A DNA stretch of 64,000 nucleotides from Streptomyces luomodiensis (GTDB lineage: Bacteria > Actinomycetota > Actinomycetes > Streptomycetales > Streptomycetaceae). A model generated the notes under the pieces. It searched no databases and was not told the origin of the DNA. It saw nothing but the letters and a program-made list of their open reading frames with translations. Shown here in pieces: positions 1-64,000 of the stretch. The translations under genes and the position numbers were made by a program. Where the stretch lies: contig NZ_CP117522.1 in NCBI RefSeq assembly GCF_031679605.1, positions 3,100,001-3,164,000 of the forward strand. Direction: 5' to 3'. How positions within the stretch are numbered: position 1 is the stretch's first letter; each line of letters starts with the position of its first letter.

Positions 1-603
1 CACCCGGGCGCCGGCCTCCCCGGCCTTGCCCGACGTGGTGCCCGTCGCATGCTTGTGGATCACCACCGAGCGGGCCTCCCCGGACCTGAAGTGCCACTTC
101 ACCCACGCCTTGGCGTAACCCTTGCCGGAGCCGTTGGTGGTGACGTCCAGCCACACCTCGTTGTGCCGATTGGCGTACTTCGGATTGGTCGAGGGCTGCT
201 TGGGATCCTTCTTGTTCTGGTAGTGCGGCCCCGACGCGTCGGGCTTGGTGCCGCACGCCTTCGTATGGACATGGATCCCGAAGTGGTGGTCGGCCGCGAC
301 GCCCCGCAGGCTGAGGAAGATGAACGTGCCACTGTGCATCTTGTAGTGGCCGCCGTGCATGTTCTTCTCGTGCTGCTCCATGCCCTTGCCACCCAGCCGC
401 AGCTCCGCGACGAACGCCGTCGCGGTCGTCGGCACCAGCGACTTGTCGTAGGTCACCGCACCGGCGCTCTTCGCCTGCGACGCCGGCTGGAAGTTGTCGT
501 GGACGAAGACGAAGGGGCGCGGCGGCGCGGCGACCGCGGGGGTCGCGATGGCCATCGAGGCGGCCATCGCCACCGCCGCTGTTGCTGCCTTCACCAGGGA
601 CAT
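1..603 (-). CDS. Cu/Zn superoxide dismutase-like secreted protein (3' end cut by window edge)
   Basis: The gene starts at ATG 603 behind a GAGGAGGGATC ribosome-binding site and runs off the left edge of the window. Residues 1-26 are an Ala-rich signal peptide ending near AVAA, so export is expected. The mature part carries the SOD-type histidine motif HFGIHVH, followed by a Cys-Gly and GPHYQN, which fit the metal ligands and the disulfide loop. A later RHNEVWLD fits the region of the Zn-ligand histidine and aspartate, and VVIHKHA fits the final Cu-ligand histidine. The family converts superoxide to peroxide and oxygen outside the cell. The loop is looser than in classical SodC, so activity is inferred and not shown. 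The remaining C-terminus is outside the window. Confidence 0.8.
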   Translation of the reverse strand, partial: MSLVKAATAAVAMAASMAIATPAVAAPPRPFVFVHDNFQPASQAKSAGAVTYDKSLVPTTATAFVAELRLGGKGMEQHEKNMHGGHYKMHSGTFIFLSLRGVAADHHFGIHVHTKACGTKPDASGPHYQNKKDPKQPSTNPKYANRHNEVWLDVTTNGSGKGYAKAWVKWHFRSGEARSVVIHKHATGTTSGKAGEAGARV

Positions 604-691
604 CCTTGATCCCTCCTCGGTCGGGGCCCCCGCTCCCCGTCTCGATTCCCGAATTACCCCGTCTGGGCCGTTTCCGCCCCTTTTCACCACG

Positions 692-2845
692 CTAGACCCG
701 CCGGTCATGCCTCTCAACGCGAGGCGTCAGCCGCTCCGCGCCCGCCGTTTCCGCGGGCTCGGCCTCGTCGTGCTTTCCGCCGCGCTGCCGTACCAGCCCC
801 GGCACCAGCTCCCGGGCCCGGGTGACCGCGGCGCCCACCGCCGCCGACAGCGGCGGTGCCTCCTCGTGCGGGCGCTTGCCCACGCCGAGCAGCAGGTACT
901 GGAGCCCGAACCCGGCCGAGACGATGGCCGCGCCGCCGATCGCGTCCAGCACATAGTGGTTGGCGGTGCCCACGATGACGGCCGTCGTCAGCAGCGGGTA
1001 CAGGATGCCGAGCGCCTTCGCCCATACGTACGGCGCCACGATCGCGATGACCACCCCGCACCACAGCGACCACCCCACATGCAGCGACGGCATGGCCGCG
1101 TACTGGTTGGACAGCTTGGTGAGCGCGCCGAAGTCCGGGTTGTTCAGGTCCTGCGGGCCGTGCGCGGTGTCCACGTACCCCAGGCCCATCAGCCGCGGCG
1201 GGGCCAGCGGGTAGAGCCAGAAGCCGACCAGGGCGAGCAGCGTGGCGAAGGCCAGCGGGGTACGGGCCCAGCGGTAGGTCGCCGGGCGGCGCAGATACAG
1301 CCAGGCCAGCAGGGACAGCGGAATCAGGAAGTGGAAGGTGCTGTAGTACCAGTTCATGAAGTGCTTGAGCCCCGAGGTGTCCGCCACGATGGCGTTGAAC
1401 CAGTGCTCGATGTCGATGTGCAGCCAGCCCTCGAGGGAGAGCACCTGGTGGCCATGGCCCTCGGCCACGCTGCGCTCGTCCGGGGCGTGGCCGCGGATCC
1501 AGGAGTAGGCGAAGTAGCCGACGCGGATCAGCATCAGCTCGAGCATCAGATTCGGGCGGGACAGCGGCCGCTTGACGAACCTCAGCAACGGCACCCAGGC
1601 GAAGCGGCCCTTGGCCGGTTCGGCGACCGGGGTCGGCTCGGGATCGTCCCAGTGCGGCGAGGTACGGGAGAGGAACGGCACCACACAGGCGGCGGCGAGC
1701 GCGGCCAGCAGCGGCGCGTTGTAGCCGATATGGCCGAGGATCTCGATGTCGGGCAGCAGGGCGGTACGGCTGAGCGACATCGCCAGCACCACCAGCACCG
1801 GCCACACCAGCCGGTCCGAGGCGCGCCGGCCCACCCGGCCGACCACGGCCAGCAGAATCCACAGCTGCTGGTGCTGCCAGGAGGTGGGCGAGACCGCGAG
1901 CGCCACGCTGCCGGTGATGGCGGCGGCGAGAAGCGGCTGCCCGTCCCTCGCGTAGCGCACCGCGCGGCGCAGGCCGATCACGGCGACCGCGACCGCGAGC
2001 ACGGCCAGCAGCACCAGCTCGGCCGGGCCTTCGAGGCCGATGCGCAGCAGCAGCCCGTGCAGCGACTGGTTGGCCAGGCTGTCGGCGGGCGCGCCGAGCC
2101 CGGCGCCGCCGATGTGGTGCACCCAGTACGTCCACGAGTCGTGCGGCATCGCCGCCCAGGCGAGCGCGGAGCAGGCGGCGAAGGTCGCGCCCGCCAGGGC
2201 CGCGGCCCGGCGCCGTCCGATGCACCACAGCACGACGGCGAACAGCAGCAGCGCGGGCTGGAGCGCCGCGGCCACGCCGATGAGCACCCCGGTCTGCCGT
2301 CCGGAGGTCCTGGGCAGCACGGTGAGGACGACCAGCAGTACCGGGATGATGCTGGTCTGGCCGAGGGTGAAGGTGTTGCGCACCGGAAGCGAGAGCACCA
2401 GCAGGCTGATGGCCAGGGGGGCGGCGATCAGCGAGGTGCGGCGGGAGACCGGACCGGGCAGCGCGCGGGCCACGACCAGCCCGAGGACCACGACCAGCAG
2501 CAGGGTGCCGAAGGTCCAGGCGACGCCGAGGCTCTGTTCGGCGGCCCGGGTCAGCGGCTTGAGGACGAGCCCGGAGAACGGGGTTCCGGTGAACGAGTCC
2601 CCGTCGTACAGCGACCCTCTGACGTGCAGTACGCCCTGGTCGCCGAGCCAGGTCTCCAGGTCGGTCAGCCGCTCGCCCGGCGGCCTCCGCAGCACCGCGG
2701 CCGCCTGACGGACGGCCAGCAATCCCGCCAGGAGCCACAGGGCCGCGAGTCCCATTCTGATCCGTGGCGTCCGCGCCCCGACCGCACCGGGGGCCGGCCC
2801 CGTGTCCGGGGTGCGCCCCAGTCCGCTCCGCTCCACGTTCGCCAC
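692..2845 (-). CDS. Bifunctional GT87-type glycosyltransferase / PAP2 phosphatase membrane protein
   Basis: This is a polytopic membrane protein of about 717 residues. The N-terminal two thirds has the many hydrophobic helices and Arg-rich loops of GT87 mannosyltransferase-like enzymes, which use polyprenyl-phosphate sugars. The C-terminal third is a PAP2 (lipid phosphatase) domain with the motif MPSLHVGWS and the later NHYVLD. Fusions of this type are common in Streptomyces and are presumed to act on polyprenyl-linked cell-envelope precursors. GTG 2845 is chosen as start because GGGGGAG lies about 9 bases upstream; GTG 2863 is possible. It stands alone between the secreted SOD-like gene and the AraC regulator. 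Confidence 0.85.
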   Translation of the reverse strand: MANVERSGLGRTPDTGPAPGAVGARTPRIRMGLAALWLLAGLLAVRQAAAVLRRPPGERLTDLETWLGDQGVLHVRGSLYDGDSFTGTPFSGLVLKPLTRAAEQSLGVAWTFGTLLLVVVLGLVVARALPGPVSRRTSLIAAPLAISLLVLSLPVRNTFTLGQTSIIPVLLVVLTVLPRTSGRQTGVLIGVAAALQPALLLFAVVLWCIGRRRAAALAGATFAACSALAWAAMPHDSWTYWVHHIGGAGLGAPADSLANQSLHGLLLRIGLEGPAELVLLAVLAVAVAVIGLRRAVRYARDGQPLLAAAITGSVALAVSPTSWQHQQLWILLAVVGRVGRRASDRLVWPVLVVLAMSLSRTALLPDIEILGHIGYNAPLLAALAAACVVPFLSRTSPHWDDPEPTPVAEPAKGRFAWVPLLRFVKRPLSRPNLMLELMLIRVGYFAYSWIRGHAPDERSVAEGHGHQVLSLEGWLHIDIEHWFNAIVADTSGLKHFMNWYYSTFHFLIPLSLLAWLYLRRPATYRWARTPLAFATLLALVGFWLYPLAPPRLMGLGYVDTAHGPQDLNNPDFGALTKLSNQYAAMPSLHVGWSLWCGVVIAIVAPYVWAKALGILYPLLTTAVIVGTANHYVLDAIGGAAIVSAGFGLQYLLLGVGKRPHEEAPPLSAAVGAAVTRARELVPGLVRQRGGKHDEAEPAETAGAERLTPRVERHDRRV

Positions 2846-3029
2846 GCCGTGCCGCTCCCCCACTTGCCGTCTTCACCTGTCCCGGATGTCTGAGACCCTA
2901 CTGAGCCCACTACTCAGACGCCGCACACCCCCACGTCACCTGACTGTCGTCGGCGGTTGGCCGAAAGATGTCAGGCTTTGGCAGGGTGCTTGCGCTCCGC
3001 GTGCGTCCGTACGGTCCGGGCCAATTTCA

Positions 3030-3974
3030 TCAGGGCTGCGGGGTGCGCCGCGAATCGGGACCGGCCGCGCGCTGGAACGCCCCCGGCGTCACCCCGAAGC
3101 ACCGCACGAACCACCGGTGGAAATGGCTCTGGTCGGCGAACCCCGCCTGGGCCGCGGCCTCGGCCGCGCTACGGCCCGCGACCAGCAGCCCACGCGCCCG
3201 GCGCAGCCGGAGCTGGCGCTGGAAGTCGCTCGGCGCCATTCCGTACGTGGCGCGGAACGCCCGGTAGAGCGCGTACCGGCTGCATCCGGCGGCCTCCGCG
3301 AGCCGCGCCGCCGGGATCTCCTCCGCGTACGCCTCCTCCAGCAGCGCGCGGGCACGCAGCGCGGCCCGCGCCTGCCCGCCGCCCCCGGCCGGAAGCGCTC
3401 GGGCGCGCAGCGGGCCGGTGGACCCGCGCCGCACCATCGCCCCGACGGCGGCGGTCAGCCGCTCGTCCCGCACCAGCGGTCCGGCGCCGTCGACCAGGGC
3501 GGTGTGCAGCCGCAGCAGGGCGCGGGCCAGCACCGGATCGCTGACCACGGGCTGATCGAACAGCGGCAACGCCGCCCGGTGGTCCGCGACATCGGCCACA
3601 TCGGCGAGAACGTTCCGCACCACATCGGGACCTATGTGGACGATCCGGTACTTGTACCCGAGCTCGGCGGCCGCCTCCCCGTCATGCGGATCGTCGGGGT
3701 TGAAGACCATCACCATCCCCGCCCCGCTGGTGCGCAGCGCACCCCGGCACCGGAAGCGCTGGGCGCCGATCTCGGTGACGGCGAAGGAGTAGGCGTCGTG
3801 GCTGTGCGGATGGAAGCGATGGCTGAAGAAGTGCGCGTGCATGGCCTCCACGGGCCGGTCGGGATCGCGCCAGTACCGGGCCCAGTCCTCCTGGCCCCGC
3901 GCTCCCTCTCCGACCGCACCGACGGCACCGACCGCTCGCACAGCTCCATTGTGCCGTCCCGCACCAGCGTTCAA
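3030..3974 (-). CDS. AraC family transcriptional regulator
   Basis: The protein has an N-terminal cupin-like effector domain (HAHFFSHRFHPHSHDAYSF and later residues). The C-terminal double helix-turn-helix of the AraC/XylS family includes AEAAGCSRYALYRAFR and ADQSHFHRWFVRCFGVTPG. It is transcribed away from the DUF2000 gene at 4009, and the shared gap is only about 35 bases, so it probably controls that neighbour and itself; this pairing is frequent in actinomycetes. The start is uncertain. TTG 3974 gives the longest form, GTG 3941 is the next candidate, and the first ATG lies at 3842. The low-complexity AVGAVGAVG stretch before residue 30 suggests that a shorter form could be the real one. 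Confidence 0.85.
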   Translation of the reverse strand: MNAGAGRHNGAVRAVGAVGAVGEGARGQEDWARYWRDPDRPVEAMHAHFFSHRFHPHSHDAYSFAVTEIGAQRFRCRGALRTSGAGMVMVFNPDDPHDGEAAAELGYKYRIVHIGPDVVRNVLADVADVADHRAALPLFDQPVVSDPVLARALLRLHTALVDGAGPLVRDERLTAAVGAMVRRGSTGPLRARALPAGGGGQARAALRARALLEEAYAEEIPAARLAEAAGCSRYALYRAFRATYGMAPSDFQRQLRLRRARGLLVAGRSAAEAAAQAGFADQSHFHRWFVRCFGVTPGAFQRAAGPDSRRTPQP

Positions 3975-4008
3975 GACCGCAGGTCACGACCGTGGCGAGG
4001 ATGGGTCC

Positions 4009-4419
4009 ATGCGTTTCGACACCAAGATCGCCGTCATCGTCCGCACCGACCTCGCCGACTGGCAGAAGCTGAACGTCACCGCCTTCCTCGCGAGCGGTCT
4101 GGCCCACGCCACGGACGAGATCGTCGGCAAGCCGTACGAGGACGCCTCGGGCAACGCCTACCTCCCGATGTTCCGCGAGCCGGTCCTCGTCTACGCCGCC
4201 GACGCCGCCGCCCTCACCCGCACCCACGCCCGAGCCCTCTCCCGCTCCCTGCCAACGGCCCTCTACACCGAAGAGCTGTTCGGCACCGACAACGAGGACG
4301 ACAACCGCGCGACGGTCCGGGCCGTCGAGGCCGACGCGCTGAACCTGGTGGGCCTGGCGGTCTACGGACCGCGCGGCCAGGTGGACAAGGTGACCAAGGG
4401 CCTGAAGCTGCACGGCTGA
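4009..4419 (+). CDS. DUF2000 family protein
   Basis: This 136-residue cytoplasmic protein begins at ATG 4009, preceded by GGCGAGGATGGG. The pattern of an N-terminal beta strand (KIAVIVRTDL), the central ELFGT followed by an acidic stretch and NRA, and the late LNLVGLAVYGP match the DUF2000 family, which resembles peptidyl-tRNA hydrolase-type folds. No catalytic function is established for the family. It is divergent from the AraC gene, which is the likely regulator. Confidence 0.8.
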   Translation: MRFDTKIAVIVRTDLADWQKLNVTAFLASGLAHATDEIVGKPYEDASGNAYLPMFREPVLVYAADAAALTRTHARALSRSLPTALYTEELFGTDNEDDNRATVRAVEADALNLVGLAVYGPRGQVDKVTKGLKLHG

Positions 4420-4687
4420 GGGGGCCGCCGGGCCGACGCCGGGCCGACGAGCCGCGGCAAAGTGAGCGCTGTACGGCTCCCGACCGCCGGGCGCGCAACA
4501 CCGGTACGGGCCGCGCAACACCGCGGCGCCGCGCGCGGGCCGCAGCACAGGCCCGGACGCCCTCCGACAGGACCACGACAGCGGCACGACAGCGGTACGA
4601 GAGTGCCCCTCTGCAGGCTTGTCCCCAAGCGACACCGAGCGATGCGCTCGACCGAGTGCACGCGGACGCCGACAGAAGGGAAAACTC

Positions 4688-5011
4688 ATGCAACTGGTCA
4701 ACGCGGTGAAGAGCCGGACGAGCGGACGGTGGAAGCGCGCGGTTCTTCCCGTCGCGGCGCTCGCCGCCATCGCGGCCTATGGCCCGTTCGCTCCCCAGGC
4801 TCAGGCCGCACCCGCCCTCAAGGACCCCTGCGGGTTCTTCGAGACCTCCACCGACGCCTACTACAACCACTGCACGACCGACAACTCACATATCGTGATC
4901 GAGATCGACGACTGGTTCACCAACACTGAGATGTGTGTGGGCCCAGGGGTGACCTGGATCGGGGCGGCCGGAGATGTCGACGGCGCCTGGTACACCGGGC
5001 GCACCTGCTGA
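4688..5011 (+). CDS. Small secreted protein, possibly DUF6355-like
   Basis: The product is a 107-residue precursor starting at ATG 4688 behind AGAAGGGA. Residues 1-40 form a signal peptide (basic KSRTSGRWKR, a hydrophobic core, cleavage after AQA). The mature part of about 67 residues has four cysteines (CGFFETST, NHCTTD, EMCVGPG and the C-terminal Cys), suggesting two disulfides. It resembles small secreted Streptomyces proteins grouped as DUF6355, some of which are labelled natural-product biosynthesis proteins, but I recall this only from family resemblance. It has no operon partner; the 268-base gap before it holds no gene. Confidence 0.7.
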   Translation: MQLVNAVKSRTSGRWKRAVLPVAALAAIAAYGPFAPQAQAAPALKDPCGFFETSTDAYYNHCTTDNSHIVIEIDDWFTNTEMCVGPGVTWIGAAGDVDGAWYTGRTC

Positions 5012-5626
5012 TCCCCATTCCGGAGATCGAGATGCCGGCGGCCGTGGTGTCGCCGGCATCGGCGCGGCCCCACGCCGCTCGGACCGGCGTCGGCAAGGGT
5101 GCGGACACCCGCGGCCAGGCATCGTCACCCGTCCGAAATTCAGTGGAACCGCACTCCCGTGCGCCGCTACCGTGCTCCCGCCCACCGTCACCCCGTGAAG
5201 GACATGCCGATGTACACCAAGTGAGACCCCCCAAGCGCTGATCCGTCGCGCGTCGCACCTGTGCGCCGTGCTCCTTTCCGCTGCGGTCTTCTCACTGAAA
5301 CCGGTGTATCTCTGTGTCCAAGAACTGGGTGGTCGTGCCCACCTGCCCGCTGATCGTCCGTTACGACAACGACCCCGGCCCGGTCGCCGTACGGCGCCGC
5401 GACGCGGGCCGCCCGATCCGAACCGAGCGGCCGGCCTGGCAGTCGCCCTACGGTCCGCCGCCGCGCCGGTCACACCGTGGCCGGTGGGTGCCTGTGCCGG
5501 GGTGGACCGGCTCTCGGCCCGCTGCGCGGCATGGACACCTGTGCGGCCGGTGCGGCTGATCGCAGGCCGGACGGGCCCTGGCGTCATAGTCCGCGGCCTT
5601 CCTGGTGATGCGGCAGGATGGTGGGC
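5012..5626. other. Intergenic region without a confident gene
   Basis: About 615 bases separate the small secreted protein from the haem monooxygenase. A short reading frame from GTG 5314 (82 codons) and a signal-like peptide encoded near 5241-5310 can be read on the plus strand. Neither has a good ribosome-binding site or a recognisable product. It may be the remains of a decayed secreted protein gene. No strong terminator or repeat was seen. Confidence 0.5.
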
Positions 5627-5953
5627 ATGAGCATCGTGAAGATCAATGTGCTGACGGTCCCGGACGAGCAGCGCGAGGTGCTGGAGAAGCGCTTCGCGTC
5701 GCGGGCCGGGACGGTCGAGAACTCCGACGGCTTCGAGTGGTTCGAGCTGCTGCGCCCGGTCGAGGGCACCGACCAGTACCTCGTCTATACGCGCTGGCGC
5801 AGCGAGGAGGACTTCCAGGCGTGGATGGAGGGCCCCATGAAGGCCGCCCACCAGCGCGGCGGCGAGGACGCCCCCCAGCACAAGCCCGCCGCGTCCGGCT
5901 CCACGTTGTGGTCCTTCGAGGTCGTCCAGCAGGCCGCGCCCAAGCAAGGCTGA
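5627..5953 (+). CDS. MhuD-like haem-degrading monooxygenase (ABM family)
   Basis: This 108-residue protein has the antibiotic-biosynthesis-monooxygenase (dimeric alpha+beta barrel) fold signature. It aligns well with mycobacterial MhuD from VVKIN-like residues at the N-terminus through ENSDGF, LLRPVEG and the AAH segment. The three residues needed in the IsdG/MhuD family fall at the canonical positions Asn-7, Trp-66 and His-75, so haem binding and oxidative cleavage to release iron is likely. ATG 5627 is preferred over ATG 5618 because it gives this numbering and the MSIVKIN start. It is monocistronic, with a strong hairpin just downstream. Confidence 0.85.
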   Translation: MSIVKINVLTVPDEQREVLEKRFASRAGTVENSDGFEWFELLRPVEGTDQYLVYTRWRSEEDFQAWMEGPMKAAHQRGGEDAPQHKPAASGSTLWSFEVVQQAAPKQG

Positions 5954-5972
5954 CACAGCCCCTTGCCACCAT

Positions 5973-6006
5973 CGCTAGCCCTCTGGCCAAAGCCAGGGGG
6001 CTAGCG
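5973..6006. terminator. Bidirectional hairpin terminator
   Basis: A 15-base arm CGCTAGCCCTCTGGC pairs with GCCAGGGGGCTAGCG (one G-T pair) around a CAAA loop, followed by GTTTCGTG. It sits between two convergent genes, the haem monooxygenase and the minus-strand flavoprotein, and probably serves both. Confidence 0.75.
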
Positions 6007-6076
6007 GTTTCGTGTTGCGCCCGTTAGACGGCTGCGAGCCCGCCTGCCCGTTGGTTGCACTGTCCGGGGAGGCGGC

Positions 6077-6640
6077 TCATGCGCCACGGGGATCGCGCCC
6101 GCTGAAAGCTGACGCGGCGGCTTCGAGAGCCAAGTGCCACGGATAGTTCTCCGGTCGATGCTGGCCCGGCTCGTTGGGTACGAAACCGCCTTCCCCGTAC
6201 AGCACACGCACCCCCATCGCGCGGAGCGTGGCAACGCTGGTGTCGAACTGGGTGTGCTGGACGTAGGCGGCGTTGACGCACGGCAGGGCCACGGTGGGGA
6301 TGCCCTTGCCGATGGCCTCGGCCACGAATCCGACGATGAACTTCTCGGTGATCCCCAGGGCCCACTGGTTGATCGTGTTGAAGGTGGCGGGTGCCAGGAC
6401 GGCGACATCCGCGGGAGGCCAGGCGTCCGGCTGCCAGGGCAGCTTGTACTGACTGCGCACAGGGTGTCCGGTCAGCTCTTCCAACGCTGGCAGCTCGTCG
6501 TCAAGCCAGCGTGCGGCCGTGGGGGTCAATCCGAGGCAGACATCCCAGTCAGCCGTCTGCGCACGTTCGATCACGCCAGTGATGTTCAGCACAGGCGGGG
6601 CGGCGCTTCCGAACAGGTAGAGGACACGGTTCGCGGTCAT
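6077..6640 (-). CDS. Flavoprotein of the HFCD / PPC decarboxylase-like family
   Basis: This 187-residue protein has the Rossmann-like start VLYLFGSAAPP. It also has the flavin-binding segment APATFNTINQWALGITEKF, which corresponds to the APATxNTIxK motif of phosphopantothenoylcysteine decarboxylase-type flavoproteins. In Streptomyces such genes are often stand-alone and paired with XRE/TPR regulators, as here, where it is divergent from the regulator at 6771. The substrate is unknown. ATG 6640 is chosen because homologues begin at M-T-x-R-V-L-Y; an ATG at 6700 would add 20 residues of unlikely composition. The two genes share a 130-base promoter gap. Confidence 0.8.
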   Translation of the reverse strand: MTANRVLYLFGSAAPPVLNITGVIERAQTADWDVCLGLTPTAARWLDDELPALEELTGHPVRSQYKLPWQPDAWPPADVAVLAPATFNTINQWALGITEKFIVGFVAEAIGKGIPTVALPCVNAAYVQHTQFDTSVATLRAMGVRVLYGEGGFVPNEPGQHRPENYPWHLALEAAASAFSGRDPRGA

Positions 6641-6770
6641 GCGGGCAGTCCACAGTGCGGCACCCTCCCTCCGCAAACCATGCCCGCTTGGGGGGCACAT
6701 CCCCGTTCACCGTCTTCGGCAGAGGCCGGGCGGGTAGCGTTTCCGTTGAGTGAGTCACGAGGAGGCATGC

Positions 6771-7955
6771 ATGCCGCTCCCCGACGACGAGCACACGGGC
6801 GCTCGGATCGCACATCACCGGAAACGGGCTGGGCTGACTCAGCGAGGGTTGGCCCAGAAAGTTCCTTACTCCTACAGCCTGCTGACCCAGGTTGAGTCCG
6901 GGCACAAGCCAGCCAGCCCCGACCTGGTGGCCGCTGTGGCTAAAGCACTGTGCATCGACGTCACGGCACTGACCGGCCAGCCCTACGTAACCGAGCTACA
7001 GCAGGACCGGTTGGCCGCGCCGGTCCGCCCGATCCGCGAAGCCCTCGACCTTTACGACCTGGGGGCCGATCCGGCGATCACACCGCGCCCCACTCCCAAG
7101 CTCGTCGCCGCTGCTCAGGCTTTGTGTCAGCAGGTCCGGGCCACGAAGCTCCATGACGCTGCTCTTGATCTCCCAGGAACTATGGCGGAGATCACTACAG
7201 CCGCGTATCGGACGCCGTCATCCGAGTTGTGGGCTGCCCTGTCGAGTACCTACCGCACCGCGCACGACCTGGCCGTGAAGCTGGGCTACTACGACCTGTC
7301 CACGGTGGCTCTGGACCGTATGGACTGGGCTGCCTCGCGGGCATCCGATCCGTTGCTGTCCGCAGTGCGCCAGTACATGCGGGCCCTCGTCTACTTCCGA
7401 GAGGGTGAGTACACCATCGGCCAGCGGCTCGTAGCATCCGGGCAGGGGCTGTTGGGACAGTCTCCGCACACCCGAGAACGGCATGCCGTTGCCGGACAGC
7501 TTCACCTCGGGGCGAGCATCATCGCTGCCCGCGCCCATGACGAAGACGCGGTGAAGAACCACCTCGAAGAGGCCCGGTCCTACGCCAACCGGACAGGCGA
7601 AGCAGCGGACGTGCACTGGCTGTCATTCGGCCCCACGAATGTCGCCGTGCATGCGGTGTCGGCTCATGTCGAGATGCGGCACTACGGCGAAGCTCTGCAA
7701 GAGGCTGCGAAGGTGCGGATACCGCAGGACTGGGCTGTCTCCCGCGCCGCGCACTTCTACGTGGACCAGGCACGCGCCCAGATGGAAGCGGGGCGCTCTG
7801 AAGCGGCCTTGAAATCGATGGTGACCGCGCGGAAGCTGGCGCCGCAGCAGACCAGGTACCACGCGGGCGCTCGCGAGACCATCCGGGGCCTGATCCACTT
7901 GTCCCGGCGCACCCCGGACAGCCTGGATCACCTCGCCGCCTGGGTGGGCCTCTGA
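6771..7955 (+). CDS. XRE family regulator with TPR-like sensor domain
   Basis: The product has 394 residues. An N-terminal helix-turn-helix (GARIAHHRKRAGLTQRGLA, then SLLTQVESG) is followed by about 300 residues of alpha-helical repeats with a conserved C-terminal block (FGPTNV, AAHFYVDQARAQ, AAWVGL). ATG 6771 is chosen because GAGGAGG lies 6 bases upstream; the GTG at 6750 is in frame but has no such site. It is a clear paralogue of the regulator at 57496 (same LxFGPTNV, AKVxIP and HFYxDxARAQ blocks). It is divergent from the flavoprotein and followed by a strong hairpin and three overlapping small genes. The ligand is unknown; this architecture often senses small peptides or metabolites. 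Confidence 0.85.
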   Translation: MPLPDDEHTGARIAHHRKRAGLTQRGLAQKVPYSYSLLTQVESGHKPASPDLVAAVAKALCIDVTALTGQPYVTELQQDRLAAPVRPIREALDLYDLGADPAITPRPTPKLVAAAQALCQQVRATKLHDAALDLPGTMAEITTAAYRTPSSELWAALSSTYRTAHDLAVKLGYYDLSTVALDRMDWAASRASDPLLSAVRQYMRALVYFREGEYTIGQRLVASGQGLLGQSPHTRERHAVAGQLHLGASIIAARAHDEDAVKNHLEEARSYANRTGEAADVHWLSFGPTNVAVHAVSAHVEMRHYGEALQEAAKVRIPQDWAVSRAAHFYVDQARAQMEAGRSEAALKSMVTARKLAPQQTRYHAGARETIRGLIHLSRRTPDSLDHLAAWVGL

Positions 7956-7968
7956 CACTTTCACCGCA

Positions 7969-8010
7969 GTAGCCCCCGGCTTTCACTCAACTGTGAAAGT
8001 TGGGGGCTAC
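7969..8010 (+). terminator. Long hairpin terminator after the XRE gene
   Basis: GTAGCCCCCGGCTTTCAC pairs over 18 bases with GTGAAAGTTGGGGGCTAC (two G-U pairs) around a TCAACT loop. It begins 14 bases after the regulator stop codon and separates it from the small genes downstream. Confidence 0.7.
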
Positions 8011-8115
8011 GCATGTCACCAGCATGAATACTCAGCCGGTTTTTCATCCGCCACAGGGCCCCGGCGACGCGGGCGTGCGCCCCGGGGCGTGGCCAACCTG
8101 AGGAAGCAGGTCGAC

Positions 8116-8391
8116 ATGCGGCACTGTATCGGGAGGATCTTCGAACCGTTGATGAAAGTGCTACCACCCGGCCAGGGGCGTCATCACGCGGTTGCGACGC
8201 GTCAGCCGATGGACTGCGTCGATACCCAGACGTTGCAGCTGCCTCGTGTGCGCCAGACGCCGAGTGAGCCGGTGCTGCGCGGTGAGGACATGGAGCTTGT
8301 CCGGCCGTATCTGGTGGCGCATGAGCGTCAGAAGGCCGTGCCTCCGGTGGAACTGCTGTGCGCTCCGCACGGGATGGCGGTGGTCAGGTGA
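8116..8391 (+). CDS. Hypothetical small protein, first of three overlapping genes
   Basis: The 91-residue product starts at ATG 8116 (AGGAAGCAGG upstream). Its start, RHCIGRIFEPLMKVLPPGQG, followed by a variable middle and ELVRPYLVAHE, matches the layout of small Streptomyces proteins found next to XRE regulators; no function is known. The stop codon overlaps the GTG of the next gene (GTGA), so the two are translationally coupled. Confidence 0.6.
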   Translation: MRHCIGRIFEPLMKVLPPGQGRHHAVATRQPMDCVDTQTLQLPRVRQTPSEPVLRGEDMELVRPYLVAHERQKAVPPVELLCAPHGMAVVR

Positions 8392-8720
8392 GCGCGCAAC
8401 CGCGACTGCTGCCGTGGCCCGGCCCTGCCGGGCAGCCGTGCTACCTGGTGTCGGACGCGGACGGTGAGGGATATCTGTCGCGGCTGGCTGACGAGATGGA
8501 AGCGGTTCAGCTCCAGATGGGTGCTGAACTCATCGGTCACGCCCGTCTGCTGCTCCGCGACCGAAAGGCGGACGTGCGAGAACTCCGCTACCTCTCGGAC
8601 CGTCTGATCGAGGCACTACAAGACGCGCTCCGGATCGCGGAGAGTCGCGGCGGGCGGCTACCGGTGCCTGGCGAGTGCGGGACCGACGGACCGGCTCGAA
8701 CGGATGAGGAGGCCGAATGA
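8388..8720 (+). CDS. Hypothetical small helical protein
   Basis: The 110-residue product starts at GTG 8388, overlapping the previous stop. A short N-terminal WPGPAGQPCYLV segment is followed by one long amphipathic helix (from about residue 28 to 90, EMEAVQLQMGAELIGHARLL and on). This suggests oligomerisation or partner binding. There is no recognised domain. The stop overlaps the ATG at 8717, so it is the middle member of a three-gene chain. Confidence 0.6.
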   Translation: MSAQPRLLPWPGPAGQPCYLVSDADGEGYLSRLADEMEAVQLQMGAELIGHARLLLRDRKADVRELRYLSDRLIEALQDALRIAESRGGRLPVPGECGTDGPARTDEEAE

Positions 8721-8977
8721 GTGAGGCGTCAGGAGGCTGGCAGGTGGGGCCGGCGCCGGGGCGTGGCCTGTGTCCTGGGAAAGACGGCCGGCTTGAGCTG
8801 CCGCTTCGGGTTATCCGGCCCGGTCGCGCGTCCATGGCATCGCTGGTGCTGACGGTGGTGGAGGCAGAGCAGTTGCACGCTGCCTTGTGTTACGCGCTCG
8901 GTGGCGAGCCCACGCCTGAGGACGCGCCAGAGTGCCGGAAGCCAGTGCGCTATCCCGGTGGCCGACAACGGTACTGA
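8717..8977 (+). CDS. Hypothetical small protein, third of the overlapping chain
   Basis: The 86-residue product starts at ATG 8717 in an ATGA overlap. It contains RLELPLRVIRPGRASM and a helical LVLTVVEAEQLHAAL segment, with no known domain. In the same frame beyond its TGA stop, another 61 open codons run to TGA 9161. They encode a similar VRLELPVAAAREVAMLARV segment, possibly a separate tiny gene starting at TTG about 8990. Confidence 0.5.
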   Translation: MSEASGGWQVGPAPGRGLCPGKDGRLELPLRVIRPGRASMASLVLTVVEAEQLHAALCYALGGEPTPEDAPECRKPVRYPGGRQRY

Positions 8978-9802
8978 GGTCCGCCCGGGTTGGAACACGC
9001 ACAACAACCGACTCGTCGGCGTGGAGTCGGCAGGGGCGCGACTGGTGCCGCTTCGGGCGCGGACGGCTCCGGTGTGGTGCGGTTGGAGCTGCCGGTGGCG
9101 GCTGCGCGTGAGGTGGCGATGCTGGCGCGGGTGACGGCGGCCCGGTTACGCGGGGCGAGCTGATCGGGGTGGCCGGTGGCGGGCGTGCGGTGCTGGACCG
9201 GCGCGCTGTGGGCACCGCCGCCGGCCGTAGCGGCTTAGGGGCGGGAGCTGTCACGGGGCGAGAGAACAGGGGGCCTTACACTGGCCCGGCGAATCGGGCG
9301 GGTCTGTGATCCTGCCCGCGTTTGCGACCGATCGGCCTCCTGTTCTTAGAGGCTCGCCCCGTGGTGGCTGCCTAAAAGCCGCGTAGGCCGTCGGCCCCAG
9401 CCACAACGCCCCCGCCCCGGACGGCGGTCGGCCCTTGGCGAGCGCTCGCAGGTGCGCTGATAGGTGCGGGCGGTGGGCGCCCGACGGGACCGGCGGCCAC
9501 GCCGCAGCCCGGCGGGGCGGCCAGACCGCCCGGCACGCCGCAAGGCGTGCCCTTGAGCAAGTGAAGACAAGTTTCGACAGTTCGCCGGTCGGGGGCTCAG
9601 ACCGCGCGGGGTTGGCGGTGCTGTCGGTAGGCATCGACGACTGAGATAGCGAGCTGGATGATAGGGCGACCTGTCAAGTGCAATATTCAGGAAAGCGCCA
9701 AGATGCTCGCAGTCGGGACGACGCATAGCATGGATCTCCTAGGCATGGCCTTCTCGGGCTCCGTAGGTCCTTCGAAATACATCTAACACCCCTCCCGGGC
9801 AG
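8978..9802. other. Long intergenic region, structured, no confident gene
   Basis: Apart from the possible 61-codon continuation to 9163, I see no supported gene. The part from 9330 to 9560 is rich in inverted repeats, including a perfect 8-base stem GGCACGCC/GGCGTGCC closed by a GCAA loop at 9532-9551. From about 9640 the base composition becomes visibly AT-richer, continuing into the next gene. This marks the edge of an acquired segment. Confidence 0.5.
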
Positions 9803-11029
9803 GTGTTGAACGTGTCATTCTTTCTGGCGCTTTTCTCGGGCGCGTTTGGGGCCGTCGCGGGCGCGACCTTGGGAGCACTCCTGTCGCGCTGGTTGGGCCG
9901 TGAGCGCCTTTCTCTATCTCTGCTGTCAATAGCGAGAGAAGCCACTCAGCCAGGCACAGGTCTGTCGATCCCTCCAAGCGTTGTGGAGTGGACGCGCAGC
10001 TTTCATTGGGGAATGGGGCTACAGCGATTCAGCAACCCGGCTCGAATCGAGGAAGAGATTCGAGCCTGCAGACGATTCACCAACGAGTCTCCCGACGCAA
10101 AATCAACCTTGCCCTCTTTGGCTACACAGACAGAACATGCGACCACCCGTGCAGACAAGTTGACGGTAGTAAAGGAACTGATTAAAAAGCCGGTAATAAT
10201 GAGCATTATAGCTGACGGCCTATACCGAAAGAGAATCCAAATCGGCGACGGCGGCGCGAAAGTCAGGTCAATGCCCGGCTGGAGCCAGGGCGAACTTTTG
10301 AATTACACCGTCGAACCAAAAGGAAAAGACAGAATTGAAATCAATTTCATCGTAGATTACGAGACCGAGGGCTGGGATCTTTCGGGGGAGCAGGCTGCAC
10401 AGAAGCTTGAGGCAACGAAGCGTCTCTTGGTCGCCCTTCAGCGGTTCGACAGGGATGCCATTAAGGCATGTCTGGAATATGCACAAGAGGCAATAGATGA
10501 GGATTTCTTTAGGGCTTCAGCGATAGAGCCGCGACTCGAACAAAGTATTAAGCAAGGCCCGCTTCAGGTGGACGCCATTGTCACTAACCGAGGGAGTCAA
10601 ATCGGCATAGTCAATCGGTATGCTCTTCTTTACGCCAAAGGGGGCTCGCCCCGCGAACTTGACCCCGTACTATTGAAAATCGATAGAGCTATAGGGAGGG
10701 ACGGCCGTGGGGGCGGGAAACGTGATGATCACTACATATCCGTCGACCCTCATTCCACTAAGAGACTCATAATGACTTCCGAATCCGAGGGGGATAATGC
10801 AGAGCGAGTCGAGCAGTTGCGCAAACTGAAGGCCGCTTATGACACCGGAATTCTCGAATGCAAGATTTCCGTTATTGAACAAAGGACGCGCAATCGTCAA
10901 CGGCGGTTGTGGTCTCCTCCGAAAAGTTTTGGCGCTGATTTGGTTAAGGATCTCAAAAATGCAGCCAAAGACCCGACTGTGCCCACTTCTCGATACCGCC
11001 TCTCTAGATACTTCTCCCCTGGTATCTAG
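9803..11029 (+). CDS. Orphan membrane-anchored protein of atypical composition
   Basis: The product has 408 residues and I do not recognise it. Residues 2-28 form one transmembrane segment with a Gly/Ala-rich face (FSGAFGAVAGATLGALL), followed by a long soluble domain. The last 150 residues alternate beta-strand-like stretches (LQVDAIVTNRGSQIGIVNRY, DDHYISVDPHS, ECKISVIEQ), suggesting a beta-sandwich. Codon use is strikingly unlike its neighbours: many A/T-ending codons (AAA, ATT, GAA, TTT) in a GC-rich genome, so recent transfer is likely. The start is uncertain (GTG 9803, TTG 9806 or GTG 9812) and no clear ribosome-binding site is seen. It converges on a broken GntR gene. Confidence 0.65.
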   Translation: MLNVSFFLALFSGAFGAVAGATLGALLSRWLGRERLSLSLLSIAREATQPGTGLSIPPSVVEWTRSFHWGMGLQRFSNPARIEEEIRACRRFTNESPDAKSTLPSLATQTEHATTRADKLTVVKELIKKPVIMSIIADGLYRKRIQIGDGGAKVRSMPGWSQGELLNYTVEPKGKDRIEINFIVDYETEGWDLSGEQAAQKLEATKRLLVALQRFDRDAIKACLEYAQEAIDEDFFRASAIEPRLEQSIKQGPLQVDAIVTNRGSQIGIVNRYALLYAKGGSPRELDPVLLKIDRAIGRDGRGGGKRDDHYISVDPHSTKRLIMTSESEGDNAERVEQLRKLKAAYDTGILECKISVIEQRTRNRQRRLWSPPKSFGADLVKDLKNAAKDPTVPTSRYRLSRYFSPGI

Positions 11030-11046
11030 GCTCTACATGACGATAC

Positions 11047-11463
11047 TCAGATGGAGTGCAAGCCATGGATTGCGTGAGCGGCGATACGGTAGGCCAATTG
11101 TGCGCGGTCGGCGCTGGCACGTAGTTCTTCGAGGATCAGCGGCCGTTCGTTAGTGCCGTGGGTGACGCGGGTGGTGTGGAGGATCGGGGTCGCGTCGGGG
11201 ACGTCCAGGGTGCTGTGCTCGTCGGGTAGCAGCATGAGCATGCGGGCGCTGACGGTCTCCGGCGCTTCGGCTAGCTGTTCGACCTGGTCGGCGGTGGCGA
11301 ACGGGATCAGCACGGTGTGCAGGGCGCGGGTTCCGGTGTCGGGGTCGGTCAGCAGCCGTCAACGCCGAAGAGGGCTTCCCCTCGGCGAGTCCGAGCAGTG
11401 GACCCGTGATGGCCGGCGTCGCGGTGCGGTAGATGGCGGGGGTCTCTGCCTGCTCCCACGCCC
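11047..11463 (-). pseudogene. Remnant of a GntR family regulator (UTRA domain)
   Basis: The last 88 residues (FATADQVEQLAEAPETVSAR through HAIHGLHSI) match the C-terminal UTRA effector domain of GntR/HutC regulators. Upstream in the same strand ATPAITGPLLGLAEG continues the domain in another frame. A one-base shift near 11345-11370 puts a TGA inside what should read GVDRLLTDPDTGTRALHT. The N-terminal DNA-binding half is absent, so the gene is dead. Its 5' side abuts the intact 58-residue gene. Confidence 0.7.
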
Positions 11464-11640
11464 TCAGCGCGGCTGACGGCTGCCCGCTTGTCCCGAGACG
11501 CATCGAGCGCACTGGCACGGCGGCCACACCGACGTCTCCAGCGGCCTCAGCGGATCGGTGGACCTGACCACGCGCGTCGGCCCGTAGGTCCTCCCGCTGT
11601 CCCGCGACACGCGCATGGTCATCATCGCGCGGCCCGTCAC
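11464..11640 (-). CDS. Conserved 58-residue small actinobacterial protein
   Basis: The gene starts at GTG 11640 (GTGAGGC about 9 bases upstream) and ends at TGA 11464. The product begins MTGRAMMTMRVSRDSG and continues RTYGPTRVV, PLRPLETSVWPPCQCARC, ending near RQPR. I recognise this as a small conserved Streptomyces protein that commonly accompanies XRE regulators. The two cysteines of CQCARC plus Cys downstream suggest metal binding. Function is unknown. It is divergent from the XRE gene at 11851. Confidence 0.65.
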   Translation of the reverse strand: MTGRAMMTMRVSRDSGRTYGPTRVVRSTDPLRPLETSVWPPCQCARCVSGQAGSRQPR

Positions 11641-11762
11641 CGGGCTGCCTCACCGTGAAGCAGAGTGTTCGAGTAGGGGGTGGCTGGGTTAGTGTCCGTC
11701 ACGTCGTCGCTCCCGTTAGCGATGGCCACGCCCCCGGGCCGGTCGCACGGTCGCGGGGGTCC

Positions 11763-11831
11763 TTGTCTTCGTCCAAGACAACCGCGAAGGAGCGGTCGCG
11801 GTTGGTGACCGCATGGTGACCACGCGGTGAC
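11763..11831. promoter_or_regulatory. Operator region: inverted repeat plus three 11-bp-spaced GGTGAC repeats
   Basis: TTGTCTT, a 5-base spacer and AAGACAA form a perfect inverted repeat at 11763-11781. GGTGAC then occurs at 11804, 11815 and 11826, exactly 11 bases (one helical turn) apart, ending 20 bases before the XRE start codon. Such phased direct repeats are typical of cooperative binding on one face of DNA, so autoregulation by the XRE protein is inferred. Confidence 0.5.
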
Positions 11832-11850
11832 ACCGCGTACCCTGGCTCCC

Positions 11851-13047
11851 ATGACCAGCGGGGAGTTCGGCCAACGAGTCCGCGATCTGATCCGTGACCG
11901 GGGCATGAGCGTGCGAGCGGTTGCCCGTCACCTGAACTACGACCACGCCTATCTGTCCCGCGTGCTCTGCGGGAAACAGCAGCCGTCGAGGCAACTCGTC
12001 ACGGCGTTGGACAACCTGCTCGAGGCAAATGGGGAACTCTCCGACATCGCGGCACGCGTAACAGCGCCGGCAGATGAGCCGGAAGCTACTGGAACACCGG
12101 CCATCGCCGATCGGATTCTCAAACTCAACGAGGCACGCGGAGTCGACTTCGCACAGGCCATCCGGGAGACGTCCCATCGGCTGATCGTCCTGGACAATGA
12201 ACTCAGCGGGGTATCCATCGCGGAGCCCGCGGGCCGCGCGTTCAAGGTCGTGCATCGGCGGCTCGGAGCCGGAGACTACGACCCTCGGTATGAGCGCGAC
12301 ATTCAGTCGGCCGCGGCGGAACTCGCCGAAGTCGCCGGCTGGGCTCTTTTCGACGCGGAACGAGACGGCGCCGCCCGGCGCTTCAACCAAGAGGCGCTGT
12401 TCCTCGCGAATCTCTCGGGGGACCGCTCCATCGCACTGCTGACGCTGCAGAACATGGCGATGCACAGTGAATGGCGTGGCCGGAACCAGGAGGCGCTGTC
12501 CATCGCCCGGTCGGTGCTCAACCGTGGACGGCTGTCCCCGCGCGTCGAGGCGATGTTCCGCATGCGTGAAGCGAAGGGACTGGTCGGCACGGGACGTACG
12601 TCGGATGCCGTCGAGTCGCTGCGACGCGCCCGGTCGCTCATCGAGCACGGTCACGACGTCGGCGAACCGGACTGGTCATGGTGGTTGACCGACAGGGAAA
12701 TCGACGGCCACTGGGGTCACACGCTTCAGATCGCGGGTGACGCGAAGAAAGCCATCGAGCGGCTGCTGCAATCCACACAACCAGGGTGTGGCGTCGCGAC
12801 CGGCTACGCGAGTATGTCATCCACCCGGCTCGCCCAATGCCTGCTGGACGTCCGTGCCTGGCGCGACGCGGAAGACCTCGTCAGGTCCCTGGTCACCGCC
12901 GTACCCGGAATCGCGTCGGGGCGGACGCTCCGCCTCATCGGTCAGGTCGCCCAGCAGCGCGAAAGGCTGACCGGTGCACCGTCAAGCCTTACGGATACTC
13001 TGGAGCACCTGGCAGAACGGCTCGATGAGGATCCCTTCACGCTATGA
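11851..13047 (+). CDS. XRE family regulator with helical sensor domain
   Basis: The product has 398 residues. The N-terminal helix-turn-helix reads FGQRVRDLIRDRGMSVRAVA, then HAYLSRVLCGKQQPS. The remaining residues are alpha-helical TPR-like repeats (ALLTLQNMAMHSEWRG, EAMFRMREAKGLVG, SSTRLAQCLLDV). ATG 11851 is chosen. A TACCCT -10-like element at 11838-11843 sits so close that the message may be almost leaderless; a GTG at 11827 would add eight residues and overlap the repeats. The stop codon overlaps the start of the membrane protein at 13044 (ATGA), making a two-gene operon. It belongs to a different subfamily from the regulators at 6771 and 57496. Confidence 0.85.
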   Translation: MTSGEFGQRVRDLIRDRGMSVRAVARHLNYDHAYLSRVLCGKQQPSRQLVTALDNLLEANGELSDIAARVTAPADEPEATGTPAIADRILKLNEARGVDFAQAIRETSHRLIVLDNELSGVSIAEPAGRAFKVVHRRLGAGDYDPRYERDIQSAAAELAEVAGWALFDAERDGAARRFNQEALFLANLSGDRSIALLTLQNMAMHSEWRGRNQEALSIARSVLNRGRLSPRVEAMFRMREAKGLVGTGRTSDAVESLRRARSLIEHGHDVGEPDWSWWLTDREIDGHWGHTLQIAGDAKKAIERLLQSTQPGCGVATGYASMSSTRLAQCLLDVRAWRDAEDLVRSLVTAVPGIASGRTLRLIGQVAQQRERLTGAPSSLTDTLEHLAERLDEDPFTL

Positions 13048-13439
13048 TCACGTCTTCCCGTTTGACCACAGACGGCTGGGTCTTCGTCGCCGCCGTCACC
13101 ACCGTCATCTACCTGGTCGCGATGCGCTGGTGCATGCCGACCCCGAAGGCACAGCGGCGCACGTTCCTCGCCCCGCTGGCCGGCTGCGTCTTCCTGATAC
13201 CCAGCGCGGCGCTAAAAGGCTACTCCGTCTCCTTCACCCTGTATTTGTACAGTTGCGGCCTGTTGATGATGGTCATCATGCTGCTGCCGGTCAGGAAAAG
13301 GGTCGCGGCCGACATCGCGGAACAGGAGCAGAAGCCCTGGACCAAGGTGCCTTTCAATACCTTTTCCCTGTACTGGATCGCAGCGTCCTCCACGGGGTGC
13401 ATCGTGGCGATGCTCCTGCTCTGGCCGCACGTCAGCTAG
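13044..13439 (+). CDS. Hypothetical four-helix membrane protein coupled to the XRE gene
   Basis: The 131-residue product starts within the stop codon of the regulator, so the two are translationally coupled. Four hydrophobic segments lie at about residues 10-28, 40-58, 64-82 and 108-128, joined by short basic loops (RKRVAADIAEQEQKPW). No family is recognised. The context suggests a signal-receiving or partner protein for the XRE regulator, but this is inference only. Confidence 0.65.
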   Translation: MITSSRLTTDGWVFVAAVTTVIYLVAMRWCMPTPKAQRRTFLAPLAGCVFLIPSAALKGYSVSFTLYLYSCGLLMMVIMLLPVRKRVAADIAEQEQKPWTKVPFNTFSLYWIAASSTGCIVAMLLLWPHVS

Positions 13440-13562
13440 CGCACACGGAGGACTCCCTCCTGGCGAGAATCAGAGGTTTCTCGGCATTTTCGCCGCTGTT
13501 GGCTCGGTGACGCCCTTCATAGTCTCGTGGCACCAACCGCCGACCACGAGAAGGCTCTCCAC

Positions 13563-14345
13563 ATGTTTGACAAGAGCAAGGGCACGAAGAAGGTCACCCG
13601 GCGCACGATGCTGCAACGTGGGGCCGGCGTCGCCGCCGCGTCCGCGTTCGCCGCCGCGGTCTCCCATCCGCCCGCCGCCGCGGCGTCGAGGCCGCGTGCC
13701 GATGCCCTGCCCACGGCGGTGGCCGGTGTCCGCATTCCCGACAGCGACGTGGCCCGGGAAGCCGCGGCGTTCGCACGAGGCGCGTCCACCGAGACGCTTT
13801 TCAACCATGTCATGCGGACGTACCTCTTCGGCTGTCTGATGTTCGACAGGAACGGCGTGCGCTACGACCGTGAGCTCGTCTTCGTCGCCTCGGTCCTGCA
13901 TGACCTCGGGCTGGTCGAGGCGTACCGGACGCCGAATGAGCGCTTCGAGGTCGACGGTGCCGACGCCGCACAGCGGTTCCTCCGGCAACAGCGGATGTCG
14001 GCCGACCGGGTGGCGGTGGTCTGGGACGCGATCGCCCTGCACACCACCGCCGGTATCGCGGCTCGGAAGCGACCGGAGATCGCCATGATCGCCGTCGGTT
14101 CAGGTATGGATTTCTCCGGGAATGACCTTCAGAAATTGCCGTCCGACATTCTCGATGACGTGCTGACCGCGTTTCCCCGGAAGGGATTCAAGCAAGAGGC
14201 GATCGACACCATAGTGTCGCTGTGCCGCACCAAGCCGATGGGAGAGCTCATGCATCCCTTCGCCGAGGTCGGCCGCCGCCATATCGCCGACTTCTCGGTG
14301 CCCACCGTGGAGGACCTGCTGCTCGCCGCGCCCTTCGAGGATTGA
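13563..14345 (+). CDS. Tat-exported HD-domain protein
   Basis: The 260-residue product starts at ATG 13563, with GAGAAGG about 9 bases upstream. It begins with a twin-arginine signal (TRRTMLQRGAGVAAAS) ending near AAA. The HD superfamily metal ligands follow: an early His in LFNHVMRTY, the HD pair in SVLHDLGLV, and a later His in DAIALHTTAG. HD proteins are metal-dependent phosphohydrolases; the substrate is unknown, and Tat export fits a folded metalloprotein secreted with its cofactor. It is monocistronic and converges on the sialidase-like lipoprotein. Confidence 0.85.
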   Translation: MFDKSKGTKKVTRRTMLQRGAGVAAASAFAAAVSHPPAAAASRPRADALPTAVAGVRIPDSDVAREAAAFARGASTETLFNHVMRTYLFGCLMFDRNGVRYDRELVFVASVLHDLGLVEAYRTPNERFEVDGADAAQRFLRQQRMSADRVAVVWDAIALHTTAGIAARKRPEIAMIAVGSGMDFSGNDLQKLPSDILDDVLTAFPRKGFKQEAIDTIVSLCRTKPMGELMHPFAEVGRRHIADFSVPTVEDLLLAAPFED

Positions 14346-14379
14346 CGCCACACTCCAAGGCCGCGTACCGCCGGCCGGG

Positions 14380-15678
14380 TCACGCGTCATTCGTGGCGTA
14401 GTACAGCCGGCACACGCCCCCGTCGTAGTCGGTCGCGGCCTCCAGCACCTCGCTGCCGTCGGCTGAAGGCAGCAGGCTGGAGCTGTAGTTGGGGCAGAAG
14501 TCGACCTTGTCGGACGTCACGGCGACGGGGGCCGGGATCTCGCGCCAGGCACCTTGGCCGCCCTTGCTGTTGGTCCAGATCGTGCGCCCGCTGCCCTCGG
14601 CCTTGCTGCCGTCCGCGTTGTACATCGCCTGCCCGACCAGCAGCAGCTTGCCCTGCGGATTTCCTTCCTCCGGTGCCCAGGCCAGGTTCGGCGCGTGCTT
14701 GAAGTACTTGCCGTCCGCGGTCTCGGGCCGGAAACCGAGGTTGGCGGGGTCGCCCCAGTCCCATCCGTCGGGAGAGGTGCGGTAGTGCACCACGCATGAG
14801 TACTGGGCGTCGTCGGAGCAGATCTCGTAGGTCATGATGTACGTGCCGGTCGGCAGCTTGCGCACGACCGCCATTCCGGGGCGGTCGGAGACCGGGGCGC
14901 TCGCGACGGTGTCGTGGAGGCCGCTCCACGAGACGCCGTCCCGGGAGCGCACGGCGACGAGCTTCTGGCTGTGGCGCGGATCGGTTTCGTCGGAGTAGTG
15001 GCAGACCAGGTTCCCCTCGGCGTCGATGGAGAACTCCGGCTCCCACAGCCCCTTGGCGTCCGTGGCGGCGGCGACCGTGGACAGGTAGGTCCAATGGCGG
15101 CCCACGTCGGTGCTCTTGAACGCCCGTATCGACATCCGGCGGTCGGACTCGTCCTGGCCGAAGGAAGCGGCCCACAGCAGCGTGCCGGCCGGCATGTCCC
15201 CGACCCGTCGCGGCAGTTCAAAGAGAGTCGCGCAGCACAACCCCCGGCCGTCAGCGGACTTGGGGTCGGCGATGGTGCCCACTTGGCGGAAGCTCGCTCC
15301 GTCGTCGGTGCTCTCCTGGATGGTGCCGACGCCGTCACCGCCGTCGTGGACGACGGACGAGGCGAGCACGCGTCCGTTGCGGTCGCCGCTGTGCTCCAGC
15401 CGGATCGCCCGGGGGTAGAGGGCCGCGCCGTCGCGCAGCGGAGTGACGGTCTTCTTCCGCAAGGACTCCGCGGCGCCCGATCCGCTCTTCGCGGAGCCGG
15501 CGGCGGAACGGGGGTCCCGGGAGCCGGAGTCGTGCGAGCCGGATGTGGCGGAGGACTCGGCTCCCGCGGCGTCGTTCCCGGTGTCCTGGCAGGCGGTCAG
15601 CCCGAACGCGGCGGCGGCGACCACCGCGGCGGCGGCGACGGCCTTGCGGGTGTGGTGACGTGCGGTGCGATAGGGCAT
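14380..15678 (-). CDS. Sialidase-like beta-propeller lipoprotein
   Basis: The 432-residue product starts at ATG 15678 behind GGGGGGAC. Residues 1-29 are a lipoprotein signal (basic start, hydrophobic core, lipobox LTAC). A Ser/Gly-rich linker follows, then an exo-sialidase/BNR-type propeller with Asp-box-like repeats (STDDGASF, STDVGRHW, SRDGVSW, TSPDGWDWG) and the late KVDFCPNYSSSLL. Asp-box propellers bind or cleave sugars at the cell surface; catalytic residues cannot be confirmed by eye, so hydrolase activity is open. An upstream in-frame start at 15741 has no ribosome-binding site. Confidence 0.8.
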   Translation of the reverse strand: MPYRTARHHTRKAVAAAAVVAAAAFGLTACQDTGNDAAGAESSATSGSHDSGSRDPRSAAGSAKSGSGAAESLRKKTVTPLRDGAALYPRAIRLEHSGDRNGRVLASSVVHDGGDGVGTIQESTDDGASFRQVGTIADPKSADGRGLCCATLFELPRRVGDMPAGTLLWAASFGQDESDRRMSIRAFKSTDVGRHWTYLSTVAAATDAKGLWEPEFSIDAEGNLVCHYSDETDPRHSQKLVAVRSRDGVSWSGLHDTVASAPVSDRPGMAVVRKLPTGTYIMTYEICSDDAQYSCVVHYRTSPDGWDWGDPANLGFRPETADGKYFKHAPNLAWAPEEGNPQGKLLLVGQAMYNADGSKAEGSGRTIWTNSKGGQGAWREIPAPVAVTSDKVDFCPNYSSSLLPSADGSEVLEAATDYDGGVCRLYYATNDA

Positions 15679-15896
15679 GTGTCCCCCCGTGTCGTGAGTT
15701 CTGTCGTGGGCCGCCCCGTCCTTCGGGCTCGTGGCGACCACACTGTCCGCCGCCGCTGATGGGCTCCTGCCGATCCGCTAACAGGCCGCTAACCTCTCGT
15801 TCTCGCCTTCGGCGGCGGTGGGGAACTGTCCGGATCCCATCGCTCACGATCAGGGTCCTGGTGCCCCGGAACGGTCGGTTCACGTAGTGTCATGGC

Positions 15897-16640
15897 GTGT
15901 ACGGGAGTGTCAGCGAAAAGCCCGAGAAGCCAGCACCCGCCCGTGGCGGCGGGCAGCACATCCTGGTCGTCGACGATGAAACGAGAATCGCCGAACTGCT
16001 GGCGACCACCCTGGAGCTGGCCGGTTACCGGGTCGGCACCGCGGCCACCGGCGGGGAGGCGCTCGACCGGGTCGGACGGGAGCGGCCCGACCTGGTGATC
16101 CTCGATGTGATGCTGCCGGACATGGACGGCTTCACGGTGTGCCGGCGTCTGGTCGCGGCCGATGAGGACCATCCGCCGGTGCTCTTCCTCACCGCCCGCG
16201 ACTCGCTGGACTCGCTGGTCACCGGCCTCGGCATCGGCGGGAACGACTACGTCACCAAGCCGTTCCGGATCGCCGAGGTGCTGGCCCGGGTGCAGGCGCA
16301 GCTGCGCACCCGGAGCCGGCGGCGGGAGGAGCCGTCGCCGCGCTACGCGGATCTGGTGCTGGACGATACGACCCGTCAGGCGCGGCGCGGGCAGCGGACG
16401 CTGGCGCTGACCCCGGGGGAGTTCCGGCTGCTGCGCTATCTGCTGGTCAACGCGGGCCAGGTGCTGTCCAAGGAGCAGATCGGCGAGCATCTGTGGCTGG
16501 CGGAGCACAGGCGTTACGGGGACAACGCCATCGAGAAGCTGGTCTCCCGCCTCCGCCACAAGGTCGACGGGGCCGGGCCCGCCCTGATCCACACCCGCCG
16601 TGGCTTCGGCTACTGGCTCGGCCGCCTCGCGCAGATATGA
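15897..16640 (+). CDS. OmpR/PhoB-type response regulator
   Basis: The 247-residue product has a receiver domain (residues 20-135) with the acidic pair in HILVVDDE, phospho-acceptor Asp-70 in LVILDVMLPDMDG and Lys-121 in YVTKPF. A winged-helix DNA-binding domain follows (LTPGEFRLLRYLLVNAGQVL to RRGFGYWLG). The GTG start at 15897 has no ribosome-binding site but lies 6 bases after a TAGTGT -10-like element, so a leaderless message is likely. The stop overlaps the kinase start (ATGA). It probably controls itself and perhaps the adjacent P450 operon. Confidence 0.9.
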   Translation: MYGSVSEKPEKPAPARGGGQHILVVDDETRIAELLATTLELAGYRVGTAATGGEALDRVGRERPDLVILDVMLPDMDGFTVCRRLVAADEDHPPVLFLTARDSLDSLVTGLGIGGNDYVTKPFRIAEVLARVQAQLRTRSRRREEPSPRYADLVLDDTTRQARRGQRTLALTPGEFRLLRYLLVNAGQVLSKEQIGEHLWLAEHRRYGDNAIEKLVSRLRHKVDGAGPALIHTRRGFGYWLGRLAQI

Positions 16641-17356
16641 GCGCGCACGGGGAGGAGGCGGACGAGCGCCAGCAGCGGCTGGAGGTGCTGCTGCACGAGC
16701 TGCGCACCTCCCTGACCACCATCCGGGGCTGGGCCGAACTCCCGCTCCAGGGGCTCAGCGACGACCCCGAGCTGATGGTGCGCGCCCTGCGCCGGATCCA
16801 GGACGAGGCCGACCGTATGCACCAGGCGGTCCAGCAGGTGTTTCCCCGTGCGGACGCCTCCTGGGTACCGGTGCCGGCCCGGGAGCCGGTGTGTCTGCGG
16901 GACGTGGCGGACGAGGCGGTGGCGGATCTGGGGGTGCTCGACCCCGAACGCCCCATCGCGCGGGAGGACTCCGGCCGGGTGGCCCTCGTCGCCGACGGCC
17001 GCCTGCTGCGGCACGCCGTCCGCAATCTGCTGGTCAACGCGTTGCGGCACACCCCCGCCGGGTCCCCGGTGACCGTGGCGGTGCGCGGTCCGGTGGCCGG
17101 GCCCGGCGGGCAGCCTCGGGCCGAGCTGTCGGTCAGCGACCAGGGGCCGGGCATGAGCCCGTACGACATCGCCCGGCTCACCGACGCTCGCTCCGCCGAG
17201 GACGGCCGGAGCGAGCTGGGCGGCGGGCTCGGCCTCACCATCGTGCGGCGGGTGGTCGAGCGGCACGGCGGCGAGGTGACCGTGCGCAGCGCACCGGGCC
17301 GCGGCACCACGGTCACGCTGGCCTTTCCCGCTGTCAGCGATTCGTCAGGAAACTGA
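16637..17356 (+). CDS. Soluble sensor histidine kinase without a sensory domain
   Basis: The protein has only 239 residues. The dimerisation H-box is at the very N-terminus (LEVLLHELRTSL, His-20), followed by an HATPase domain with N-box NLLVNALRHTP, G1 box SDQGPGM, and G2 box GGGLGLTIVRR. There is no transmembrane segment, HAMP or PAS domain, so it must be cytosolic and receive its signal through another protein or through small-molecule binding. It is translationally coupled to the response regulator. I cannot tell a natural short kinase from one that has lost its N-terminus, but the ATGA overlap argues that it is intact. Confidence 0.85.
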   Translation: MSAHGEEADERQQRLEVLLHELRTSLTTIRGWAELPLQGLSDDPELMVRALRRIQDEADRMHQAVQQVFPRADASWVPVPAREPVCLRDVADEAVADLGVLDPERPIAREDSGRVALVADGRLLRHAVRNLLVNALRHTPAGSPVTVAVRGPVAGPGGQPRAELSVSDQGPGMSPYDIARLTDARSAEDGRSELGGGLGLTIVRRVVERHGGEVTVRSAPGRGTTVTLAFPAVSDSSGN

Positions 17357-17392
17357 CCGTGGGACGTCAGGTGGAGGGGGTTCGCTGGTCAC

Positions 17393-17558
17393 CACGTCCC
17401 CGACGCGGGAGCAGTCCCTGACGAGAAGGAGCACGTCCCCGACGCGAAGGATCGGTCCGACGCGCAGGAGCACGTCCCCGACGCGAAGGATCAGTCCGAC
17501 GCGAAGGAGAACACGTCCCCGTATCTCGAAAGGTTCACGTCCCCGTATCGCGAAGGTT
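17393..17558. repeat. Tandem repeat array, 39-bp units shrinking to 23 bp
   Basis: Five units each begin with CACGTCCC and are about 39, 39, 41, 24 and 23 bases long (starts at 17393, 17432, 17471, 17512, 17536). Units share GACGCGAAGGA-type cores. The array lies between the kinase stop and the P450 ribosome-binding site and so occupies the expected P450 promoter or leader. Confidence 0.8.
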
Positions 17559-17597
17559 CACGCTCCGCTCATCGGAATCCCCCACCCGAGGAGAGAC

Positions 17598-18836
17598 ATG
17601 ACCGAGACGCTGGCAGAGACCACGGCCCAGGCGGAAGAGCCGCTTGCGGAGTTTCCGATGCCGCGTGCGGCCGGCTGCCCCTTCGACCCGCCCCCGGCCA
17701 CCCGGGTTCTCCAGAACGAGCGGCCGATCGCGAAGGTGCGGCTGTGGGACGGCAGCACCCCGTGGCTGGTGACCCGGCACGCCGACCAGCGCGCGCTGCT
17801 CGGCGACCCGCGGGTCAGCTCCGACCCCCTGGTGCCCGGTTTCCCGCATCCGAACGAAGGCTTCCGCGAGAACTCCAAGCGGCGGCGGACGTTCCTCGGC
17901 ATGGACGACCCCGAGCACGCCCGGATCCGCCGGATGGTCACCGCACCGTTCGCGATCAAGCGGGTCGAGGCGTTGCGGCCCGACATCCAGAAGATCACCG
18001 ACGATCTGATCGACGCCATGCTGGCCGGGCCGACCCCGGTCGACCTGGTGCGCGCGTTCGCGCTGCCGCTGCCGTCGCTGGTGATCTGCCGGCTGCTCGG
18101 GGTGCCGTACGAGGACCACGACTTCTTCCAGAAGAACAGCTCGGTGCTGATCAACATGGCGTCGTCGGTCGAGGACGTGGTCCGCGCCAACGAGGCGCTG
18201 ACCGACTACCTGGACAACCTGGTCGCCGCCAAACTCGCCGACCCCGCCGACGACATGCTCTCCGAGCTGGCCGCCCGGGTCAGGGCCGGTGAGCTGACCC
18301 AGCGCGAGGCCGCCAACATGGGCGTGCTGCTGCTGATCGCCGGTCATGAGACCACCGCCAACATGATCGCCCTCGGCACCGTCGCGCTGCTGGAACACCC
18401 CGACCAGCTCGCCGTCCTGCGGGAGACCGACGATCCCAAGGCGGTGGCCAGGGCGGTCGAGGAACTGCTGCGCTACCTGTCCATCGTGCACAACGGCCGG
18501 CGCCGGGTCGCGCTGGAGGACATCGAGGTCGGCGGCGAGACCATCCGCGCCGGGGACGGGATCATCCTCCACACCGGCACCGGCAACTGGGACGCGGAGG
18601 TCTTCCCCGAGCCCGAGCGGCTGGACATCAGCCGCGACGCCCGCCGCCACATGGCGTTCGGCTTCGGCGTCCACCAGTGCCTGGGCCAGCCGCTCGCCCG
18701 GCTGGAGCTCCAGGTCGTCTACAGCACGCTCTACCGCCGGATTCCCACTTTGCGGCTGGCGACCGGCCTCGACCAACTACCGTTCAAACACGACGGTGCC
18801 GTCTACGGCGTCTACGAACTGCCCGTCACCTGGTAA
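17598..18836 (+). CDS. Cytochrome P450 (CYP105-like)
   Basis: The 412-residue product starts at ATG 17598 behind GAGGAGAGAC. It has the full set of P450 signatures: the I-helix oxygen-binding motif AGHETT (248-253), the ExxR pair Glu-289/Arg-292, and the haem-binding loop FGFGVHQCLGQPLAR with Cys-361. The MDDPEHARIRRM segment is typical of the bacterial CYP105 group. The enzyme is a soluble mono-oxygenase whose substrate cannot be read from sequence; such enzymes act in specialised metabolism or xenobiotic oxidation. Its redox partners are encoded directly downstream, giving a complete three-component electron chain in one operon. Confidence 0.92.
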   Translation: MTETLAETTAQAEEPLAEFPMPRAAGCPFDPPPATRVLQNERPIAKVRLWDGSTPWLVTRHADQRALLGDPRVSSDPLVPGFPHPNEGFRENSKRRRTFLGMDDPEHARIRRMVTAPFAIKRVEALRPDIQKITDDLIDAMLAGPTPVDLVRAFALPLPSLVICRLLGVPYEDHDFFQKNSSVLINMASSVEDVVRANEALTDYLDNLVAAKLADPADDMLSELAARVRAGELTQREAANMGVLLLIAGHETTANMIALGTVALLEHPDQLAVLRETDDPKAVARAVEELLRYLSIVHNGRRRVALEDIEVGGETIRAGDGIILHTGTGNWDAEVFPEPERLDISRDARRHMAFGFGVHQCLGQPLARLELQVVYSTLYRRIPTLRLATGLDQLPFKHDGAVYGVYELPVTW

Positions 18837-18855
18837 CGAGGAGTACAAGTCAGCC

Positions 18856-19053
18856 ATGCGCGTGGAAGTCGATGTGCCCAAGTGTGTGGGGTCAGGTCAG
18901 TGCGTGATGATCGCCCCTGATGTGTTCGACCAGCGGGAGGAGGACGGCATCGTGGTCCTGCTGAACGACAGGCCCCCGGCCGAACTCCACGCTGATGTGG
19001 AGGAGTCCGCGGTGGTCTGCCCGGCGGCGGCGATACGGGTGGTCGAGAAGTGA
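18856..19053 (+). CDS. [3Fe-4S] ferredoxin
   Basis: This 65-residue ferredoxin begins at ATG 18856 with GAGGAG 13 bases upstream. Cluster ligands are Cys-10, Cys-16 and Cys-55, in the pattern CxxxxxC and later CP. With the second position of the classical motif lacking a cysteine, a 3Fe-4S cluster is expected, as in most Streptomyces P450 ferredoxins. It shuttles electrons from the reductase downstream to the P450 upstream. Its stop overlaps the GTG of the reductase. Confidence 0.9.
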   Translation: MRVEVDVPKCVGSGQCVMIAPDVFDQREEDGIVVLLNDRPPAELHADVEESAVVCPAAAIRVVEK

Positions 19054-20240
19054 AGCAGGTCGTGGTGGTCGGTGCCTCCGCCGCCGGTCTCGCGGCGGCG
19101 GAGACGCTGCGCCGGGAGGGCTACGAGGGCACGATCACGCTCATCGGCGATGAGCCGTACCACCCGTACGACCGGCCACCGCTGTCCAAGCAGATCCTCG
19201 GCCGGCAGTGGGAGGCCGACCGGGTGCCGCTGCGCGCGCCCGCCGACCTGGACGGGCTCGGTCTCGATCTGCGCCTCGGGACCGCCGCGACCGGGCTCGA
19301 CCTCGCCGGCCGTACGGTCGCGCTGGCCGACGGGGCGCGGGTGCCGTACGACGGCCTGGTCATCGCCACCGGCGTCCGCCCGCGCCGACTGCCCGGCGAC
19401 GGCGGGGAGCGCGCGCATGTGCTGCGCACCCTGGACGACGCCCTGGCCCTGCGGGACCGGCTGGTCCCGGGGCGGCGGCTGGTGGTGGTCGGCGCCGGAT
19501 TCCTCGGCGCCGAGGCGGCCGCCGTGGCCCGGGGGCTCGGCGTGGAGGTGACCCTGCTGGAGCCGACCCCGGTGCCGCTGGCCCCGGCGGTCGGCGAGCG
19601 GGTCGGACGGATGCTCGCCGAGGCCCACCACGACCACGGCGTCGATCTGCGCACCGGGGTCACGGTGGCCGAGGTGGCCGACGGCGGGGTACGGCTGGCG
19701 GACGGCACCCTGGTCGAGGCCGACGAGGTGCTGGTCGCGATCGGCTCGGTGCCCAACACCGACTGGCTGGAGGGCAGCGGCCTCACCCTGGGCAACGGCC
19801 TGGAGTGCGACGAGTACAGCGCCGCCGCGCCGGGGGTGTACGGCGCGGGGGACGTGGCCCGCTGGCACAACCCGCTGTTCGGTACGGCGATGCGGATCGA
19901 GCACCGGACCAACGCCACCGAGCAGGGCATGGCCGTGGCCCGCAACCTCCTGCGCCCGGACGCGCGGAAGCCGTTCGCCCCGGTGCCGTACTTCTGGTCG
20001 GACCAGTACGACTTCCGCATCCAGGCCTATGGACTGCTGCGCGGCCATGAGGAGGTCACGGTCGTCGAGGGCGCCCTGGAGGAACGGAAGTTCCTGGCCG
20101 TCTACCGCTCCGGGGACCGGGTGGCCGGTGTGCTGGCCGTCGGGATGCCGCCCAAGGCACTGCGCACGTGGCGGCAGGCGGTCGCCACGCGGGCCGCGTG
20201 GCGGGACGCGGTGGGGGAGCTGGTCCCGGAAGGGGCGTAG
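19050..20240 (+). CDS. FAD-dependent ferredoxin reductase
   Basis: The 396-residue product starts at GTG 19050, overlapping the ferredoxin stop. An N-terminal FAD-binding dinucleotide fold (VVVGASAAGLAAAETLRR) is followed by a second fold for NAD(P)H (VVVGAGFLGAEAAAVARG). The late VYGAGDVA motif binds FAD, and a C-terminal reductase domain follows. It resembles the putidaredoxin-reductase/BphA4 group and supplies electrons from NAD(P)H to the ferredoxin and P450. The gene closes the operon; a GC-rich repeat region follows. Confidence 0.9.
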   Translation: MKQVVVVGASAAGLAAAETLRREGYEGTITLIGDEPYHPYDRPPLSKQILGRQWEADRVPLRAPADLDGLGLDLRLGTAATGLDLAGRTVALADGARVPYDGLVIATGVRPRRLPGDGGERAHVLRTLDDALALRDRLVPGRRLVVVGAGFLGAEAAAVARGLGVEVTLLEPTPVPLAPAVGERVGRMLAEAHHDHGVDLRTGVTVAEVADGGVRLADGTLVEADEVLVAIGSVPNTDWLEGSGLTLGNGLECDEYSAAAPGVYGAGDVARWHNPLFGTAMRIEHRTNATEQGMAVARNLLRPDARKPFAPVPYFWSDQYDFRIQAYGLLRGHEEVTVVEGALEERKFLAVYRSGDRVAGVLAVGMPPKALRTWRQAVATRAAWRDAVGELVPEGA

Positions 20241-20249
20241 CGACCCAAC

Positions 20250-20770
20250 CCAAGCGACAAAAGCCCGGCCGGCCCACCCCCGGCCGGGCTCCGGTCCATC
20301 GTGCCCAGCCGTCCCGGCCCGTCGGCCCCGGCCGCCGGCCCCGGCCGGACGGGCGGGTCCGGCACGTCGAGACCGGCCGTCTCCCGGCCCGTCAAAATGC
20401 CCGGTCCAGCCCCGGCGCGTTGCCCAGTCGGTCGCGGCACGTCGGTCCGCCGTGCCCGGTGACGGCCCCGGCGCGTCGGCTCACCGGGCCCGGCCCGCCG
20501 ACCCCTGGCCCATCACGCCCGGCCGTCGACCCCAGCACGTCGCCTCGCCGCCCCCGGCACGTCGGTCCGGGCGCACCCGGTGCTGGTCCCAACCCGTCGC
20601 CGCGGCCGCCCCGGTACGTCGCCTCGTCAGTCCCGACCCGCCGGTCCGGCACGCCCGGCCGTCGGCCCCGGCACGTCGCCTCGCCAGTCCCGTAGTCGGC
20701 CCCTGGCGGACGGGCGGGTCCGCCGATCGGCGGGCCCGGCCGTCTGGCGTCGCGGTTGTCGCCGTTATCG
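20250..20770. repeat. Degenerate GC-rich repeat region
   Basis: About 520 bases between the reductase and glnK are built from imperfect copies of CCCGGCACGTCG, CCGGCCGTCGGCCCC and TCGCCTCGCCAGTCCCG, spaced roughly 20-50 bases apart without a single strict period. No gene is supported; the open frames here come from the repeat composition. Confidence 0.65.
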
Positions 20771-20776
20771 CGGTTG

Positions 20777-22422
<1,646 letters not shown>

Positions 22423-22719
22423 ATCGATATGTCACCTTCCCAGTCGGCATGGCTTCGCGTCGAGGCTCGACGGCCGCTCGGGGAAGGGTCACGTTTCCGC
22501 GTTACCGAGTGCGCACAGCGGTGTTTCCTGCGTGTTTCGTGTTGCCTGCACGTTTCCGGTGCGGGTTCGCGATGCGCGGTACCGGTGCGCGTTCGCGGTG
22601 CGCTTGCGCCGTTCCGGCGCGCGGTTCCGTGCGCGGTTCCGATGGCCGGTGGCGCAGGCCGGTGCCGCACGCGGAAAACCGGCGGCGGCCCCGGCCCGAC
22701 CCCTGCTACCGTCATCCGC

Positions 22720-22770
22720 ATGAAGCGCGCTGCCATGACGACGACGCCGGAGAGTGTCCCGGCGCGCTGA
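22720..22770 (+). CDS. Threonine-rich leader peptide of a ribosome-mediated attenuator
   Basis: This 16-codon frame encodes MKRAAMTTTPESVPAR and has three consecutive Thr codons (ACG ACG ACG). It starts 7 bases after a TACCGT -10-like element, so it is probably translated from a leaderless message. CGCCGG and CCGGCG flank the codons just after the Thr run and can form a small hairpin. A perfect terminator hairpin lies 17 bases after the stop, followed by a threonyl-tRNA synthetase gene. Stalling at Thr codons when charged tRNA-Thr is scarce should prevent termination; this is inferred from the layout. Confidence 0.75.
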   Translation: MKRAAMTTTPESVPAR

Positions 22771-22786
22771 TCGACGTTCTGATCCC

Positions 22787-22814
22787 AAGCCCCGGGGCGA
22801 GTGCCCCGGGGCTT
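22787..22814 (+). terminator. Attenuator terminator before the ThrRS gene
   Basis: AAGCCCCGGGGC and GCCCCGGGGCTT form a perfect 12-base stem with a GAGT loop, followed by TTGCCGT. It sits between the Thr-rich leader peptide and the synthetase start at 22876 and is the expected terminator of the attenuation system. Confidence 0.8.
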
Positions 22815-22875
22815 TGCCGTGCGGTCACTCGCCCGATGTCCACCGACATCCACCGACCTCCCCGAGGAGACCGCG

Positions 22876-24108
22876 ATGCCCGACCACCGCAAGCTCGGCC
22901 GTGAGCTGGACCTGTTCGACACCGACCCGCTGATCGGCGCCGGCTTGCCGTACTGGCTGCCGGACGGCGCGACCGTACGGCACACCCTGGAGGAGTACAT
23001 CCGCGACGCCGAGCGCCGGGCGGGTTACCGGCATGTGTACTCGCCGGTGCTCGGCAAGCGGGAGCTGTACGAGCTGTCGGGGCACTGGTCGCACTACAGC
23101 GACGACATGTTTCCCCCGATGGAACTGGGCGCGCAGCCGGGCGGGGAGCAGGTCGTCCTGCGCCCGAGCCTGTGTCCGCACCATGCGGTGATCTACCGCT
23201 CCCGCGCCCACAGCTACCGCGAGTTGCCGCTGCGGATGGCCGAGCTGGGCGGGATGTACCGCTCGGAGCTGTCGGGCGTGCTCGGCGGACTGACCCGGGT
23301 CCGGGCCATCCAGCTGAACGACGCCCATATCTTCTGCACCCTGGACCAGGTCGCCGACGAGGCGGGGGCGGCCCTGGAGATGATCCGCCGGGCGTACCAG
23401 GCGCTGGGCATCGCCCCGGCCCGCTACCGGCTCTCCCTTCCGGGCCCGGGAGGGAAGTACGTCGCCGCCCCCGAGCTGTGGCGGCGGTCGACCGCCCTGC
23501 TGACCGACGTCCTGGACCGCTCCGGCCTGCCGTACGAGGCGGTGGAGGGCGAGGCGGCGTTCTACGGCCCCAAGATCGATGTGCAGGTGGCGGACGGCGC
23601 CGGCCGGGAGTCCACCCTGTCCACCGTCCAGGTCGACTTCCACCAGCCCGAGCGGTTCGACCTGCACTACATCGGCCCGGACGGCGCCCGGCACCGTCCG
23701 GTCATGGTCCACCGCAGCATCATCGGGAGCGTGGAGCGGGCCGTCGCCCATCTCATCGAGGTGCACGGCGGGGCCTTCCCCGCCTGGCTCGCCCCCACCC
23801 AGCTGGTGGTCCTCCCGATCTCCGAGGCCGAGCTGCCGCAGGCCGAGGCGCTCGTCCGGCGGTGCGCGGACCTCGGGCTGCGCGCGGAGCTGGCCGGACC
23901 GGAACGCGGCAGCCTGGGCGCCCGGATCCGGGCCGCCCGCCTCGTCCCCTACCAGGCCGTCGTGGGCGCCAGGGAGGCCGCCGACGGCCGGGTGGCCCTC
24001 CGTCTACGCGACGGCCGCCGACCGGCCCCGCAGGCGGCCGACGACACCCTGGCCCGGATCGCCGCGCTGATCGCGGCGCACAGCACCGACCTGTGGGACG
24101 AGGCATGA
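22876..24108 (+). CDS. Short threonyl-tRNA synthetase lacking TGS and editing domains
   Basis: The 410-residue class II synthetase starts at ATG 22876 behind GAGGAGA. It begins directly at the catalytic domain (DHRKLGRELDLFD). Motif 2 is RMAELGGMYRSE, motif 3 is GSVERAVAHLIE, and the zinc ligands expected from E. coli ThrRS are present (Cys in SLCPHH, His in NDAHIF, His in MVHRSI). A C-terminal anticodon-binding domain is retained. The roughly 230 N-terminal residues of standard ThrRS (TGS and editing domains) are absent, so misacylated Ser-tRNA-Thr could not be cleared in cis. It is probably a second ThrRS for starvation or for resistance to a ThrRS inhibitor, switched on by the attenuator upstream. 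Confidence 0.88.
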   Translation: MPDHRKLGRELDLFDTDPLIGAGLPYWLPDGATVRHTLEEYIRDAERRAGYRHVYSPVLGKRELYELSGHWSHYSDDMFPPMELGAQPGGEQVVLRPSLCPHHAVIYRSRAHSYRELPLRMAELGGMYRSELSGVLGGLTRVRAIQLNDAHIFCTLDQVADEAGAALEMIRRAYQALGIAPARYRLSLPGPGGKYVAAPELWRRSTALLTDVLDRSGLPYEAVEGEAAFYGPKIDVQVADGAGRESTLSTVQVDFHQPERFDLHYIGPDGARHRPVMVHRSIIGSVERAVAHLIEVHGGAFPAWLAPTQLVVLPISEAELPQAEALVRRCADLGLRAELAGPERGSLGARIRAARLVPYQAVVGAREAADGRVALRLRDGRRPAPQAADDTLARIAALIAAHSTDLWDEA

Positions 24109-24179
24109 CGCCGTCGCACCGCCGGTCTGCGGGACAGCCGCCCACCACCGAGGCTGTAGACCCGCCGCCTGGGAGCTGA

Positions 24180-24598
24180 GGGCCCGCCGTCCACCATCGG
24201 GACGCGGGCCCACCGCCCAGCACCGGCAGCCAGGGACCCACCAGCCACCGCCAGGAGCTGAGCGCCCGCCGCCCACCGCCAGGGCCCCGGACCCACCGCC
24301 CACCACCGGCAGCTGAGGGCCCGCCATCCACCACCGGGACCGCGGACCCACCGCCCACCACCGGCAGCCAGAGACCCACCACCCGCCGCCGGGAGCTGAG
24401 CGCCCGCCGCCCACCGCCAGGGCCCCGGACCCACCGCCCACGAACGGAAGCTGAGGGCCCGCCATCCACCATTCCGGGGCCGCGGACCCACCGCCCACCA
24501 CCGGCAGCTGAGGGTCCGCCATCCACTATTCCGGGGCCGCGGACCCACCGCCCACCACCGGCAGCTGAGGGTCCGCCATCCACCATTCCGGGGCCGCG
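24180..24598. repeat. 57-bp tandem repeat array
   Basis: Successive copies of a unit containing CGGACCCACCGCCCACCACC, GGCAGCTGAGGG and TCCGCCATCCACCATTCC fill the gap between the ThrRS and beta-lactamase genes. The three copies nearest 24598 are almost identical with a 57-base period; those toward 24180 are degenerate. Because 57 is a multiple of three, the minus strand shows a long periodic open frame (VDGGPSAAGGGRWVRGPG type) that I do not regard as a gene. Confidence 0.8.
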
Positions 24599-24600
24599 GG

Positions 24601-25746
24601 TCAGCCGTCGAGAGCGGTCCGCACGGTGGCGACGAGGCGGGAGGCGCGGGCGTCGCCGTGGCCGATCATGCGGTTGGCCACATAGGCGAAGCCCACGCCG
24701 AACTCGTCGTCACCGAAGGCGAACTGGCCGCCGGCTCCATCGTTGCCGAAGCTGCGCTCCCCCAGCATCGGCCGGAACGACGGCGAGTCGAGCAGGAAGC
24801 CCGAACCCCAGCGCGCTCCCATGTCGAAACCGAGCCATCCCTTACCGGAGGAGATCTCGCGGACCGCGTCCGTCACGGTCTCGGGCGTGAGCAGCCGCTC
24901 GTGGCCCTCGATACCGGTCACGGCCGCCGCGTACAGCCCGGCGAGCCCGCTCGCCGACGCGACGGCGCCCGCACCGGGCAGTTCCATGCCGAGCAGCGCC
25001 GGGTCGTTCCAGCCGTGCGGCTCGTCGAGGCCGGGGAAGGCCAGCGCGCCGTTCATGGTCACGATGCGGGTCAGCAGATGCTCGGGCCCCGGCATCCCGG
25101 GCCGCCCCTCGGCCTCGACCAGCCGGGCCCGCCCGGCCATCTCCGCCACGGGGAGCCCGATCCAGGCCCGCAGTCCCAGCGGGTCCCCCACGGCCTCGCG
25201 GAAGTACGCGCCCGGGGTGCGCCCGGTGATCCGCCGGATGACCTCACCGAGGAGGAAGCCGAAGACATGGCCGTGGTACTCGTACGCCGTGTCCGGCTCC
25301 CACAGCGGCTTCTGTTCCTCGACGGCGCGGATCACCGGCGCCCAGTCGGCGATCTCCTCGAATCCCAGCACCCGGTCGAGCACGGGCACCCCCGCCCGGT
25401 GCCCGAGGACCATACGGCAGGTGATGGCCTCCTTGCCGTACCGGCCGAACTCCGGCCAGTACCGGCTCACCGGGGCGTCGAGGTCCAGCCGCCCCTGCTG
25501 CGCGAGGAGGTGGGCGCAGACGCTCACGATGCCCTTGGCACACGAGAAGACCGGCACGGCGGTGTCCCGCTGCCACGCCCGCCCGCTCCCCTGGTCCGCG
25601 ACCCCGCCCCACAGCTCCACGACCTTGCGCCCGCCGGCGAACACGGTCACCGCCGCGCCGAGTTCGGGGAACTCCGCGAAGTTCCGCGCGAACGCGTCGG
25701 CGACGCCCCCGAATCCCTCGTCGGCCCATCCGCTGTACCGCTCCAC
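24601..25746 (-). CDS. Beta-lactamase-fold serine hydrolase (family VIII esterase-like)
   Basis: The 381-residue product starts at GTG 25746 with GGGGGAG 3-9 bases upstream. It has the SxxK motif in FSCAKG (Ser-68, Lys-71), a Tyr motif in AYEYHGH (about 155-158) and a late FGNDGAGGQ corresponding to the third active-site motif. No signal peptide is seen, so it is probably a cytosolic esterase or D-aminopeptidase-like enzyme and not a secreted resistance beta-lactamase. An in-frame extension to 25854 is made of TGCTGGTCCC repeats and is rejected. Confidence 0.85.
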   Translation of the reverse strand: MERYSGWADEGFGGVADAFARNFAEFPELGAAVTVFAGGRKVVELWGGVADQGSGRAWQRDTAVPVFSCAKGIVSVCAHLLAQQGRLDLDAPVSRYWPEFGRYGKEAITCRMVLGHRAGVPVLDRVLGFEEIADWAPVIRAVEEQKPLWEPDTAYEYHGHVFGFLLGEVIRRITGRTPGAYFREAVGDPLGLRAWIGLPVAEMAGRARLVEAEGRPGMPGPEHLLTRIVTMNGALAFPGLDEPHGWNDPALLGMELPGAGAVASASGLAGLYAAAVTGIEGHERLLTPETVTDAVREISSGKGWLGFDMGARWGSGFLLDSPSFRPMLGERSFGNDGAGGQFAFGDDEFGVGFAYVANRMIGHGDARASRLVATVRTALDG

Positions 25747-25769
25747 GGCTCCCCCGCCCTTCCCGCGAC

Positions 25770-25840
25770 CCCGCTGGTCCTGCTGATCCCTGCTGGTCCC
25801 TGCTGGTCCCTGCTGGTCCCTGCTGGTGGTCCCTGCTGAT
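25770..25840. repeat. Short TGCTGGTCCC repeats
   Basis: Five to six copies of a 10-12 base unit (GCTGGTCCCT, with TGATCCC variants) lie directly upstream of the beta-lactamase-fold gene, where its promoter would be expected. Copy number may vary between strains. Confidence 0.7.
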
Positions 25841-25886
25841 GACAACCGCGCCACCCTAGACCGGGGTCACCACTCCCACGACCGAT

Positions 25887-26441
25887 TTACGCTCCGGCCG
25901 GGGTCACCGGCGTATCGAGGTGTTTGTAGAAGAAGCTGGAGTCCTCCAGGGAGCCGTCCGGGTCGGTGGCGTAGCCGGGGACGACGCCGAAACGGGTCCA
26001 GCCGTCGGCGGCGTAGACCCGCTCGGCGGTGCTGCCGGTGCGGGTGTCCAGGAGCAGGAGGGTGACCCCGGCGGCGGTGGCGGCCGCTTCGGCGGTGGCC
26101 AGCAGGGCGCGGGCGATGCCCTGGCCCCGGGCGTCGCGGCGGACCATCAGCTTGAGGATCTCGGCCCGGTGCCGGCCGTTGGGCTTACCGGAGAAGGCCA
26201 GGCTGACGGTGCCGTTGATGCCGGTCATACCGTCGCGGGAAACCCAGACGGCGAGGGTGCCGTCGGCCACCGCCGGGGCCTGGGTCCGCCACCAGGACGC
26301 GGCGGCCTCATGGTCGAAGGGGGCCAGGAAGCCCAGCGAGGCGCCGTCGTCGACGACGTCGACCAGGAGCTCGGCCAGTCCCTTGACCGCGTCGGGGAAG
26401 TCGGCGGCGGTCAGGCGGTCGATGCGGTGGGGTGAGGGCAC
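25887..26441 (-). CDS. GNAT family acetyltransferase
   Basis: The 184-residue product starts at GTG 26441 behind AAGGAGA. The acetyl-CoA-binding motif A is LMVRRDARGQGIARALL, followed by LLLLDTRTGSTAERVYAADGW, as in GNAT enzymes that acetylate small amines. It follows the XRE-cupin regulator at 26528 on the same strand. The 86-base gap holds three copies of TGACGGGCTGG. The regulator probably controls it; the substrate is unknown, and drug or amino-acid N-acetylation is typical. Confidence 0.85.
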   Translation of the reverse strand: MPSPHRIDRLTAADFPDAVKGLAELLVDVVDDGASLGFLAPFDHEAAASWWRTQAPAVADGTLAVWVSRDGMTGINGTVSLAFSGKPNGRHRAEILKLMVRRDARGQGIARALLATAEAAATAAGVTLLLLDTRTGSTAERVYAADGWTRFGVVPGYATDPDGSLEDSSFFYKHLDTPVTPAGA

Positions 26442-26527
26442 GGCGGTTTCTCCTTCTGCGGGGTCTGACGGGCTGGTGCCTGACGGGCTGGTTGCCTGAC
26501 GGGCTGTCGTCCGGCGGTCTGGCGGTG

Positions 26528-27103
26528 TTACGGGAGGACGACCAGCAGGGCGTAGCGCACCGGTGCGGAGCCCACACAGCGGAACCGCGAGCTTCCCCAC
26601 AGCCGGAACCGCAGACAGTCCCCCGCCTCGAGCTCGTGCACATGGCCGTTGGCCGTAATCTCCACCGCGCCCTCCAGAACCCAGATGTGCTGCTCGACGC
26701 CGGGGACCGGTGGCCCGTCGTAGGCGATGTCCGCGCCCGGACGCAGCGTGCCCTCGATCACCTCACCGCGCAGCCCCGGATGCGGCGGGGACACCGAGCG
26801 GCGGGTGAACCCCGATGTCCGGTCCCGCCACATGGACTGCGCGGCGGCGCGCACCACCTGCGGCGGCTCCGACTCCACCTCGGCCAGCAGCCGCGACATC
26901 GTGCGCTCGTAGACCGTGCACAACTTGTTGAGCAGGGCGGCGGTGGGGCTGATCTCGCCGCGTTCGAGACGCGACAGCGTCGAGCGGCTGATGCCCGCCC
27001 GCCGCGCCAACTCGTCCAGCGACCAGCCCCGTTCCATGCGCAGATCGCCGAGCCGGGCGGCCAGTCGGGCCTCCAGGGGTTCGACGCATTCCAGCTCTCC
27101 CAT
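26528..27103 (-). CDS. XRE-cupin transcriptional regulator
   Basis: The 191-residue product has an N-terminal helix-turn-helix (RLGDLRMERGWSLDELA, then GISRSTLSRLERGEISPT). A C-terminal cupin follows (GVEQHIWVLEGAVEITANGH, LEAGDCLRFRLWG) that binds a small effector. This is the PuuR/MmsR-like architecture. ATG 27103 is the start. Two identical direct repeats cover the start codon and the promoter, suggesting autorepression. It heads an operon with the GNAT acetyltransferase. Confidence 0.88.
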   Translation of the reverse strand: MGELECVEPLEARLAARLGDLRMERGWSLDELARRAGISRSTLSRLERGEISPTAALLNKLCTVYERTMSRLLAEVESEPPQVVRAAAQSMWRDRTSGFTRRSVSPPHPGLRGEVIEGTLRPGADIAYDGPPVPGVEQHIWVLEGAVEITANGHVHELEAGDCLRFRLWGSSRFRCVGSAPVRYALLVVLP

Positions 27104-27127
27104 ATCCGAGAGGTTATCCCATATCCG
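27098..27127 (-). promoter_or_regulatory. Direct repeats CGGATATGGGA, probable autoregulatory operator
   Basis: On the minus strand CGGATATGGGA occurs twice, 19 bases apart, at 27117-27127 and 27098-27108. The second copy contains the ATG start of the XRE-cupin gene. The spacing is close to two helical turns. Binding by the XRE protein is inferred. Confidence 0.45.
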
Positions 27128-27241
27128 GGAAGACTCCCCCGGCTCCAGGGCATGAGAATGGCCGCCGCCCGGAGGGAGAAGCCGGGCGGCGGCCAGGTGG
27201 ATGGTCGCGGGCGGTCGGATACGTCAGACTCTTCGGATACT

Positions 27242-27838
27242 TCAGATACTGATGAGACGCTCCAGCACATTGCGGTAACCCCGCATCGCCAGCCGCAGCT
27301 CTTCCGTCTCCGAGATGACCGCGTCATCCTCGTGCCAGGCGGCACGCAGCGTGCCGCGGCGTTCGGCCAGGAGGTCGGCGAGCCGGGTGGCCACCTCCTC
27401 GAGCAGGGTATCGGCCTCCTCGACCGCGCCGCGCGGGGAGTCCACGAAGCCGCTGATCGCGAACCGCAGCCGCTGGGCCAGCTCGTCGTGCTCGCTCGTC
27501 GGCAGCACGGGGAAGCTGGGACCGTTCGGGGTACCCGGCAAACCGGCGGAGGGCTGCTCGGACGGCCAGGACAGCTCGGACGGTGCGGGCGGCGTGGAAG
27601 GTGCGGACGGCTGCCATGGCGTCGTGGGCCTGGTCCCGTTTCCGTGCCCGTTTCCGTGCCCGTTTCCGTTTCCGGTTCCGTGTCCGTTTCCGGTTCCGTG
27701 TCCGTTCGTCGGCATCGGCGAGGCTGTCTCCGGCATGCCCATCGACGGGGGCGGCGCCTGGCGTCGTCGGCCATGGTTCCCCGTCGGGTCGCCCGTCGGG
27801 TCCGACGGGTCGCCGGTCGGGTCCGTCGGGTCCGTCAC
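27242..27838 (-). CDS. Hypothetical protein with low-complexity N-terminus and paired helical domain
   Basis: The 198-residue product starts at GTG 27838, overlapping the previous gene's stop (GTGA). The first 90 residues are low-complexity (TDPTGDPSDPTGDPTG, then NGHGTGNG repeats) encoded by hexamer-like DNA repeats. The last 80 residues form a helical domain (FAISGFVDSPRGAVEEADTL, ETEELRLAMRGYRNVLERL). The same domain pattern is present in the upstream gene product, so the two look like a tandem duplication. No function is known. Confidence 0.65.
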   Translation of the reverse strand: MTDPTDPTGDPSDPTGDPTGNHGRRRQAPPPSMGMPETASPMPTNGHGTGNGHGTGNGNGHGNGHGNGTRPTTPWQPSAPSTPPAPSELSWPSEQPSAGLPGTPNGPSFPVLPTSEHDELAQRLRFAISGFVDSPRGAVEEADTLLEEVATRLADLLAERRGTLRAAWHEDDAVISETEELRLAMRGYRNVLERLISI

Positions 27839-28530
27839 CACGCGCCGCCCTTCCTCGTGTGGCCGAGCCGGGCGTGGCCCGCCCCCGGCCCCGTCCCGGT
27901 GCCCGGCAGCCACCGGTGGAGTCGGCTGTGCTGCCGCCCGCCGTGATACTGCCGCGTGGTCTCGGGGCGGGCGGTGGCGCTGTGGTGCGGGGGCCTGACC
28001 AGCGCCTCGAAGAACGGCCGGGCGTGCACCACGGCCTCGCGCAGCTCCTCGGTGTCCGCCTGCCCCTGGCCGGCGCGTACGGCCGCGTCATGGATCTGCC
28101 GGTAGCCCTGGACGTGGTCGGCGTGGTGCACGGACAGCGCCGCCACCTGCTCCTCGTAACCGTCCGACGGATAGCCCCGGTCGCGGGCGAGCCGGGCCAG
28201 CAGCTGATCGGCGCCGGCCACCGCACGTTCCGGGGACTCGATGAACATCTCCTGCGCACCGGCCCATTCGGCCACGTACCGCTCACGCAGCTCACCGGAC
28301 AGGGGCTGGGTCCTCACATCGCCGTACATCCGCAGCCGTTCGTCCAGCTCGCGCTGCGCCGCCTTGGCGTCGCCCGCGTGCTGGGCGACGGTGAGTTCGT
28401 ACTCGGGTCCGAAGCGGCGTCGCAGAGCGCGTTCCCTACGGCTGGCGCCCGCGCGGACGACGCGGATGACGAGCGCGGCCGCGAGGACGACCGCGACGGC
28501 AACCACGATGCTGATCGCAGCAGTTGACAT
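27835..28530 (-). CDS. Membrane-anchored hypothetical protein, partner of the next gene
   Basis: The 231-residue product starts at ATG 28530. Residues 4-25 are a single transmembrane helix (ISIVVAVAVVLAAALVIRVV), followed by a basic stretch and a cytosolic helical region. That region includes MFIESPERAVAGADQLLARL and DTEELREAVVHARPFFEALV, matching the pattern of the downstream gene. The C-terminal 50 residues are disordered (His/Gly/Arg-rich). This gene pair is familiar from Streptomyces genomes as hypothetical proteins; no function is assigned. Confidence 0.7.
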   Translation of the reverse strand: MSTAAISIVVAVAVVLAAALVIRVVRAGASRRERALRRRFGPEYELTVAQHAGDAKAAQRELDERLRMYGDVRTQPLSGELRERYVAEWAGAQEMFIESPERAVAGADQLLARLARDRGYPSDGYEEQVAALSVHHADHVQGYRQIHDAAVRAGQGQADTEELREAVVHARPFFEALVRPPHHSATARPETTRQYHGGRQHSRLHRWLPGTGTGPGAGHARLGHTRKGGAW

Positions 28531-28655
28531 GGTCTGCTTCTGCCTTCCCGCTGGCTTCCCCCTCGGCGTTCGGGGGCTCCTTCCATCGGGTAGCCCGGTC
28601 TTGGGCCCTCAAACTGCGGTGCGTTCAGGGGAAAAGCGGTGCCAGGATGCCGGAC

Positions 28656-29195
28656 ATGACGAGTACGCCCCGCTCCCCCGCCGGTTCGCGCGTCCCGGCC
28701 GCCCGCGCCTGGACGGTCGCCGCAGGGCCCGTCGACGACCCCGTCTCGGCCATGCTGCTGCGCGAGTACCTCGTCGATGTCGCCGACCGCTACTACCGGC
28801 TCCACGAGGCGCGGGACTCGACCCCCGAGGAGATCGAGCGGGCGCTCGCGGAGATGCCCAGCGACGACCTCGCCCCGCCGCGCGGGGTGTTCCTGCTGGC
28901 GCGTCACGCGGGTGAGCTCGCCGGATGTGCGGGACTGCGGCTGCTGGACGCGCGTACGGCAGAGCTGAAGCGGGTGTTCGTACGGCCCGCCAAGCGGGGG
29001 CTGGGCGGGGGCGCCGCGCTGCTCACGGCCGTCGAGGCGGTGGCGCGGGAGCTGGGCGCCGAGCGGATCGCGCTCGACACCCGCCTCGATCTGGTGGAGG
29101 CCCGTGCGCTGTACGCGCGGCACGGCTACCGGGAGGTCGCGCCGTTCACGCAGGGGCCGTACGCCGAGGTCTGGCTGGCCAAGGAGCTGGGCTGA
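28656..29195 (+). CDS. GNAT family acetyltransferase
   Basis: The 179-residue product carries the GNAT core: ELKRVFVRPAKRGLGGGAAL (acetyl-CoA binding Q/RxxGxG/A motif) and RIALDTRLDLVEARALYARH, then GYREV. ATG 28656 is chosen because AGGA lies 8 bases upstream; ATG 28647 adds three residues and is nearly as good. It is divergent from the membrane protein gene at 28530. The substrate is unknown. Confidence 0.82.
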   Translation: MTSTPRSPAGSRVPAARAWTVAAGPVDDPVSAMLLREYLVDVADRYYRLHEARDSTPEEIERALAEMPSDDLAPPRGVFLLARHAGELAGCAGLRLLDARTAELKRVFVRPAKRGLGGGAALLTAVEAVARELGAERIALDTRLDLVEARALYARHGYREVAPFTQGPYAEVWLAKELG

Positions 29196-29199
29196 GACG

Positions 29200-29400
29200 G
29201 TGCGTGGCCCCTGGCCCGCTGAGCCAGGGCAGGTCCCGTGACCCGCCCCGGCCCCCTGGGCCGAGACAGGACCGGTGCCTCCCGAACCGCTGGGCCGAGG
29301 CCAAGACTCGACCCGTGCCCCCGGCCCGCAGGACCGAGGCAGGACCCGTGCCCCCGGCCCCCCTGGGCCAAGACACGACCCGTCGGACCCCGGGCCACGA
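29200..29400. repeat. Degenerate GC-rich repeats between convergent genes
   Basis: About 200 bases contain four to five imperfect copies of a roughly 45-50 base unit with GGCCCCCTGGGCCGAGACAG and GACCCGTGCCCCCGGCCC cores. They fill the gap between the acetyltransferase and the exporter genes, which converge. No gene is supported. Confidence 0.6.
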
Positions 29401-29402
29401 GG

Positions 29403-31496
29403 TCAGGGTTCTCGCCACCGTGGCGGGCAGCGGTGGTCGGGGAGCGGGGCGGCGCCTCGCGGCTGTTCCGCGTCGGAGCCGCACAGCTCGCGCGTCAGCT
29501 CGTCCACCAGCGCGCTCAGGTCGGTCGGGCGGTCGGGTGACCACCAGTCGCCCAGGAGTTCCGCGAGGGACGCCTCGCGCGCCCGGAAGAGCCTCGCGGC
29601 GGCCTCACGGCCGTCCTCCGTGAGGGTCAGCTCCAGCCCGTAGCGGCGGCCCAGACCGCGTTCCTCGATCTGCCGGGCCGCCTCGGTGACGACCCGCAGC
29701 GGCAGGGGCGTGCGCTCGGCGAGCACCGCGGGTTCGACCGAGCCGTAGTGGTGGATGCGCAGCAGCATCCAGCTCGCGGCCGGTCCGAGGTCGAGCCCGG
29801 CGCGTCGGGTGATGTCCGTGTAGATCTCCCGGCGGCCCTCCCGGCTGCCGAGCAGGGACAGCGCGCGGGCGCACTCGTCGCGCGAGGAGCGTTCCACGGG
29901 GTTGCTGGCGAGTATCTCGCTGCCGTCCGGCGCGGTGACGCTGCCGCGCAGCGGCTCCTCGCGGAGGTACCAGGCGAGGAGGAAGGCGAGCAGTACGACC
30001 GGCACCGCGTACAGGAAGACGTCGGTGATGGAGACGGAGAACGCGTGCCGCACCGCCGCCCGCTCCACCGCCGGCAGCCGGCCGATGGCCCGGGGGTCGG
30101 AACTGAGGCCGGCGGGGGTGACGCCGGGGGGCAGGCGACGCCCGGCGACGGCGTCGGCGAGGTGCGGACCGAGGTTGTTGGCGAAGATCGCGCCGAAGAC
30201 GGAGACGCCGAACGAGGCGCCGATCGAGCGGAAGAAGGTCGCACCCGAGGTGGCGACGCCCAGGTCCCGGTAGCCGACCGAGTTCTGCACGATCAGCACC
30301 AGCACCTGGATGACCAGGCCGAGACCGCAGCCGAAGACGAAGAAGTACGCGCTCATCTCCACCACCCCGCTGGACTCCCGCAGCTGGTGCAGGAGCAGCA
30401 GGCCGACGGCGGTGATCGCGGTGCCCAGGACCGGGAAGACCTTGTACCGGCCGGTGCGGCTGACCAGCTGGCCGGAGAGGGTGGAGCAGACCAGCGTGCC
30501 GAGGACCAGCGGCAGCAGGTGGAGGCCGGACGCGGTCGGTGAGACACCCTGCACGATCTGGAGGAAGGTCGGCAGAAACGTCATGCTGCCGAACATCGCG
30601 AAGCCGATGATGAAGCTGATGACCGCGCAGAGCGTGAAGGTGCGGCTGCGGAAGAGCGCCAGTGGCAGCACCGGCTCGGCCGCGCGGGACTCCACTCGTA
30701 CGAAGGCCGCCAGCAGCACCAGGCCGGCCACCGCGAGCCCGATGATCTGCCAGGACCCCCAGCCGTAGCTGACCCCGCCGAGAGAGGTCATCAGCACCAG
30801 GGCGGCGGCGACCAGGGCGATCAGGAAGGTGCCGAGGTAGTCGATGGTGTGCGGGGTGCGGCGCACCGGGATGTGCAGCACGGAGGCGACGACGAGAAGG
30901 GCGACGATGCCGACGGGCAGGTTGACGTAGAAGACCCAGCGCCAGCTGAGACGGTCGACGAACACCCCGCCCAGCAGCGGCCCCAGCACACTGGTGGCGC
31001 TGAAGACGGCGCCGAAGAGCCCCTGGTAGCGGCCTCGGTCACGGGGCGGGACGATATCGCCGACGATGGCCATCGACAGCACCATGAGGCCACCGCCGCC
31101 CAGCCCCTGGAGCGCTCGGAAGGCGATGAGTTCGGCCATGTTCTGGGCGACGCCGCACAGCACGGAGCCGATCAGAAAGATGACGATCGCGGCCTGGAAG
31201 AGCTTCTTGCGTCCGTACTGGTCGCCCAGCTTGCCCCACAGCGGGGTGGCGGCGGTCGAGGCGAGGAGATACGCGGTGACGACCCAGGACAGATGCTCCA
31301 GGCCGCCGAGGTCGCTGACGATCGTGGGCAGCGCGGTGGAGACGATCGTCTGATCGAGCGCGGCGAGCAGCATGCCGAGCAGCAGCGCGCCGATGGCCAC
31401 CAGAACCGTGCGCCGCGACCGGCCCTCACCCGGGCCGGGGGCCACGGCGCCGGAGGCTCCCGGGGCCGGAGCCGGGCTGCCGGCGTCCCACGCCAT
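29403..31496 (-). CDS. DHA2-type MFS multidrug exporter with C-terminal winged-helix-like domain
   Basis: The 697-residue product starts at ATG 31496 behind CGAGGAG. It has about 14 membrane helices (residues 35-530), with the MFS motif GKLGDQYGRKK and the antiporter motif C segment GPLLGGVFVD, typical of EmrB/QacA exporters driven by protons. The last 150 residues are soluble and MarR-like (AASWMLLRIHHYGSVEPAVL, REAAARLFRAREASLAELL). Such tails occur in several Streptomyces exporters and may sense substrate or regulate transport. No regulator gene is adjacent. Confidence 0.88.
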   Translation of the reverse strand: MAWDAGSPAPAPGASGAVAPGPGEGRSRRTVLVAIGALLLGMLLAALDQTIVSTALPTIVSDLGGLEHLSWVVTAYLLASTAATPLWGKLGDQYGRKKLFQAAIVIFLIGSVLCGVAQNMAELIAFRALQGLGGGGLMVLSMAIVGDIVPPRDRGRYQGLFGAVFSATSVLGPLLGGVFVDRLSWRWVFYVNLPVGIVALLVVASVLHIPVRRTPHTIDYLGTFLIALVAAALVLMTSLGGVSYGWGSWQIIGLAVAGLVLLAAFVRVESRAAEPVLPLALFRSRTFTLCAVISFIIGFAMFGSMTFLPTFLQIVQGVSPTASGLHLLPLVLGTLVCSTLSGQLVSRTGRYKVFPVLGTAITAVGLLLLHQLRESSGVVEMSAYFFVFGCGLGLVIQVLVLIVQNSVGYRDLGVATSGATFFRSIGASFGVSVFGAIFANNLGPHLADAVAGRRLPPGVTPAGLSSDPRAIGRLPAVERAAVRHAFSVSITDVFLYAVPVVLLAFLLAWYLREEPLRGSVTAPDGSEILASNPVERSSRDECARALSLLGSREGRREIYTDITRRAGLDLGPAASWMLLRIHHYGSVEPAVLAERTPLPLRVVTEAARQIEERGLGRRYGLELTLTEDGREAAARLFRAREASLAELLGDWWSPDRPTDLSALVDELTRELCGSDAEQPRGAAPLPDHRCPPRWREP

Positions 31497-31672
31497 GGCG
31501 ACTCCTCGACCGCTCGATCCGCCATCCCCCTTCGTCCTCACCCCATCCTCACCCCATCCCCGCCCTTATGCCCTGTTACGGACCGCCGGGTCCGTCCACG
31601 CAGCGGGCGAACGCCTGCGCGGAAGGGGATCGGATGCGCATAATCGCTGCGACTCCAGGGAGGGAAGGTTCC

Positions 31673-32725
31673 GTGACGGCAGAGTCCTGCCCGCACTGCT
31701 TCGCACCGGCGCGCGCCAACGGCCGCCCCGGCTGTACGTGTGCCGCACGCGCCGCCGCGTCCGCCGCGTCCGCCGCGACGGCAGGCGAGACCGATGACCA
31801 GACCCATCTGCGTCCGTATGTGACGCTCTCGGAGGAGAGCGCGGGCGGGCCGGATCCACGTGATCTGCGGCTGTTCGACGCGCCGCAGAAGCCGGAGAAG
31901 CCGGGGACGTCGGAGAGGTCGGGGAAGGGGGACGCCGAGGAGACGCGGGTGCTGGACCGCGTCGAGGAGAGACGCGGCGGGGGCGAGGCGGCACTGTCCG
32001 ACGCGGCACAGTCCGATGCGGCGCCGTCCGACGCGGCGGGCAGTGCCGCCCCCGAGGCCGACGAGTACGACGCCCCCGGCCCCGGCCCCATCCGCCACCG
32101 CAGGAGCAGGCGCAAGGCCGTGGCGACCGTGCTCGCGGGGGCGGCCGCCGTGGCGGTGGCCGGTTCGCTGGCGATCGGCACCGGCTTACTCGGCGGGGAC
32201 CACCAGGACGCCGGCGGCGGCTCGGACGACCGCGCGCTGGCCGACATCCGCACCAGCGCCCCGGCCGACGACACTCCGGCCGACGAGGAGAGCGCGTCCG
32301 GCACCCCCTCGCCGAGCGCGACGGCCCACCCCTCCGCGTCCGGCTCCGCGCGGGCGAGCGCGACCCCGAGCGAGACCGCCGCACCGGCCACCGCCCGCCC
32401 CTCGGCATCGGCCTCCGCGACCCGCTCGACGGACCAGCCCGAGCCGACCGCCTCCGGCGAGCCGACGGCCGACCCGTCCGATACCCCCGGGCCCACCGGT
32501 CCGCCGGTGCTGAGCGAGGGGGACAGCGGGGCCGAGGTGGTCGAGCTACAGAAGCGGCTGGCCCAGCTGCTGCTCTACATAGGCGTGGCGGACGGGGAGT
32601 ACGACGCCGGGGTGCGCAACGCGGTCTCCAGCTACCAGGGCCAGCACGACATCACGGGCGATCCGGACGGCGTCTACGGCGAGAACACCCGCCACGACCT
32701 CGAATCCAGAACCGACGAGCCCTAG
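31673..32725 (+). CDS. Membrane-anchored peptidoglycan-binding protein
   Basis: The 350-residue product starts at GTG 31673 behind GGGAGGGAAGG. The N-terminus has a small Cys cluster (CPHCFAPARANGRPGCTC) that could bind zinc. A long acidic, low-complexity cytosolic region follows, then a single transmembrane helix at about residues 140-165 (AVATVLAGAAAVAVAGSLAI) and a Ser/Thr/Pro/Ala-rich extracellular linker. The C-terminus is a PG_binding_1 domain (LSEGDSGAEVVELQKRLAQL). It probably anchors to the cell wall and links wall state to the cytosol. Confidence 0.85.
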   Translation: MTAESCPHCFAPARANGRPGCTCAARAAASAASAATAGETDDQTHLRPYVTLSEESAGGPDPRDLRLFDAPQKPEKPGTSERSGKGDAEETRVLDRVEERRGGGEAALSDAAQSDAAPSDAAGSAAPEADEYDAPGPGPIRHRRSRRKAVATVLAGAAAVAVAGSLAIGTGLLGGDHQDAGGGSDDRALADIRTSAPADDTPADEESASGTPSPSATAHPSASGSARASATPSETAAPATARPSASASATRSTDQPEPTASGEPTADPSDTPGPTGPPVLSEGDSGAEVVELQKRLAQLLLYIGVADGEYDAGVRNAVSSYQGQHDITGDPDGVYGENTRHDLESRTDEP

Positions 32726-32829
32726 TAGACCTGCCCTGGGCCAGGCCGCCCTCCGGCGCGGAATCGAACCCTGAGGGCCCACCCCCCTGGCGCAGCACGG
32801 TCGCGCTTTGTATCGTGGAGGAACAAAGT

Positions 32830-32865
32830 GGCTCCGCCCGCTCTCCCTGACCGGCGGGCGGGGCC
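32830..32865 (+). terminator. GC-rich hairpin in the leader of the HAD gene
   Basis: GGCTCCGCCCGC and GCGGGCGGGGCC pair over 12 bases (one G-U) and are followed by GCTTGTCTCTTT. A TTTGTATCGT promoter-like element and a GGAGG lie 15-25 bases upstream. It may be the terminator of the peptidoglycan-binding gene or an attenuator-like leader structure of the HAD gene. Confidence 0.5.
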
Positions 32866-32901
32866 GCTTGTCTCTTTCCGCGCTCCCGCCCAGGAGTCTC
32901 G

Positions 32902-33552
32902 ATGTCCCTCACCGCCCGCGCACTGCTCCTCGACATGGACGGCACCCTGGTCAACTCCGACGCCGTGGTCGAGCGCTGCTGGCGGCGGTGGGCGGCGGAG
33001 CAGGGACTGGACGCCGAGCGCGTACTCGGGATCGTCCACGGGCGGCAGGGCCACGCGACGATGGCGGTGCTCCTGCCCGACCGTCCGGTCGAGCGGAACC
33101 TGGCGGACAACCAGCGGATGCTGGAGTGGGAGACCAACGATCTCGACGGCGTCGTGCCGGTGCCCGGCGCGCCCGCCTTCTTGGCCTCGCTGGCCGGTCT
33201 TCCGCACGCCCTGGTGACCTCCGCCGACAAGGCGCTCGCCACCGCCCGGATGGGCGCCGCCGAACTGCCGATGCCGCGGGTGCGGATCACCGCCGAGTGC
33301 GTCGGCGCGAGCAAGCCGGACCCGGAGGGCTTCCTCAAGGGCGCCGCCGAGCTGGGCTTCGCCCCCGCCGACTGTGTGGTCTTCGAGGACTCGGAGGTCG
33401 GCATCGCGGCGGGCCGGGCGGCCGGGATGCGAGTGGTCGGAGTGGGGGCGCGCGCCGCGGCGCACGCCCCGGACGCCCATGTGCGGGACCTGGAGCAGGT
33501 ACGGGTCGAGCCGCTGCCCGACGGCACCCTGCGGCTGAACTTCACGGCCTGA
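32902..33552 (+). CDS. HAD superfamily phosphatase
   Basis: The 216-residue product starts at ATG 32902 with CCAGGAG upstream. Motif I is LLLDMDGTLVNS (nucleophile Asp-10, acid/base Asp-12), motif II lies in ALVTSADKA, motif III Lys in GASKPDPEGFLKGA and motif IV in VVFEDSEVGI. A helical cap is inserted after motif I. It is most like the phosphoglycolate-phosphatase / sugar-phosphatase subgroup (DSF-type); the precise substrate is not readable. Confidence 0.88.
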   Translation: MSLTARALLLDMDGTLVNSDAVVERCWRRWAAEQGLDAERVLGIVHGRQGHATMAVLLPDRPVERNLADNQRMLEWETNDLDGVVPVPGAPAFLASLAGLPHALVTSADKALATARMGAAELPMPRVRITAECVGASKPDPEGFLKGAAELGFAPADCVVFEDSEVGIAAGRAAGMRVVGVGARAAAHAPDAHVRDLEQVRVEPLPDGTLRLNFTA

Positions 33553-33559
33553 GCCCCGC

Positions 33560-34578
33560 CACCACGCGCCGCGCCCCACGCAGGACCGACCACCGCAACC
33601 CAGGTCTGAGCACCGCGCCCCAGAGCCGAGCGCCACGCCCCGGGACTGATAGCGCGCTCCCGAGCAACCGATCCCACGCCCCCGAGCCGAGCACCGCGCC
33701 CAGGACTGAGCGCCACAGCCCAGGACCGACCCGGCACCCCAGGGCCGAGCACCACGCCCCCAGGACCACGCCCCCAGGACCGACCCCACGGCCAGGACCG
33801 AGCGCCGCAACCCAGGGCTGGCGCCACGACCCGCCCCCAGCCGCAGCCCCACTCCCCACCCGGGGCGCGGGTAGGGGCGCGACGATGTCTGGGGCCGCAG
33901 CCCAGGTGGGCCCACGGCGACGAGTGGGGCGGCGGCCCGAGCAAGGCCGCAGCCCAGGCAGGGGCGCAGCCCGAGTGGGACCGCAGCCCGGATGGAGCGC
34001 GGCCCCGGGAGGGGCCACAACCCGGGTGGGCCCACGGCGAGGAGTGGGGCCGCAGCCCGAGTGGGGGCGCAGCCCAGGCAGGGCCGCAGCCCGAGCAGAG
34101 CCGCAGCCCGAGCGGGGGCGCAGCCCAGGCAGGGCCGCAGCCCGAGCAGAGCCGCAGCCCGAGCAGGGCCGCAGCCCGAGCGGGGCGCGGCCAGGGTGGG
34201 GCCGCAAACCAGGAGGGGCCGCAACCCGGGTCGGGCACAACCCGGGAGGGGCCGCAGCCCAGGTGGGCCCACGGCGAGGAGTGGGGCCGCAGCCCGGGTG
34301 TGGCGCGGCCAGGAGTGGGGCCGCAGCCCGGGTGGGCCCACGCGAGGAGTGGGCCCACGGCGAGGAGTGGGGCGGCGGCCCGAGTGGGGCGCAGCCCGGA
34401 TGCGGCGCGGCCAAGGTGGGGCCGCAACCCAGGAGGGGCCGCAACCCCCGGGTGGGGCACAACCCGGGAGGGACCGCAGCCCAGGTGGGCCCACGGCGAG
34501 GAGTGGGGCCGCAGCCCAGGCAGGGCCGCAGCCCGAGCGGGGGCGCAGCCCGAGCGGGGCGCGGCCAGGGTGGGGCCG
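33560..34578. repeat. Kilobase-long degenerate tandem repeat array (about 17-bp unit)
   Basis: Roughly 1 kb between the HAD and GDT1 genes consists of imperfect repeats. From 33900 on, the core is GCCGCAGCCCGAGCAGG with spacing near 17 bases, interrupted by GGTGGGCCCACGGCGAGGAG blocks. Left of 33900 the units are variants of GGACCGACCCCACGCCCC. All six frames are open over long stretches because stop codons are excluded by composition; none is a supported gene. Confidence 0.8.
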
Positions 34579-34579
34579 C

Positions 34580-35161
34580 TCAGCTCGTGATGGCCTCGTA
34601 CAGGCTGAACCCGCCCAGCGCCAGCATCACCAGCGCCGCGACCTTGGTGATCAGCCGCAGTGGTACGAACCGCATGAGGGTGCGGCCGCCCACGATGCCC
34701 AGCCCCGCGACGGCCCACAGCGCCAGCACCGCGCCCACGCCCACCGACAGCGGGTCGTCGTAGCGGGCGGCGAGGTTCGCGGTCATGATCTGGGTCAGAT
34801 CTCCGAACTCGGCGACCAGGATCAGCATGAAGCCCGCCCCGGAGACCTTCCAGAAGCTCTGGTCGGCGGGTTTGCGGATCTCCTCCTCCTCGTCGTCCTT
34901 CTTCAGGAGCAGCATCGCCGCTCCGCCGAGGAAGAGCACGCCCACGATCGCCTGGAGCAGCCGGTGCGGCAGCAGGGTGAGCACGCTGCCCGCCGCGATC
35001 GCGAGCAGCACGTGGAGGGCGAAGGCCGCGGCCACGCCGACGAAGACGTACGACGCCCGGTAGCGGGTGCCGAGCATCAGCCCGGCCAGGGCGGTCTTGT
35101 CGGGAAGTTCGGCGAGGAAGACGACGCCGAAGACCACGGCGGCGACGGTGATGCTGAACAC
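34580..35161 (-). CDS. TMEM165/GDT1 family (UPF0016) divalent cation transporter
   Basis: The 193-residue, six-helix membrane protein has the two signature motifs of the family: ELPDKT near residue 18 and EFGDLTQ near residue 118 (E-x-G-D-K/R-T/S type), forming the cation site between inverted halves. A charged loop KKDDEEEEIRK separates the halves. Family members transport Mn2+ or Ca2+ out of the cytosol. The first motif has Pro in place of Gly, a common bacterial variant. A structured leader upstream may give metal control. Confidence 0.88.
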   Translation of the reverse strand: MFSITVAAVVFGVVFLAELPDKTALAGLMLGTRYRASYVFVGVAAAFALHVLLAIAAGSVLTLLPHRLLQAIVGVLFLGGAAMLLLKKDDEEEEIRKPADQSFWKVSGAGFMLILVAEFGDLTQIMTANLAARYDDPLSVGVGAVLALWAVAGLGIVGGRTLMRFVPLRLITKVAALVMLALGGFSLYEAITS

Positions 35162-35164
35162 GGG

Positions 35165-35330
35165 ACGGATTACCTCATAGGTCGGGCCGCGCCAAGGGCC
35201 CCGGGGAGGGATCGCTTCGGCACGGCAGCGTCGGACACTGCGGCCGAAGGTCTCGCTGGCGCACGGCCCCGCGCTCCGCGGTGGTTCCGTACGCTCCGGG
35301 CGCCGGCCCGCACCTCGATGGGCGGGCAGT
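35165..35330 (-). promoter_or_regulatory. Structured 5' leader of the GDT1-family gene, possible metal-sensing RNA
   Basis: The 170 bases before the start codon contain a hairpin at 35215-35249 (arms CTTCGGC/GCCGAAG with an inner GCAG/CTGC helix). Just upstream on the transcribed strand is GGGGCCGTGCGCCAGCGAGACC. Mn-responsive yybP-ykoY RNAs often precede UPF0016 genes, but I cannot find their full consensus here, so this is only a candidate. Confidence 0.3.
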
Positions 35331-35352
35331 ATGTCGACGGTCCGGCGAGGAG

Positions 35353-36168
35353 CTACTCCCCTTCTGCTGCCGACAAGGATACGGGAACCCTCCGGTGCAG
35401 CCGCCCCGCGGCCACCAGCTCCAGCACCACCGCGACCGCCACCGCCTGCACCGCCATCAGCGCGACCAGGACGAACAGCTGCACCGCGCCCGCCAGTACG
35501 GGCGAGGCGCCGCCCAGCAGCATGCCGACGAACGCGCCGGGAAGTGTGACAAGTCCCACAGTCCGGGTCTGGTCGAGCCCCGGCAGCAGTGCGTCCGAGG
35601 CCGCCGGGCGGGCGATCTCCAGCCGGGCGTCCCGGTCCAAGAGCCCGAGCGCGAGCCCCGCCTCCACCTCACCGTGGCGCGCGGTCAGCTCGTCCAGCGC
35701 CCGCCGTCCGCCGAGCACGGTGGCGGTGAGCGCGCCCCCGATGAGGATGCCGGTGACGGGGATCAGCGCGACGCCCTTGAGCGGCACCAGCCCGGTCAGC
35801 AGCAAGGTGGCCACCACCGGCGCCACCCCGGCGGCGATCGGCACCGCCGCCCACCACCAGGTGGCGTTAGGCGTGATCCGGCGGCCCGCGGTCCGTACGG
35901 CGACGGCGAACATCAGGGCCACGAAGGCCAGCAGCAGCGGTACGGACCGGACCACCCAGCCGATGGCGTAGGAGACGGCGGCCAGTTGGGCGGCCGCCCG
36001 CGCGCCGGCGAGCGCCATGGCGCGCGCGTACCCGCGCTCACGGCTGTCCGCGAGCCGCGCTCGAGCGGCGACGGTGACGGCGGCCAGCAGCAGCGCGCCG
36101 AGCACCACCCCGAGTGTGACGTTGACCGGCAGCAATGCCGCGGCCGCGAGGGAGGGGGCGCTGAGCAC
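35353..36168 (-). CDS. FetB-like (UPF0014) ABC transporter permease
   Basis: The 271-residue membrane protein starts at GTG 36168. It has seven or so helices and the UPF0014 block VTLPGAFVGMLLGGASP, plus the N-terminal RAAAQLAAV. The E. coli member FetB exports iron with its ATPase FetA; plants use the fold for metal tolerance. No ATPase gene is adjacent in this window, so its partner must lie elsewhere or it acts differently. It is divergent from the secreted nuclease and downstream of no operon partner. Confidence 0.85.
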   Translation of the reverse strand: MLSAPSLAAAALLPVNVTLGVVLGALLLAAVTVAARARLADSRERGYARAMALAGARAAAQLAAVSYAIGWVVRSVPLLLAFVALMFAVAVRTAGRRITPNATWWWAAVPIAAGVAPVVATLLLTGLVPLKGVALIPVTGILIGGALTATVLGGRRALDELTARHGEVEAGLALGLLDRDARLEIARPAASDALLPGLDQTRTVGLVTLPGAFVGMLLGGASPVLAGAVQLFVLVALMAVQAVAVAVVLELVAAGRLHRRVPVSLSAAEGE

Positions 36169-36355
36169 ACGGCCACCTTACGGCGCGCGACGGCGGCGCC
36201 GGATCGCTCACGCGGCATCAACCGCCTCTCGACCCCCTTGCGTTGACATGACCGCGTCGTCACTCTGTTACCTGGCGCCCACCCCGTGGAAACCCGGCGT
36301 CGCCACCATGGCCGGGCACCAGCGGCCAACACCCCCCACCCTCAAGGGAGTTCGC

Positions 36356-37024
36356 ATGTCGGACATGCACCGTCGTTCTACCCGTCGTCGCGTCTACGCG
36401 CGTCGCGCGTCCGTCTTCGGCGGGTTCGCCGCCCTGCTGGGCACGCTCGTCCTCAACGGGCCCGCCGCCCAGGCTTCCCCGCCCACCCCGCCCAGCGCCG
36501 CCACCGCCCGCACCCAGCTGGCCTCGCTGACCGTCAAGGCCGAGGGCTCGTCCGACGGTTACAGCCGCGACAAGTTCCCGCACTGGATCACCCAGAGCGG
36601 TTCCTGCAACACCCGTGAGGAAGTCCTCAAGCGCGACGGCGAGAACGTCCGGACCGACTCCAGCTGCGCGGCCACCAGCGGCACCTGGTACTCCGAGTAC
36701 GACGGCGAGACCTGGTCCGCCTCCTCCGACGTGGACATCGACCACGTCGTGCCGCTCTCCGAGGCGTGGAAGTCCGGCGCGAGCAGCTGGACCACCGCCC
36801 AGCGCCAGGCGTTCGCCAACGACCTGACCCACTCCCAGCTCATCGCCGTGACGGACAACGTCAACCAGTCCAAGGGCGACCAGGACCCCGCCGAGTGGCT
36901 GCCGCCCCGGACCGCGTACCACTGCGTGTACGCCCGGATGTGGGTCTCGGTGAAGTACACCTACAAGCTCAACCTCGACTCGGCCGAGAAGTCGGCGCTC
37001 AGCGACATCCTCAACGGCTGCTGA
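36356..37024 (+). CDS. Secreted HNH family nuclease
   Basis: The 222-residue precursor starts at ATG 36356 behind AAGGGAG. The signal peptide (RRSTRRRVYARRASVFGGF..., cleavage near AQA at residue 40) is followed by an HNH-type domain. The domain has the catalytic DVDIDHVVPLSEAW and the metal-binding SKGDQDPAEWLPP, as in GmrSD-C/DUF1524-like exported Streptomyces nucleases. Two cysteine pairs suggest disulfides. It probably degrades extracellular DNA for nutrients or during development. Confidence 0.88.
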   Translation: MSDMHRRSTRRRVYARRASVFGGFAALLGTLVLNGPAAQASPPTPPSAATARTQLASLTVKAEGSSDGYSRDKFPHWITQSGSCNTREEVLKRDGENVRTDSSCAATSGTWYSEYDGETWSASSDVDIDHVVPLSEAWKSGASSWTTAQRQAFANDLTHSQLIAVTDNVNQSKGDQDPAEWLPPRTAYHCVYARMWVSVKYTYKLNLDSAEKSALSDILNGC

Positions 37025-37140
37025 CCGGCTCCCACGGCTGCTGACCGGCTCCACCGCCGGGTGGAACCCCGCACCCTCCTCCGTCGTTCCGTACCGTACG
37101 CATGAACCGAGCACATCAGCGAACGACGGAGGAGGGCCGC

Positions 37141-38895
37141 ATGGCCGGGCTGCGCCTGGGACCACTGCTGCGCCATGTCGACTGGGAGACCGGAACCGGC
37201 GCGACCGTCTGGGTCGAGGCCGACCGGCCCTGTGAGGCCGAGGTGCGGTGCGCCGACGGCGCCGGCGGCACGGCCCGCACCTGGCAGATCGCCGGCCACC
37301 ACTACGCCGTGATCCCGGTCACCGGACTGCGGCCTGGCGGGGAGACCGTCTACCGGGTGCTGCTCGACGGTGAGCAGGTCTGGCCGCTGCCCGGCTCCCC
37401 CTTCCCCGACAGCACCATCCGCACCCCCGAGCCGGGGGCGGACGCCGCGCCGGTACGCGTGGCGTTCGGCTCCTGCCGGTGGGCCGCGCCGCCCTCCGAC
37501 GCCTCGCACGACCCCGTGGGGCCCGACGCGCTCGACACCCTCGCACAGACCCTGGCCCGCGCCCCGCAGCGCCCGCGCCCCGATGTGCTGATCCTGCTGG
37601 GCGACCAGGTGTACGCGGACGAGACCTCCGCCGAGACCCGCCGCTGGCTCGCCACCCGCCGCGATCTGAGCGAACCGCCGGGCGAACAGGTCGCGGACTA
37701 CGAGGAGTACACCCGGCTGTACTACGAGTCCTGGCTGGACCCCGAGGTGCGCTGGCTGCTCTCCACCGTGCCCAGCTGCATGATCTTCGACGACCACGAC
37801 GTCATCGACGACTGGAACACCAGCGAGGCGTGGCAGCGCCGGATGCGCGCGACCCCGTGGTGGCGGGAGCGGATACTGAGCGGGCTGATGTCCTACTGGG
37901 TCCATCAGCACCTGGGCAACCTCTCCCCCGCCGAACTGGCCGCCGACCCGCTCTACGCACAGGTGCGCGCGGCGGCCGACGGCACCGAGGCGCTGCGGGA
38001 GTTCGCCGCCCGCTCCGACGCCGATCCGGCGTACACCCGCTGGAGCTACCGCCGCGACTTCGGGCGGACCCGGCTGCTGATGGTGGACACCCGCGCGGCG
38101 CGGGTGCTGGACGAGGGCCGGCGGGCGATGCTGCACGACAAGGAGCTCGCCTGGGTGCGCGAGCAGGCCCTGGCCGGCGTGGACGGCGCCCCGGACACCC
38201 AGCGGCCCGGGACCTCGGCCACGACGGGCCCGGAAGCATCGGCCACGGCGGGCCCGGGGGCCTCGGGCGGCTATGACCATCTGCTGCTCGGCACCTCGCT
38301 GCCCTGGCTGCTGCCGTATTTCGTGCATGACGTGGAGACGTGGAACGCCTCGGTGTGCGGCGGCAGACGCGGTGCCCGCTGGGCGCGGATCGCCGAGAAC
38401 CTGCGGCAGCGCGGCGACTTGGAGCACTGGGCCGCGTTCCCCGAGTCCTTCGACGCGCTCACCGACACCATCGCCGAGGTGGGCGGCGCGGCCGGGGCGC
38501 CCGCCACGATCAGCGTGCTCTCGGGTGATGTGCACCACGCCTATGTGGCCGCCCCGGACTGGTCGCGGTGCTCGTCGCGGCCACCGCGGAGCCAGGTGCG
38601 GCAGTTGACCTGCTCTCCGGTCCACAACAGCATCCACGCGTCGATCCGGCTCGGCTTCCGCTTCGGCTGGAGCAGGGCGGGCCGCGCCCTGGGCCGGCTC
38701 TTCCGGCGCCATGGGCGGGTGGCGCGCTCCGGTCTGCGCTGGCGCAAGACGGGCGGACCGTGGTTCGGCAACCAGCTGATGACGCTGACCCTCCGGGGCC
38801 GTACCGCCCATCTGCGGCTGGACCAGGCCCAGTCGGACCCGTCGGGTGCCGGGGCCCGGCTGGTGACGGCGCTGGAGGCGGAGTGGGCGGGGTGA
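37141..38895 (+). CDS. PhoD-like alkaline phosphatase family protein
   Basis: The 584-residue product starts at ATG 37141 behind GGAGGGCCGC; an ATG at 37102 is in frame but lacks a site. An N-terminal PhoD_N-like beta domain is followed by a metallophosphoesterase core: FGSCRW, LLGDQVYAD, FDDHDVIDDWN and a late SGDVHHAY. These bind the metal centre. No Tat or Sec signal is seen, unlike secreted PhoD, so it may be cytosolic with another phosphoester substrate. An Ala/Gly/Thr-rich insert (about residues 350-378) interrupts the core. Confidence 0.88.
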   Translation: MAGLRLGPLLRHVDWETGTGATVWVEADRPCEAEVRCADGAGGTARTWQIAGHHYAVIPVTGLRPGGETVYRVLLDGEQVWPLPGSPFPDSTIRTPEPGADAAPVRVAFGSCRWAAPPSDASHDPVGPDALDTLAQTLARAPQRPRPDVLILLGDQVYADETSAETRRWLATRRDLSEPPGEQVADYEEYTRLYYESWLDPEVRWLLSTVPSCMIFDDHDVIDDWNTSEAWQRRMRATPWWRERILSGLMSYWVHQHLGNLSPAELAADPLYAQVRAAADGTEALREFAARSDADPAYTRWSYRRDFGRTRLLMVDTRAARVLDEGRRAMLHDKELAWVREQALAGVDGAPDTQRPGTSATTGPEASATAGPGASGGYDHLLLGTSLPWLLPYFVHDVETWNASVCGGRRGARWARIAENLRQRGDLEHWAAFPESFDALTDTIAEVGGAAGAPATISVLSGDVHHAYVAAPDWSRCSSRPPRSQVRQLTCSPVHNSIHASIRLGFRFGWSRAGRALGRLFRRHGRVARSGLRWRKTGGPWFGNQLMTLTLRGRTAHLRLDQAQSDPSGAGARLVTALEAEWAG

Positions 38896-39356
38896 TCACC
38901 CCTGATCATCCCTGATCCCCTTGATCACCCTCGCCCCGTTCACCCCGGCGCGCTTCAGGCGTCACTTTTTGGCCACCGGGCACGGCGGCCCCGACGAGGC
39001 CGCCGTGCTCGCGGAGTACGGCGTTCCGGTGGCGCGGCGCCGACCCCGGACACGGTGTTCCGGCCTTCCGCGGACGCCGTTTCACAGGATGTGCGCGACC
39101 GGGCGGCCATTCCGTCACCCTCTGCGACACGGAGCGGTACCACGGCCGGCGCCGCCCGTGGTGCCCCCTGGGGAGTCCTGACAGAAAGGTGCCCCGATGT
39201 GCGCGGTGGGGCTCTGAGGAGCGGGTTTCGGGCGTGAGGGGAGGGGTCAGCGGCACTCACCATTGGCAGGAACTTGAACTTGCAACAAAATATGAGGCGA
39301 CCCTAACCTGGGCGGGCCGTTGTTTCCCGTCCCCGGAACAAGGAGCTTCTCCTCTC
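38896..39356. other. Gap without a confident gene, with a possible promoter near 39262-39300
   Basis: The 460 bases hold a plus-strand frame from 38921 that I do not support as a gene. Near 39267-39305 composition drops in GC (GAACTTGAACTTGCAACAAA ATATGAGG), giving TTGAAC and TATGAG as candidate promoter boxes for the DoxX gene. Confidence 0.35.
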
Positions 39357-39839
39357 ATGTCTTCATCCCCCACACCACGCAATCTCGGTGAGACGCTCGA
39401 CAGCACCAAACCGTACGTTTTGTCGCTTTTCCGCATCGTCGTCGGACTGCTGTTCTTCTGCCACGGCGCCGCCTCGCTGTTCGGCTGGTTCGGCGGCATG
39501 GGCGGCACCGGAGCCACCGTCGAGGCCGGCACCTGGCCGGGCTGGTACGCGGCGGTGATCCAGCTCGTCGGCGGTGCCCTCGTGCTGCTCGGCGTCGGCA
39601 GCCGCAGCGCGGCGTTCATCTCCTCGGGCTCGATGGCCTACGCGTACTTCCACGAGCACCAGCCGGAGAAGCTGTGGCCCATTCAGAACGGCGGTGAGGC
39701 CGCCGCGATGTTCTGCTGGGCCCTGCTGCTGATCGTCTTCACCGGACCCGGCCCCTGGGCCCTGGACCGGTTCTTCGGCTCGGCCCGTACGAGCGAGCCG
39801 GCGCCGGAGACGCGGCGTCAGCCGACCGCGGTCCGATAG
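39357..39839 (+). CDS. DoxX family membrane protein
   Basis: The 160-residue product starts at ATG 39357 behind AAGGAGCTTCTCC. Four helices and the DoxX pattern are visible: LFRIVVGLLFFCHGAASLFG, VIQLVGGALVLLGVGSRSAA, HEHQPEKLWPIQNGGEAA, WALLLIVFTGPGPWALD. DoxX proteins are associated with redox and sulfide/thiol balance at the membrane. It is monocistronic. Confidence 0.85.
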   Translation: MSSSPTPRNLGETLDSTKPYVLSLFRIVVGLLFFCHGAASLFGWFGGMGGTGATVEAGTWPGWYAAVIQLVGGALVLLGVGSRSAAFISSGSMAYAYFHEHQPEKLWPIQNGGEAAAMFCWALLLIVFTGPGPWALDRFFGSARTSEPAPETRRQPTAVR

Positions 39840-40082
39840 ACATCAGCCGCACTCAGCACACAGCACACTCAGCACCCATCAGCGCATAGCCGCACGGACG
39901 CTCCATCACGCATCACGTCATGCGGGGCCGAGCGCCCCGCATGACGTTATTTCGAACGCCATCGTTACCCCCTTACCGTTATCCTCAACAGTCACAGGCG
40001 TACGCTGTATGGCTGTACAGGCTGGCGCCTGCCGCTTCCCGGCGACATGCGCAGCGGGGGGAACGGGATCGGGAGAAGAACG

Positions 40083-40772
40083 TTGTTGGAACATTTGGGG
40101 TCGCTGACCAACACCCCATGGATCTACGCGGTCATCGCGGCGTCCGTCCTGCTCGACGTCTTCCTGCCCGTTCTGCCCAGCGGCGTCCTGGTCATCACCG
40201 CCGCCACCGCGGCCGCCGGCACCACCGTCGACCCCGTCGGTGTGGTGCGCCAGGCCGACGCGGCCGACTTCCCCGCCATGTTCGGGCTGATGCTGTGCGC
40301 CGCGACCGCCTCCGTCCTCGGGGACATGGTCGCCTACCGGCTGGCCTGGCGCGGCAGCGACCGGCTCGACCGCGCGATCGCCCGCTCCCGCCGGCTCACC
40401 TCCGCCCAGGAGAAGTTGGGCACCGCGCTGGTGCGCGGCGGCGGTCCGCTCGTGGTGATAGCCCGCTTCGCGCCCGCGGGACGCTCGGTCGTCAGCCTGA
40501 GCGCGGGCGCGGCCCACCGGAGGGTGAAGGAATTCCTGCCGTGGTCCGTGGTGGCCGGGCTCGCCTGGGCGGCGTACAGCGTGGCCCTCGGCTATGTCGG
40601 CGGCCAGTGGCTCGGCGCGTCCTGGCTCGGCACTGCGGTCTCGGTGCTCGCCCTGTTCGCGGCGGGCGCGGGCGCGGCGTATGTGATGAAGCGGCCCGGT
40701 GAGGAGGAGACCGGCCCGCTGGCCGCGGCCCCCGCCGGACAGCCGGTCCCCCCGGTCCATCAGGCGTCGTAG
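40083..40772 (+). CDS. DedA family membrane protein
   Basis: The 229-residue product starts at TTG 40083, with GGGAGAAG 5 bases upstream and the MLEHLGSLTNTPWIYAV start typical of Streptomyces DedA proteins. ATG 40047 is possible but has no site. Conserved features are the re-entrant segment LLDVFLPVLPSGVLVI, GDMVAYRLAWR and RFAPAGRSVVSLSAG with the basic/Gly motif of the family. DedA proteins are lipid (undecaprenyl phosphate or phospholipid) flippases needed for envelope integrity. Confidence 0.85.
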   Translation: MLEHLGSLTNTPWIYAVIAASVLLDVFLPVLPSGVLVITAATAAAGTTVDPVGVVRQADAADFPAMFGLMLCAATASVLGDMVAYRLAWRGSDRLDRAIARSRRLTSAQEKLGTALVRGGGPLVVIARFAPAGRSVVSLSAGAAHRRVKEFLPWSVVAGLAWAAYSVALGYVGGQWLGASWLGTAVSVLALFAAGAGAAYVMKRPGEEETGPLAAAPAGQPVPPVHQAS

Positions 40773-40856
40773 CTCCGTGTCGGCAGCCGATTACGGATCG
40801 GCCCACGAGACCGGCTACGGTCCCTGCATGCGTAACCCCTCCGTGCCGGTTCCGGC

Positions 40857-41555
40857 ATGCTGACCCGTGCCGCCGGGCTGGTCGCGGCGTTCATCGCCGG
40901 CCTCGCGCTGGTTGTCGCCGCGGTCCTCGTCGTACGGCATCTCACCGCACCCTCGAAGCCCGAGCTGCCGGTGATCCCCGAGAGCCGGCGCCCCGCCCTG
41001 GAGGCGGCGGCCCGCGTCTGTGCCCCGCTCAGCGTTCCGCTGCTGGCCGCCCAGATCGACGCGGAGAGCGGCTGGCGCCCGCGCGCGGACTCCGGACATG
41101 CCCAGGGCATCTCGCAGTTCGCGCCGGTCACCTGGAAGGAGTGGGGCCAGGACGGCGACGGCGACGGCAAGGCCGACGTCTGGGAGCCCCGCGACGCCAT
41201 CCCCTCCCAGGCCCGCTACATGTGCCATCTGTACGACGTGGTCAAGGCGGTCCCGGGCAGCGAGACCAGCGTCGGGGCGACCCGGCTCGCGCTCGCGGCG
41301 TACAACGCCGGGCCGAACGCGGTGCTCCGGGCGCGCGGCATCCCGGAGATCCTCGAAACCGAGGAATATGTCGACAAGATCATGAAGGATCTGCTGCCCA
41401 AGTACCGGAAGAGCGAGGAGAAGTACCGGACGAGCGAGGCGAAGCGCACCGGCCGCGCCTCCGCCTCGCCGTCCGTCCCGTCCTCCGCCTCGCCCTCCAC
41501 GGATCCGTCCGCGCCCGCCTCCGGCGACTCACCGGCGGCTACGCGTCAGCCGTGA
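40857..41555 (+). CDS. Membrane-anchored SLT-type lytic transglycosylase
   Basis: The 232-residue product has an N-terminal helix (residues 5-27). It is followed by a goose-lysozyme/SLT fold with catalytic Glu in AQIDAESGWRPRA, then HAQGISQFAPVTW and LALAAYNAGPNAV. It cleaves peptidoglycan to 1,6-anhydro products outside the membrane. The C-terminus is a Ser/Pro/Ala-rich tail. An 11-codon frame (MRNPSVPVPAC) starts at 40829 and its stop overlaps this start codon. The 3' end overlaps the convergent hydrolase gene by 17 bases. Confidence 0.85.
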   Translation: MLTRAAGLVAAFIAGLALVVAAVLVVRHLTAPSKPELPVIPESRRPALEAAARVCAPLSVPLLAAQIDAESGWRPRADSGHAQGISQFAPVTWKEWGQDGDGDGKADVWEPRDAIPSQARYMCHLYDVVKAVPGSETSVGATRLALAAYNAGPNAVLRARGIPEILETEEYVDKIMKDLLPKYRKSEEKYRTSEAKRTGRASASPSVPSSASPSTDPSAPASGDSPAATRQP

Positions 41556-42321
41556 TGAAGTCCTCCACGGCCCGTACGAGTTCCAGCGGTGCCTCGTCGG
41601 CGGGGTAGTGCCCGGCGTACGGCAGCTCCAGCAGCTCGGCGTTGACGTACCAGCGCAGCCAGGTCCGCCGCATCAGCTCCGCCGTGAGCGCCGGGTCATG
41701 GGCGCCGACCACGACCCGGACCGGCACCTGGGCGCCCGTTATGTCCTCGTGGAAGTCCTCCAGCGCCCAGGAGTCCAGCCAGGCGCGGAGCGCCTTGGGG
41801 TCGCTGTGCTCCAGCGAGTGCCGCACCATCAGGTCCAGCCAGGCGGCCGGGTGGCGGCCGCCGGTGGTGAGGTCGATGATCGTCCGCCGGTTCTCCGGGC
41901 GGTCGGCGGCCGCCGCGAACAACTGCCACTGCTCGCCCTCCATCGGCATCCCGCTGGCCGGCACCGGCGCGACCCCGACCAGCCGGCGGACCCGCTCCGG
42001 GGCGGCCGCCACGACGCGCTGGACGACGGCCCCGCCCATCGAGTGGCCGACGAGCGAGAACCGCTCCCAGCCGAGGTGATCGGCGAGCGCGAGCAGATCG
42101 CCCCCGGCCTCGCCGGTGGTGTACGCGCCGGGGACATCGCGCGCCTCGCCGTAGCCGCGCAGATCGGGAAGTACATAGGTGAACGCGCGCCGGTCGATGT
42201 GCGGCAGCATCGCGGCGTACGCGGCGCGGTCCGCGAACCAGCCGTGCACCGCCATCACATGGTGCGGCCCTTCGCCGACGGTCTCATACGGTGGAACGAG
42301 GGGTGGAACGATGGGTCCCAT
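41539..42321 (-). CDS. Alpha/beta hydrolase
   Basis: The 260-residue product starts at ATG 42321 behind GGAGGTGCC. It has the oxyanion-hole segment AVHGWFAD, the nucleophile elbow LVGHSMGGAV, the acid in VVVGAHDPAL and the histidine in PYAGHYPADE, so the triad is complete. No signal peptide is seen. Substrate is unknown; ester or lactone hydrolysis is typical. It overlaps the transglycosylase gene tail to tail. Confidence 0.87.
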   Translation of the reverse strand: MGPIVPPLVPPYETVGEGPHHVMAVHGWFADRAAYAAMLPHIDRRAFTYVLPDLRGYGEARDVPGAYTTGEAGGDLLALADHLGWERFSLVGHSMGGAVVQRVVAAAPERVRRLVGVAPVPASGMPMEGEQWQLFAAAADRPENRRTIIDLTTGGRHPAAWLDLMVRHSLEHSDPKALRAWLDSWALEDFHEDITGAQVPVRVVVGAHDPALTAELMRRTWLRWYVNAELLELPYAGHYPADEAPLELVRAVEDFITADA

Positions 42322-42563
42322 GGCACCTCCGGTCCCAGTCGAGTACGGGCGCGCGGCGCGTGCCCGTGGGGGACAACGGTGACGGCTCCGGCGGAGGCTG
42401 GGCAAGCCCGGTGCGCATATGCGTGCGCGCGGCACGAGCCAGGTTCCAGGGACGGTGCGCGGTGTTCGCCATAGCGCCGCTGGGATTGAGCGGCTGAATG
42501 GGCCGTTTGTGGGGGCGGTCTACAGGCCCTACGGGGTGGGCCCGCAGGGCCCGTACCGCAGGT

Positions 42564-42597
42564 GGGGGCCGGGCCCGCGCTGTCGGGCCCGGCCCCC
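42564..42597. terminator. Perfect 13-bp GC hairpin in the 42.3-42.8 kb gap
   Basis: GGGGGCCGGGCCC and GGGCCCGGCCCCC form a perfect stem around an 8-base loop. It is the only clear element in the 463-base gap between the hydrolase promoter and popR; no T-run follows. It may isolate the two divergent genes or mark the end of an unannotated short transcript. Confidence 0.5.
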
Positions 42598-42784
42598 GCC
42601 GTGTCCGAGCGCGCAAGCAGCCCAGCAAGCGTGAACAAGGACAGCCATACGGTAGGGCCGGGCACTGACATCCAGCCGTCGAGCGCGGTCGAGCGGGCCC
42701 GGCTCGCCTCGAACCCATGAGCGATTCGCCAAGGGCAGAACGCCGCGCCCTTCCCGTCGGGCTCGGCGCTCCTACGCTGAGGGG

Positions 42785-43369
42785 GTGAACAGCCACGCGT
42801 CGAACCGAGCCCGCGTCATTCAACTGCGTCCGGCCGCCGCGGACCCGGCGCCCCAGGCGGGAGCCACCGCCGGAGCCGAGGCCCCGGCCGCCCCTACCGT
42901 GCCCGCTGTCCCGGCCGTTCCCGCTGTCCCCGCCGCGCCCGCCGGCCGGGAGCGGACCGGCACGGAGCCGGTGAGGGAACCCCTCTGGCGGGACGTCATC
43001 GGCAGCGTTCTGCGGCGTGAGCGCCTCGCCCAGCAGCGCACGCTCAAGGACGTGGCCGAGGCGGCCCGTATCTCGATGCCGTACCTCTCGGAGCTCGAGC
43101 GCGGCCGTAAGGAGGCCTCGTCCGAGGTCCTCGCGGCCGCCGCCCGCGCGCTCGGCCTCGGCCTGGCCGACCTTCTCGCCATGGCCCAGGGCGAGTTGAT
43201 CCGCCTCGTCTCCGGTCCGCGACGGCGCGACGGCGCGAGGGTGTCCGTCACCTCCCTCACGTCCGTCACATCCGTCACGTCCGTCACCTCCGTCACGTCC
43301 GTCAGCTCCGGCGCGGACCGCGGGTCCCGGCCCACGGGGCGGCAGGGCGACGTGCGCCTCGCGGCCTGA
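42785..43369 (+). CDS. popR: PopR/ClgR-type regulator of clpP genes
   Basis: The 194-residue product starts at GTG 42785. A Pro/Ala/Val-rich N-terminus (PTVPAVPAVPAVPAAPAG) precedes a helix-turn-helix of the ClgR/PopR type: VLRRERLAQQRTLKDVAEAA, then MPYLSELERGRKEASSEV. A SVTSVTSVT-type repeat encoded by 9-base DNA repeats (43240-43310) follows. The protein ends in RLAA. PopR of S. lividans activates clpP3-clpP4 and is destroyed through a C-terminal Ala-Ala degron, which this tail matches. It lies 40 bases from clpP4, tail to tail. Confidence 0.8.
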   Translation: MNSHASNRARVIQLRPAAADPAPQAGATAGAEAPAAPTVPAVPAVPAVPAAPAGRERTGTEPVREPLWRDVIGSVLRRERLAQQRTLKDVAEAARISMPYLSELERGRKEASSEVLAAAARALGLGLADLLAMAQGELIRLVSGPRRRDGARVSVTSLTSVTSVTSVTSVTSVSSGADRGSRPTGRQGDVRLAA

Positions 43370-43408
43370 GACGGCGGCGACGGCGGCCTGAGACGGCGGG
43401 GCCCGGTT

Positions 43409-44014
43409 TCACAACCCCCTGGCCATCCGCCGGTTCAGCACCTCGTCGGCGAGCCCGTACGCCACCGCCTCCCGCGCCGTGAAGACCTTGTCGCGGTCCA
43501 TATCGGCGCGGAGGGTGGCGGTGTCGTGGGGCGTGTGGCGTGCGAGCACCTCCTCGACCTGGGCGCGGATCCGGAGCATCTCCTTGGCCTGGAGGCTGAG
43601 GTCCGAGACGGTCCCCTGCCGGCCGCCGCTCACCGGCTGCCCCAGCAGCACCCGGGCGTGCTCCAGCACGAACCGCCGCCCGGGGTCTCCCCCGGCCAGC
43701 AGCACCGCCGCGGTCGAGGCCGCCTGCCCCACACAGAACGTCGAGATGGGCGCGGACACGAACGTCATCGTGTCGTAGATCGCCATCAGCGAGGTGAACG
43801 AGCCGCCCGGTGAGTTGATGTAGATCGCGATCTCCTGCTCCGGGCTCGACGATTCAAGATGGAGCAGCTGCGCGATGACGACGTTCGCGACGCCGTCGTC
43901 GATCTCCGTGCCGAGGAAGATGATCCGCTCGGACAGCAGCCGGCTGTAGATGTCGTACGCCCGCTCCCCCTGCGTGGTGCGCTCGACGACGGTCGGAATC
44001 GTGTACTGCCCCAT
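43409..44014 (-). CDS. clpP4: ClpP-like protease subunit lacking the catalytic histidine
   Basis: The 201-residue product starts at ATG 44014, one base after the clpP3 stop. ClpP features are present: YINSPGGSF, the nucleophile Ser-100 in CVGQAAST, and a C-terminal [20 protein letters not shown]. The catalytic His expected in the RIMxHQP motif is replaced by Gly-125 (RVLLGQP). The subunit is therefore predicted to be proteolytically dead and to work as a partner of ClpP3 in a mixed complex. The DNA (CTG GGG CAG) shows this is not a translation slip. Confidence 0.88.
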
Positions 44015-44015
44015 G

Positions 44016-44678
44016 TCAGATCCCCATCCTGCGCCGCGAACCGGCCGGCCGTACATCCGCCAGCGACTCCACCACCCGGTCGACCATTCCGTATTCCTTC
44101 GCCTGTTCCGGCGTGAACCAGCGGTCGCGGTCTCCGTCGCGGGAAATCGTCTCCGGGCTCTGTCCGGTGTGTTCCGCCGTGATGCGTTCGATGGAGCGCT
44201 TCGTGAATTCGAGATTCTCGGCCTGAATCGCGATATCGGCCACGCTCCCCCCGATACCGGCCGACGGCTGATGCATCATGATGCGGGAATTCGGCAGTGC
44301 GTAACGCTTTCCCGCCGTGCCGACGGTGAGCAGGAACTGCCCCATACTCGCGGCGAATCCCATGACGAGCGTGGACACGTCGTTCGGGATCAGCCGCATG
44401 GTGTCGTAGATCGCGAGCCCCGCCGTCACCGAACCGCCCGGACTGTTGATGTAGAGGCTGATATCCGTCCGTGAGTCCTCGGCCGACAGCAGCAGCAGCT
44501 GGGCGCAGACCCGGTTCGCGGACACCTCGTCCACCTGGGTCCCGAGAAAGACGATGCGCTGGGTCAGCAGTTGCGCTGCCAGATGATCGTCGAACCGCGT
44601 CGGAGCCGTGTCCCCCTCCGCGGCCCGCGGAACGGATGCCGGTGCCGCCGATTCCCAGCCGGTGGTGAACCTTTCCAT
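44016..44678 (-). CDS. clpP3: ATP-dependent Clp protease proteolytic subunit
   Basis: The 220-residue product starts at ATG 44678 behind GGGAGGTCC. The full ClpP triad is present: Ser-111 in GFAASMGQ, His-136 in [11 protein letters not shown] and Asp-181 in SRDGDRD, with YINSPGGSV. It forms the active ring of a second Clp peptidase working with an AAA+ unfoldase. It is transcribed with clpP4, and the promoter region holds two tandem PopR-like boxes. Confidence 0.9.
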
Positions 44679-44759
44679 CGGACCTCCCTGTGAGTACCGC
44701 GGCCCTCACCGCCGTGGTCCTTCCACCATCGGCCCGATTCCGGTGCCGGAGAGGAATTC

Positions 44760-44789
44760 TCGGCCCGCGGCAGATTCGCCCATGGCAGA
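44760..44789 (-). promoter_or_regulatory. Two tandem PopR-like boxes upstream of clpP3
   Basis: On the transcribed strand TCTGCC-ATG-GGCGAA (44775-44789) is followed directly by TCTGCC-GCG-GGCCGA (44760-44774). The PopR target, as I recall it from S. lividans work, is TCTGCC-N3-GGCAGA; both sites keep the left half perfectly and part of the right half. The boxes lie 80-110 bases before the clpP3 start, a fitting activator position. Confidence 0.55.
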
Positions 44790-44869
44790 GCTCAGGTCCT
44801 CGGTGATCAGCCGACTCGACCGGCTGTGGCGCGCGGCCGGTGCCGACCCGGCCGTGGGGCGCGACGGGC

Positions 44870-46159
44870 TCACCGCCCGGCCGGGAAGGCCGCGCGTCGG
44901 CCGCAGCCGACCGTGACCAGGGCGAGGAGCGCGAGCCCGATCATCCCGGCGGGGAGAACCGATGCGCCGATGCCGTCGACGACGAGGGCGCCGAGAGCGC
45001 CACCCGCGAAGATCGCCAGGTTGAAGGACGTCGTGAGCAGCGCGTTCGCCACATCGCCGTTCTCGCCCGCGGCTTCTCCCATCGCCGTCTGAAGGTGCGT
45101 CGCCGCGCCGCCGAAGGCGATGCCCCACAGGACGATCGCGAGGAGCGCGAGCACCGTGGACTGCTGGGCCAGCAGGAACGTCGCACCGGAGACGATGAAC
45201 AGGCTCACGCTCACCAGGGTGAGCCGGCGCAGCGCGTGGTCGATGTACACCCCGGTGATCCAGATTCCGCCGAGCGCGGCGACGCCGAAGACGACGAGCG
45301 CGAGGTCGGGCCGGAGCGCGAGATGCGTCTGCCGCAGGTAGGGGGCGATGTAGGTGTAGAGCAGGTTGTGCGCGAGCATCCAGACGAAGACGGCCAGGAG
45401 GATGGTCGCCACGCCCGGAATGCCCAGCACCCGGGCGAGCGGAACCCGTGTCTGCGCGCGCTGCCCCGGAACGTCGGGCACGAGGAACTGCGCGAAGATC
45501 ATGACGACGGCGGTGAGCAGGGACATCGCGGCGAAGGCCCAGCGCCATCCGGCCGCCGAACCGAGCCAGGCGCCGAGGGGCGTCCCCGCCGAGAGCGCGA
45601 CCGGGGTTCCGGTCATGGCGATGGCGAGGGCGCGGCCCGCCTGTTCCGGCGCGGCGATGCGCCGGGCGTATCCGGCGAGCATGCCCCACAGCAGCCCGGA
45701 GAAGGCTCCCGCGACGAAGCGGGCGCCGAGTGCGACGGGGAGCGAGGGCGCCAGGGTGGTGACGGTGTTGGCGACCAGGAATCCGAGCAGCCCGGCGCGG
45801 AGGAGCGGCTTCCGCCGGGCCCCGCGGGTCAGCATGATCGCGGGTATCGCCGCGAGGACCGTCCCGATCGCGTAGGCGCTCACGAGCTGGCCGGCTCCGC
45901 CCTCGGAGACACCGAGTCCACCGGCGAGCTGCGGGAGCAGCCCGGCCGGCATCGTCTCGGTCATGATCACGATAAACCCGGTGCACGCCATCACGACCAG
46001 GGCCGGAACGGGAAGTGGCTCGCCTGATCGGGCGGGCGCCGGGGCGGTAGCGGGGTCGGACGCCGAATCGGAAGCCGGGCTGGAAGCCGCGCCGGAGGCT
46101 GAGCTGGGGGCCGGGTCGGAAGCCGGGCCGGAAGCCGGGCTGGGAAACGTCGAGGCCAT
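44870..46159 (-). CDS. MFS transporter (arabinose-efflux / DHA1 type)
   Basis: The 429-residue product starts at ATG 46159 behind GGAGGAG. An unusual Ala/Ser/Pro/Asp-rich N-terminal tail of about 45 residues precedes 12 helices (GFIVIMTETMPAGLLPQLAG, AYAIGTVLAAIPAIMLTRGARR, FVAGAFSGLLWGMLAGYARR). These features match DHA1 sugar/drug efflux carriers. The divergent TetR gene at 46266 and two operator-like elements between them indicate TetR-controlled efflux. Confidence 0.87.
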   Translation of the reverse strand: MASTFPSPASGPASDPAPSSASGAASSPASDSASDPATAPAPARSGEPLPVPALVVMACTGFIVIMTETMPAGLLPQLAGGLGVSEGGAGQLVSAYAIGTVLAAIPAIMLTRGARRKPLLRAGLLGFLVANTVTTLAPSLPVALGARFVAGAFSGLLWGMLAGYARRIAAPEQAGRALAIAMTGTPVALSAGTPLGAWLGSAAGWRWAFAAMSLLTAVVMIFAQFLVPDVPGQRAQTRVPLARVLGIPGVATILLAVFVWMLAHNLLYTYIAPYLRQTHLALRPDLALVVFGVAALGGIWITGVYIDHALRRLTLVSVSLFIVSGATFLLAQQSTVLALLAIVLWGIAFGGAATHLQTAMGEAAGENGDVANALLTTSFNLAIFAGGALGALVVDGIGASVLPAGMIGLALLALVTVGCGRRAAFPAGR

Positions 46160-46182
46160 GGGGAGGACTCCTCCATCAATTA

Positions 46183-46247
46183 CGGATCGATCGATCCGAT
46201 ATTGACGAGCCATGACGCCATCCGTCAAACTGGACCAGTCATTCCGA
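46183..46247. promoter_or_regulatory. TetR operator candidates between MFS and TetR genes
   Basis: A perfect 16-base palindrome CGGATCGATCGATCCG lies at 46183-46198. A second element, TGGACCAGTCATTCCGA at 46231-46247, matches the operator found before the other TetR/peroxiredoxin pair (TGGAACAGTCGTTCCGA). TTGACG at 46202 is a -35 candidate. Both sites lie in the divergent promoter region. Confidence 0.55.
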
Positions 46248-46265
46248 AAATGGAGGAGATCCGCC

Positions 46266-46880
46266 GTGTCACCCGTCGGCCGCCCCCGTGCCTTCGACCT
46301 GGAGGCCGTCCTGGAAGCCGCGATGCTGCTGTTCTGGGAGCAGGGCTACGAAGCGACCTCGCTCGCGCAGCTGCGCGAGGCCACAGGACTGTCCTCGGCC
46401 AGCCTGTACGGCGCCTTCGGCTCGAAGGACGGCTTGTTCGAACGCGCCGTGCAGCACTACATCTCCGGACCGGGCAGCATCACCGACGTCGCCGCCGACG
46501 AGGCGCTGAGCCCCAGGGAGGCCATCGCACGCCTTCTGCACGGATCGATCGACATGCAGACCGACCCGTCCCACCCCCGCGGCTGCCTCATCGCCCTCTC
46601 GGGCACACTCGGCGCGCCGGACTCGGGAGAGGCGGCGCGGAAGGTGGTGGCGGCCCGGCGGGCGGTGGACCGAGCGCGCATCCGAGAGTGCGTCGTCCGC
46701 GGCATCGCGTCGGGAGACCTCGCCGAGGACACCGACGTGGACGGCACCACCTCGATGATCCACGGCTTCCTGCTCGGCATCTCGACGCAGGTGTGCGACG
46801 GCGTCCCGGCCCACGACCTGCACACCGCGGCCGACACGCTGCTCGCCACCTGGGGCGAGGGTGCAGCTCACGCCGGATGA
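46266..46880 (+). CDS. TetR family repressor
   Basis: The 204-residue product starts at GTG 46266 with GGAGGAG 7-13 bases upstream; ATG 46212 would overlap the operator. The N-terminal domain (GRPRAFDLEAVLEAAMLLFW, then TSLAQLREATGLSSASLYGAFGSK) is a TetR helix-turn-helix, and the C-terminal domain belongs to the AcrR/YxaF-like group. It likely represses the divergent MFS gene and itself. Its stop lies 20 bases inside the next gene. Confidence 0.88.
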   Translation: MSPVGRPRAFDLEAVLEAAMLLFWEQGYEATSLAQLREATGLSSASLYGAFGSKDGLFERAVQHYISGPGSITDVAADEALSPREAIARLLHGSIDMQTDPSHPRGCLIALSGTLGAPDSGEAARKVVAARRAVDRARIRECVVRGIASGDLAEDTDVDGTTSMIHGFLLGISTQVCDGVPAHDLHTAADTLLATWGEGAAHAG

Positions 46881-47235
46881 CCCAGCACAGCTCCCCGCGC
46901 CATGGTGGGTGCCTGGTGGCGGCATGGATGGGCTGGAAGCGGAGCTCCATCGCGAACTGGCCCCAGGACACCAGCTGTTCGACGCCCGCGTCTCCGCCGC
47001 CGCCCGGTGCGAAGGGTGCGACGACGTGCTGTTCAGCGTCGCCGACCGCCCCTTCCCCTGGGCCGTGGTGCACCTGACGTGGGCGGGCCGCCAGGAGCGT
47101 TCGCCCTGGCCGCTGACGACGCCGCTGGCCAGCCTGGCCGATCTCCTCACCCACTGGGACCACGGCTGCACCAGCGCTCAGCAGTCGCCTCCGCGACCGG
47201 GCGACCCCCGGACCGGCACCGGGGATTCGGGGTAA
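46861..47235 (+). CDS. Conserved hypothetical small protein
   Basis: The 124-residue product starts at GTG 46861, overlapping the TetR 3' end. The pattern LPAPWWVPGG, LEAELHRELAPGH, ARCEGCDDVLFSVAD, WAVVHLTWAGRQERSPWP is familiar from small Streptomyces proteins of unknown function. The CxxC pair may bind metal. It may be co-transcribed with the TetR gene. Confidence 0.65.
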   Translation: MQLTPDDPAQLPAPWWVPGGGMDGLEAELHRELAPGHQLFDARVSAAARCEGCDDVLFSVADRPFPWAVVHLTWAGRQERSPWPLTTPLASLADLLTHWDHGCTSAQQSPPRPGDPRTGTGDSG

Positions 47236-47262
47236 CCGCTGCTGGAGTATCAGGAGGCGAAC

Positions 47263-47604
47263 ATGGAGCGCAGCGAGCTCACCCGGTTGCTTGCGAGCGA
47301 GGACGAGGCAACGGCCGGGGCCCGTGACGCGCTGGTTCATGGCGGCGAGTACGTGATCTGGCATGAGGCGGCCGACACCCGCTCGCTCACTCGCGCCTAC
47401 GACCGCCGACTCCGACACACCCGCAGGACCGGTCAGGAAACCCTGGGCCTCGAGCGAACGGTCCAGATTCTGGGCGGACACGGTCAGCCTGTGCGCCTCG
47501 GTCAAGTCAACAGCCCCGATAGCTCGTGGGCCTTCATGCTCTTCCTCGCCGAGGACGGCCGAAAGCTGATCGCATGCACTGGTGTGAAGCGACAGGCACG
47601 CTGA
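47263..47604 (+). CDS. Hypothetical small protein
   Basis: The 113-residue product starts at ATG 47263 with GGAGGCGAAC upstream. No domain is recognised. It is rich in charged residues (RRLRHTRRTGQETLGLERT) with a late strand-like SSWAFMLFLAEDGRKLIAC. It follows the preceding small gene by 27 bases and may share its transcript. Confidence 0.6.
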   Translation: MERSELTRLLASEDEATAGARDALVHGGEYVIWHEAADTRSLTRAYDRRLRHTRRTGQETLGLERTVQILGGHGQPVRLGQVNSPDSSWAFMLFLAEDGRKLIACTGVKRQAR

Positions 47605-47724
47605 ACACCGCACACGAACGCCAGGGCCGGACCGCCGCCCAGGACAGCGCACATACCCGGTGGCTCGACGAGCCCTCGACGAGCCGGAGGCCGGAGCCGA
47701 CGACTGCCGGACCAGGGACGGGGC

Positions 47725-48315
47725 CTACGGTCGGCCGATCGCTCGCAACGCCGTGGCCACCGTCGCGCGCAGCTCCTCCGCGTCGGCGCCCGCGCGGGAA
47801 CGCAGGTTCACGCCGTAGGCGAGCAGCGCCAGCAGTTCGGCCGTCGCTCCGGGGTCGGTGCCGGGGGCGAGTTCTCCGCGGGTCCCGGCCGTGACGAGCC
47901 TCGCGTGCAGCGCGTCCCGCAGGTGCCGGTGGTTCTGGTCGAGCAGGGCGCGGACGCCGGGGTCGCTGTTCTCGGTGCCGGCGTGCGCGTTGGAGAGCAG
48001 GCAGCCCCAGCCGGCCCGCTCGCCCGAACAGCGCACGTCGATCAGCCCGTCGAAGAAGTCGACGACGGCCGGAAGTCCGCGCTCGTCCGTCGCCAGTCGG
48101 CCGAACGCGGGCCGGGCGTACCGCTCCAGGTAGCGGCGCAGCGCGGCGAGGTACAGCTCCCGCTTTCCGCCGAAGGTGGCGTAGAGGCTGGAGCGGTTCA
48201 CTCCCGTCGCGGTCACGATGTCCTGGATCCCGGTCGAGGCCATGCCCTGCCGCCAGAACAGCCGTACCGCGCTCTCCAGGGCCACATCCGGGTCGAAGTG
48301 TTTGACGTCCGGCAT
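47725..48315 (-). CDS. TetR family repressor
   Basis: The 196-residue product starts at ATG 48315 (MPDVKHFDPDVALESAVRLF). The helix-turn-helix reads GIQDIVTATGVNRSSLYATFGGK, and the C-terminal domain has GWGCLLSNAHAG, of the TetR_C subgroup with a conserved CL pair, as in the TetR at 46266. It is divergent from the peroxiredoxin-like gene, with a near-perfect operator between them. A longer in-frame form to 48744 would overlap that operator and gene and is rejected. Confidence 0.88.
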   Translation of the reverse strand: MPDVKHFDPDVALESAVRLFWRQGMASTGIQDIVTATGVNRSSLYATFGGKRELYLAALRRYLERYARPAFGRLATDERGLPAVVDFFDGLIDVRCSGERAGWGCLLSNAHAGTENSDPGVRALLDQNHRHLRDALHARLVTAGTRGELAPGTDPGATAELLALLAYGVNLRSRAGADAEELRATVATALRAIGRP

Positions 48316-48391
48316 CTCTCGCTCTGTCCATCGGGAAACGACGTGGCCAAGATACTCCGGCCCGGTGCCTCCCGGAGGTCTGACGCTGCTA

Positions 48392-48413
48392 TCTTGGAAC
48401 AGTCGTTCCGAGA
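48392..48413. promoter_or_regulatory. TetR operator palindrome
   Basis: TCTTGGAAC, a 4-base spacer AGTC and GTTCCGAGA form a 22-base near-perfect palindrome (one mismatch per arm). It lies between the divergent TetR and peroxiredoxin genes, and the core matches the site at 46231. Confidence 0.7.
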
Positions 48414-48450
48414 TATCTGTGAGCACGCCACGAACGAGAGGACCGCCACC

Positions 48451-49101
48451 GTGACCGCCCTCAACGCCGAACTGCGCGCCTTCTACGAATCCCTTCAGAA
48501 AGAGATCCCCGCCGAGGCCCGGCAGCTGATGGAGCGAGCCGGGCAGGAGCTCGCCGACTCCGGCCAGGCCGACCGGTCCCTCGCCGTCGGCGACCCCGCT
48601 CCCCGCTTCCGGCTGCCCTCCGCCACCGGCGCGACGGTGGCGCTGGACGACCTCCTCGCCCAAGGGCCGGTGGTCCTGACCTTCTACCGCGGCGCCTGGT
48701 GCCCGTACTGCAACATCGCCCTGCGCTCCCTCCAGCGGCACCACTCCGACATCGCCGCGCGCGGCGCGCGGCTCGTGGCCGTCTCACCGCAGATCCCGGA
48801 CGAGTCCCTCACGCTCAGCGAGAAGCACGGTCTCGTCTTCGACGTGCTCAGCGACATCGGTTCCGACACCGCCAAGCAGTACGGCATCGCCTTCGACCTG
48901 CCCGACTATCTCGCCGACCTCTACGACGAGATCGGGTTCGACCTCCAGCGCGTCAACCACGGCCACCGGCGCACCCTGCCGTTGCCCGCGACGTACGTCA
49001 TCGACCGCGCCGGCACGATCCGCTGGGCCTTCGTCGACACCGACTACACCACCCGCGCGGAGCCGGCCGACATCCTCGCGGCCCTGGACACGCTCGGCTG
49101 A
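48451..49101 (+). CDS. Peroxiredoxin-like (AhpC/TSA) protein
   Basis: The 216-residue product starts at GTG 48451. After a helical N-terminal extension of about 45 residues comes a thioredoxin fold with VGDPAPRFRLPSATG and the redox site YRGAWCPYCN, where the first Cys is the peroxidatic residue. The family reduces peroxides. Control by the divergent TetR protein through the palindrome is inferred, giving an inducible peroxide or electrophile response. Confidence 0.87.
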   Translation: MTALNAELRAFYESLQKEIPAEARQLMERAGQELADSGQADRSLAVGDPAPRFRLPSATGATVALDDLLAQGPVVLTFYRGAWCPYCNIALRSLQRHHSDIAARGARLVAVSPQIPDESLTLSEKHGLVFDVLSDIGSDTAKQYGIAFDLPDYLADLYDEIGFDLQRVNHGHRRTLPLPATYVIDRAGTIRWAFVDTDYTTRAEPADILAALDTLG

Positions 49102-49185
49102 CCGCGTCGGACGCCTCGGCCTCGTCCTCGGCCTCGCCCTGGTCCTGGTCCTGGTCCTGGCTCGACGGGCACCCGGTCGTACGCC

Positions 49186-50637
49186 CTACCGCGGTGCCTG
49201 GAAGCCGCCGATCCTCCGCTCGAGCAGTTCGGCCAGCCGCAGCGGGGTGCGGTCCTCGAACATCGGGCCGATGAGCTGCACTCCCACCGGCAGGCCGGCG
49301 GAGGACAGGCCCGCCGGTACGGCGGTGGCGGGCAGGCCGGGCATGGTGGCCAGACCGGCCCAGACCAGCTGGTCGAGGTACGGGTACTCGACGCCGTCGA
49401 TGTCGATCCGGCGTTCCAACAGATCGGGGTCGTGGTCGTGCGGGAACGCGGGAGTCGGCGTGATCGGGCACACCACGGCGTCGAACTCGGCGAAGAGCCG
49501 CCGCCAGCCATGACGGTGCAGCTCGCGACGGCTGTTCGCCTCCATCCAGTCGCGGTGGCTGAACACCGCGCCGCGCAGCCGCGCCGCACCGAGACTCTGG
49601 TCGTCCGCGCTCAGTCCGGCGGCGCGGGTCCGCAGCCGTTCGTACGCTTCGACGGGAAAACGCGCGGCGGAGCTCGAAAACAGCAACTGCGTGTAGAGCG
49701 TCGCGGCTTCGGTCAGATCGGGCAGCAGCGGAGTGCGCCGTTCGACGCGGGCGCCGCCGTCGGCAAGCGCGTCGGCCACCCGGTTCACGCCCGCCCGTAC
49801 GGCGGACCCGGTCGGAAGGAGCGGATGCTCGTCGAGGACCAGGACCCGGAAGTCGCGGAGCCGCTCATGGCGCGCGGGCGGCAGCGTCACCTCGTGCGCC
49901 ACACCGAGCGTCAGCGGGTCCGGTCCGGCCATCACGTCGAGCAGGAGCGCCAGGTCGCGGGCAGCGCGCGCCATCGGACCGACGACGGCGAGGTCAAGGT
50001 CTTCCGGCAAGGCCGGCGCGGGCGGCGGGACCATACCGCGGTTCGCCGCCAGCCCGAGTGTCGGCTTGTGTGCGTAGACACCGCAGAAATGTGCCGGGGT
50101 GCGCAACGAACCGCCGATGTCGGAGCCGATGGACAGCGCGCCGAACCCGGACGCCAGGGCCGCCGCCGACCCGCCGGAGGACCCACCCGGCGTACGACCG
50201 TGATCCCACGGGTTGTTGGTGGTGCCGTAGATCTCGTTGAAGGTCTGCACATCTTGCAGCCCCAAGGGCACATTCGTCTTACCGAGCACCACCGCGCCCG
50301 CGGCCTTCAGCCGCGACACCTGCACCGCGTCCTCGGCCGGCATGTGGTTCCGGTGCAGCGGCACGCCCCAGGTCGTGGGCAGCCCCGCGATGTTGTAGGA
50401 CTCTTTGACCGTCACCGGAATGCCGAGCAGCGGCCGGTCCTCACCACGGGCGCGCGCCTGGTCGGCACCGCGCGCGGCGGCCCGCGCACGGTCGAAGTCC
50501 GGCACACAGATCGCGTTGATGGCCTTGTCCTCCCGCTCGATACGGGCGATCGCCTCATCGGTCAGTTCCGCCGAGCTCACTTCACCGGCGCGCAAGGCAG
50601 CCGCGAGTCTTTCGGCCGTCTGAAAACTCCACTCCAT
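49186..50637 (-). CDS. Amidase signature family enzyme
   Basis: The 483-residue product starts at ATG 50637 (MEWSFQTAERLAAALRAGEV). The amidase triad is clear: Lys-78 in TVKES, Ser-153/154 in TPGGSSGGSAAAL and Ser-177 in GSDIGGSLRT. No GatC/GatB neighbours occur, so it is a stand-alone amidohydrolase rather than the tRNA transamidosome subunit. Longer frames upstream to 50880 lack support. The 84 bases downstream carry CTCGGC/CTGGTC hexamer repeats. Confidence 0.88.
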   Translation of the reverse strand: MEWSFQTAERLAAALRAGEVSSAELTDEAIARIEREDKAINAICVPDFDRARAAARGADQARARGEDRPLLGIPVTVKESYNIAGLPTTWGVPLHRNHMPAEDAVQVSRLKAAGAVVLGKTNVPLGLQDVQTFNEIYGTTNNPWDHGRTPGGSSGGSAAALASGFGALSIGSDIGGSLRTPAHFCGVYAHKPTLGLAANRGMVPPPAPALPEDLDLAVVGPMARAARDLALLLDVMAGPDPLTLGVAHEVTLPPARHERLRDFRVLVLDEHPLLPTGSAVRAGVNRVADALADGGARVERRTPLLPDLTEAATLYTQLLFSSSAARFPVEAYERLRTRAAGLSADDQSLGAARLRGAVFSHRDWMEANSRRELHRHGWRRLFAEFDAVVCPITPTPAFPHDHDPDLLERRIDIDGVEYPYLDQLVWAGLATMPGLPATAVPAGLSSAGLPVGVQLIGPMFEDRTPLRLAELLERRIGGFQAPR

Positions 50638-50793
50638 GAATCCGACCGTACTGACCCCTGGAACAGGCCATAAAATGCCGCTTCGCACAACGAAATGGCT
50701 GCCCCCATTTCGCCCGCCGGCCGGCGATGGCGACAGGCGGCGGGACCGGTGTCGGCCGCCTTCCGAAGGTCGATGAGTCCGTCGGGGCCGTCC

Positions 50794-51075
50794 ACGGCCG
50801 GATGATGAGAGCGCACCCGCTCCCCGCAGGCCAAGGCCCCTGCCCCTACGAGCGGGACGCGCCGTCCGGCCACACGGCATCCACGGGTACCCCTGCCTCT
50901 CGCGCTTCCTCCACCACGTCCGCCGTCCCGCCGCCCTTGCCCGTGGGAGGCTGCCCGTTCCACACGGCCACGAGACGATCGGCCCGCCGCAGCAGCACGG
51001 CGTTCACCGCTTCGTACGCCTGGCGGTTCGCCGTGGCGCGCGGCATCACCAGCACCTCGTCCGCCGCGTCCACGA
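50794..51075. repeat. Direct repeat copy 1 (282 bp)
   Basis: This segment is nearly identical to 53050-53326, with scattered substitutions and small indels. It contains only the last 75 codons of the SLOG-like gene that is complete in copy 2. Homology stops abruptly after TCCACGA at 51075. Confidence 0.85.
50846..51073 (-). pseudogene. Truncated copy of the SLOG-like gene
   Basis: The 75 codons (DAADEVLVMPRATANRQAYE through PDGASRS) match residues 87-161 of the intact gene at 53097-53582 with only a few changes. The N-terminal half, including the start region, is missing, so this is a dead duplicate left by the rearrangement that placed the SDR-TetR cassette between the copies. Confidence 0.85.
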
Positions 51076-51271
51076 CGGCAGGCGAGTGGCAGATCGCCGG
51101 TGATCAGGCCCCGCGTCTTCTCTCAGGCCCTCGCCGGGTGTCCCTGTGATGAGCGGGGCGCGGTTCCGGTTGACGGCCTGGCTGCTGGGCCTTGGCGGCG
51201 CCGATCCGGGCGGTGCGCGGCGCGCGGATGACCTTGGGTTCCCTTCCGTGAGCGCTACCAGAATCGACGCG

Positions 51272-51299
51272 GTAACGATAAAAATCGACACCGTGTAGA
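51272..51299. promoter_or_regulatory. Candidate operator/promoter of the SDR-TetR operon
   Basis: TCGACAC-C-GTGTAGA at 51285-51299 is a near-perfect palindrome. AATCGAC occurs twice (51273 and 51284). They lie 50-75 bases before the SDR start and fit autorepression by the downstream TetR protein. Confidence 0.5.
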
Positions 51300-51350
51300 C
51301 TTTGGTGAAGGGAGCGACCCGGCTCCTCGCGAGACCTCTCTGGAGGAACA

Positions 51351-52199
51351 GTGGACAAGCGGAACTGGCTCATCACCGGCGTCAGCACGGGCCTGGGGCG
51401 CGCTTTCGCGCAAGCAGCCCTGGCCGCAGGGCACACCGTCGTCGGCACCGTCCGTACCGAGAAGGACCTGCGGGCCTTCGAAGAGCTCAGGCCCGGCCAT
51501 GCTCACGGCCGTATTCTGGACGTGACGGACGGTGACGCCGTCTCCGGCGTGGTCGCGGAGGTCGAGCGGAGCATCGGCCCTCTGGACGTCGTTGTCGCCA
51601 ACGCCGGCTACGGCCTGGAGGGGACCTTCGAGGAAACCCCGCTGGCCGAGGTGCGGCGGCAGTTCGAGGTGAACGTGTTCGGGGCGGTGGCCACCCTGCA
51701 GGCGGCGCTGCCTCACATGCGCCGGCGCCGGCGCGGACACCTGATGGCCGTCACCTCCATGGGCGGGCTGATGGCCGTGCCCGGCATGTCCGCCTACTGC
51801 GGCAGCAAGTTCGCCCTGGAGGGAATCCTGGAGGCGCTGGGCAAGGAAGTCGCGCAGTTCGGGATCCATGTGACGGCGATCGAGCCCGGCTCCTTCCGCA
51901 CCGACTGGGCCGGACGGTCCATGACACGCGCCGCGCGGACCATCGACGACTACGACGAGCTGTTCGCCCCCATCCGCGAGGCGCGGCAGAAGGCCAGCGG
52001 GAACCAGCTGGGCAATCCGGCCAAGGCCGGGGAAGCGGTCGTGCACATCACGTCGGTCGAGCAGCCGCCGGCCCACCTCGTCCTGGGCTCGGACGCGCTG
52101 CGGCTGGTCACCGCCGCGCGCACGGCCGTGGACGAGGACATCCGCGCGTGGGAGGCGCTCTCCCGGACGACCGACTTCGCCGAGGGCGCTCAGCTGTGA
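51351..52199 (+). CDS. Short-chain dehydrogenase/reductase
   Basis: The 282-residue SDR starts at GTG 51351 behind TGGAGGAACA. It has the cofactor motif TGVSTGLGRAFA (TGxxxGxG), the NAG motif in VVANAGYG, and the catalytic Ser in VTSMGG with YCGSK (Tyr and Lys). The Arg in VRTEKDL after beta-2 suggests NADP. The NxxN core and RTDWAGRS tail are typical of classical SDRs. It is coupled to the TetR gene (TGATG overlap). Confidence 0.9.
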   Translation: MDKRNWLITGVSTGLGRAFAQAALAAGHTVVGTVRTEKDLRAFEELRPGHAHGRILDVTDGDAVSGVVAEVERSIGPLDVVVANAGYGLEGTFEETPLAEVRRQFEVNVFGAVATLQAALPHMRRRRRGHLMAVTSMGGLMAVPGMSAYCGSKFALEGILEALGKEVAQFGIHVTAIEPGSFRTDWAGRSMTRAARTIDDYDELFAPIREARQKASGNQLGNPAKAGEAVVHITSVEQPPAHLVLGSDALRLVTAARTAVDEDIRAWEALSRTTDFAEGAQL

Positions 52200-52813
52200 T
52201 GCCCGGCCACCGCCCCGCGCGCGGCCGTCGCACCACCGAGCGCAAGGGGGATCTCCGGGAGCGGGCCATCCTTGACACCTGCGAGGCCCTGCTGGCGCAC
52301 AAGGGCTACGACGCCATGACCGTCGGCGACGTGGCCCAGGGCGCCGGTATCACACGTGGTGCCCTGTACTTCTACTTCGGCTCCAAGCAAGAAGTGGTCA
52401 CGGCACTCGTGGCCCGGACCGTCGAGCATCTGTGGGAGCGGTCCCGGGTCACCGCGCAGGCGGACGAGCCGCGTCAGGCCATCGCGGCGGCCATGCAGCG
52501 CACGGTCGAGCTGTGGAATGAGCACGGCCTGGTCATGCGCACGGCGATCGACCTGTCGTTGACCGTGCCGGAGATCGGCGAGCTGTGGAACCACACGGCT
52601 GACCTGTTCATCGCGGCCATCACCGCTGTCCTGGAACGCGCCGGCATCCAGGCCGGCACCGCACCGGACCAGGCCTCGGCGATGGCACGCGCCCTGTGCT
52701 GGATGATCGAGCGGTCCTTCTACCACGCCTCACAGGAATCCCGCGAGAAGCTCCAAGAGGCGTCGGCGACATGCGAACACATCTGGCTGACCAGCGCCGG
52801 CCTGATCACGTGA
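52199..52813 (+). CDS. TetR family repressor
   Basis: The 204-residue product starts at ATG 52199 within the SDR stop. The helix-turn-helix (RAILDTCEALLAHKGYDAMT, then AGITRGALYFYFGSK) and EthR-like C-terminal domain (ELWNHTADLFIAAITAVLER) are intact. It most likely represses its own operon through the palindrome at 51285. The SDR and TetR genes form the cassette bounded by the 280-base direct repeats. Confidence 0.88.
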   Translation: MPGHRPARGRRTTERKGDLRERAILDTCEALLAHKGYDAMTVGDVAQGAGITRGALYFYFGSKQEVVTALVARTVEHLWERSRVTAQADEPRQAIAAAMQRTVELWNEHGLVMRTAIDLSLTVPEIGELWNHTADLFIAAITAVLERAGIQAGTAPDQASAMARALCWMIERSFYHASQESREKLQEASATCEHIWLTSAGLIT

Positions 52814-53049
52814 GGTATCTGCCACGGACGCGGTGAGACGCGGAACGCCCGGGTCGGGCCTTGCTCCCCGTGAAGTGGACACCTGTTCGCGTCGGTTATG
52901 CGGCGAGGGGGCTGGTGGCCAGATGCTGTTCGCAGGCGATCGGAGCCCCAGCTCCTCACCCAGGGCCGCCGCCGGCCTGCCCTCGGGGGGGCGCGCGGCC
53001 AAGCGGGTACGGCGTCCCGGGCGGTCAGGTCCAGGCCGAGGCGTCTGTA

Positions 53050-53326
53050 CGGCCGGATGAGATCGCACCCGCTCCCCACAGGCCAAGGCCCCTGACCTAC
53101 GAGCGGGACGCGCCGTCCGGCCACACGACATCCACGGGTACACCTGCCTCTCGGGCTTCCTCCACCACGTCCGCCGTCCCGCCACCCTTGCCCGTGGAAG
53201 GCTGCCCGTTCCACACGGCCACGAGACGATCGGCCCGCCGCAGCAGCACGGCGTTCGCCGCTTCGTACGCCTGGCGGTTCGCCGTGGCGTGCGGCATCAC
53301 CAGCACCTCGTCCGCCGCGTCCACGA
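53050..53326. repeat. Direct repeat copy 2 (277 bp)
   Basis: This copy is nearly identical to 50794-51075 and forms the 3' half of the intact SLOG-like gene plus about 47 bases downstream. The two copies flank 1.97 kb that carries the SDR-TetR cassette. Confidence 0.85.
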
Positions 53327-53582
53327 GCCGGTCGAAGGTTCCGGCGTGGTCCGGTTTCACCTTCACCTGCCGGTAGTCCTCCGAGGGGATCACCACAGCC
53401 AGGCGCCCGCCCGCGGCCAGGACCGCATCCGCGAAGATGCTGTCGCTGCCCTTCGCGATGCACGACACTCCTACCAGGTTGGAGGGCTCATAGGCGGCGA
53501 GGACCTTGTCCAGCTCCGCTCGCACCAGCGGCACCGACTCGTCGGTGAGGTCCATGTGCCCGGTGACAGCGATCGTCGTCAT
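53097..53582 (-). CDS. SLOG/LOG-like nucleotide-binding Rossmann protein
   Basis: The 161-residue product starts at ATG 53582 behind GAGGAAGGCGCC. The start TTIAVTGHMDLTDES, the middle SCIAKGSDSIFADAVLAAG and the late WNGQPSTGKGGGTADVVEEA fit a DprA/LOG-type Rossmann fold of the SLOG superfamily. Members of that superfamily bind nucleotides or their derivatives. The function here is unknown. It follows, on the same strand and 14 bases after its stop, the tail of a broken regulator, so the two were once an operon. A truncated duplicate lies at 50846. Confidence 0.7.
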   Translation of the reverse strand: MTTIAVTGHMDLTDESVPLVRAELDKVLAAYEPSNLVGVSCIAKGSDSIFADAVLAAGGRLAVVIPSEDYRQVKVKPDHAGTFDRLVDAADEVLVMPHATANRQAYEAANAVLLRRADRLVAVWNGQPSTGKGGGTADVVEEAREAGVPVDVVWPDGASRS

Positions 53583-53595
53583 GGCGCCTTCCTCG

Positions 53596-53756
53596 TCATA
53601 CGGTCAGCAAACTCCGGATGCTACCGCGCACATCGGCCACGGCCCGGGGGACGCCGTCTCCCACTGTGTAGGGGTACAGCTGTGCCAGTTGTGCGCGCAC
53701 GCGGCCGGAGCGAAGGCCGGACGCGACATTGACGGCGTGTTGCGAGTAGTCGGCCC
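53596..53756 (-). pseudogene. C-terminal remnant of a regulator (TPR/XRE type)
   Basis: Reading into TGA 53596, the last 53 codons (DYSQHAVNVASGLRSGRVRA, LAQLYPYTVGDGVPRAVADV, RGSIRSLLTV) resemble the C-terminus of Streptomyces XRE/TPR-type regulators. Everything upstream is lost at about 53756, where sequence of the oppositely oriented tgmB remnant begins. It lies just upstream of the SLOG-like gene. Confidence 0.5.
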
Positions 53757-54031
53757 CGCGGGCTCCGACGCCTCCCGCATCGACTTCCGGACCGACTACG
53801 ACAACCTGACGTACAAGCCGTGCGAGGTACCCAAGCACATCGCCGCAGGCGTCCACATGCTGACGTACGCCTGTCGACTCCACTACGTCGCCCTGGACTT
53901 CCTCGTTGAGCCACAAGGGCGCTGGCACCTGGTCGGCGTCAACCCCGAACGGACAGTGGGCATTCATCCCCGACCTGCGCACGCCCATCACCCGAGCACT
54001 CGCTGACCTACTGGAGAGGGCCACACCGTGA
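53757..54031 (+). pseudogene. C-terminal remnant of graspetide ATP-grasp ligase (tgmB-like)
   Basis: About 90 codons remain of a gene normally over 300 codons. AGSDASRIDFRTDYDNLTYK, then ALDFLVEPQGRWHLVGVNP, correspond to the end of MvdD/TgmB-type ATP-grasp enzymes. A one-base insertion near 53947 breaks the frame; restoring it gives NGQWAFIPDLRTPITRALAD and a stop at 54029-54031 that overlaps the GTG of the methyltransferase, as in intact tgmB-tgmC pairs. The N-terminal two thirds, including most of the ATP-binding site, is missing. Confidence 0.75.
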
Positions 54032-55170
54032 TCACCGAAGCACCATCAGCAGACGAGCTGCGCCACCACATGGCCGACCAACTGGTAAGGGCCGGGCACA
54101 TCCGGTCCAAGCCATGGCGCGCCGCCTTCCTCAGCGTCCCCCGCCACGAGTTCGTCCCCGACTTCACCATCCGGGCGCAAGGCAGCCTGCACCGGTACAG
54201 CCAGGGAGACCCCGCATGGCTGGCCGCGGCCTACCAGGACGCCTCCCTGCTGACCCAGTTCGACCAGGACGGCACCGCCACCAGCTCGTCCACGCAGCCC
54301 TCCCTCATGGCCCAGATGCTCGAGGCCCTCGACGCCCGGGACGGGGACACCGTGCTGGAGATCGGCGCGGGCACCGGATACAACGCCGCCCTGCTCTCCC
54401 ACCGCCTCGGTGCCGCCAACGTCGTAACGGTCGACGTCGATCCCGACCTGGTGGCCGCCGCGCGGACCCGCCTGCGGAAGGCCGGCTACGAGCCCACCCT
54501 GATCGCGGGGGACGGGATGGCCGGCTACCCGGACCGCGCACCGTACGATCGGCTGCTGGCGACCTGCGGAGTCGGCCGGATCCCGACCCCCTGGCGGGAG
54601 CAACTCCGCCCCGGCGGGGGCATCGTGGCCAACATCGGCTGCGCCATCGCGCGCCTGGTGCTCGACACCAGCCACTCCGCCAGCGGCCGCTTCCTCCCCG
54701 GCCTGGCCACCTTCATCACAGCCCGGCCGACCCCCGACACCGTGGGCACCACCGCGAAGCGACTCGTGCAGCCGCTGCTGACGTGGTCCGGCGAGACACG
54801 GGAGATCACCGTCCCGGCGAGCCTGGACGTGCCGGTCGTGCAGCTGCTGTCCTCGCTGGCGCACCCTGCGGTGACCGACTTCACTCTGGTCGACGAGGAA
54901 GGCCGGCAGATCCGGTGCCTGTACGACCCGGACACCTCGTCGTGGGCGCGGATCACCTTGACCGGAGTGACGACCGCTCGGCTCGATCACGGGGGACCCC
55001 GTGATCTGTGGGCCGAGCGGGAACCGCTGCTCACCCAGTGGCGGGATGCCGGGCGGCCGGGGCACGAGCGCTACGGCCTGACCGTCTCCCCGGACGGCGC
55101 GCATTCGCTGTGGCTGGACAAGCCGGATGGCGTGAGCTGGCAACTGCCGGACCAGGCACGGGGGATGTGA
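54028..55170 (+). CDS. tgmC: Graspetide-associated O-methyltransferase (PCMT-like, TgmC)
   Basis: The 380-residue product starts at GTG 54028. The core is a protein-L-isoaspartate methyltransferase fold: FVPDFTIRAQGS region, then SAM motif I VLEIGAGTGYNAAL, NVVTVDVDPDLVA and GDGMAGYP. A C-terminal domain of about 150 residues is specific for ATP-grasp-associated methyltransferases. Such enzymes methylate aspartate of ester-crosslinked RiPPs (graspetides), sometimes forming aspartimide. Here the ligase is destroyed and no precursor gene is seen, so the enzyme is an orphan or works on a product made elsewhere. Confidence 0.85.
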   Translation: MITEAPSADELRHHMADQLVRAGHIRSKPWRAAFLSVPRHEFVPDFTIRAQGSLHRYSQGDPAWLAAAYQDASLLTQFDQDGTATSSSTQPSLMAQMLEALDARDGDTVLEIGAGTGYNAALLSHRLGAANVVTVDVDPDLVAAARTRLRKAGYEPTLIAGDGMAGYPDRAPYDRLLATCGVGRIPTPWREQLRPGGGIVANIGCAIARLVLDTSHSASGRFLPGLATFITARPTPDTVGTTAKRLVQPLLTWSGETREITVPASLDVPVVQLLSSLAHPAVTDFTLVDEEGRQIRCLYDPDTSSWARITLTGVTTARLDHGGPRDLWAEREPLLTQWRDAGRPGHERYGLTVSPDGAHSLWLDKPDGVSWQLPDQARGM

Positions 55171-55174
55171 TCTT

Positions 55175-55285
55175 TGATGGGTGGGTCTGGCCGGGCCGGC
55201 ATCCTCGATCGTGGGAATCCAGTGCCGCCGGAAGTTCGGCCGCGTGAGGACCCCAGCGGCCCCGAGGGTCGCTGCGCGTGAAGTG
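55175..55285 (-). pseudogene. Scrap of a tyrosine-recombinase (integrase) gene
   Basis: Minus-strand codons read LTRPNFRRHWIPTIEDAG, preceded in another frame by SDPRGRWG. Together they resemble the segment of actinobacterial phage-type integrases just before the catalytic HxxR block. Only about 30 codons are present, with a frameshift. It supports an old mobile element in this block. Confidence 0.35.
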
Positions 55286-55417
55286 GGGATGTGAATGGCG
55301 TCGCCGCCACCACAGCCCTCGGCGCCGCCCGCCGCCGTGCAACTGATCGAGGACAGCGGCGGCAAGGCCCCGAGCCTGGCCAATGCAGCCTCGGGGCCGG
55401 CCGTAAGTCCGGCTGTC

Positions 55418-55834
55418 TCAGGTGGCGATGGTGAGGATCGCCGAGCCGGTGTACTGGTGCGCTGCGTTCTCGGCGTACAGCCGGAAGTAGAACGTCCGGC
55501 CCGCGGCCAGTTGGAACGTGAACGAGTTGCCGGTCAGCAGCGGTCCCGACACCCGGATGAAGCACGGACCGTCGGCGGTCGAGGGCCCGCCGCAGGACCC
55601 CTCGCGGTAGCCGGTCGTCACCGTGTCGGTCGGGTCCTTGGGGTCCCAGGTGACGGTCACCTGCTCGGTGGCCGCGTCATAGCTGTACGTCAGGCCGGTG
55701 GGCGCCGGCGCCGGCGCGGTCTGGGTGATACCGGTCGGCGCCGCTACCGCCGGGACGGCAGTCGCTCCCCCTGCTGCCGCCAGCGCGATGGCCACCGCAG
55801 CCGCGCGGCAGGCGATCCGTACTCGATCTCGCAT
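55418..55834 (-). CDS. Secreted fibronectin type III-like protein
   Basis: The 138-residue precursor starts at ATG 55834 behind GGAGGGGG. The signal peptide runs to about residue 32 (AVPAVAA). The mature part is a single FN3-like beta-sandwich (APTGLTYSYDAATEQVTVTW, TGYREGSCGG, FYFRLYAENAAHQYTG) with two cysteines. It probably binds a surface or carbohydrate. It lies between pseudogene fragments, so it may be a survivor of the decayed island. Confidence 0.75.
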   Translation of the reverse strand: MRDRVRIACRAAAVAIALAAAGGATAVPAVAAPTGITQTAPAPAPTGLTYSYDAATEQVTVTWDPKDPTDTVTTGYREGSCGGPSTADGPCFIRVSGPLLTGNSFTFQLAAGRTFYFRLYAENAAHQYTGSAILTIAT

Positions 55835-55934
55835 GTCCCCCTCCAGGATGTTGATCGACTCGAACGGCGGGACGGTACGGGCGCCGCCCCACCGCTTGGA
55901 TGACGGGCAGTGGGCGAGGGGATGGCGAACAGCT

Positions 55935-56112
55935 GAACACCCAGACCGTCTGGCCCCGCACCTGCTCGGCCGTCCCGCCCCGGCGGCCGGGCCCCAACCC
56001 ATCGGCACCAGCGTGTCGGTCAGGGGCGAGATGCCACGCTCGTAGCGGGAGACCTGCGCGTTCCGCCGGTTCGCGACCGCACTCGGCATCCCGTCCCAAG
56101 ACCTCGGCCTCA
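55935..56112 (-). pseudogene. Helix-turn-helix remnant, inverted relative to its likely partner
   Basis: On the minus strand the codons read GMPSAVANRRNAQVSRYERG, then ISPLTDTLV, which looks like the DNA-binding end of an XRE regulator. It then degenerates. The downstream plus-strand regulator at 56208 lacks exactly this part, so an inversion or a separate remnant is possible. No intact start or ribosome-binding site is present. Confidence 0.35.
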
Positions 56113-56207
56113 CCGAACCGCCTCGACACAGTGCGACAACTGGCCCCTATCCGAGCCTCCCTGCGCCTACGGTGGGGATTCCCGGGCACGAGGACGGTGA
56201 GGACGCG

Positions 56208-57243
56208 GTGAAGCGCAGGAAACTGCTCGCGAACCTGACGATCACAGCAGCGGCAGCCGCCGGCGTCCCCATCACCGGCACCGGCCACAGCAGCGCCGCC
56301 GAGGCCCGGCCAGGGGAACTCCTCGTCGCCGGACTGCGGGATGCGATGCTCGGCCTCGGCCCGCTCGGCGCGCCCCTCTCTCCGGACCACTTGCCTGGCG
56401 AACTGGCGCGGGCCGTCGCGCACTTCAACGCCTCCAGCTACGGCAGCCTCGCCGTCCGCCTCCCACGCCTCATCCCGGGCCGGGCACCAGGCCGGCGCCG
56501 AGTACCACGCCGTCCTCGCGCGCTGCTACCTCCTGGCCACCCGCGCCCTCATCAAGCTCGATGAACCGCAGCTCGGATGGATGGCCGCCGACCGCGCCCG
56601 CCGACTCGCCCTGGCCGGCGGCGCCCCACTCGACGTCGCCGAGGCCGCCCGACAACAGGCCGTGCTGGCCCGCCAGGCCGGATGGCATGACCAATCCCTC
56701 ACCCTCGCCCTGGCCGCCGCCGATGACCCCGCACTCCGCGAGGCTGGGACCATCGGCATCGCCCAGCGCGGCCTGCTCATCCAGTGCGCCGCGTACACCG
56801 TCGCCCACCAGCGCGACCAGGAAGGCATGCGCCGGCTCACCAAGGAGGCCGCCGCCATCGCCGACGAACTCGGCGGCATCACCCACCTGCGAGACACCGC
56901 CGGCGGCTTCAACGGCGCCACCGTCCAGCTGCATCTGATCTCGGCGGAGTACAAGGCCGGCGCCCCGTCAGCCGCCATCGCCGCCGCCGACGCCCTTCAC
57001 CCCATGACGCTGCCCACCGTCGAGCGCCGCGCCCTCTACTGGACCGACCGGGCCACCGCTTACGCCCAGTGGGGCCGCCGGGACCAGTGCATCGACGCGC
57101 TCCTGGAAGCCGAACGCTGCGCGGCTGAAGAGACCCACGCCCGCCCCGCGGTCAAGGCCATGCTGAACGGCCTACTCGTCTCCGGACGCACCACACCCGA
57201 GCTCCGCGGTCTCGCTGCTCGCGCCGGCGTCCTCACCACGTAG
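56208..57243 (+). pseudogene. Frameshifted XRE/TPR regulator lacking its DNA-binding domain
   Basis: From GTG 56208 the frame reads KRRKLLANLTITAAAAAGVP and HLPGELARAVAHFNASSYGS up to PRLI near 56475. It then shifts to another frame that continues GHQAGAEYHAVLARCYLLAT, GWMAADRARRLALAGG, RGLLIQCAAYTVAHQ, ETHARPAVKAMLNGLLVSGR and ends at TAG 57243. The two parts together match the linker and TPR sensor domain of Streptomyces XRE regulators, but the helix-turn-helix that should precede residue 1 is missing. A sequencing error could explain the frameshift but not the missing N-terminus. Confidence 0.8.
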
Positions 57244-57460
57244 GTGGCGGCGGCACCGACCTCCAGCACGGGTGCGCCACAGCCGGAGCCGACGGACGGC
57301 CCGAGCACGCCAGCTGCCCTTGCTCCCGACCGCCGACGACTCTGAAACGCATCGCCCCCTCTGCCTTCGGACCGGGGGGCTTTCCTCGTGTCAAGGAAGC
57401 GCGACGGCCCCCACCGGAATGGGGGCCGATCAGCCGTACCGGCGGAGCCGACCGCGGGTA

Positions 57461-57487
57461 CCGTTCTGAGTGTCGAAGTCAGAACGG
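57461..57487 (+). promoter_or_regulatory. Perfect inverted repeat overlapping the ribosome-binding site of the XRE gene
   Basis: CCGTTCTGA and TCAGAACGG, separated by 9 bases, end 8 bases before ATG 57496 and include the GGAG site. Binding here would block both transcription start and ribosome access, so autorepression by the XRE protein is inferred. An RNA hairpin is the alternative. Confidence 0.55.
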
Positions 57488-57495
57488 AGTTCAGC

Positions 57496-58707
57496 ATGCC
57501 ATACGGCAACGACGGACACACCGGCGGAATTGGACGGCGCATCGCCGAACTACGCGCCGTCCGCGGCTACTCACTACGACAGCTGGGGCAACGCTCGCAC
57601 GTCTCCGCTTCGATGCTCTCGATGATCGAGAAAGGGGACCGGAACGCCAGCGAGGAGATCGTGGCCGCAGTCGCCCGCGCCCTTGACGTAGGCGTCTCCA
57701 ACCTGCGCGGCCAGCCCTACCGCGAGCAGCTGCAACAGGACCGCATCGACCGCATGATCGAGCCGCTCGGCGGGGCCCTCGACAACTGGGACCTCGACCC
57801 CGACCCGGCCGCACCCCCACCGCGGCCGCTCGGCGAGCTACGCGCCGCCGTGACAGAGACAGTCCAGATGCGAGCAGCCGCAAACCTGGGCGGACTCGCC
57901 GAAAAGCTGCCATCCCTCATCGCCGAGATCCTCCACGCCATTCACCTCCAGGACCGTCCCGGGCGCGCACGCGAAGAGCTGCACGGGCTCCAGGCCGAGG
58001 CCGCCCGCGGCGTATGGCGGGTGGCGTACCGAGTCGGGGAGATGCATCTCGCCCGACTCGCGCTGTCCCGGATGGCTCAGGCCGCGGCTCAGTCCGGCGA
58101 CCCGCGGCAGGTGGCGGTCGAGCGCTGGATGCGCGCGCAGACCAGCGTGGAGAGCGGCCGACCTGGCATCGACACCGGGCTTCGGCTGGTGAACCACGCG
58201 CTCAAGGAGCTAGACGATGACGGCTCCCCTGGCACCCGGGCGGTGCGCGGAGCGCTGTATCTGAAGGGTTCCATTCTCGCGTCCCGCCGAGGGGACAAGG
58301 ACGGCTCCGACGCGTGGCTGGACGAAGCGCGCGGGATGGCGCAGGAAACGGGCGAGACGCGCGCCTACGAGCTGACGTTCGGGCCGACGAACGTGGAACT
58401 ACACGCGGTTGCCGCGGCGGCGGACAGGGACAAGCACGGGCTGGCGCTGAAGCGTGCGGCCAAGGTGGAGATCCCGGAGGACTACCCGCCGGGCCGGGCC
58501 GGGCACTTCTACATCGATCTGGCGAGGGCCCAGGTGTGGACTGCCCGCCACGAAGAGGCGTTCGCGTCCCTGGTCAAGGCCCGGGAGACGGCGCCGCAGA
58601 TGACGCGGCATCACCCGCAGGTGCACGAGACAGCGGCGGCGTTGCGTAGAGCACGTGCGAAGGTACCTGACCCGTTGCGCGAGTTCTCCCTGTGGTGCGG
58701 CGTGTAG
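57496..58707 (+). CDS. XRE family regulator with TPR-like sensor domain
   Basis: The 403-residue product starts at ATG 57496 with CGGAG 9-13 bases upstream. The helix-turn-helix (GRRIAELRAVRGYSLRQLGQ, then SASMLSMIEKGDRN) is followed by a helical domain ending in FGPTNVELHAVAAAAD, AGHFYIDLARAQ and EFSLWCGV. It is a paralogue of the regulator at 6771. It leads a run of five co-directional genes to 61266, the first of which starts 113 bases downstream. The perfect inverted repeat upstream is its likely operator. Confidence 0.88.
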   Translation: MPYGNDGHTGGIGRRIAELRAVRGYSLRQLGQRSHVSASMLSMIEKGDRNASEEIVAAVARALDVGVSNLRGQPYREQLQQDRIDRMIEPLGGALDNWDLDPDPAAPPPRPLGELRAAVTETVQMRAAANLGGLAEKLPSLIAEILHAIHLQDRPGRAREELHGLQAEAARGVWRVAYRVGEMHLARLALSRMAQAAAQSGDPRQVAVERWMRAQTSVESGRPGIDTGLRLVNHALKELDDDGSPGTRAVRGALYLKGSILASRRGDKDGSDAWLDEARGMAQETGETRAYELTFGPTNVELHAVAAAADRDKHGLALKRAAKVEIPEDYPPGRAGHFYIDLARAQVWTARHEEAFASLVKARETAPQMTRHHPQVHETAAALRRARAKVPDPLREFSLWCGV

Positions 58708-58820
58708 CGCGCCGATCACCCTAAGTCAAGGACCCTGGCGTTCACAGTCTGTGGACACCAGGGCCTTGCTGCGTAGGCACGATGTGACGGTCAGCACACA
58801 GACCGCGCATGGAGCCGACC

Positions 58821-59408
58821 ATGACGACCCGTACCCTGCCGTGGACACCGCCACCTGCTGTTGATGTCGAGGCGTTACCCGTGGGCAAATGGTGGGACGC
58901 CGTGCGGGCCGCACCCGTCGTCGGCGAACGCGCCCTCACGACGCTCGGTGACAAGACCGGCGCGGTGATCCAAGACCAGGGCGGCACCTTCTACTGGCTC
59001 GTCGCCGTGGGCTCGGCGACGAGCTGGAACCTGCGGCAGGTCCGCGTTCTCACCCGACTCACCGACGAACGCACCTACCTCGGAGTACCCCCCGCCTCCT
59101 GGACGAAGGGCCCCAAGACCCACTGGCGCGTACCCCTCGGCCCCAACCGCTACCTGACACACCCCTGGAAGCTGTGGGAAGTCCTGGCCGAGGCCGACCG
59201 CGCCGAGTACGGACGCAGGCCCAAGGGGCGCCAACTCTGCTACCACTGCCAGCTCCCCACCGACGAACCGATCCCGATCGAGGTGGCGGAAAGGGGCATG
59301 ACCGTCAGCACCTACGCCTGCCCCAACCACGCCCCGCTCTACCCCACAGGCCAGCACCCCCGAACCCTCACCAGCGCAACCGCAGCCGAGCACGAGGGGC
59401 ACCGATGA
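58821..59408 (+). CDS. Hypothetical protein with C-terminal Cys motif
   Basis: The 195-residue product starts at ATG 58821 behind GGAGCCGACC; ATG 58809 adds four residues. The middle has beta-rich KTGAVIQDQGGTFYWLVAVG and VRVLTRLTDERTYLGVP. The C-terminus has CYHC and a later CPNH, a likely zinc site. I recognise the type from small actinomycete operons led by XRE regulators, without known function. Its stop overlaps the next start (ATGA). Confidence 0.65.
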   Translation: MTTRTLPWTPPPAVDVEALPVGKWWDAVRAAPVVGERALTTLGDKTGAVIQDQGGTFYWLVAVGSATSWNLRQVRVLTRLTDERTYLGVPPASWTKGPKTHWRVPLGPNRYLTHPWKLWEVLAEADRAEYGRRPKGRQLCYHCQLPTDEPIPIEVAERGMTVSTYACPNHAPLYPTGQHPRTLTSATAAEHEGHR

Positions 59409-59749
59409 AGGGGCACCAGCCGGCCACCACGGCCCCGGGCCCGGCCGGCATCGACCCGGCCACCCTCACCCACGAACAACTCCAAGGCTGGCGCTGCGCC
59501 CTGTGCTGCGCGCTGCTCACCGGAGACCGCCCGCTCGGCACCGTCACCATCGGCGAGGGCCCCACACTCACCACCTACCCCCTGTGGGCGTGCAACCCCA
59601 ACTGCGCCACGGAGAGCGCCTGGCGCGCGGCCATCACGCACGCCGCGGGCTGCCAGGCATGCAGGACGGGTGAGTGCGAGACCGGCCAGCGCCTCCTGGA
59701 CACCTACTCAACAGCCATCCGGCAGGAGCACGCGAGAGGCGCCGGATGA
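59405..59749 (+). CDS. Hypothetical Cys-rich small protein
   Basis: The 114-residue product starts at ATG 59405, overlapping the previous stop. Eight cysteines are arranged as CALCC, CNPNC, CQAC and C near the end, suggesting one or two zinc ribbons. The helical tail has QRLLDTYSTAIRQEHARG. Its stop overlaps the next start, so it is tightly coupled. No function is known. Confidence 0.65.
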   Translation: MKGHQPATTAPGPAGIDPATLTHEQLQGWRCALCCALLTGDRPLGTVTIGEGPTLTTYPLWACNPNCATESAWRAAITHAAGCQACRTGECETGQRLLDTYSTAIRQEHARGAG

Positions 59750-59889
59750 GGCACCGCCGACAGCCCCCCACTGAACGAGCGGCGCTGTTCGCCTTCCGAG
59801 CCGCCCGGATGGGCCTGCTGCTCAGCGCGATCCCCGCACTGCCGGCGCTCGCGGTCCACCTCTGCGTGGCCGGGGACCCGGCCCGATAG
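59746..59889 (+). CDS. Very small membrane peptide
   Basis: The 47-residue product starts at ATG 59746 in an ATGA overlap. A basic start RHRRQPPTERA is followed by one hydrophobic segment (MGLLLSAIPALPALAVHLCV). The overlap and conserved direction argue that it is real. It could be a membrane partner of the neighbouring Cys-rich proteins. Confidence 0.55.
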   Translation: MRHRRQPPTERAALFAFRAARMGLLLSAIPALPALAVHLCVAGDPAR

Positions 59890-60087
59890 ACCGGGTGGGC
59901 CGCTGGTATTCCGGGCCCCCGTACCGGAAGCGACGGCGCCGGCGGCCCACTCTCCAAGACCCCCTGCCAGTCAGTAGCCGAGGAGCGGCCACGACAAGGC
60001 AGGGGCCGTGGGGCCTGGCAGGCCAGACCACCAGGCCAGGCGCCACCCCAGCAAGGCCAGACCAGGTCATCCGACATAGGAGGCAAT

Positions 60088-60558
60088 GTGACCGTCACCG
60101 TAGAACGGCCGCTCGGCACCGCCACCGACCCCAGGAAGCTCCTCAGCACAGATCTCCTCAACCGGCTCGCAGCGCGCATCGTGAAGGACCACGATGTCGC
60201 GCTGCCGCTCGCCGAGCGGATCACCGCCCAGACCGCGGCCTTCCTCGCCACCTCCGCCAACAACACCGGCCAGCCGCTGACGCCCAGCAAGGCCATCGAC
60301 ATCGGCTGGCACACCTTCATCCTCCACACCCACGACTACGCCGGCTTCTGCCAGCGCGTTGCGGGACACTTCATCCACCATGTCCCCACGGACCCGACGG
60401 AAGGCGAGCACGGCACAGCCGCGGCGGCGCGGCAGCGCACCCTCGACGCCATCGCGGCCGCCGGGTACGCGGTGGATGCCGAACTCTGGCCCGAAGCGGC
60501 CGACTGCAGCCAGTGCCACGCGGGCTGCAGCGACAGCCCCAACAGCGGCACGAGCTGA
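60088..60558 (+). CDS. GRDP-like protein with a Cys-rich C-terminal tail
   Basis: The 156-residue product starts at GTG 60088 behind AGGAGGCAAT. Residues 60-110 contain IDIGWHTFILHTHDYAGFCQ and GHFIHHVP, the WHxxIL...FC...HH pattern of the GRDP-like (PF07173-type) family of unknown function. The C-terminus ends in ADCSQCHAGCSDSPNSGTS, a short Cys/Ser-rich tail after an acidic helix, similar in layout to a RiPP leader plus core. The next gene is a methyltransferase. Peptide processing is only a hypothesis; a metal site is the alternative. Confidence 0.7.
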   Translation: MTVTVERPLGTATDPRKLLSTDLLNRLAARIVKDHDVALPLAERITAQTAAFLATSANNTGQPLTPSKAIDIGWHTFILHTHDYAGFCQRVAGHFIHHVPTDPTEGEHGTAAAARQRTLDAIAAAGYAVDAELWPEAADCSQCHAGCSDSPNSGTS

Positions 60559-60603
60559 CGTAAGCACGCCGCCGGGCGGCCGGCCCACAGGAACGGAGAG
60601 CGC

Positions 60604-61266
60604 ATGACGGAGACCGCCTGGGACACCTACGCGCAGCAAAAGCCCCAGCGACGGCCCGTGAACGCCGCCGGAGAGACGACGTGGTTCAACTGGACGCAGT
60701 ACCCCGACCACGGCCCCGGCGCCGAAATCCTCGGCACAAGCCCTGGCTCGGCGGTGCTGGAGCTCGGCTGCGGAAAGGGCGGCAACCTCGCACACGTCGC
60801 AACACTCGGCGCACGGGCCGTAGGTGTGGACCTGTCCCTGGCCCAGCTCAAGGCCGCCAGCGTCCGATGGGCCGACACCGTCCAGTTGGAACTGCACCAG
60901 GGGGACGCCCTCGACTTCCTGACCCACTGCACGCACACCTTCGACGCGGTGTTCTCCGTCTTCGGCGCGGTGTGGTTCACCGACCCTGCCCGCCTGCTGC
61001 CGGCGATTCATGAGCGCCTCCGTCCGGGCGGCGTGCTGGCTTTCTCCCAGCGCCCACCCGTCGAGGGCTGCTACGGCTGTCAGGCGTCGTACATCACCAG
61101 GTCCGAGGACGAGGACCCGCTGGTGGTGAAGCGGTGGGATTACGAACCACCGAGCTGGACGCAGATCCTGCGCGAGCACGGGTTCACCGACGCGACCGCG
61201 CGGGTGCTGCCTGCACCAGCTGGCTCTCGGAAGATCGGCACCATGCTCGTCCGCGCCACGGCCTGA
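60604..61266 (+). CDS. Class I SAM-dependent methyltransferase
   Basis: The 220-residue product starts at ATG 60604 behind GGAGAGCGC. SAM motif I is VLELGCGKGGNLAHVA, followed by AVGVDLSLAQL, then QGDALDFL and FDAVFSVFGAVWF and the LRPGGVLAFSQ strand typical of small-molecule methyltransferases. It ends the XRE-led gene run. Its substrate may be a product of the cluster or a protein from it; nothing in the sequence decides this. Confidence 0.85.
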   Translation: MTETAWDTYAQQKPQRRPVNAAGETTWFNWTQYPDHGPGAEILGTSPGSAVLELGCGKGGNLAHVATLGARAVGVDLSLAQLKAASVRWADTVQLELHQGDALDFLTHCTHTFDAVFSVFGAVWFTDPARLLPAIHERLRPGGVLAFSQRPPVEGCYGCQASYITRSEDEDPLVVKRWDYEPPSWTQILREHGFTDATARVLPAPAGSRKIGTMLVRATA

Positions 61267-61425
61267 GCCTGCCCACGGCCCCGCCCGTGCGTCGCCCCCG
61301 TGGCGCGCGGGCGGGGCCTCGCTCCGGTCGATCTTCCGCCCCTGTTCTGCTGCGCGTATCGCGTACGCGCCGGTAGTCGCTGACCGAGTCGGCACCTAGT
61401 TGGGCACTGCACGGACCAGCATGGC

Positions 61426-61600
61426 TCAAGGACCATCGTGGAACAGCCGGTACGAGGGGACGTCGAGGGCGCGGGCCAGGCGTGCGATCTGGTCGACAGA
61501 CGTGGGGTGCCTGCCGTTCTCGATAGGACTGATCGTCTTGTTGTCGATCCCGGCCCGCGTGCCCAACTGCATCTGCGTGAGCCTTACGTTTCTCCATACA
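61426..61600 (-). pseudogene. Truncated small XRE regulator
   Basis: Minus-strand codons read LTQMQLGTRAGIDNKTISPI, then ENGRHPTSVDQIARLARALD and VPSYRLFHDGP before TGA 61426. This is a clear helix-turn-helix end. Upstream of VRLTQ the sequence runs straight into a terminator hairpin (61602-61632), so the first 20 or so residues are missing. The usual Arg is Pro in KTISPIENG. Confidence 0.65.
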
Positions 61601-61601
61601 G

Positions 61602-61632
61602 GCGCCCCCGCCGGCAAACCCGGCGGGGGCGC
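61602..61632. terminator. Strong 13-bp hairpin
   Basis: GCGCCCCCGCCGG and CCGGCGGGGGCGC form a perfect stem with a CAAAC loop, followed by TCTCCC. It may terminate the plus-strand transcript from the methyltransferase operon, or a minus-strand one. Confidence 0.6.
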
Positions 61633-61829
61633 TCTCCCATGGTGTGAACCTCCCCGTTCAACGACCACGGGTCTGCCGAGGCAGGAATCGGCGACGCCGG
61701 ATCGAGAGCAGCGCCACCCCTCGGGGTCTCACTGTATGAAATCCGTACCCCCCCATCGCACATGGTTACATCCCGTTGCACAGCATGATCCTTTGGGGAT
61801 GTGGCATCTATGTGGCACCCAGACGAAAA

Positions 61830-61861
61830 CGGCCCCTCAACCCGGAGGAGTTAAGGGGCCG
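61830..61861 (-). terminator. Terminator downstream of tRNA-Val
   Basis: On the minus strand CGGCCCCTTAAC pairs with GTTGAGGGGCCG around an 8-base loop and is followed by TTTTCGTC. It lies 32 bases past the tRNA 3' end and is a good Rho-independent terminator for the tRNA transcript. Confidence 0.8.
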
Positions 61862-61892
61862 AACCGCAACTCTCACCTGCGGTCAGTCACTG

Positions 61893-61964
61893 TGGGCGCA
61901 GACGGGTTCGAACCGCCGACATCTGCCTTGTAAGGGCAGCGCTCTACCGCTGAGCTATGCGCCC
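61893..61964 (-). tRNA. tRNA-Val (anticodon UAC)
   Basis: The 72-base minus-strand sequence folds into a full cloverleaf: acceptor GGGCGCA/TGCGCCC, D-arm GCTCAGCGGTAGAGC, anticodon stem CTGCC-CTTACAA-GGCAG with anticodon TAC, and T-arm GGCGGTTCGAACCCGTC. CCA is not encoded. Its 3' end faces the decayed island to the left, which is the usual arrangement at integrase attachment sites, but no second copy of the tRNA 3' end was found in the window. Confidence 0.95.
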
Positions 61965-62122
61965 CTGGGGAGCTGTCAGCCTACAGGGTTCCTGGGGTGG
62001 TGCCGCAATCGTGGGGCTTGCCTGGGGAAGTCCGCAGATCGTGAACCGAACCGAGCACTGTGCTCGTCAGTGACGGGTGGGAGAATGACATTCGGACCTG
62101 GGCGATCCATCGGGAGCGGGAA

Positions 62123-63550
62123 GTGGCGGCGACATCTCCAGACTCTGCTCGTCCAGCGCGCCGTCCGCACCGTCCGGGCCATGCGCACCGTCCGGGCCGT
62201 CCGGCCGTGGCTGTGCGGCGCCCGCGTCGTCCGTCCGTGCTCGGGCTGATCCTGCTGCCGGTGCCGCTGCTGGCCGTGGTGGGGGCGCTGTCGTTCGCCG
62301 GTGGGGGCGGGGGGCGGCGGTGGTTCGGGGGGCGGGGGGCGAGTCAACGGGCGGAGGCGCAGGCGGCGAAGGACGCCGCGGCGGCGGCGTTCTACGAGCT
62401 GGACACCGCACAGCGGGATCTGCGGATCTCCATCGAGACGATCACCGCCGTGGACGATTCGCCCGCCGCGCGCCGCACGGCGTCCGACTTCTCGGCGCTC
62501 GGGCAGCGGATCGACCAGGTCAGCCGGGACTACATCACGGCCGTGGACGCCCATGATCTGGACCGGGACGACCTGGACGCGGCGACGGCCTCCCGGGCGC
62601 GGACGGATCTGACCAGGGCCAAGGAGGCGTTGGAGCGCACCAAGGCGGATCTGGACCGGTTCGCGCAGGGGCTGGGGCCGCTGCTGGAGCAGGCCGAGAC
62701 GCGGCTGGCGCGGCTGGCGCCGGCGGTGGAGCGGGCGCGGCAGGCATTGCTCGCGGCGAGTAACGCGCTGGACGCGGTGCGTGCGTCCGGGCTGCGGGCG
62801 GACGATCTGGCGGCCCGGCTGGCGGCGCTGTCGCCCGAGCTGACCAAGCTCAACCAGGGGGCCGGGCAGCACGGCGTGCAGGAGACCCTGCGGCGCGCCG
62901 ATGACGTGCTCCGCAGGGCGGAGGCGGTGCGCGGGGAGGCCGAGCGGCTGCCGGAGCGGGCGGCCGAGATCGACCGGCGGCTGGTGTCGCTGCGCACCCG
63001 GGCGCAGGCGATCACCACCCGCGCCGCCGGTGTCGAGCCGGTCCTCAGCGAGCTGCGCCGCCGTTACAGCGCGGCCTGCTGGCAGGACCTCCAGCCGGTC
63101 CCCGCGCAGGCCGCGCGGGATGTGGCGCAGGCCGAGGCGAAGCTCAAGGAGGCGCAGGCGGCGCGCGAGGAGCAGCGCTGGCCGGACGCCACCTCGCTGC
63201 TGACCACCGTACGGGCGCTGCTGAACACCACGGACGAGGCCGTCTCGGCGGCCGGGGACCGGCTGCGGCGGCTGGACGAGGTGTCGTACGACCAGCAGAA
63301 GGAGGTCGACCGCACCCGGTTCGCGGTCCGGGACGCCCAGCGGCTGGCCATGGCCGGGCGCAACACCCCCGATCCCCGCCACGCACGCCCGCTGGACGAC
63401 GCCGTGGAGCGCCTCGAGCGGGCCATCGCGGGGCTGGAGGGCCGGCATCCGGACTGGTGGCACTTCCTCTCCGAGACGGAGGCCGTACGGCAGACCGCCG
63501 CCCGGGTCGTCCAGGAGATCCGGGAGGAGCGGGGCGGCGGCGCGCACTGA
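62123..63550 (+). CDS. Membrane-anchored coiled-coil protein
   Basis: The 475-residue product starts at GTG 62123 behind GGGAGCGGGAA; GTG 62060 is a longer alternative without a site. A basic Pro/Arg-rich head (RPARRPHRPGHAHRPGR) precedes one transmembrane helix (LGLILLPVPLLAVVGALSF). Almost all the rest is alpha-helical coiled coil with AAEAQ-, RARTDLTRAKEALERTKADL- and LERAIAGLEGRHPD-type heptads. Such proteins are common in Streptomyces and are thought to be structural or envelope-linked; no enzyme motif is present. Confidence 0.82.
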   Translation: MAATSPDSARPARRPHRPGHAHRPGRPAVAVRRPRRPSVLGLILLPVPLLAVVGALSFAGGGGGRRWFGGRGASQRAEAQAAKDAAAAAFYELDTAQRDLRISIETITAVDDSPAARRTASDFSALGQRIDQVSRDYITAVDAHDLDRDDLDAATASRARTDLTRAKEALERTKADLDRFAQGLGPLLEQAETRLARLAPAVERARQALLAASNALDAVRASGLRADDLAARLAALSPELTKLNQGAGQHGVQETLRRADDVLRRAEAVRGEAERLPERAAEIDRRLVSLRTRAQAITTRAAGVEPVLSELRRRYSAACWQDLQPVPAQAARDVAQAEAKLKEAQAAREEQRWPDATSLLTTVRALLNTTDEAVSAAGDRLRRLDEVSYDQQKEVDRTRFAVRDAQRLAMAGRNTPDPRHARPLDDAVERLERAIAGLEGRHPDWWHFLSETEAVRQTAARVVQEIREERGGGAH

Positions 63551-63656
63551 GGCCGCCACGGGGGGATGGGGCCGGGGGTGGGACCGGGAGTGGGACCGGG
63601 AGTGGGCCGGGATTGTTCGAGGGGTTGACCTGCGGATCGGTGGTTATGCTCCTGCC

Positions 63657-63884
63657 ATGCCTCGCTATGAGTACCGCTGCCGCGCCTGCGGCACCACCTT
63701 CGAGCTGAACCGGCCCATGGCCGAGTCCTCCGATCCCGCGTCCTGCCCGGACGGGCACGACGACACGGTGAAGCTGCTGTCCACCGTGGCCGTCACCGGC
63801 GCCTCCGCCTCGTCCTCGCCCCGGCCCCCGTCCGGCGGTGGCGGCGGCGGTGGCGGCTGCTGCGGGGGCGGCTGCTGCGGCTGA
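63657..63884 (+). CDS. FmdB family zinc-ribbon protein
   Basis: The 75-residue product starts at ATG 63657. It opens with MPRYEYRCRACGTTFELNRP and SCPDGHDD, the zinc-ribbon pattern of FmdB/regulatory protein family members. It ends in a Gly/Cys-rich tail (GGGGCCGGGCCG). Function is unknown; it may be a small regulatory or metal-handling protein. TTGACC at 63625 and TATGCT at 63645 are poorly spaced promoter candidates. Confidence 0.88.
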   Translation: MPRYEYRCRACGTTFELNRPMAESSDPASCPDGHDDTVKLLSTVAVTGASASSSPRPPSGGGGGGGGCCGGGCCG

Positions 63885-63941
63885 GGCTGCTGCTGAGGTT
63901 GAGCCGAGGGGGACGCGGGCGGATCCTGGGAGGTACGTACC

Positions 63942-64000
63942 CGTGCCGCGCACGTGGCGTCCACGGGTACGGCCTCGGCCGCGGAGCGCGCGGAACCGGG
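63942..64000 (+). CDS. Possible 5' end of a further gene
   Basis: GTG 63942 lies 9 bases after GGGAGGT and opens a frame (PRTWRPRVRPRPRSARNR) that runs off the right edge. The product cannot be identified from 19 codons. Confidence 0.25.

Follow-up and report, generated by a model that had tools for sequence, protein, structure and literature searches.

A conserved ACG-codon leader and a putative ribosome-binding-site switch upstream of an editing-less, ACG-depleted threonyl-tRNA synthetase gene in Streptomyces

The window considered here is the whole stretch of DNA that was analysed, 64,000 nucleotides from Streptomyces luomodiensis. It carries a gene for a short threonyl-tRNA synthetase (ThrRS2, encoded by thrS2; 22876-24108, forward strand), which starts with ATG, specifies 410 amino acids, and consists of a catalytic and an anticodon-binding domain, with no TGS or editing domain. 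At E <= 0.001 the Pfam scan matches ThrRS2 to PF00587 and PF03129 only, and the tRNA_SAD editing domain is not found in it, which agrees with the preliminary description of an enzyme that begins directly at its catalytic domain. As that description had also supposed, a second, full-length ThrRS is present in the 10.04-Mb single-contig genome. It lies at 7956371, is 42% identical to ThrRS2, and as the housekeeping enzyme carries the editing domain (PF07973). The solved structure nearest to ThrRS2 by sequence is that of S. aureus ThrRS, at 380 bits, versus 270 for the full-length E. coli enzyme. The zinc-binding Cys/His/His, the arginines of motifs 2 and 3, and the Y, G, and K of FYGPK are invariant in 153 of 153 unique relatives, so ThrRS2 should, by its residues, be enzymatically active. 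It is poor in threonine (2.4%).

How widespread is this enzyme? Among the matches listed, ThrRS2 occurs in 76 of 150 genomes of the genus, the present one included and one at a contig end; in these matches, ThrRS2 scores above 430 bits and housekeeping ThrRS at or below 345 bits, clearly apart. At stricter E-values, it is matched in 83 of 197 genomes of the order and 48 of 296 of the class. Named carriers include Streptosporangium, Microbispora, Embleya, Kitasatospora, Nocardiopsis, and Streptoalloteichus, and Streptomyces sp. S465, at 99%, ranks first among the named records, in a list that may omit the window's own genome.

Upstream of thrS2, on the same strand, lies a leader open reading frame, MKRAAMTTTPESVPAR (22720-22770), with an ATG, 16 codons, and a TGA stop. 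It contains three consecutive ACG codons at 22738-22746, as first described, and these form a conserved run that would act as the sensor. In a class-wide set, 154 of the 155 short-ThrRS loci that could be evaluated have the leader. To briefly describe this set, 160 loci were examined, of which three at contig ends (L118, L142, and L152), one gene fragment (L077), and one full-length gene (L079) were set aside; four places had been fetched twice (L037/L105, L040/L128, L057/L134, and L067/L139), 153 leaders were located by script, and that of L133 was added by eye. The Thr codons are indeed conserved in homologous leaders. ACG ACG ACG CCG is present in 149 of the 153 scripted leaders, and ACG occupies 453 of their 459 triplet positions; outside or at the edge of the run, the leaders hold 42 ACC, two ACA, and two ACT codons. 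Even where the ThrRS is only 54-61% identical (L160-L162), the leader persists.

The consensus leader peptide is M[KQ]RA-x-TTTP[ED]xVPAR. In the nucleotide sequence, ACGACGACGCCGG and TCCCGGCGCGCTGA hardly change from leader to leader. They are separated by two codons, usually GAG or GAC followed by a highly variable one. In L017 and L145, the final leader codons are frame-shifted, yet TCCCGGCGCGCTGA is kept, and thus the RNA and the Thr codons, rather than the peptide, appear to be selected. A covariance model of the element gives 21 matches at E <= 1e-9 in 148 genomes of the class, each shortly upstream of a short ThrRS gene. Two weaker matches that were inspected (G380:C1:2730908 and position 1082938 of the present genome) resemble ordinary terminators. 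A T-box riboswitch was considered and rejected, as a comparison of the window with Rfam at gathering scores returned no T-box and a single match, a tRNA-Val with anticodon TAC at 61892-61964 on the reverse strand.

Three loci of the set depart from this arrangement. L032 has a short ThrRS gene without the leader, still with the hairpin and the segment E described below, and the gene is free of ACG. L077 (genome G094) is a fragment of a second short ThrRS copy and has no upstream leader. L079 (genome G014), likewise without a leader, encodes a longer ThrRS whose frame extends upstream into an apparent N-terminal part; it is 55-56% identical to the short ThrRS and is perhaps close to the ancestral form.

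The leader appears to be transcribed from its own first nucleotide. A -10 hexamer, TACCGT (22707-22712, forward strand), preceded by TGC as in an extended -10 element, lies upstream of the leader ATG with 7 nt between them. A leaderless start would be expected to show this spacing, and the transcription start is predicted to be the ATG itself. A leaderless leader had been thought likely, and the relatives speak for it. TANNNT begins 13 or 12 nt upstream of the leader start in 73 of 74 leaders, and it is at the same place in 152 of 153 under a start-picking rule that prefers TANNNT. Farther upstream, 33 nt before the start of the -10, is GAAAAC (22674-22679, forward strand), which fits the GAAAWY consensus of a WblC/WhiB7-type box. 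Of 148 unique promoters, 47 have strict GAAAWY at -36 to -32 relative to the -10, with an upstream-background expectation of 0.001 per leader (first 74 loci). An AT-rich patch peaks 32-28 nt upstream of the -10, and four A/T in a row occur near the box in 108 of the 148 unique promoters, versus 6 and 0 in two control windows.

In S. coelicolor, the WblC box is GAAAWY, situated 3 nt upstream of the -35, and the table of the WblC regulon includes thrS2 as WblC activated (PMC7157823). The promoter studied here matches a box of this type, and activation by WblC is predicted. S. coelicolor thrS2 is thus similar to the present gene in being accessory and under a GAAAWY-binding activator, and the accessible part of that paper mentions no leader (PMC7157823). 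We infer that it is SCO3778, a threonyl-tRNA synthetase gene that a sigma-E study places among 11 sites whose binding was confined to cells under ethanol stress (PMC10771440). Divergent from the leader is an ammonium transporter gene (21112-22422, reverse strand), and the stretch between the two is GC-rich and, to the eye, repetitive.

As mentioned, the leader run is made of ACG. Among the threonine tRNAs, one reads ACG and another reads ACC and ACU. What of the gene behind the leader? The present thrS2 has no ACG among its 12 Thr codons. Among 154 unique short-ThrRS genes (62,266 codons), ACG occurs 6 times in frame, versus 3164 and 577 times in the two remaining frames, and 148 of the 154 lack it in frame altogether; counted over 158 genes, with four places entering twice, ACG makes up 6 of 1522 Thr codons (0.4%). 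Within the same 20 genomes, ThrRS2 has 0 ACG in 216 Thr codons and the catalytic part of housekeeping thrS has 87 in 339 (Fisher p 2e-21, uncorrected for relatedness), the 20 housekeeping genes being taken from the genus-search matches listed, in genomes also carrying ThrRS2. The genes flanking 80 named loci use ACG for 1744 of 5511 Thr codons; in this control set, the corresponding ThrRS2 count of 15 in 986 (70 genes) includes upstream open-frame codons, and the frames of the flanking genes, as of leuS and alaS below, were chosen by a GC-frame rule rather than by annotation. All four conserved Thr columns of the ThrRS2 alignment are below 1% ACG, and 0 of 131 other conserved four-fold columns fall below 2% G-ending codons. 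The remaining codon families of ThrRS2 resemble those of neighboring genes, with G-ending use of 0.60 for Pro, 0.40 for Ala, 0.43 for Val, and 0.44 for Arg.

Three simpler causes of this purge were rejected. Adaptation to high expression does not account for it, given that the other four-fold families keep their normal G-ending use and that leuS uses ACG for 25% of its Thr codons. Avoidance at the DNA level is excluded by the abundance of ACG in the other two frames. A general avoidance of ACG by threonine-related genes is contradicted by the thrC match of the present genome, with 6 ACG among 19 Thr codons, and by frames taken by eye as hom (8 of 30) and thrB (4 of 14, the frame being cut by the locus end). 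Being nearly free of ACG, thrS2 could still be translated when the ACG-reading tRNA is empty.

Between the leader and thrS2 lies hairpin D, AAGCCCCGGGGC-GAGT-GCCCCGGGGCTT (22787-22814, forward strand, as are all segments below), with a perfect 12-bp stem. Four segments make up a possible set of competing arms. Segment 1, CGCCGG (22745-22750), is nearly invariant in alignment A1 (55 sequences hand-picked, with variants favored, from 117 de-duplicated ones that represent 136 loci with stretches of <=150 nt); a ribosome halted at the ACG codons would mask it. Segment 2, GUCCCGGCGCGC (22756-22767), can pair with segment 1 or with segment 3. Segment 3, AAGCCCCGGGGC (22787-22798), is the 5' arm of hairpin D, and segment 4, GCCCCGGGGCUU (22803-22814), is its 3' arm, so that 1:2, 2:3, and 3:4 arms are all present. 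Hairpin D covaries in alignment A1, with 16 cells changed on both sides versus 2.5 in shuffled alignments and none of 500 shuffles reaching that value; the covariation shuffles, like the permutations of segment E below, ignore relatedness. The 2:3 helix is complementary in 98.2% of cells and nearly invariant, so that covariation gives it no support of its own.

Folding with and without a ribosome, which the preliminary description had proposed, gives the pattern expected of an attenuator. In simulations over 134 loci, the mean probability of 2:3 pairing before segment 4 emerges is 0.98 with a ribosome at the first Thr codon, 0.98 at the second, and 0.78 at the third; it is 0.37 at the next codon, 0.19 with no ribosome, and 0 at the stop codon. 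A stall on the Thr codons is therefore predicted to favor the antiterminator-like 2:3 pairing. The same pairing is favored (0.65-0.97) when the simulated ribosome stops one to four codons short of the first ACG, and so the specificity for Thr rests on the codons and not on the geometry alone. These simulations and the forced folds described below used 134 and 130, respectively, of the same 138 loci. The suggestion that ThrRS2 is induced when charged tRNA-Thr runs low is supported as far as the predicted response to stalling goes; the codon run, though, is one of ACG rather than of Thr codons in general.

Is hairpin D a terminator, as was also suggested? The hairpin is confirmed and the terminator is not, because only TTT follows at its 3' end. 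Among 153 loci, 134 lack UUU at the end of the hairpin, 13 have UUU, and 6 have UUUU, with the hairpin found having a loop of more than 7 nt in 12 of the 153. A different function is suggested by segment 5, or E, GGUCACUCGCCC (22823-22834), which can pair either with the D loop (22795-22803) or with the Shine-Dalgarno (SD) region of thrS2. The SD itself, GAGGAG (22864-22869), is segment 6 and is covered by E in relatives. At the present locus, the loop GAGU (22799-22802), together with 22795-22798 and 22803, pairs with E over 9 bp. Here an insertion separates E from the SD, and a local CCUC is the main predicted partner of the SD; this pairing lies inside a helix between the outer GGUC of E, the only part of E predicted to take part, and GACC at the SD end.

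The evidence for both pairings of E comes from the relatives. Pairing of E with the D loop and 5' arm exceeds the 95th percentile of shuffled E in 100 of 137 loci and the 99th in 63 (137 unique of the 141 loci, out of 153, with hairpin loops of <=7 nt). In the 55 sequences, D-loop:E shows 25 double-change cells versus 3.6 shuffled, and E:SD shows 31 versus 16.6, with none of 500 shuffles reaching the real value in either case; the number of D-loop:E pair types (13 versus 12.6) is not above that of the shuffles. In L087, for example, the D loop reads CAAGUG, E reads CACUUG, and the SD region reads GCAAGGAG, and in L158, the D loop CGAACG faces CGUUCG in E. Permuting E among 135 loci weakens both helices (means from -20.49 to -18.87 and from -17.35 to -14.74 kcal/mol), and none of 2000 permutations reaches the real mean; even so, a foreign E on average binds better than the locus's own in 32% (D loop) and 24% (SD). 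The SD is paired at 0.71 versus 0.63 shuffled, a modest excess, with 3 or fewer of 30 shuffles reaching the real value in 23 of 135 loci (135 unique of 138).

A simple ON state, in which 2:3 pairing frees the SD, is not seen in equilibrium folding, and this counts against the model. At equilibrium, mean SD pairing is 0.73 with 2:3 forced and 0.70 with D forced, and with 2:3 forced the SD becomes more accessible in only 3 of 130 loci and less so in 17. Release of the SD would therefore depend on a kinetic route. Since the hairpin usually lacks a U-tract and E covaries with both its loop and the SD, hairpin D probably belongs to a ribosome-binding-site switch, alongside or in place of a role as terminator. 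E would then act to sequester the SD, depending on whether D is already closed by the time E is transcribed, although the kinetic step in this model is inferred. A hairpin that is easily taken for a terminator may instead be part of such a switch.

Taken together, the locus is likely to be a conserved ribosome-mediated attenuator through which the accessory, editing-less ThrRS2 is made when the ACG-reading tRNA-Thr is uncharged. Transcription would start at the leader ATG from a WblC-activated promoter. A ribosome stalled on the ACG run would mask segment 1, allowing segment 2 to pair with segment 3 before D closes, and an absent or terminating ribosome would leave D free to form; folding is consistent with both steps. 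Segment 5 can pair with the D loop and 5' arm or with the SD region, and covariation supports both pairings. If D closes first, segment 5 would help to cover the ribosome-binding site, and some termination at D is possible. If D is delayed, segment 3 would take up segment 5, and the ribosome-binding site would stay free. Even with the ACG-reading tRNA empty, the ACC/ACU-reading tRNA-Thr would then suffice for translating thrS2.

Could the element be a purely transcriptional attenuator of the trp type, with D a terminator that happens to lack a U-tract and E a secondary feature of the mRNA without regulatory weight? All the arms are in place, the stall simulation behaves like a classical attenuator, the SD remains paired at equilibrium when 2:3 is forced, and attenuators have been predicted upstream of Streptomyces leuS and trpS (PMC1262725). 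However, UUU is absent near the hairpin end at most loci, and the loop of D, which is irrelevant to a terminator, covaries with E, as does the SD. This reading is unlikely, though it is the strongest of the competitors to the attenuator with an SD switch proposed above. A general sensor of translation stress, in which ribosomes slowed by antibiotics act as at the upstream open reading frame of wblC and the Thr codons are incidental, would draw on the WblC-type promoter box, the listing of thrS2 in the WblC regulon (PMC7157823), and the simulated stalls upstream of the Thr codons that likewise favor 2:3; the near-invariant ACG run and the matching exclusion of ACG from the gene make it improbable.

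The remaining two alternatives have very little in their favor. The preliminary description suggested a self-resistance synthetase paired with a natural product that inhibits ThrRS, as second ThrRS copies such as ObaO are elsewhere (PMC11252418), and this finds no support here: ThrRS2 is carried by about half of the genus genomes among the matches listed and by other families, the residue equivalent to Gly463, which is changed to Ser in ObaO-type resistance (PMC11252418), is Gly in 153 of 153, and Pfam recognizes no ThrRS-inhibitor pathway in twelve neighboring ORFs of the window, six of which matched nothing, some perhaps being wrong frames. Arrest by the nascent peptide TTTPE[ST]VPAR itself is just as remote, for all the strong conservation of that peptide, in view of the frame-shifted tails that keep their nucleotides and the variable codons between the two conserved blocks.

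How does the element compare with known systems? The use of attenuation for an accessory ThrRS was earlier held to be noteworthy, but it is not unreported: the S. lividans TK24 leader thrL (SLIV_19412), upstream of thrS (SLIV_19410), belongs to the same family (PMC8079986) and is the same element. The leader peptide of L052, MKRVRPFLETTPGFVPAR, is identical to S. lividans thrL, and the first codon of the L052 run is GAG. For thrL, the part of the report available gives a leaderless start from RNA-seq and a single hairpin that lacks a U-rich run. The element is confined there to a table and a paragraph, termination is called unclear, and the words "ACG," "sequest," and "antitermin" are absent from its main text (PMC8079986). 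The kind of device, leader-peptide attenuation of a synthetase, is therefore already known; what appears to be new is the ACG stall run with an ACG-free gene, the covarying SD switch, the stress-type promoter, and the class-wide conservation. A literature search, with most subscription journals outside its coverage, found no report of the ACG purge or of the E:SD switch.

The classical attenuators of Streptomyces trp operons, trpS, and leuS likewise combine tandem cognate codons with competing hairpins (PMC1262725). The trp terminators described there have poly-U tracts, unlike hairpin D at most loci, and in the material available from that study, threonine operons showed no conserved element in front of them (PMC1262725). 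Sequestration of the SD falls outside the classical scheme, though the LEU element of the same paper does pair its codon run with an SD (PMC1262725). In the theory of selective isoacceptor charging, leaders use the codon whose tRNA loses its charge first (PMC1183508). The E. coli thr leader uses ACC and the ThrRS2 leader ACG, and a further difference is that here the stall codon is almost absent from the downstream gene as well. A parallel for the enzyme is Anabaena ThrRS2 (T2), a stress-induced duplicate with impaired editing for which the housekeeping enzyme edits in trans (PMC4787780). Low zinc induces T2 by way of Zur, and the editing domain of T2 is degenerate, whereas the present ThrRS2 has none at all (PMC4787780).

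Is the division of codons between leader and gene peculiar to thrS2? The present genome carries leuS at G000:C1:3435973-3438774 on the reverse strand, the leuS loci covered being L287, L288, and L291-L319, and CTT and CTC are codons of one tRNA-Leu. In 30 Streptomyces genomes, the leuS leaders hold 56 CTT, 30 CTG, and 4 CTC codons, arranged in runs of CTT-CTG-CTT or CTC-CTG-CTT; that all 30 appear leaderless is partly due to the rule used, which requires TANNNT. The leuS genes themselves, with 2264 Leu codons, use CTG 2166 times, CTC 89 times (3.9%), TTG 9 times, and CTT never, and in flanking genes CTC makes up 38% of CTN codons. One exception, L311, has 29 CTC among 77 Leu codons. Thr codon use is normal in leuS, and Leu codon use is normal in ThrRS2 (34% CTC), which amounts to a double dissociation with the one leuS exception. 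In the present genome, the only one counted for this gene, alaS (L290, G000:C1:7988695) uses GCG for 9 of 87 Ala codons, and no leaderless leader was found for it by the rule used; avoidance of codons is thus not confined to genes with leaders.

These patterns raise the idea of emergency synthetase genes partitioned between isoacceptors, in which the leader stalls on the codons of the tRNA that loses its charge first and the gene is written in those of another; the chances of this being so seem evenly balanced. The stall codons would be those of the ACG reader for ThrRS2; for leuS they would mainly be those of the CTT/CTC reader, next to a single CTG in the leader. thrS2, leuS, and alaS fit the idea to different degrees, and housekeeping thrS does not. 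If it is true, alarm and remedy would use different tRNAs of one amino acid, and the leader would still report failure of the main ThrRS after ThrRS2 had restored ACC decoding. The idea that isoacceptors are charged unequally under stress, and that genes are written to exploit this, is a long-standing one that was developed for E. coli; here, in a single gene family present in several actinobacterial families, the pattern is near absolute and sets the sensor and the gene on opposite codons. It gives clear predictions for synonymous changes, and it points to a possible function within a stress regulon for a duplicate synthetase that lacks editing. leuA is less biased than leuS, with 6 CTC, 34 CTG, and 1 CTT. 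Finally, directly downstream of ThrRS2, at 24110-24400 of the window, is a series of short imperfect repeats resembling cccaccgcccaccaccgg.
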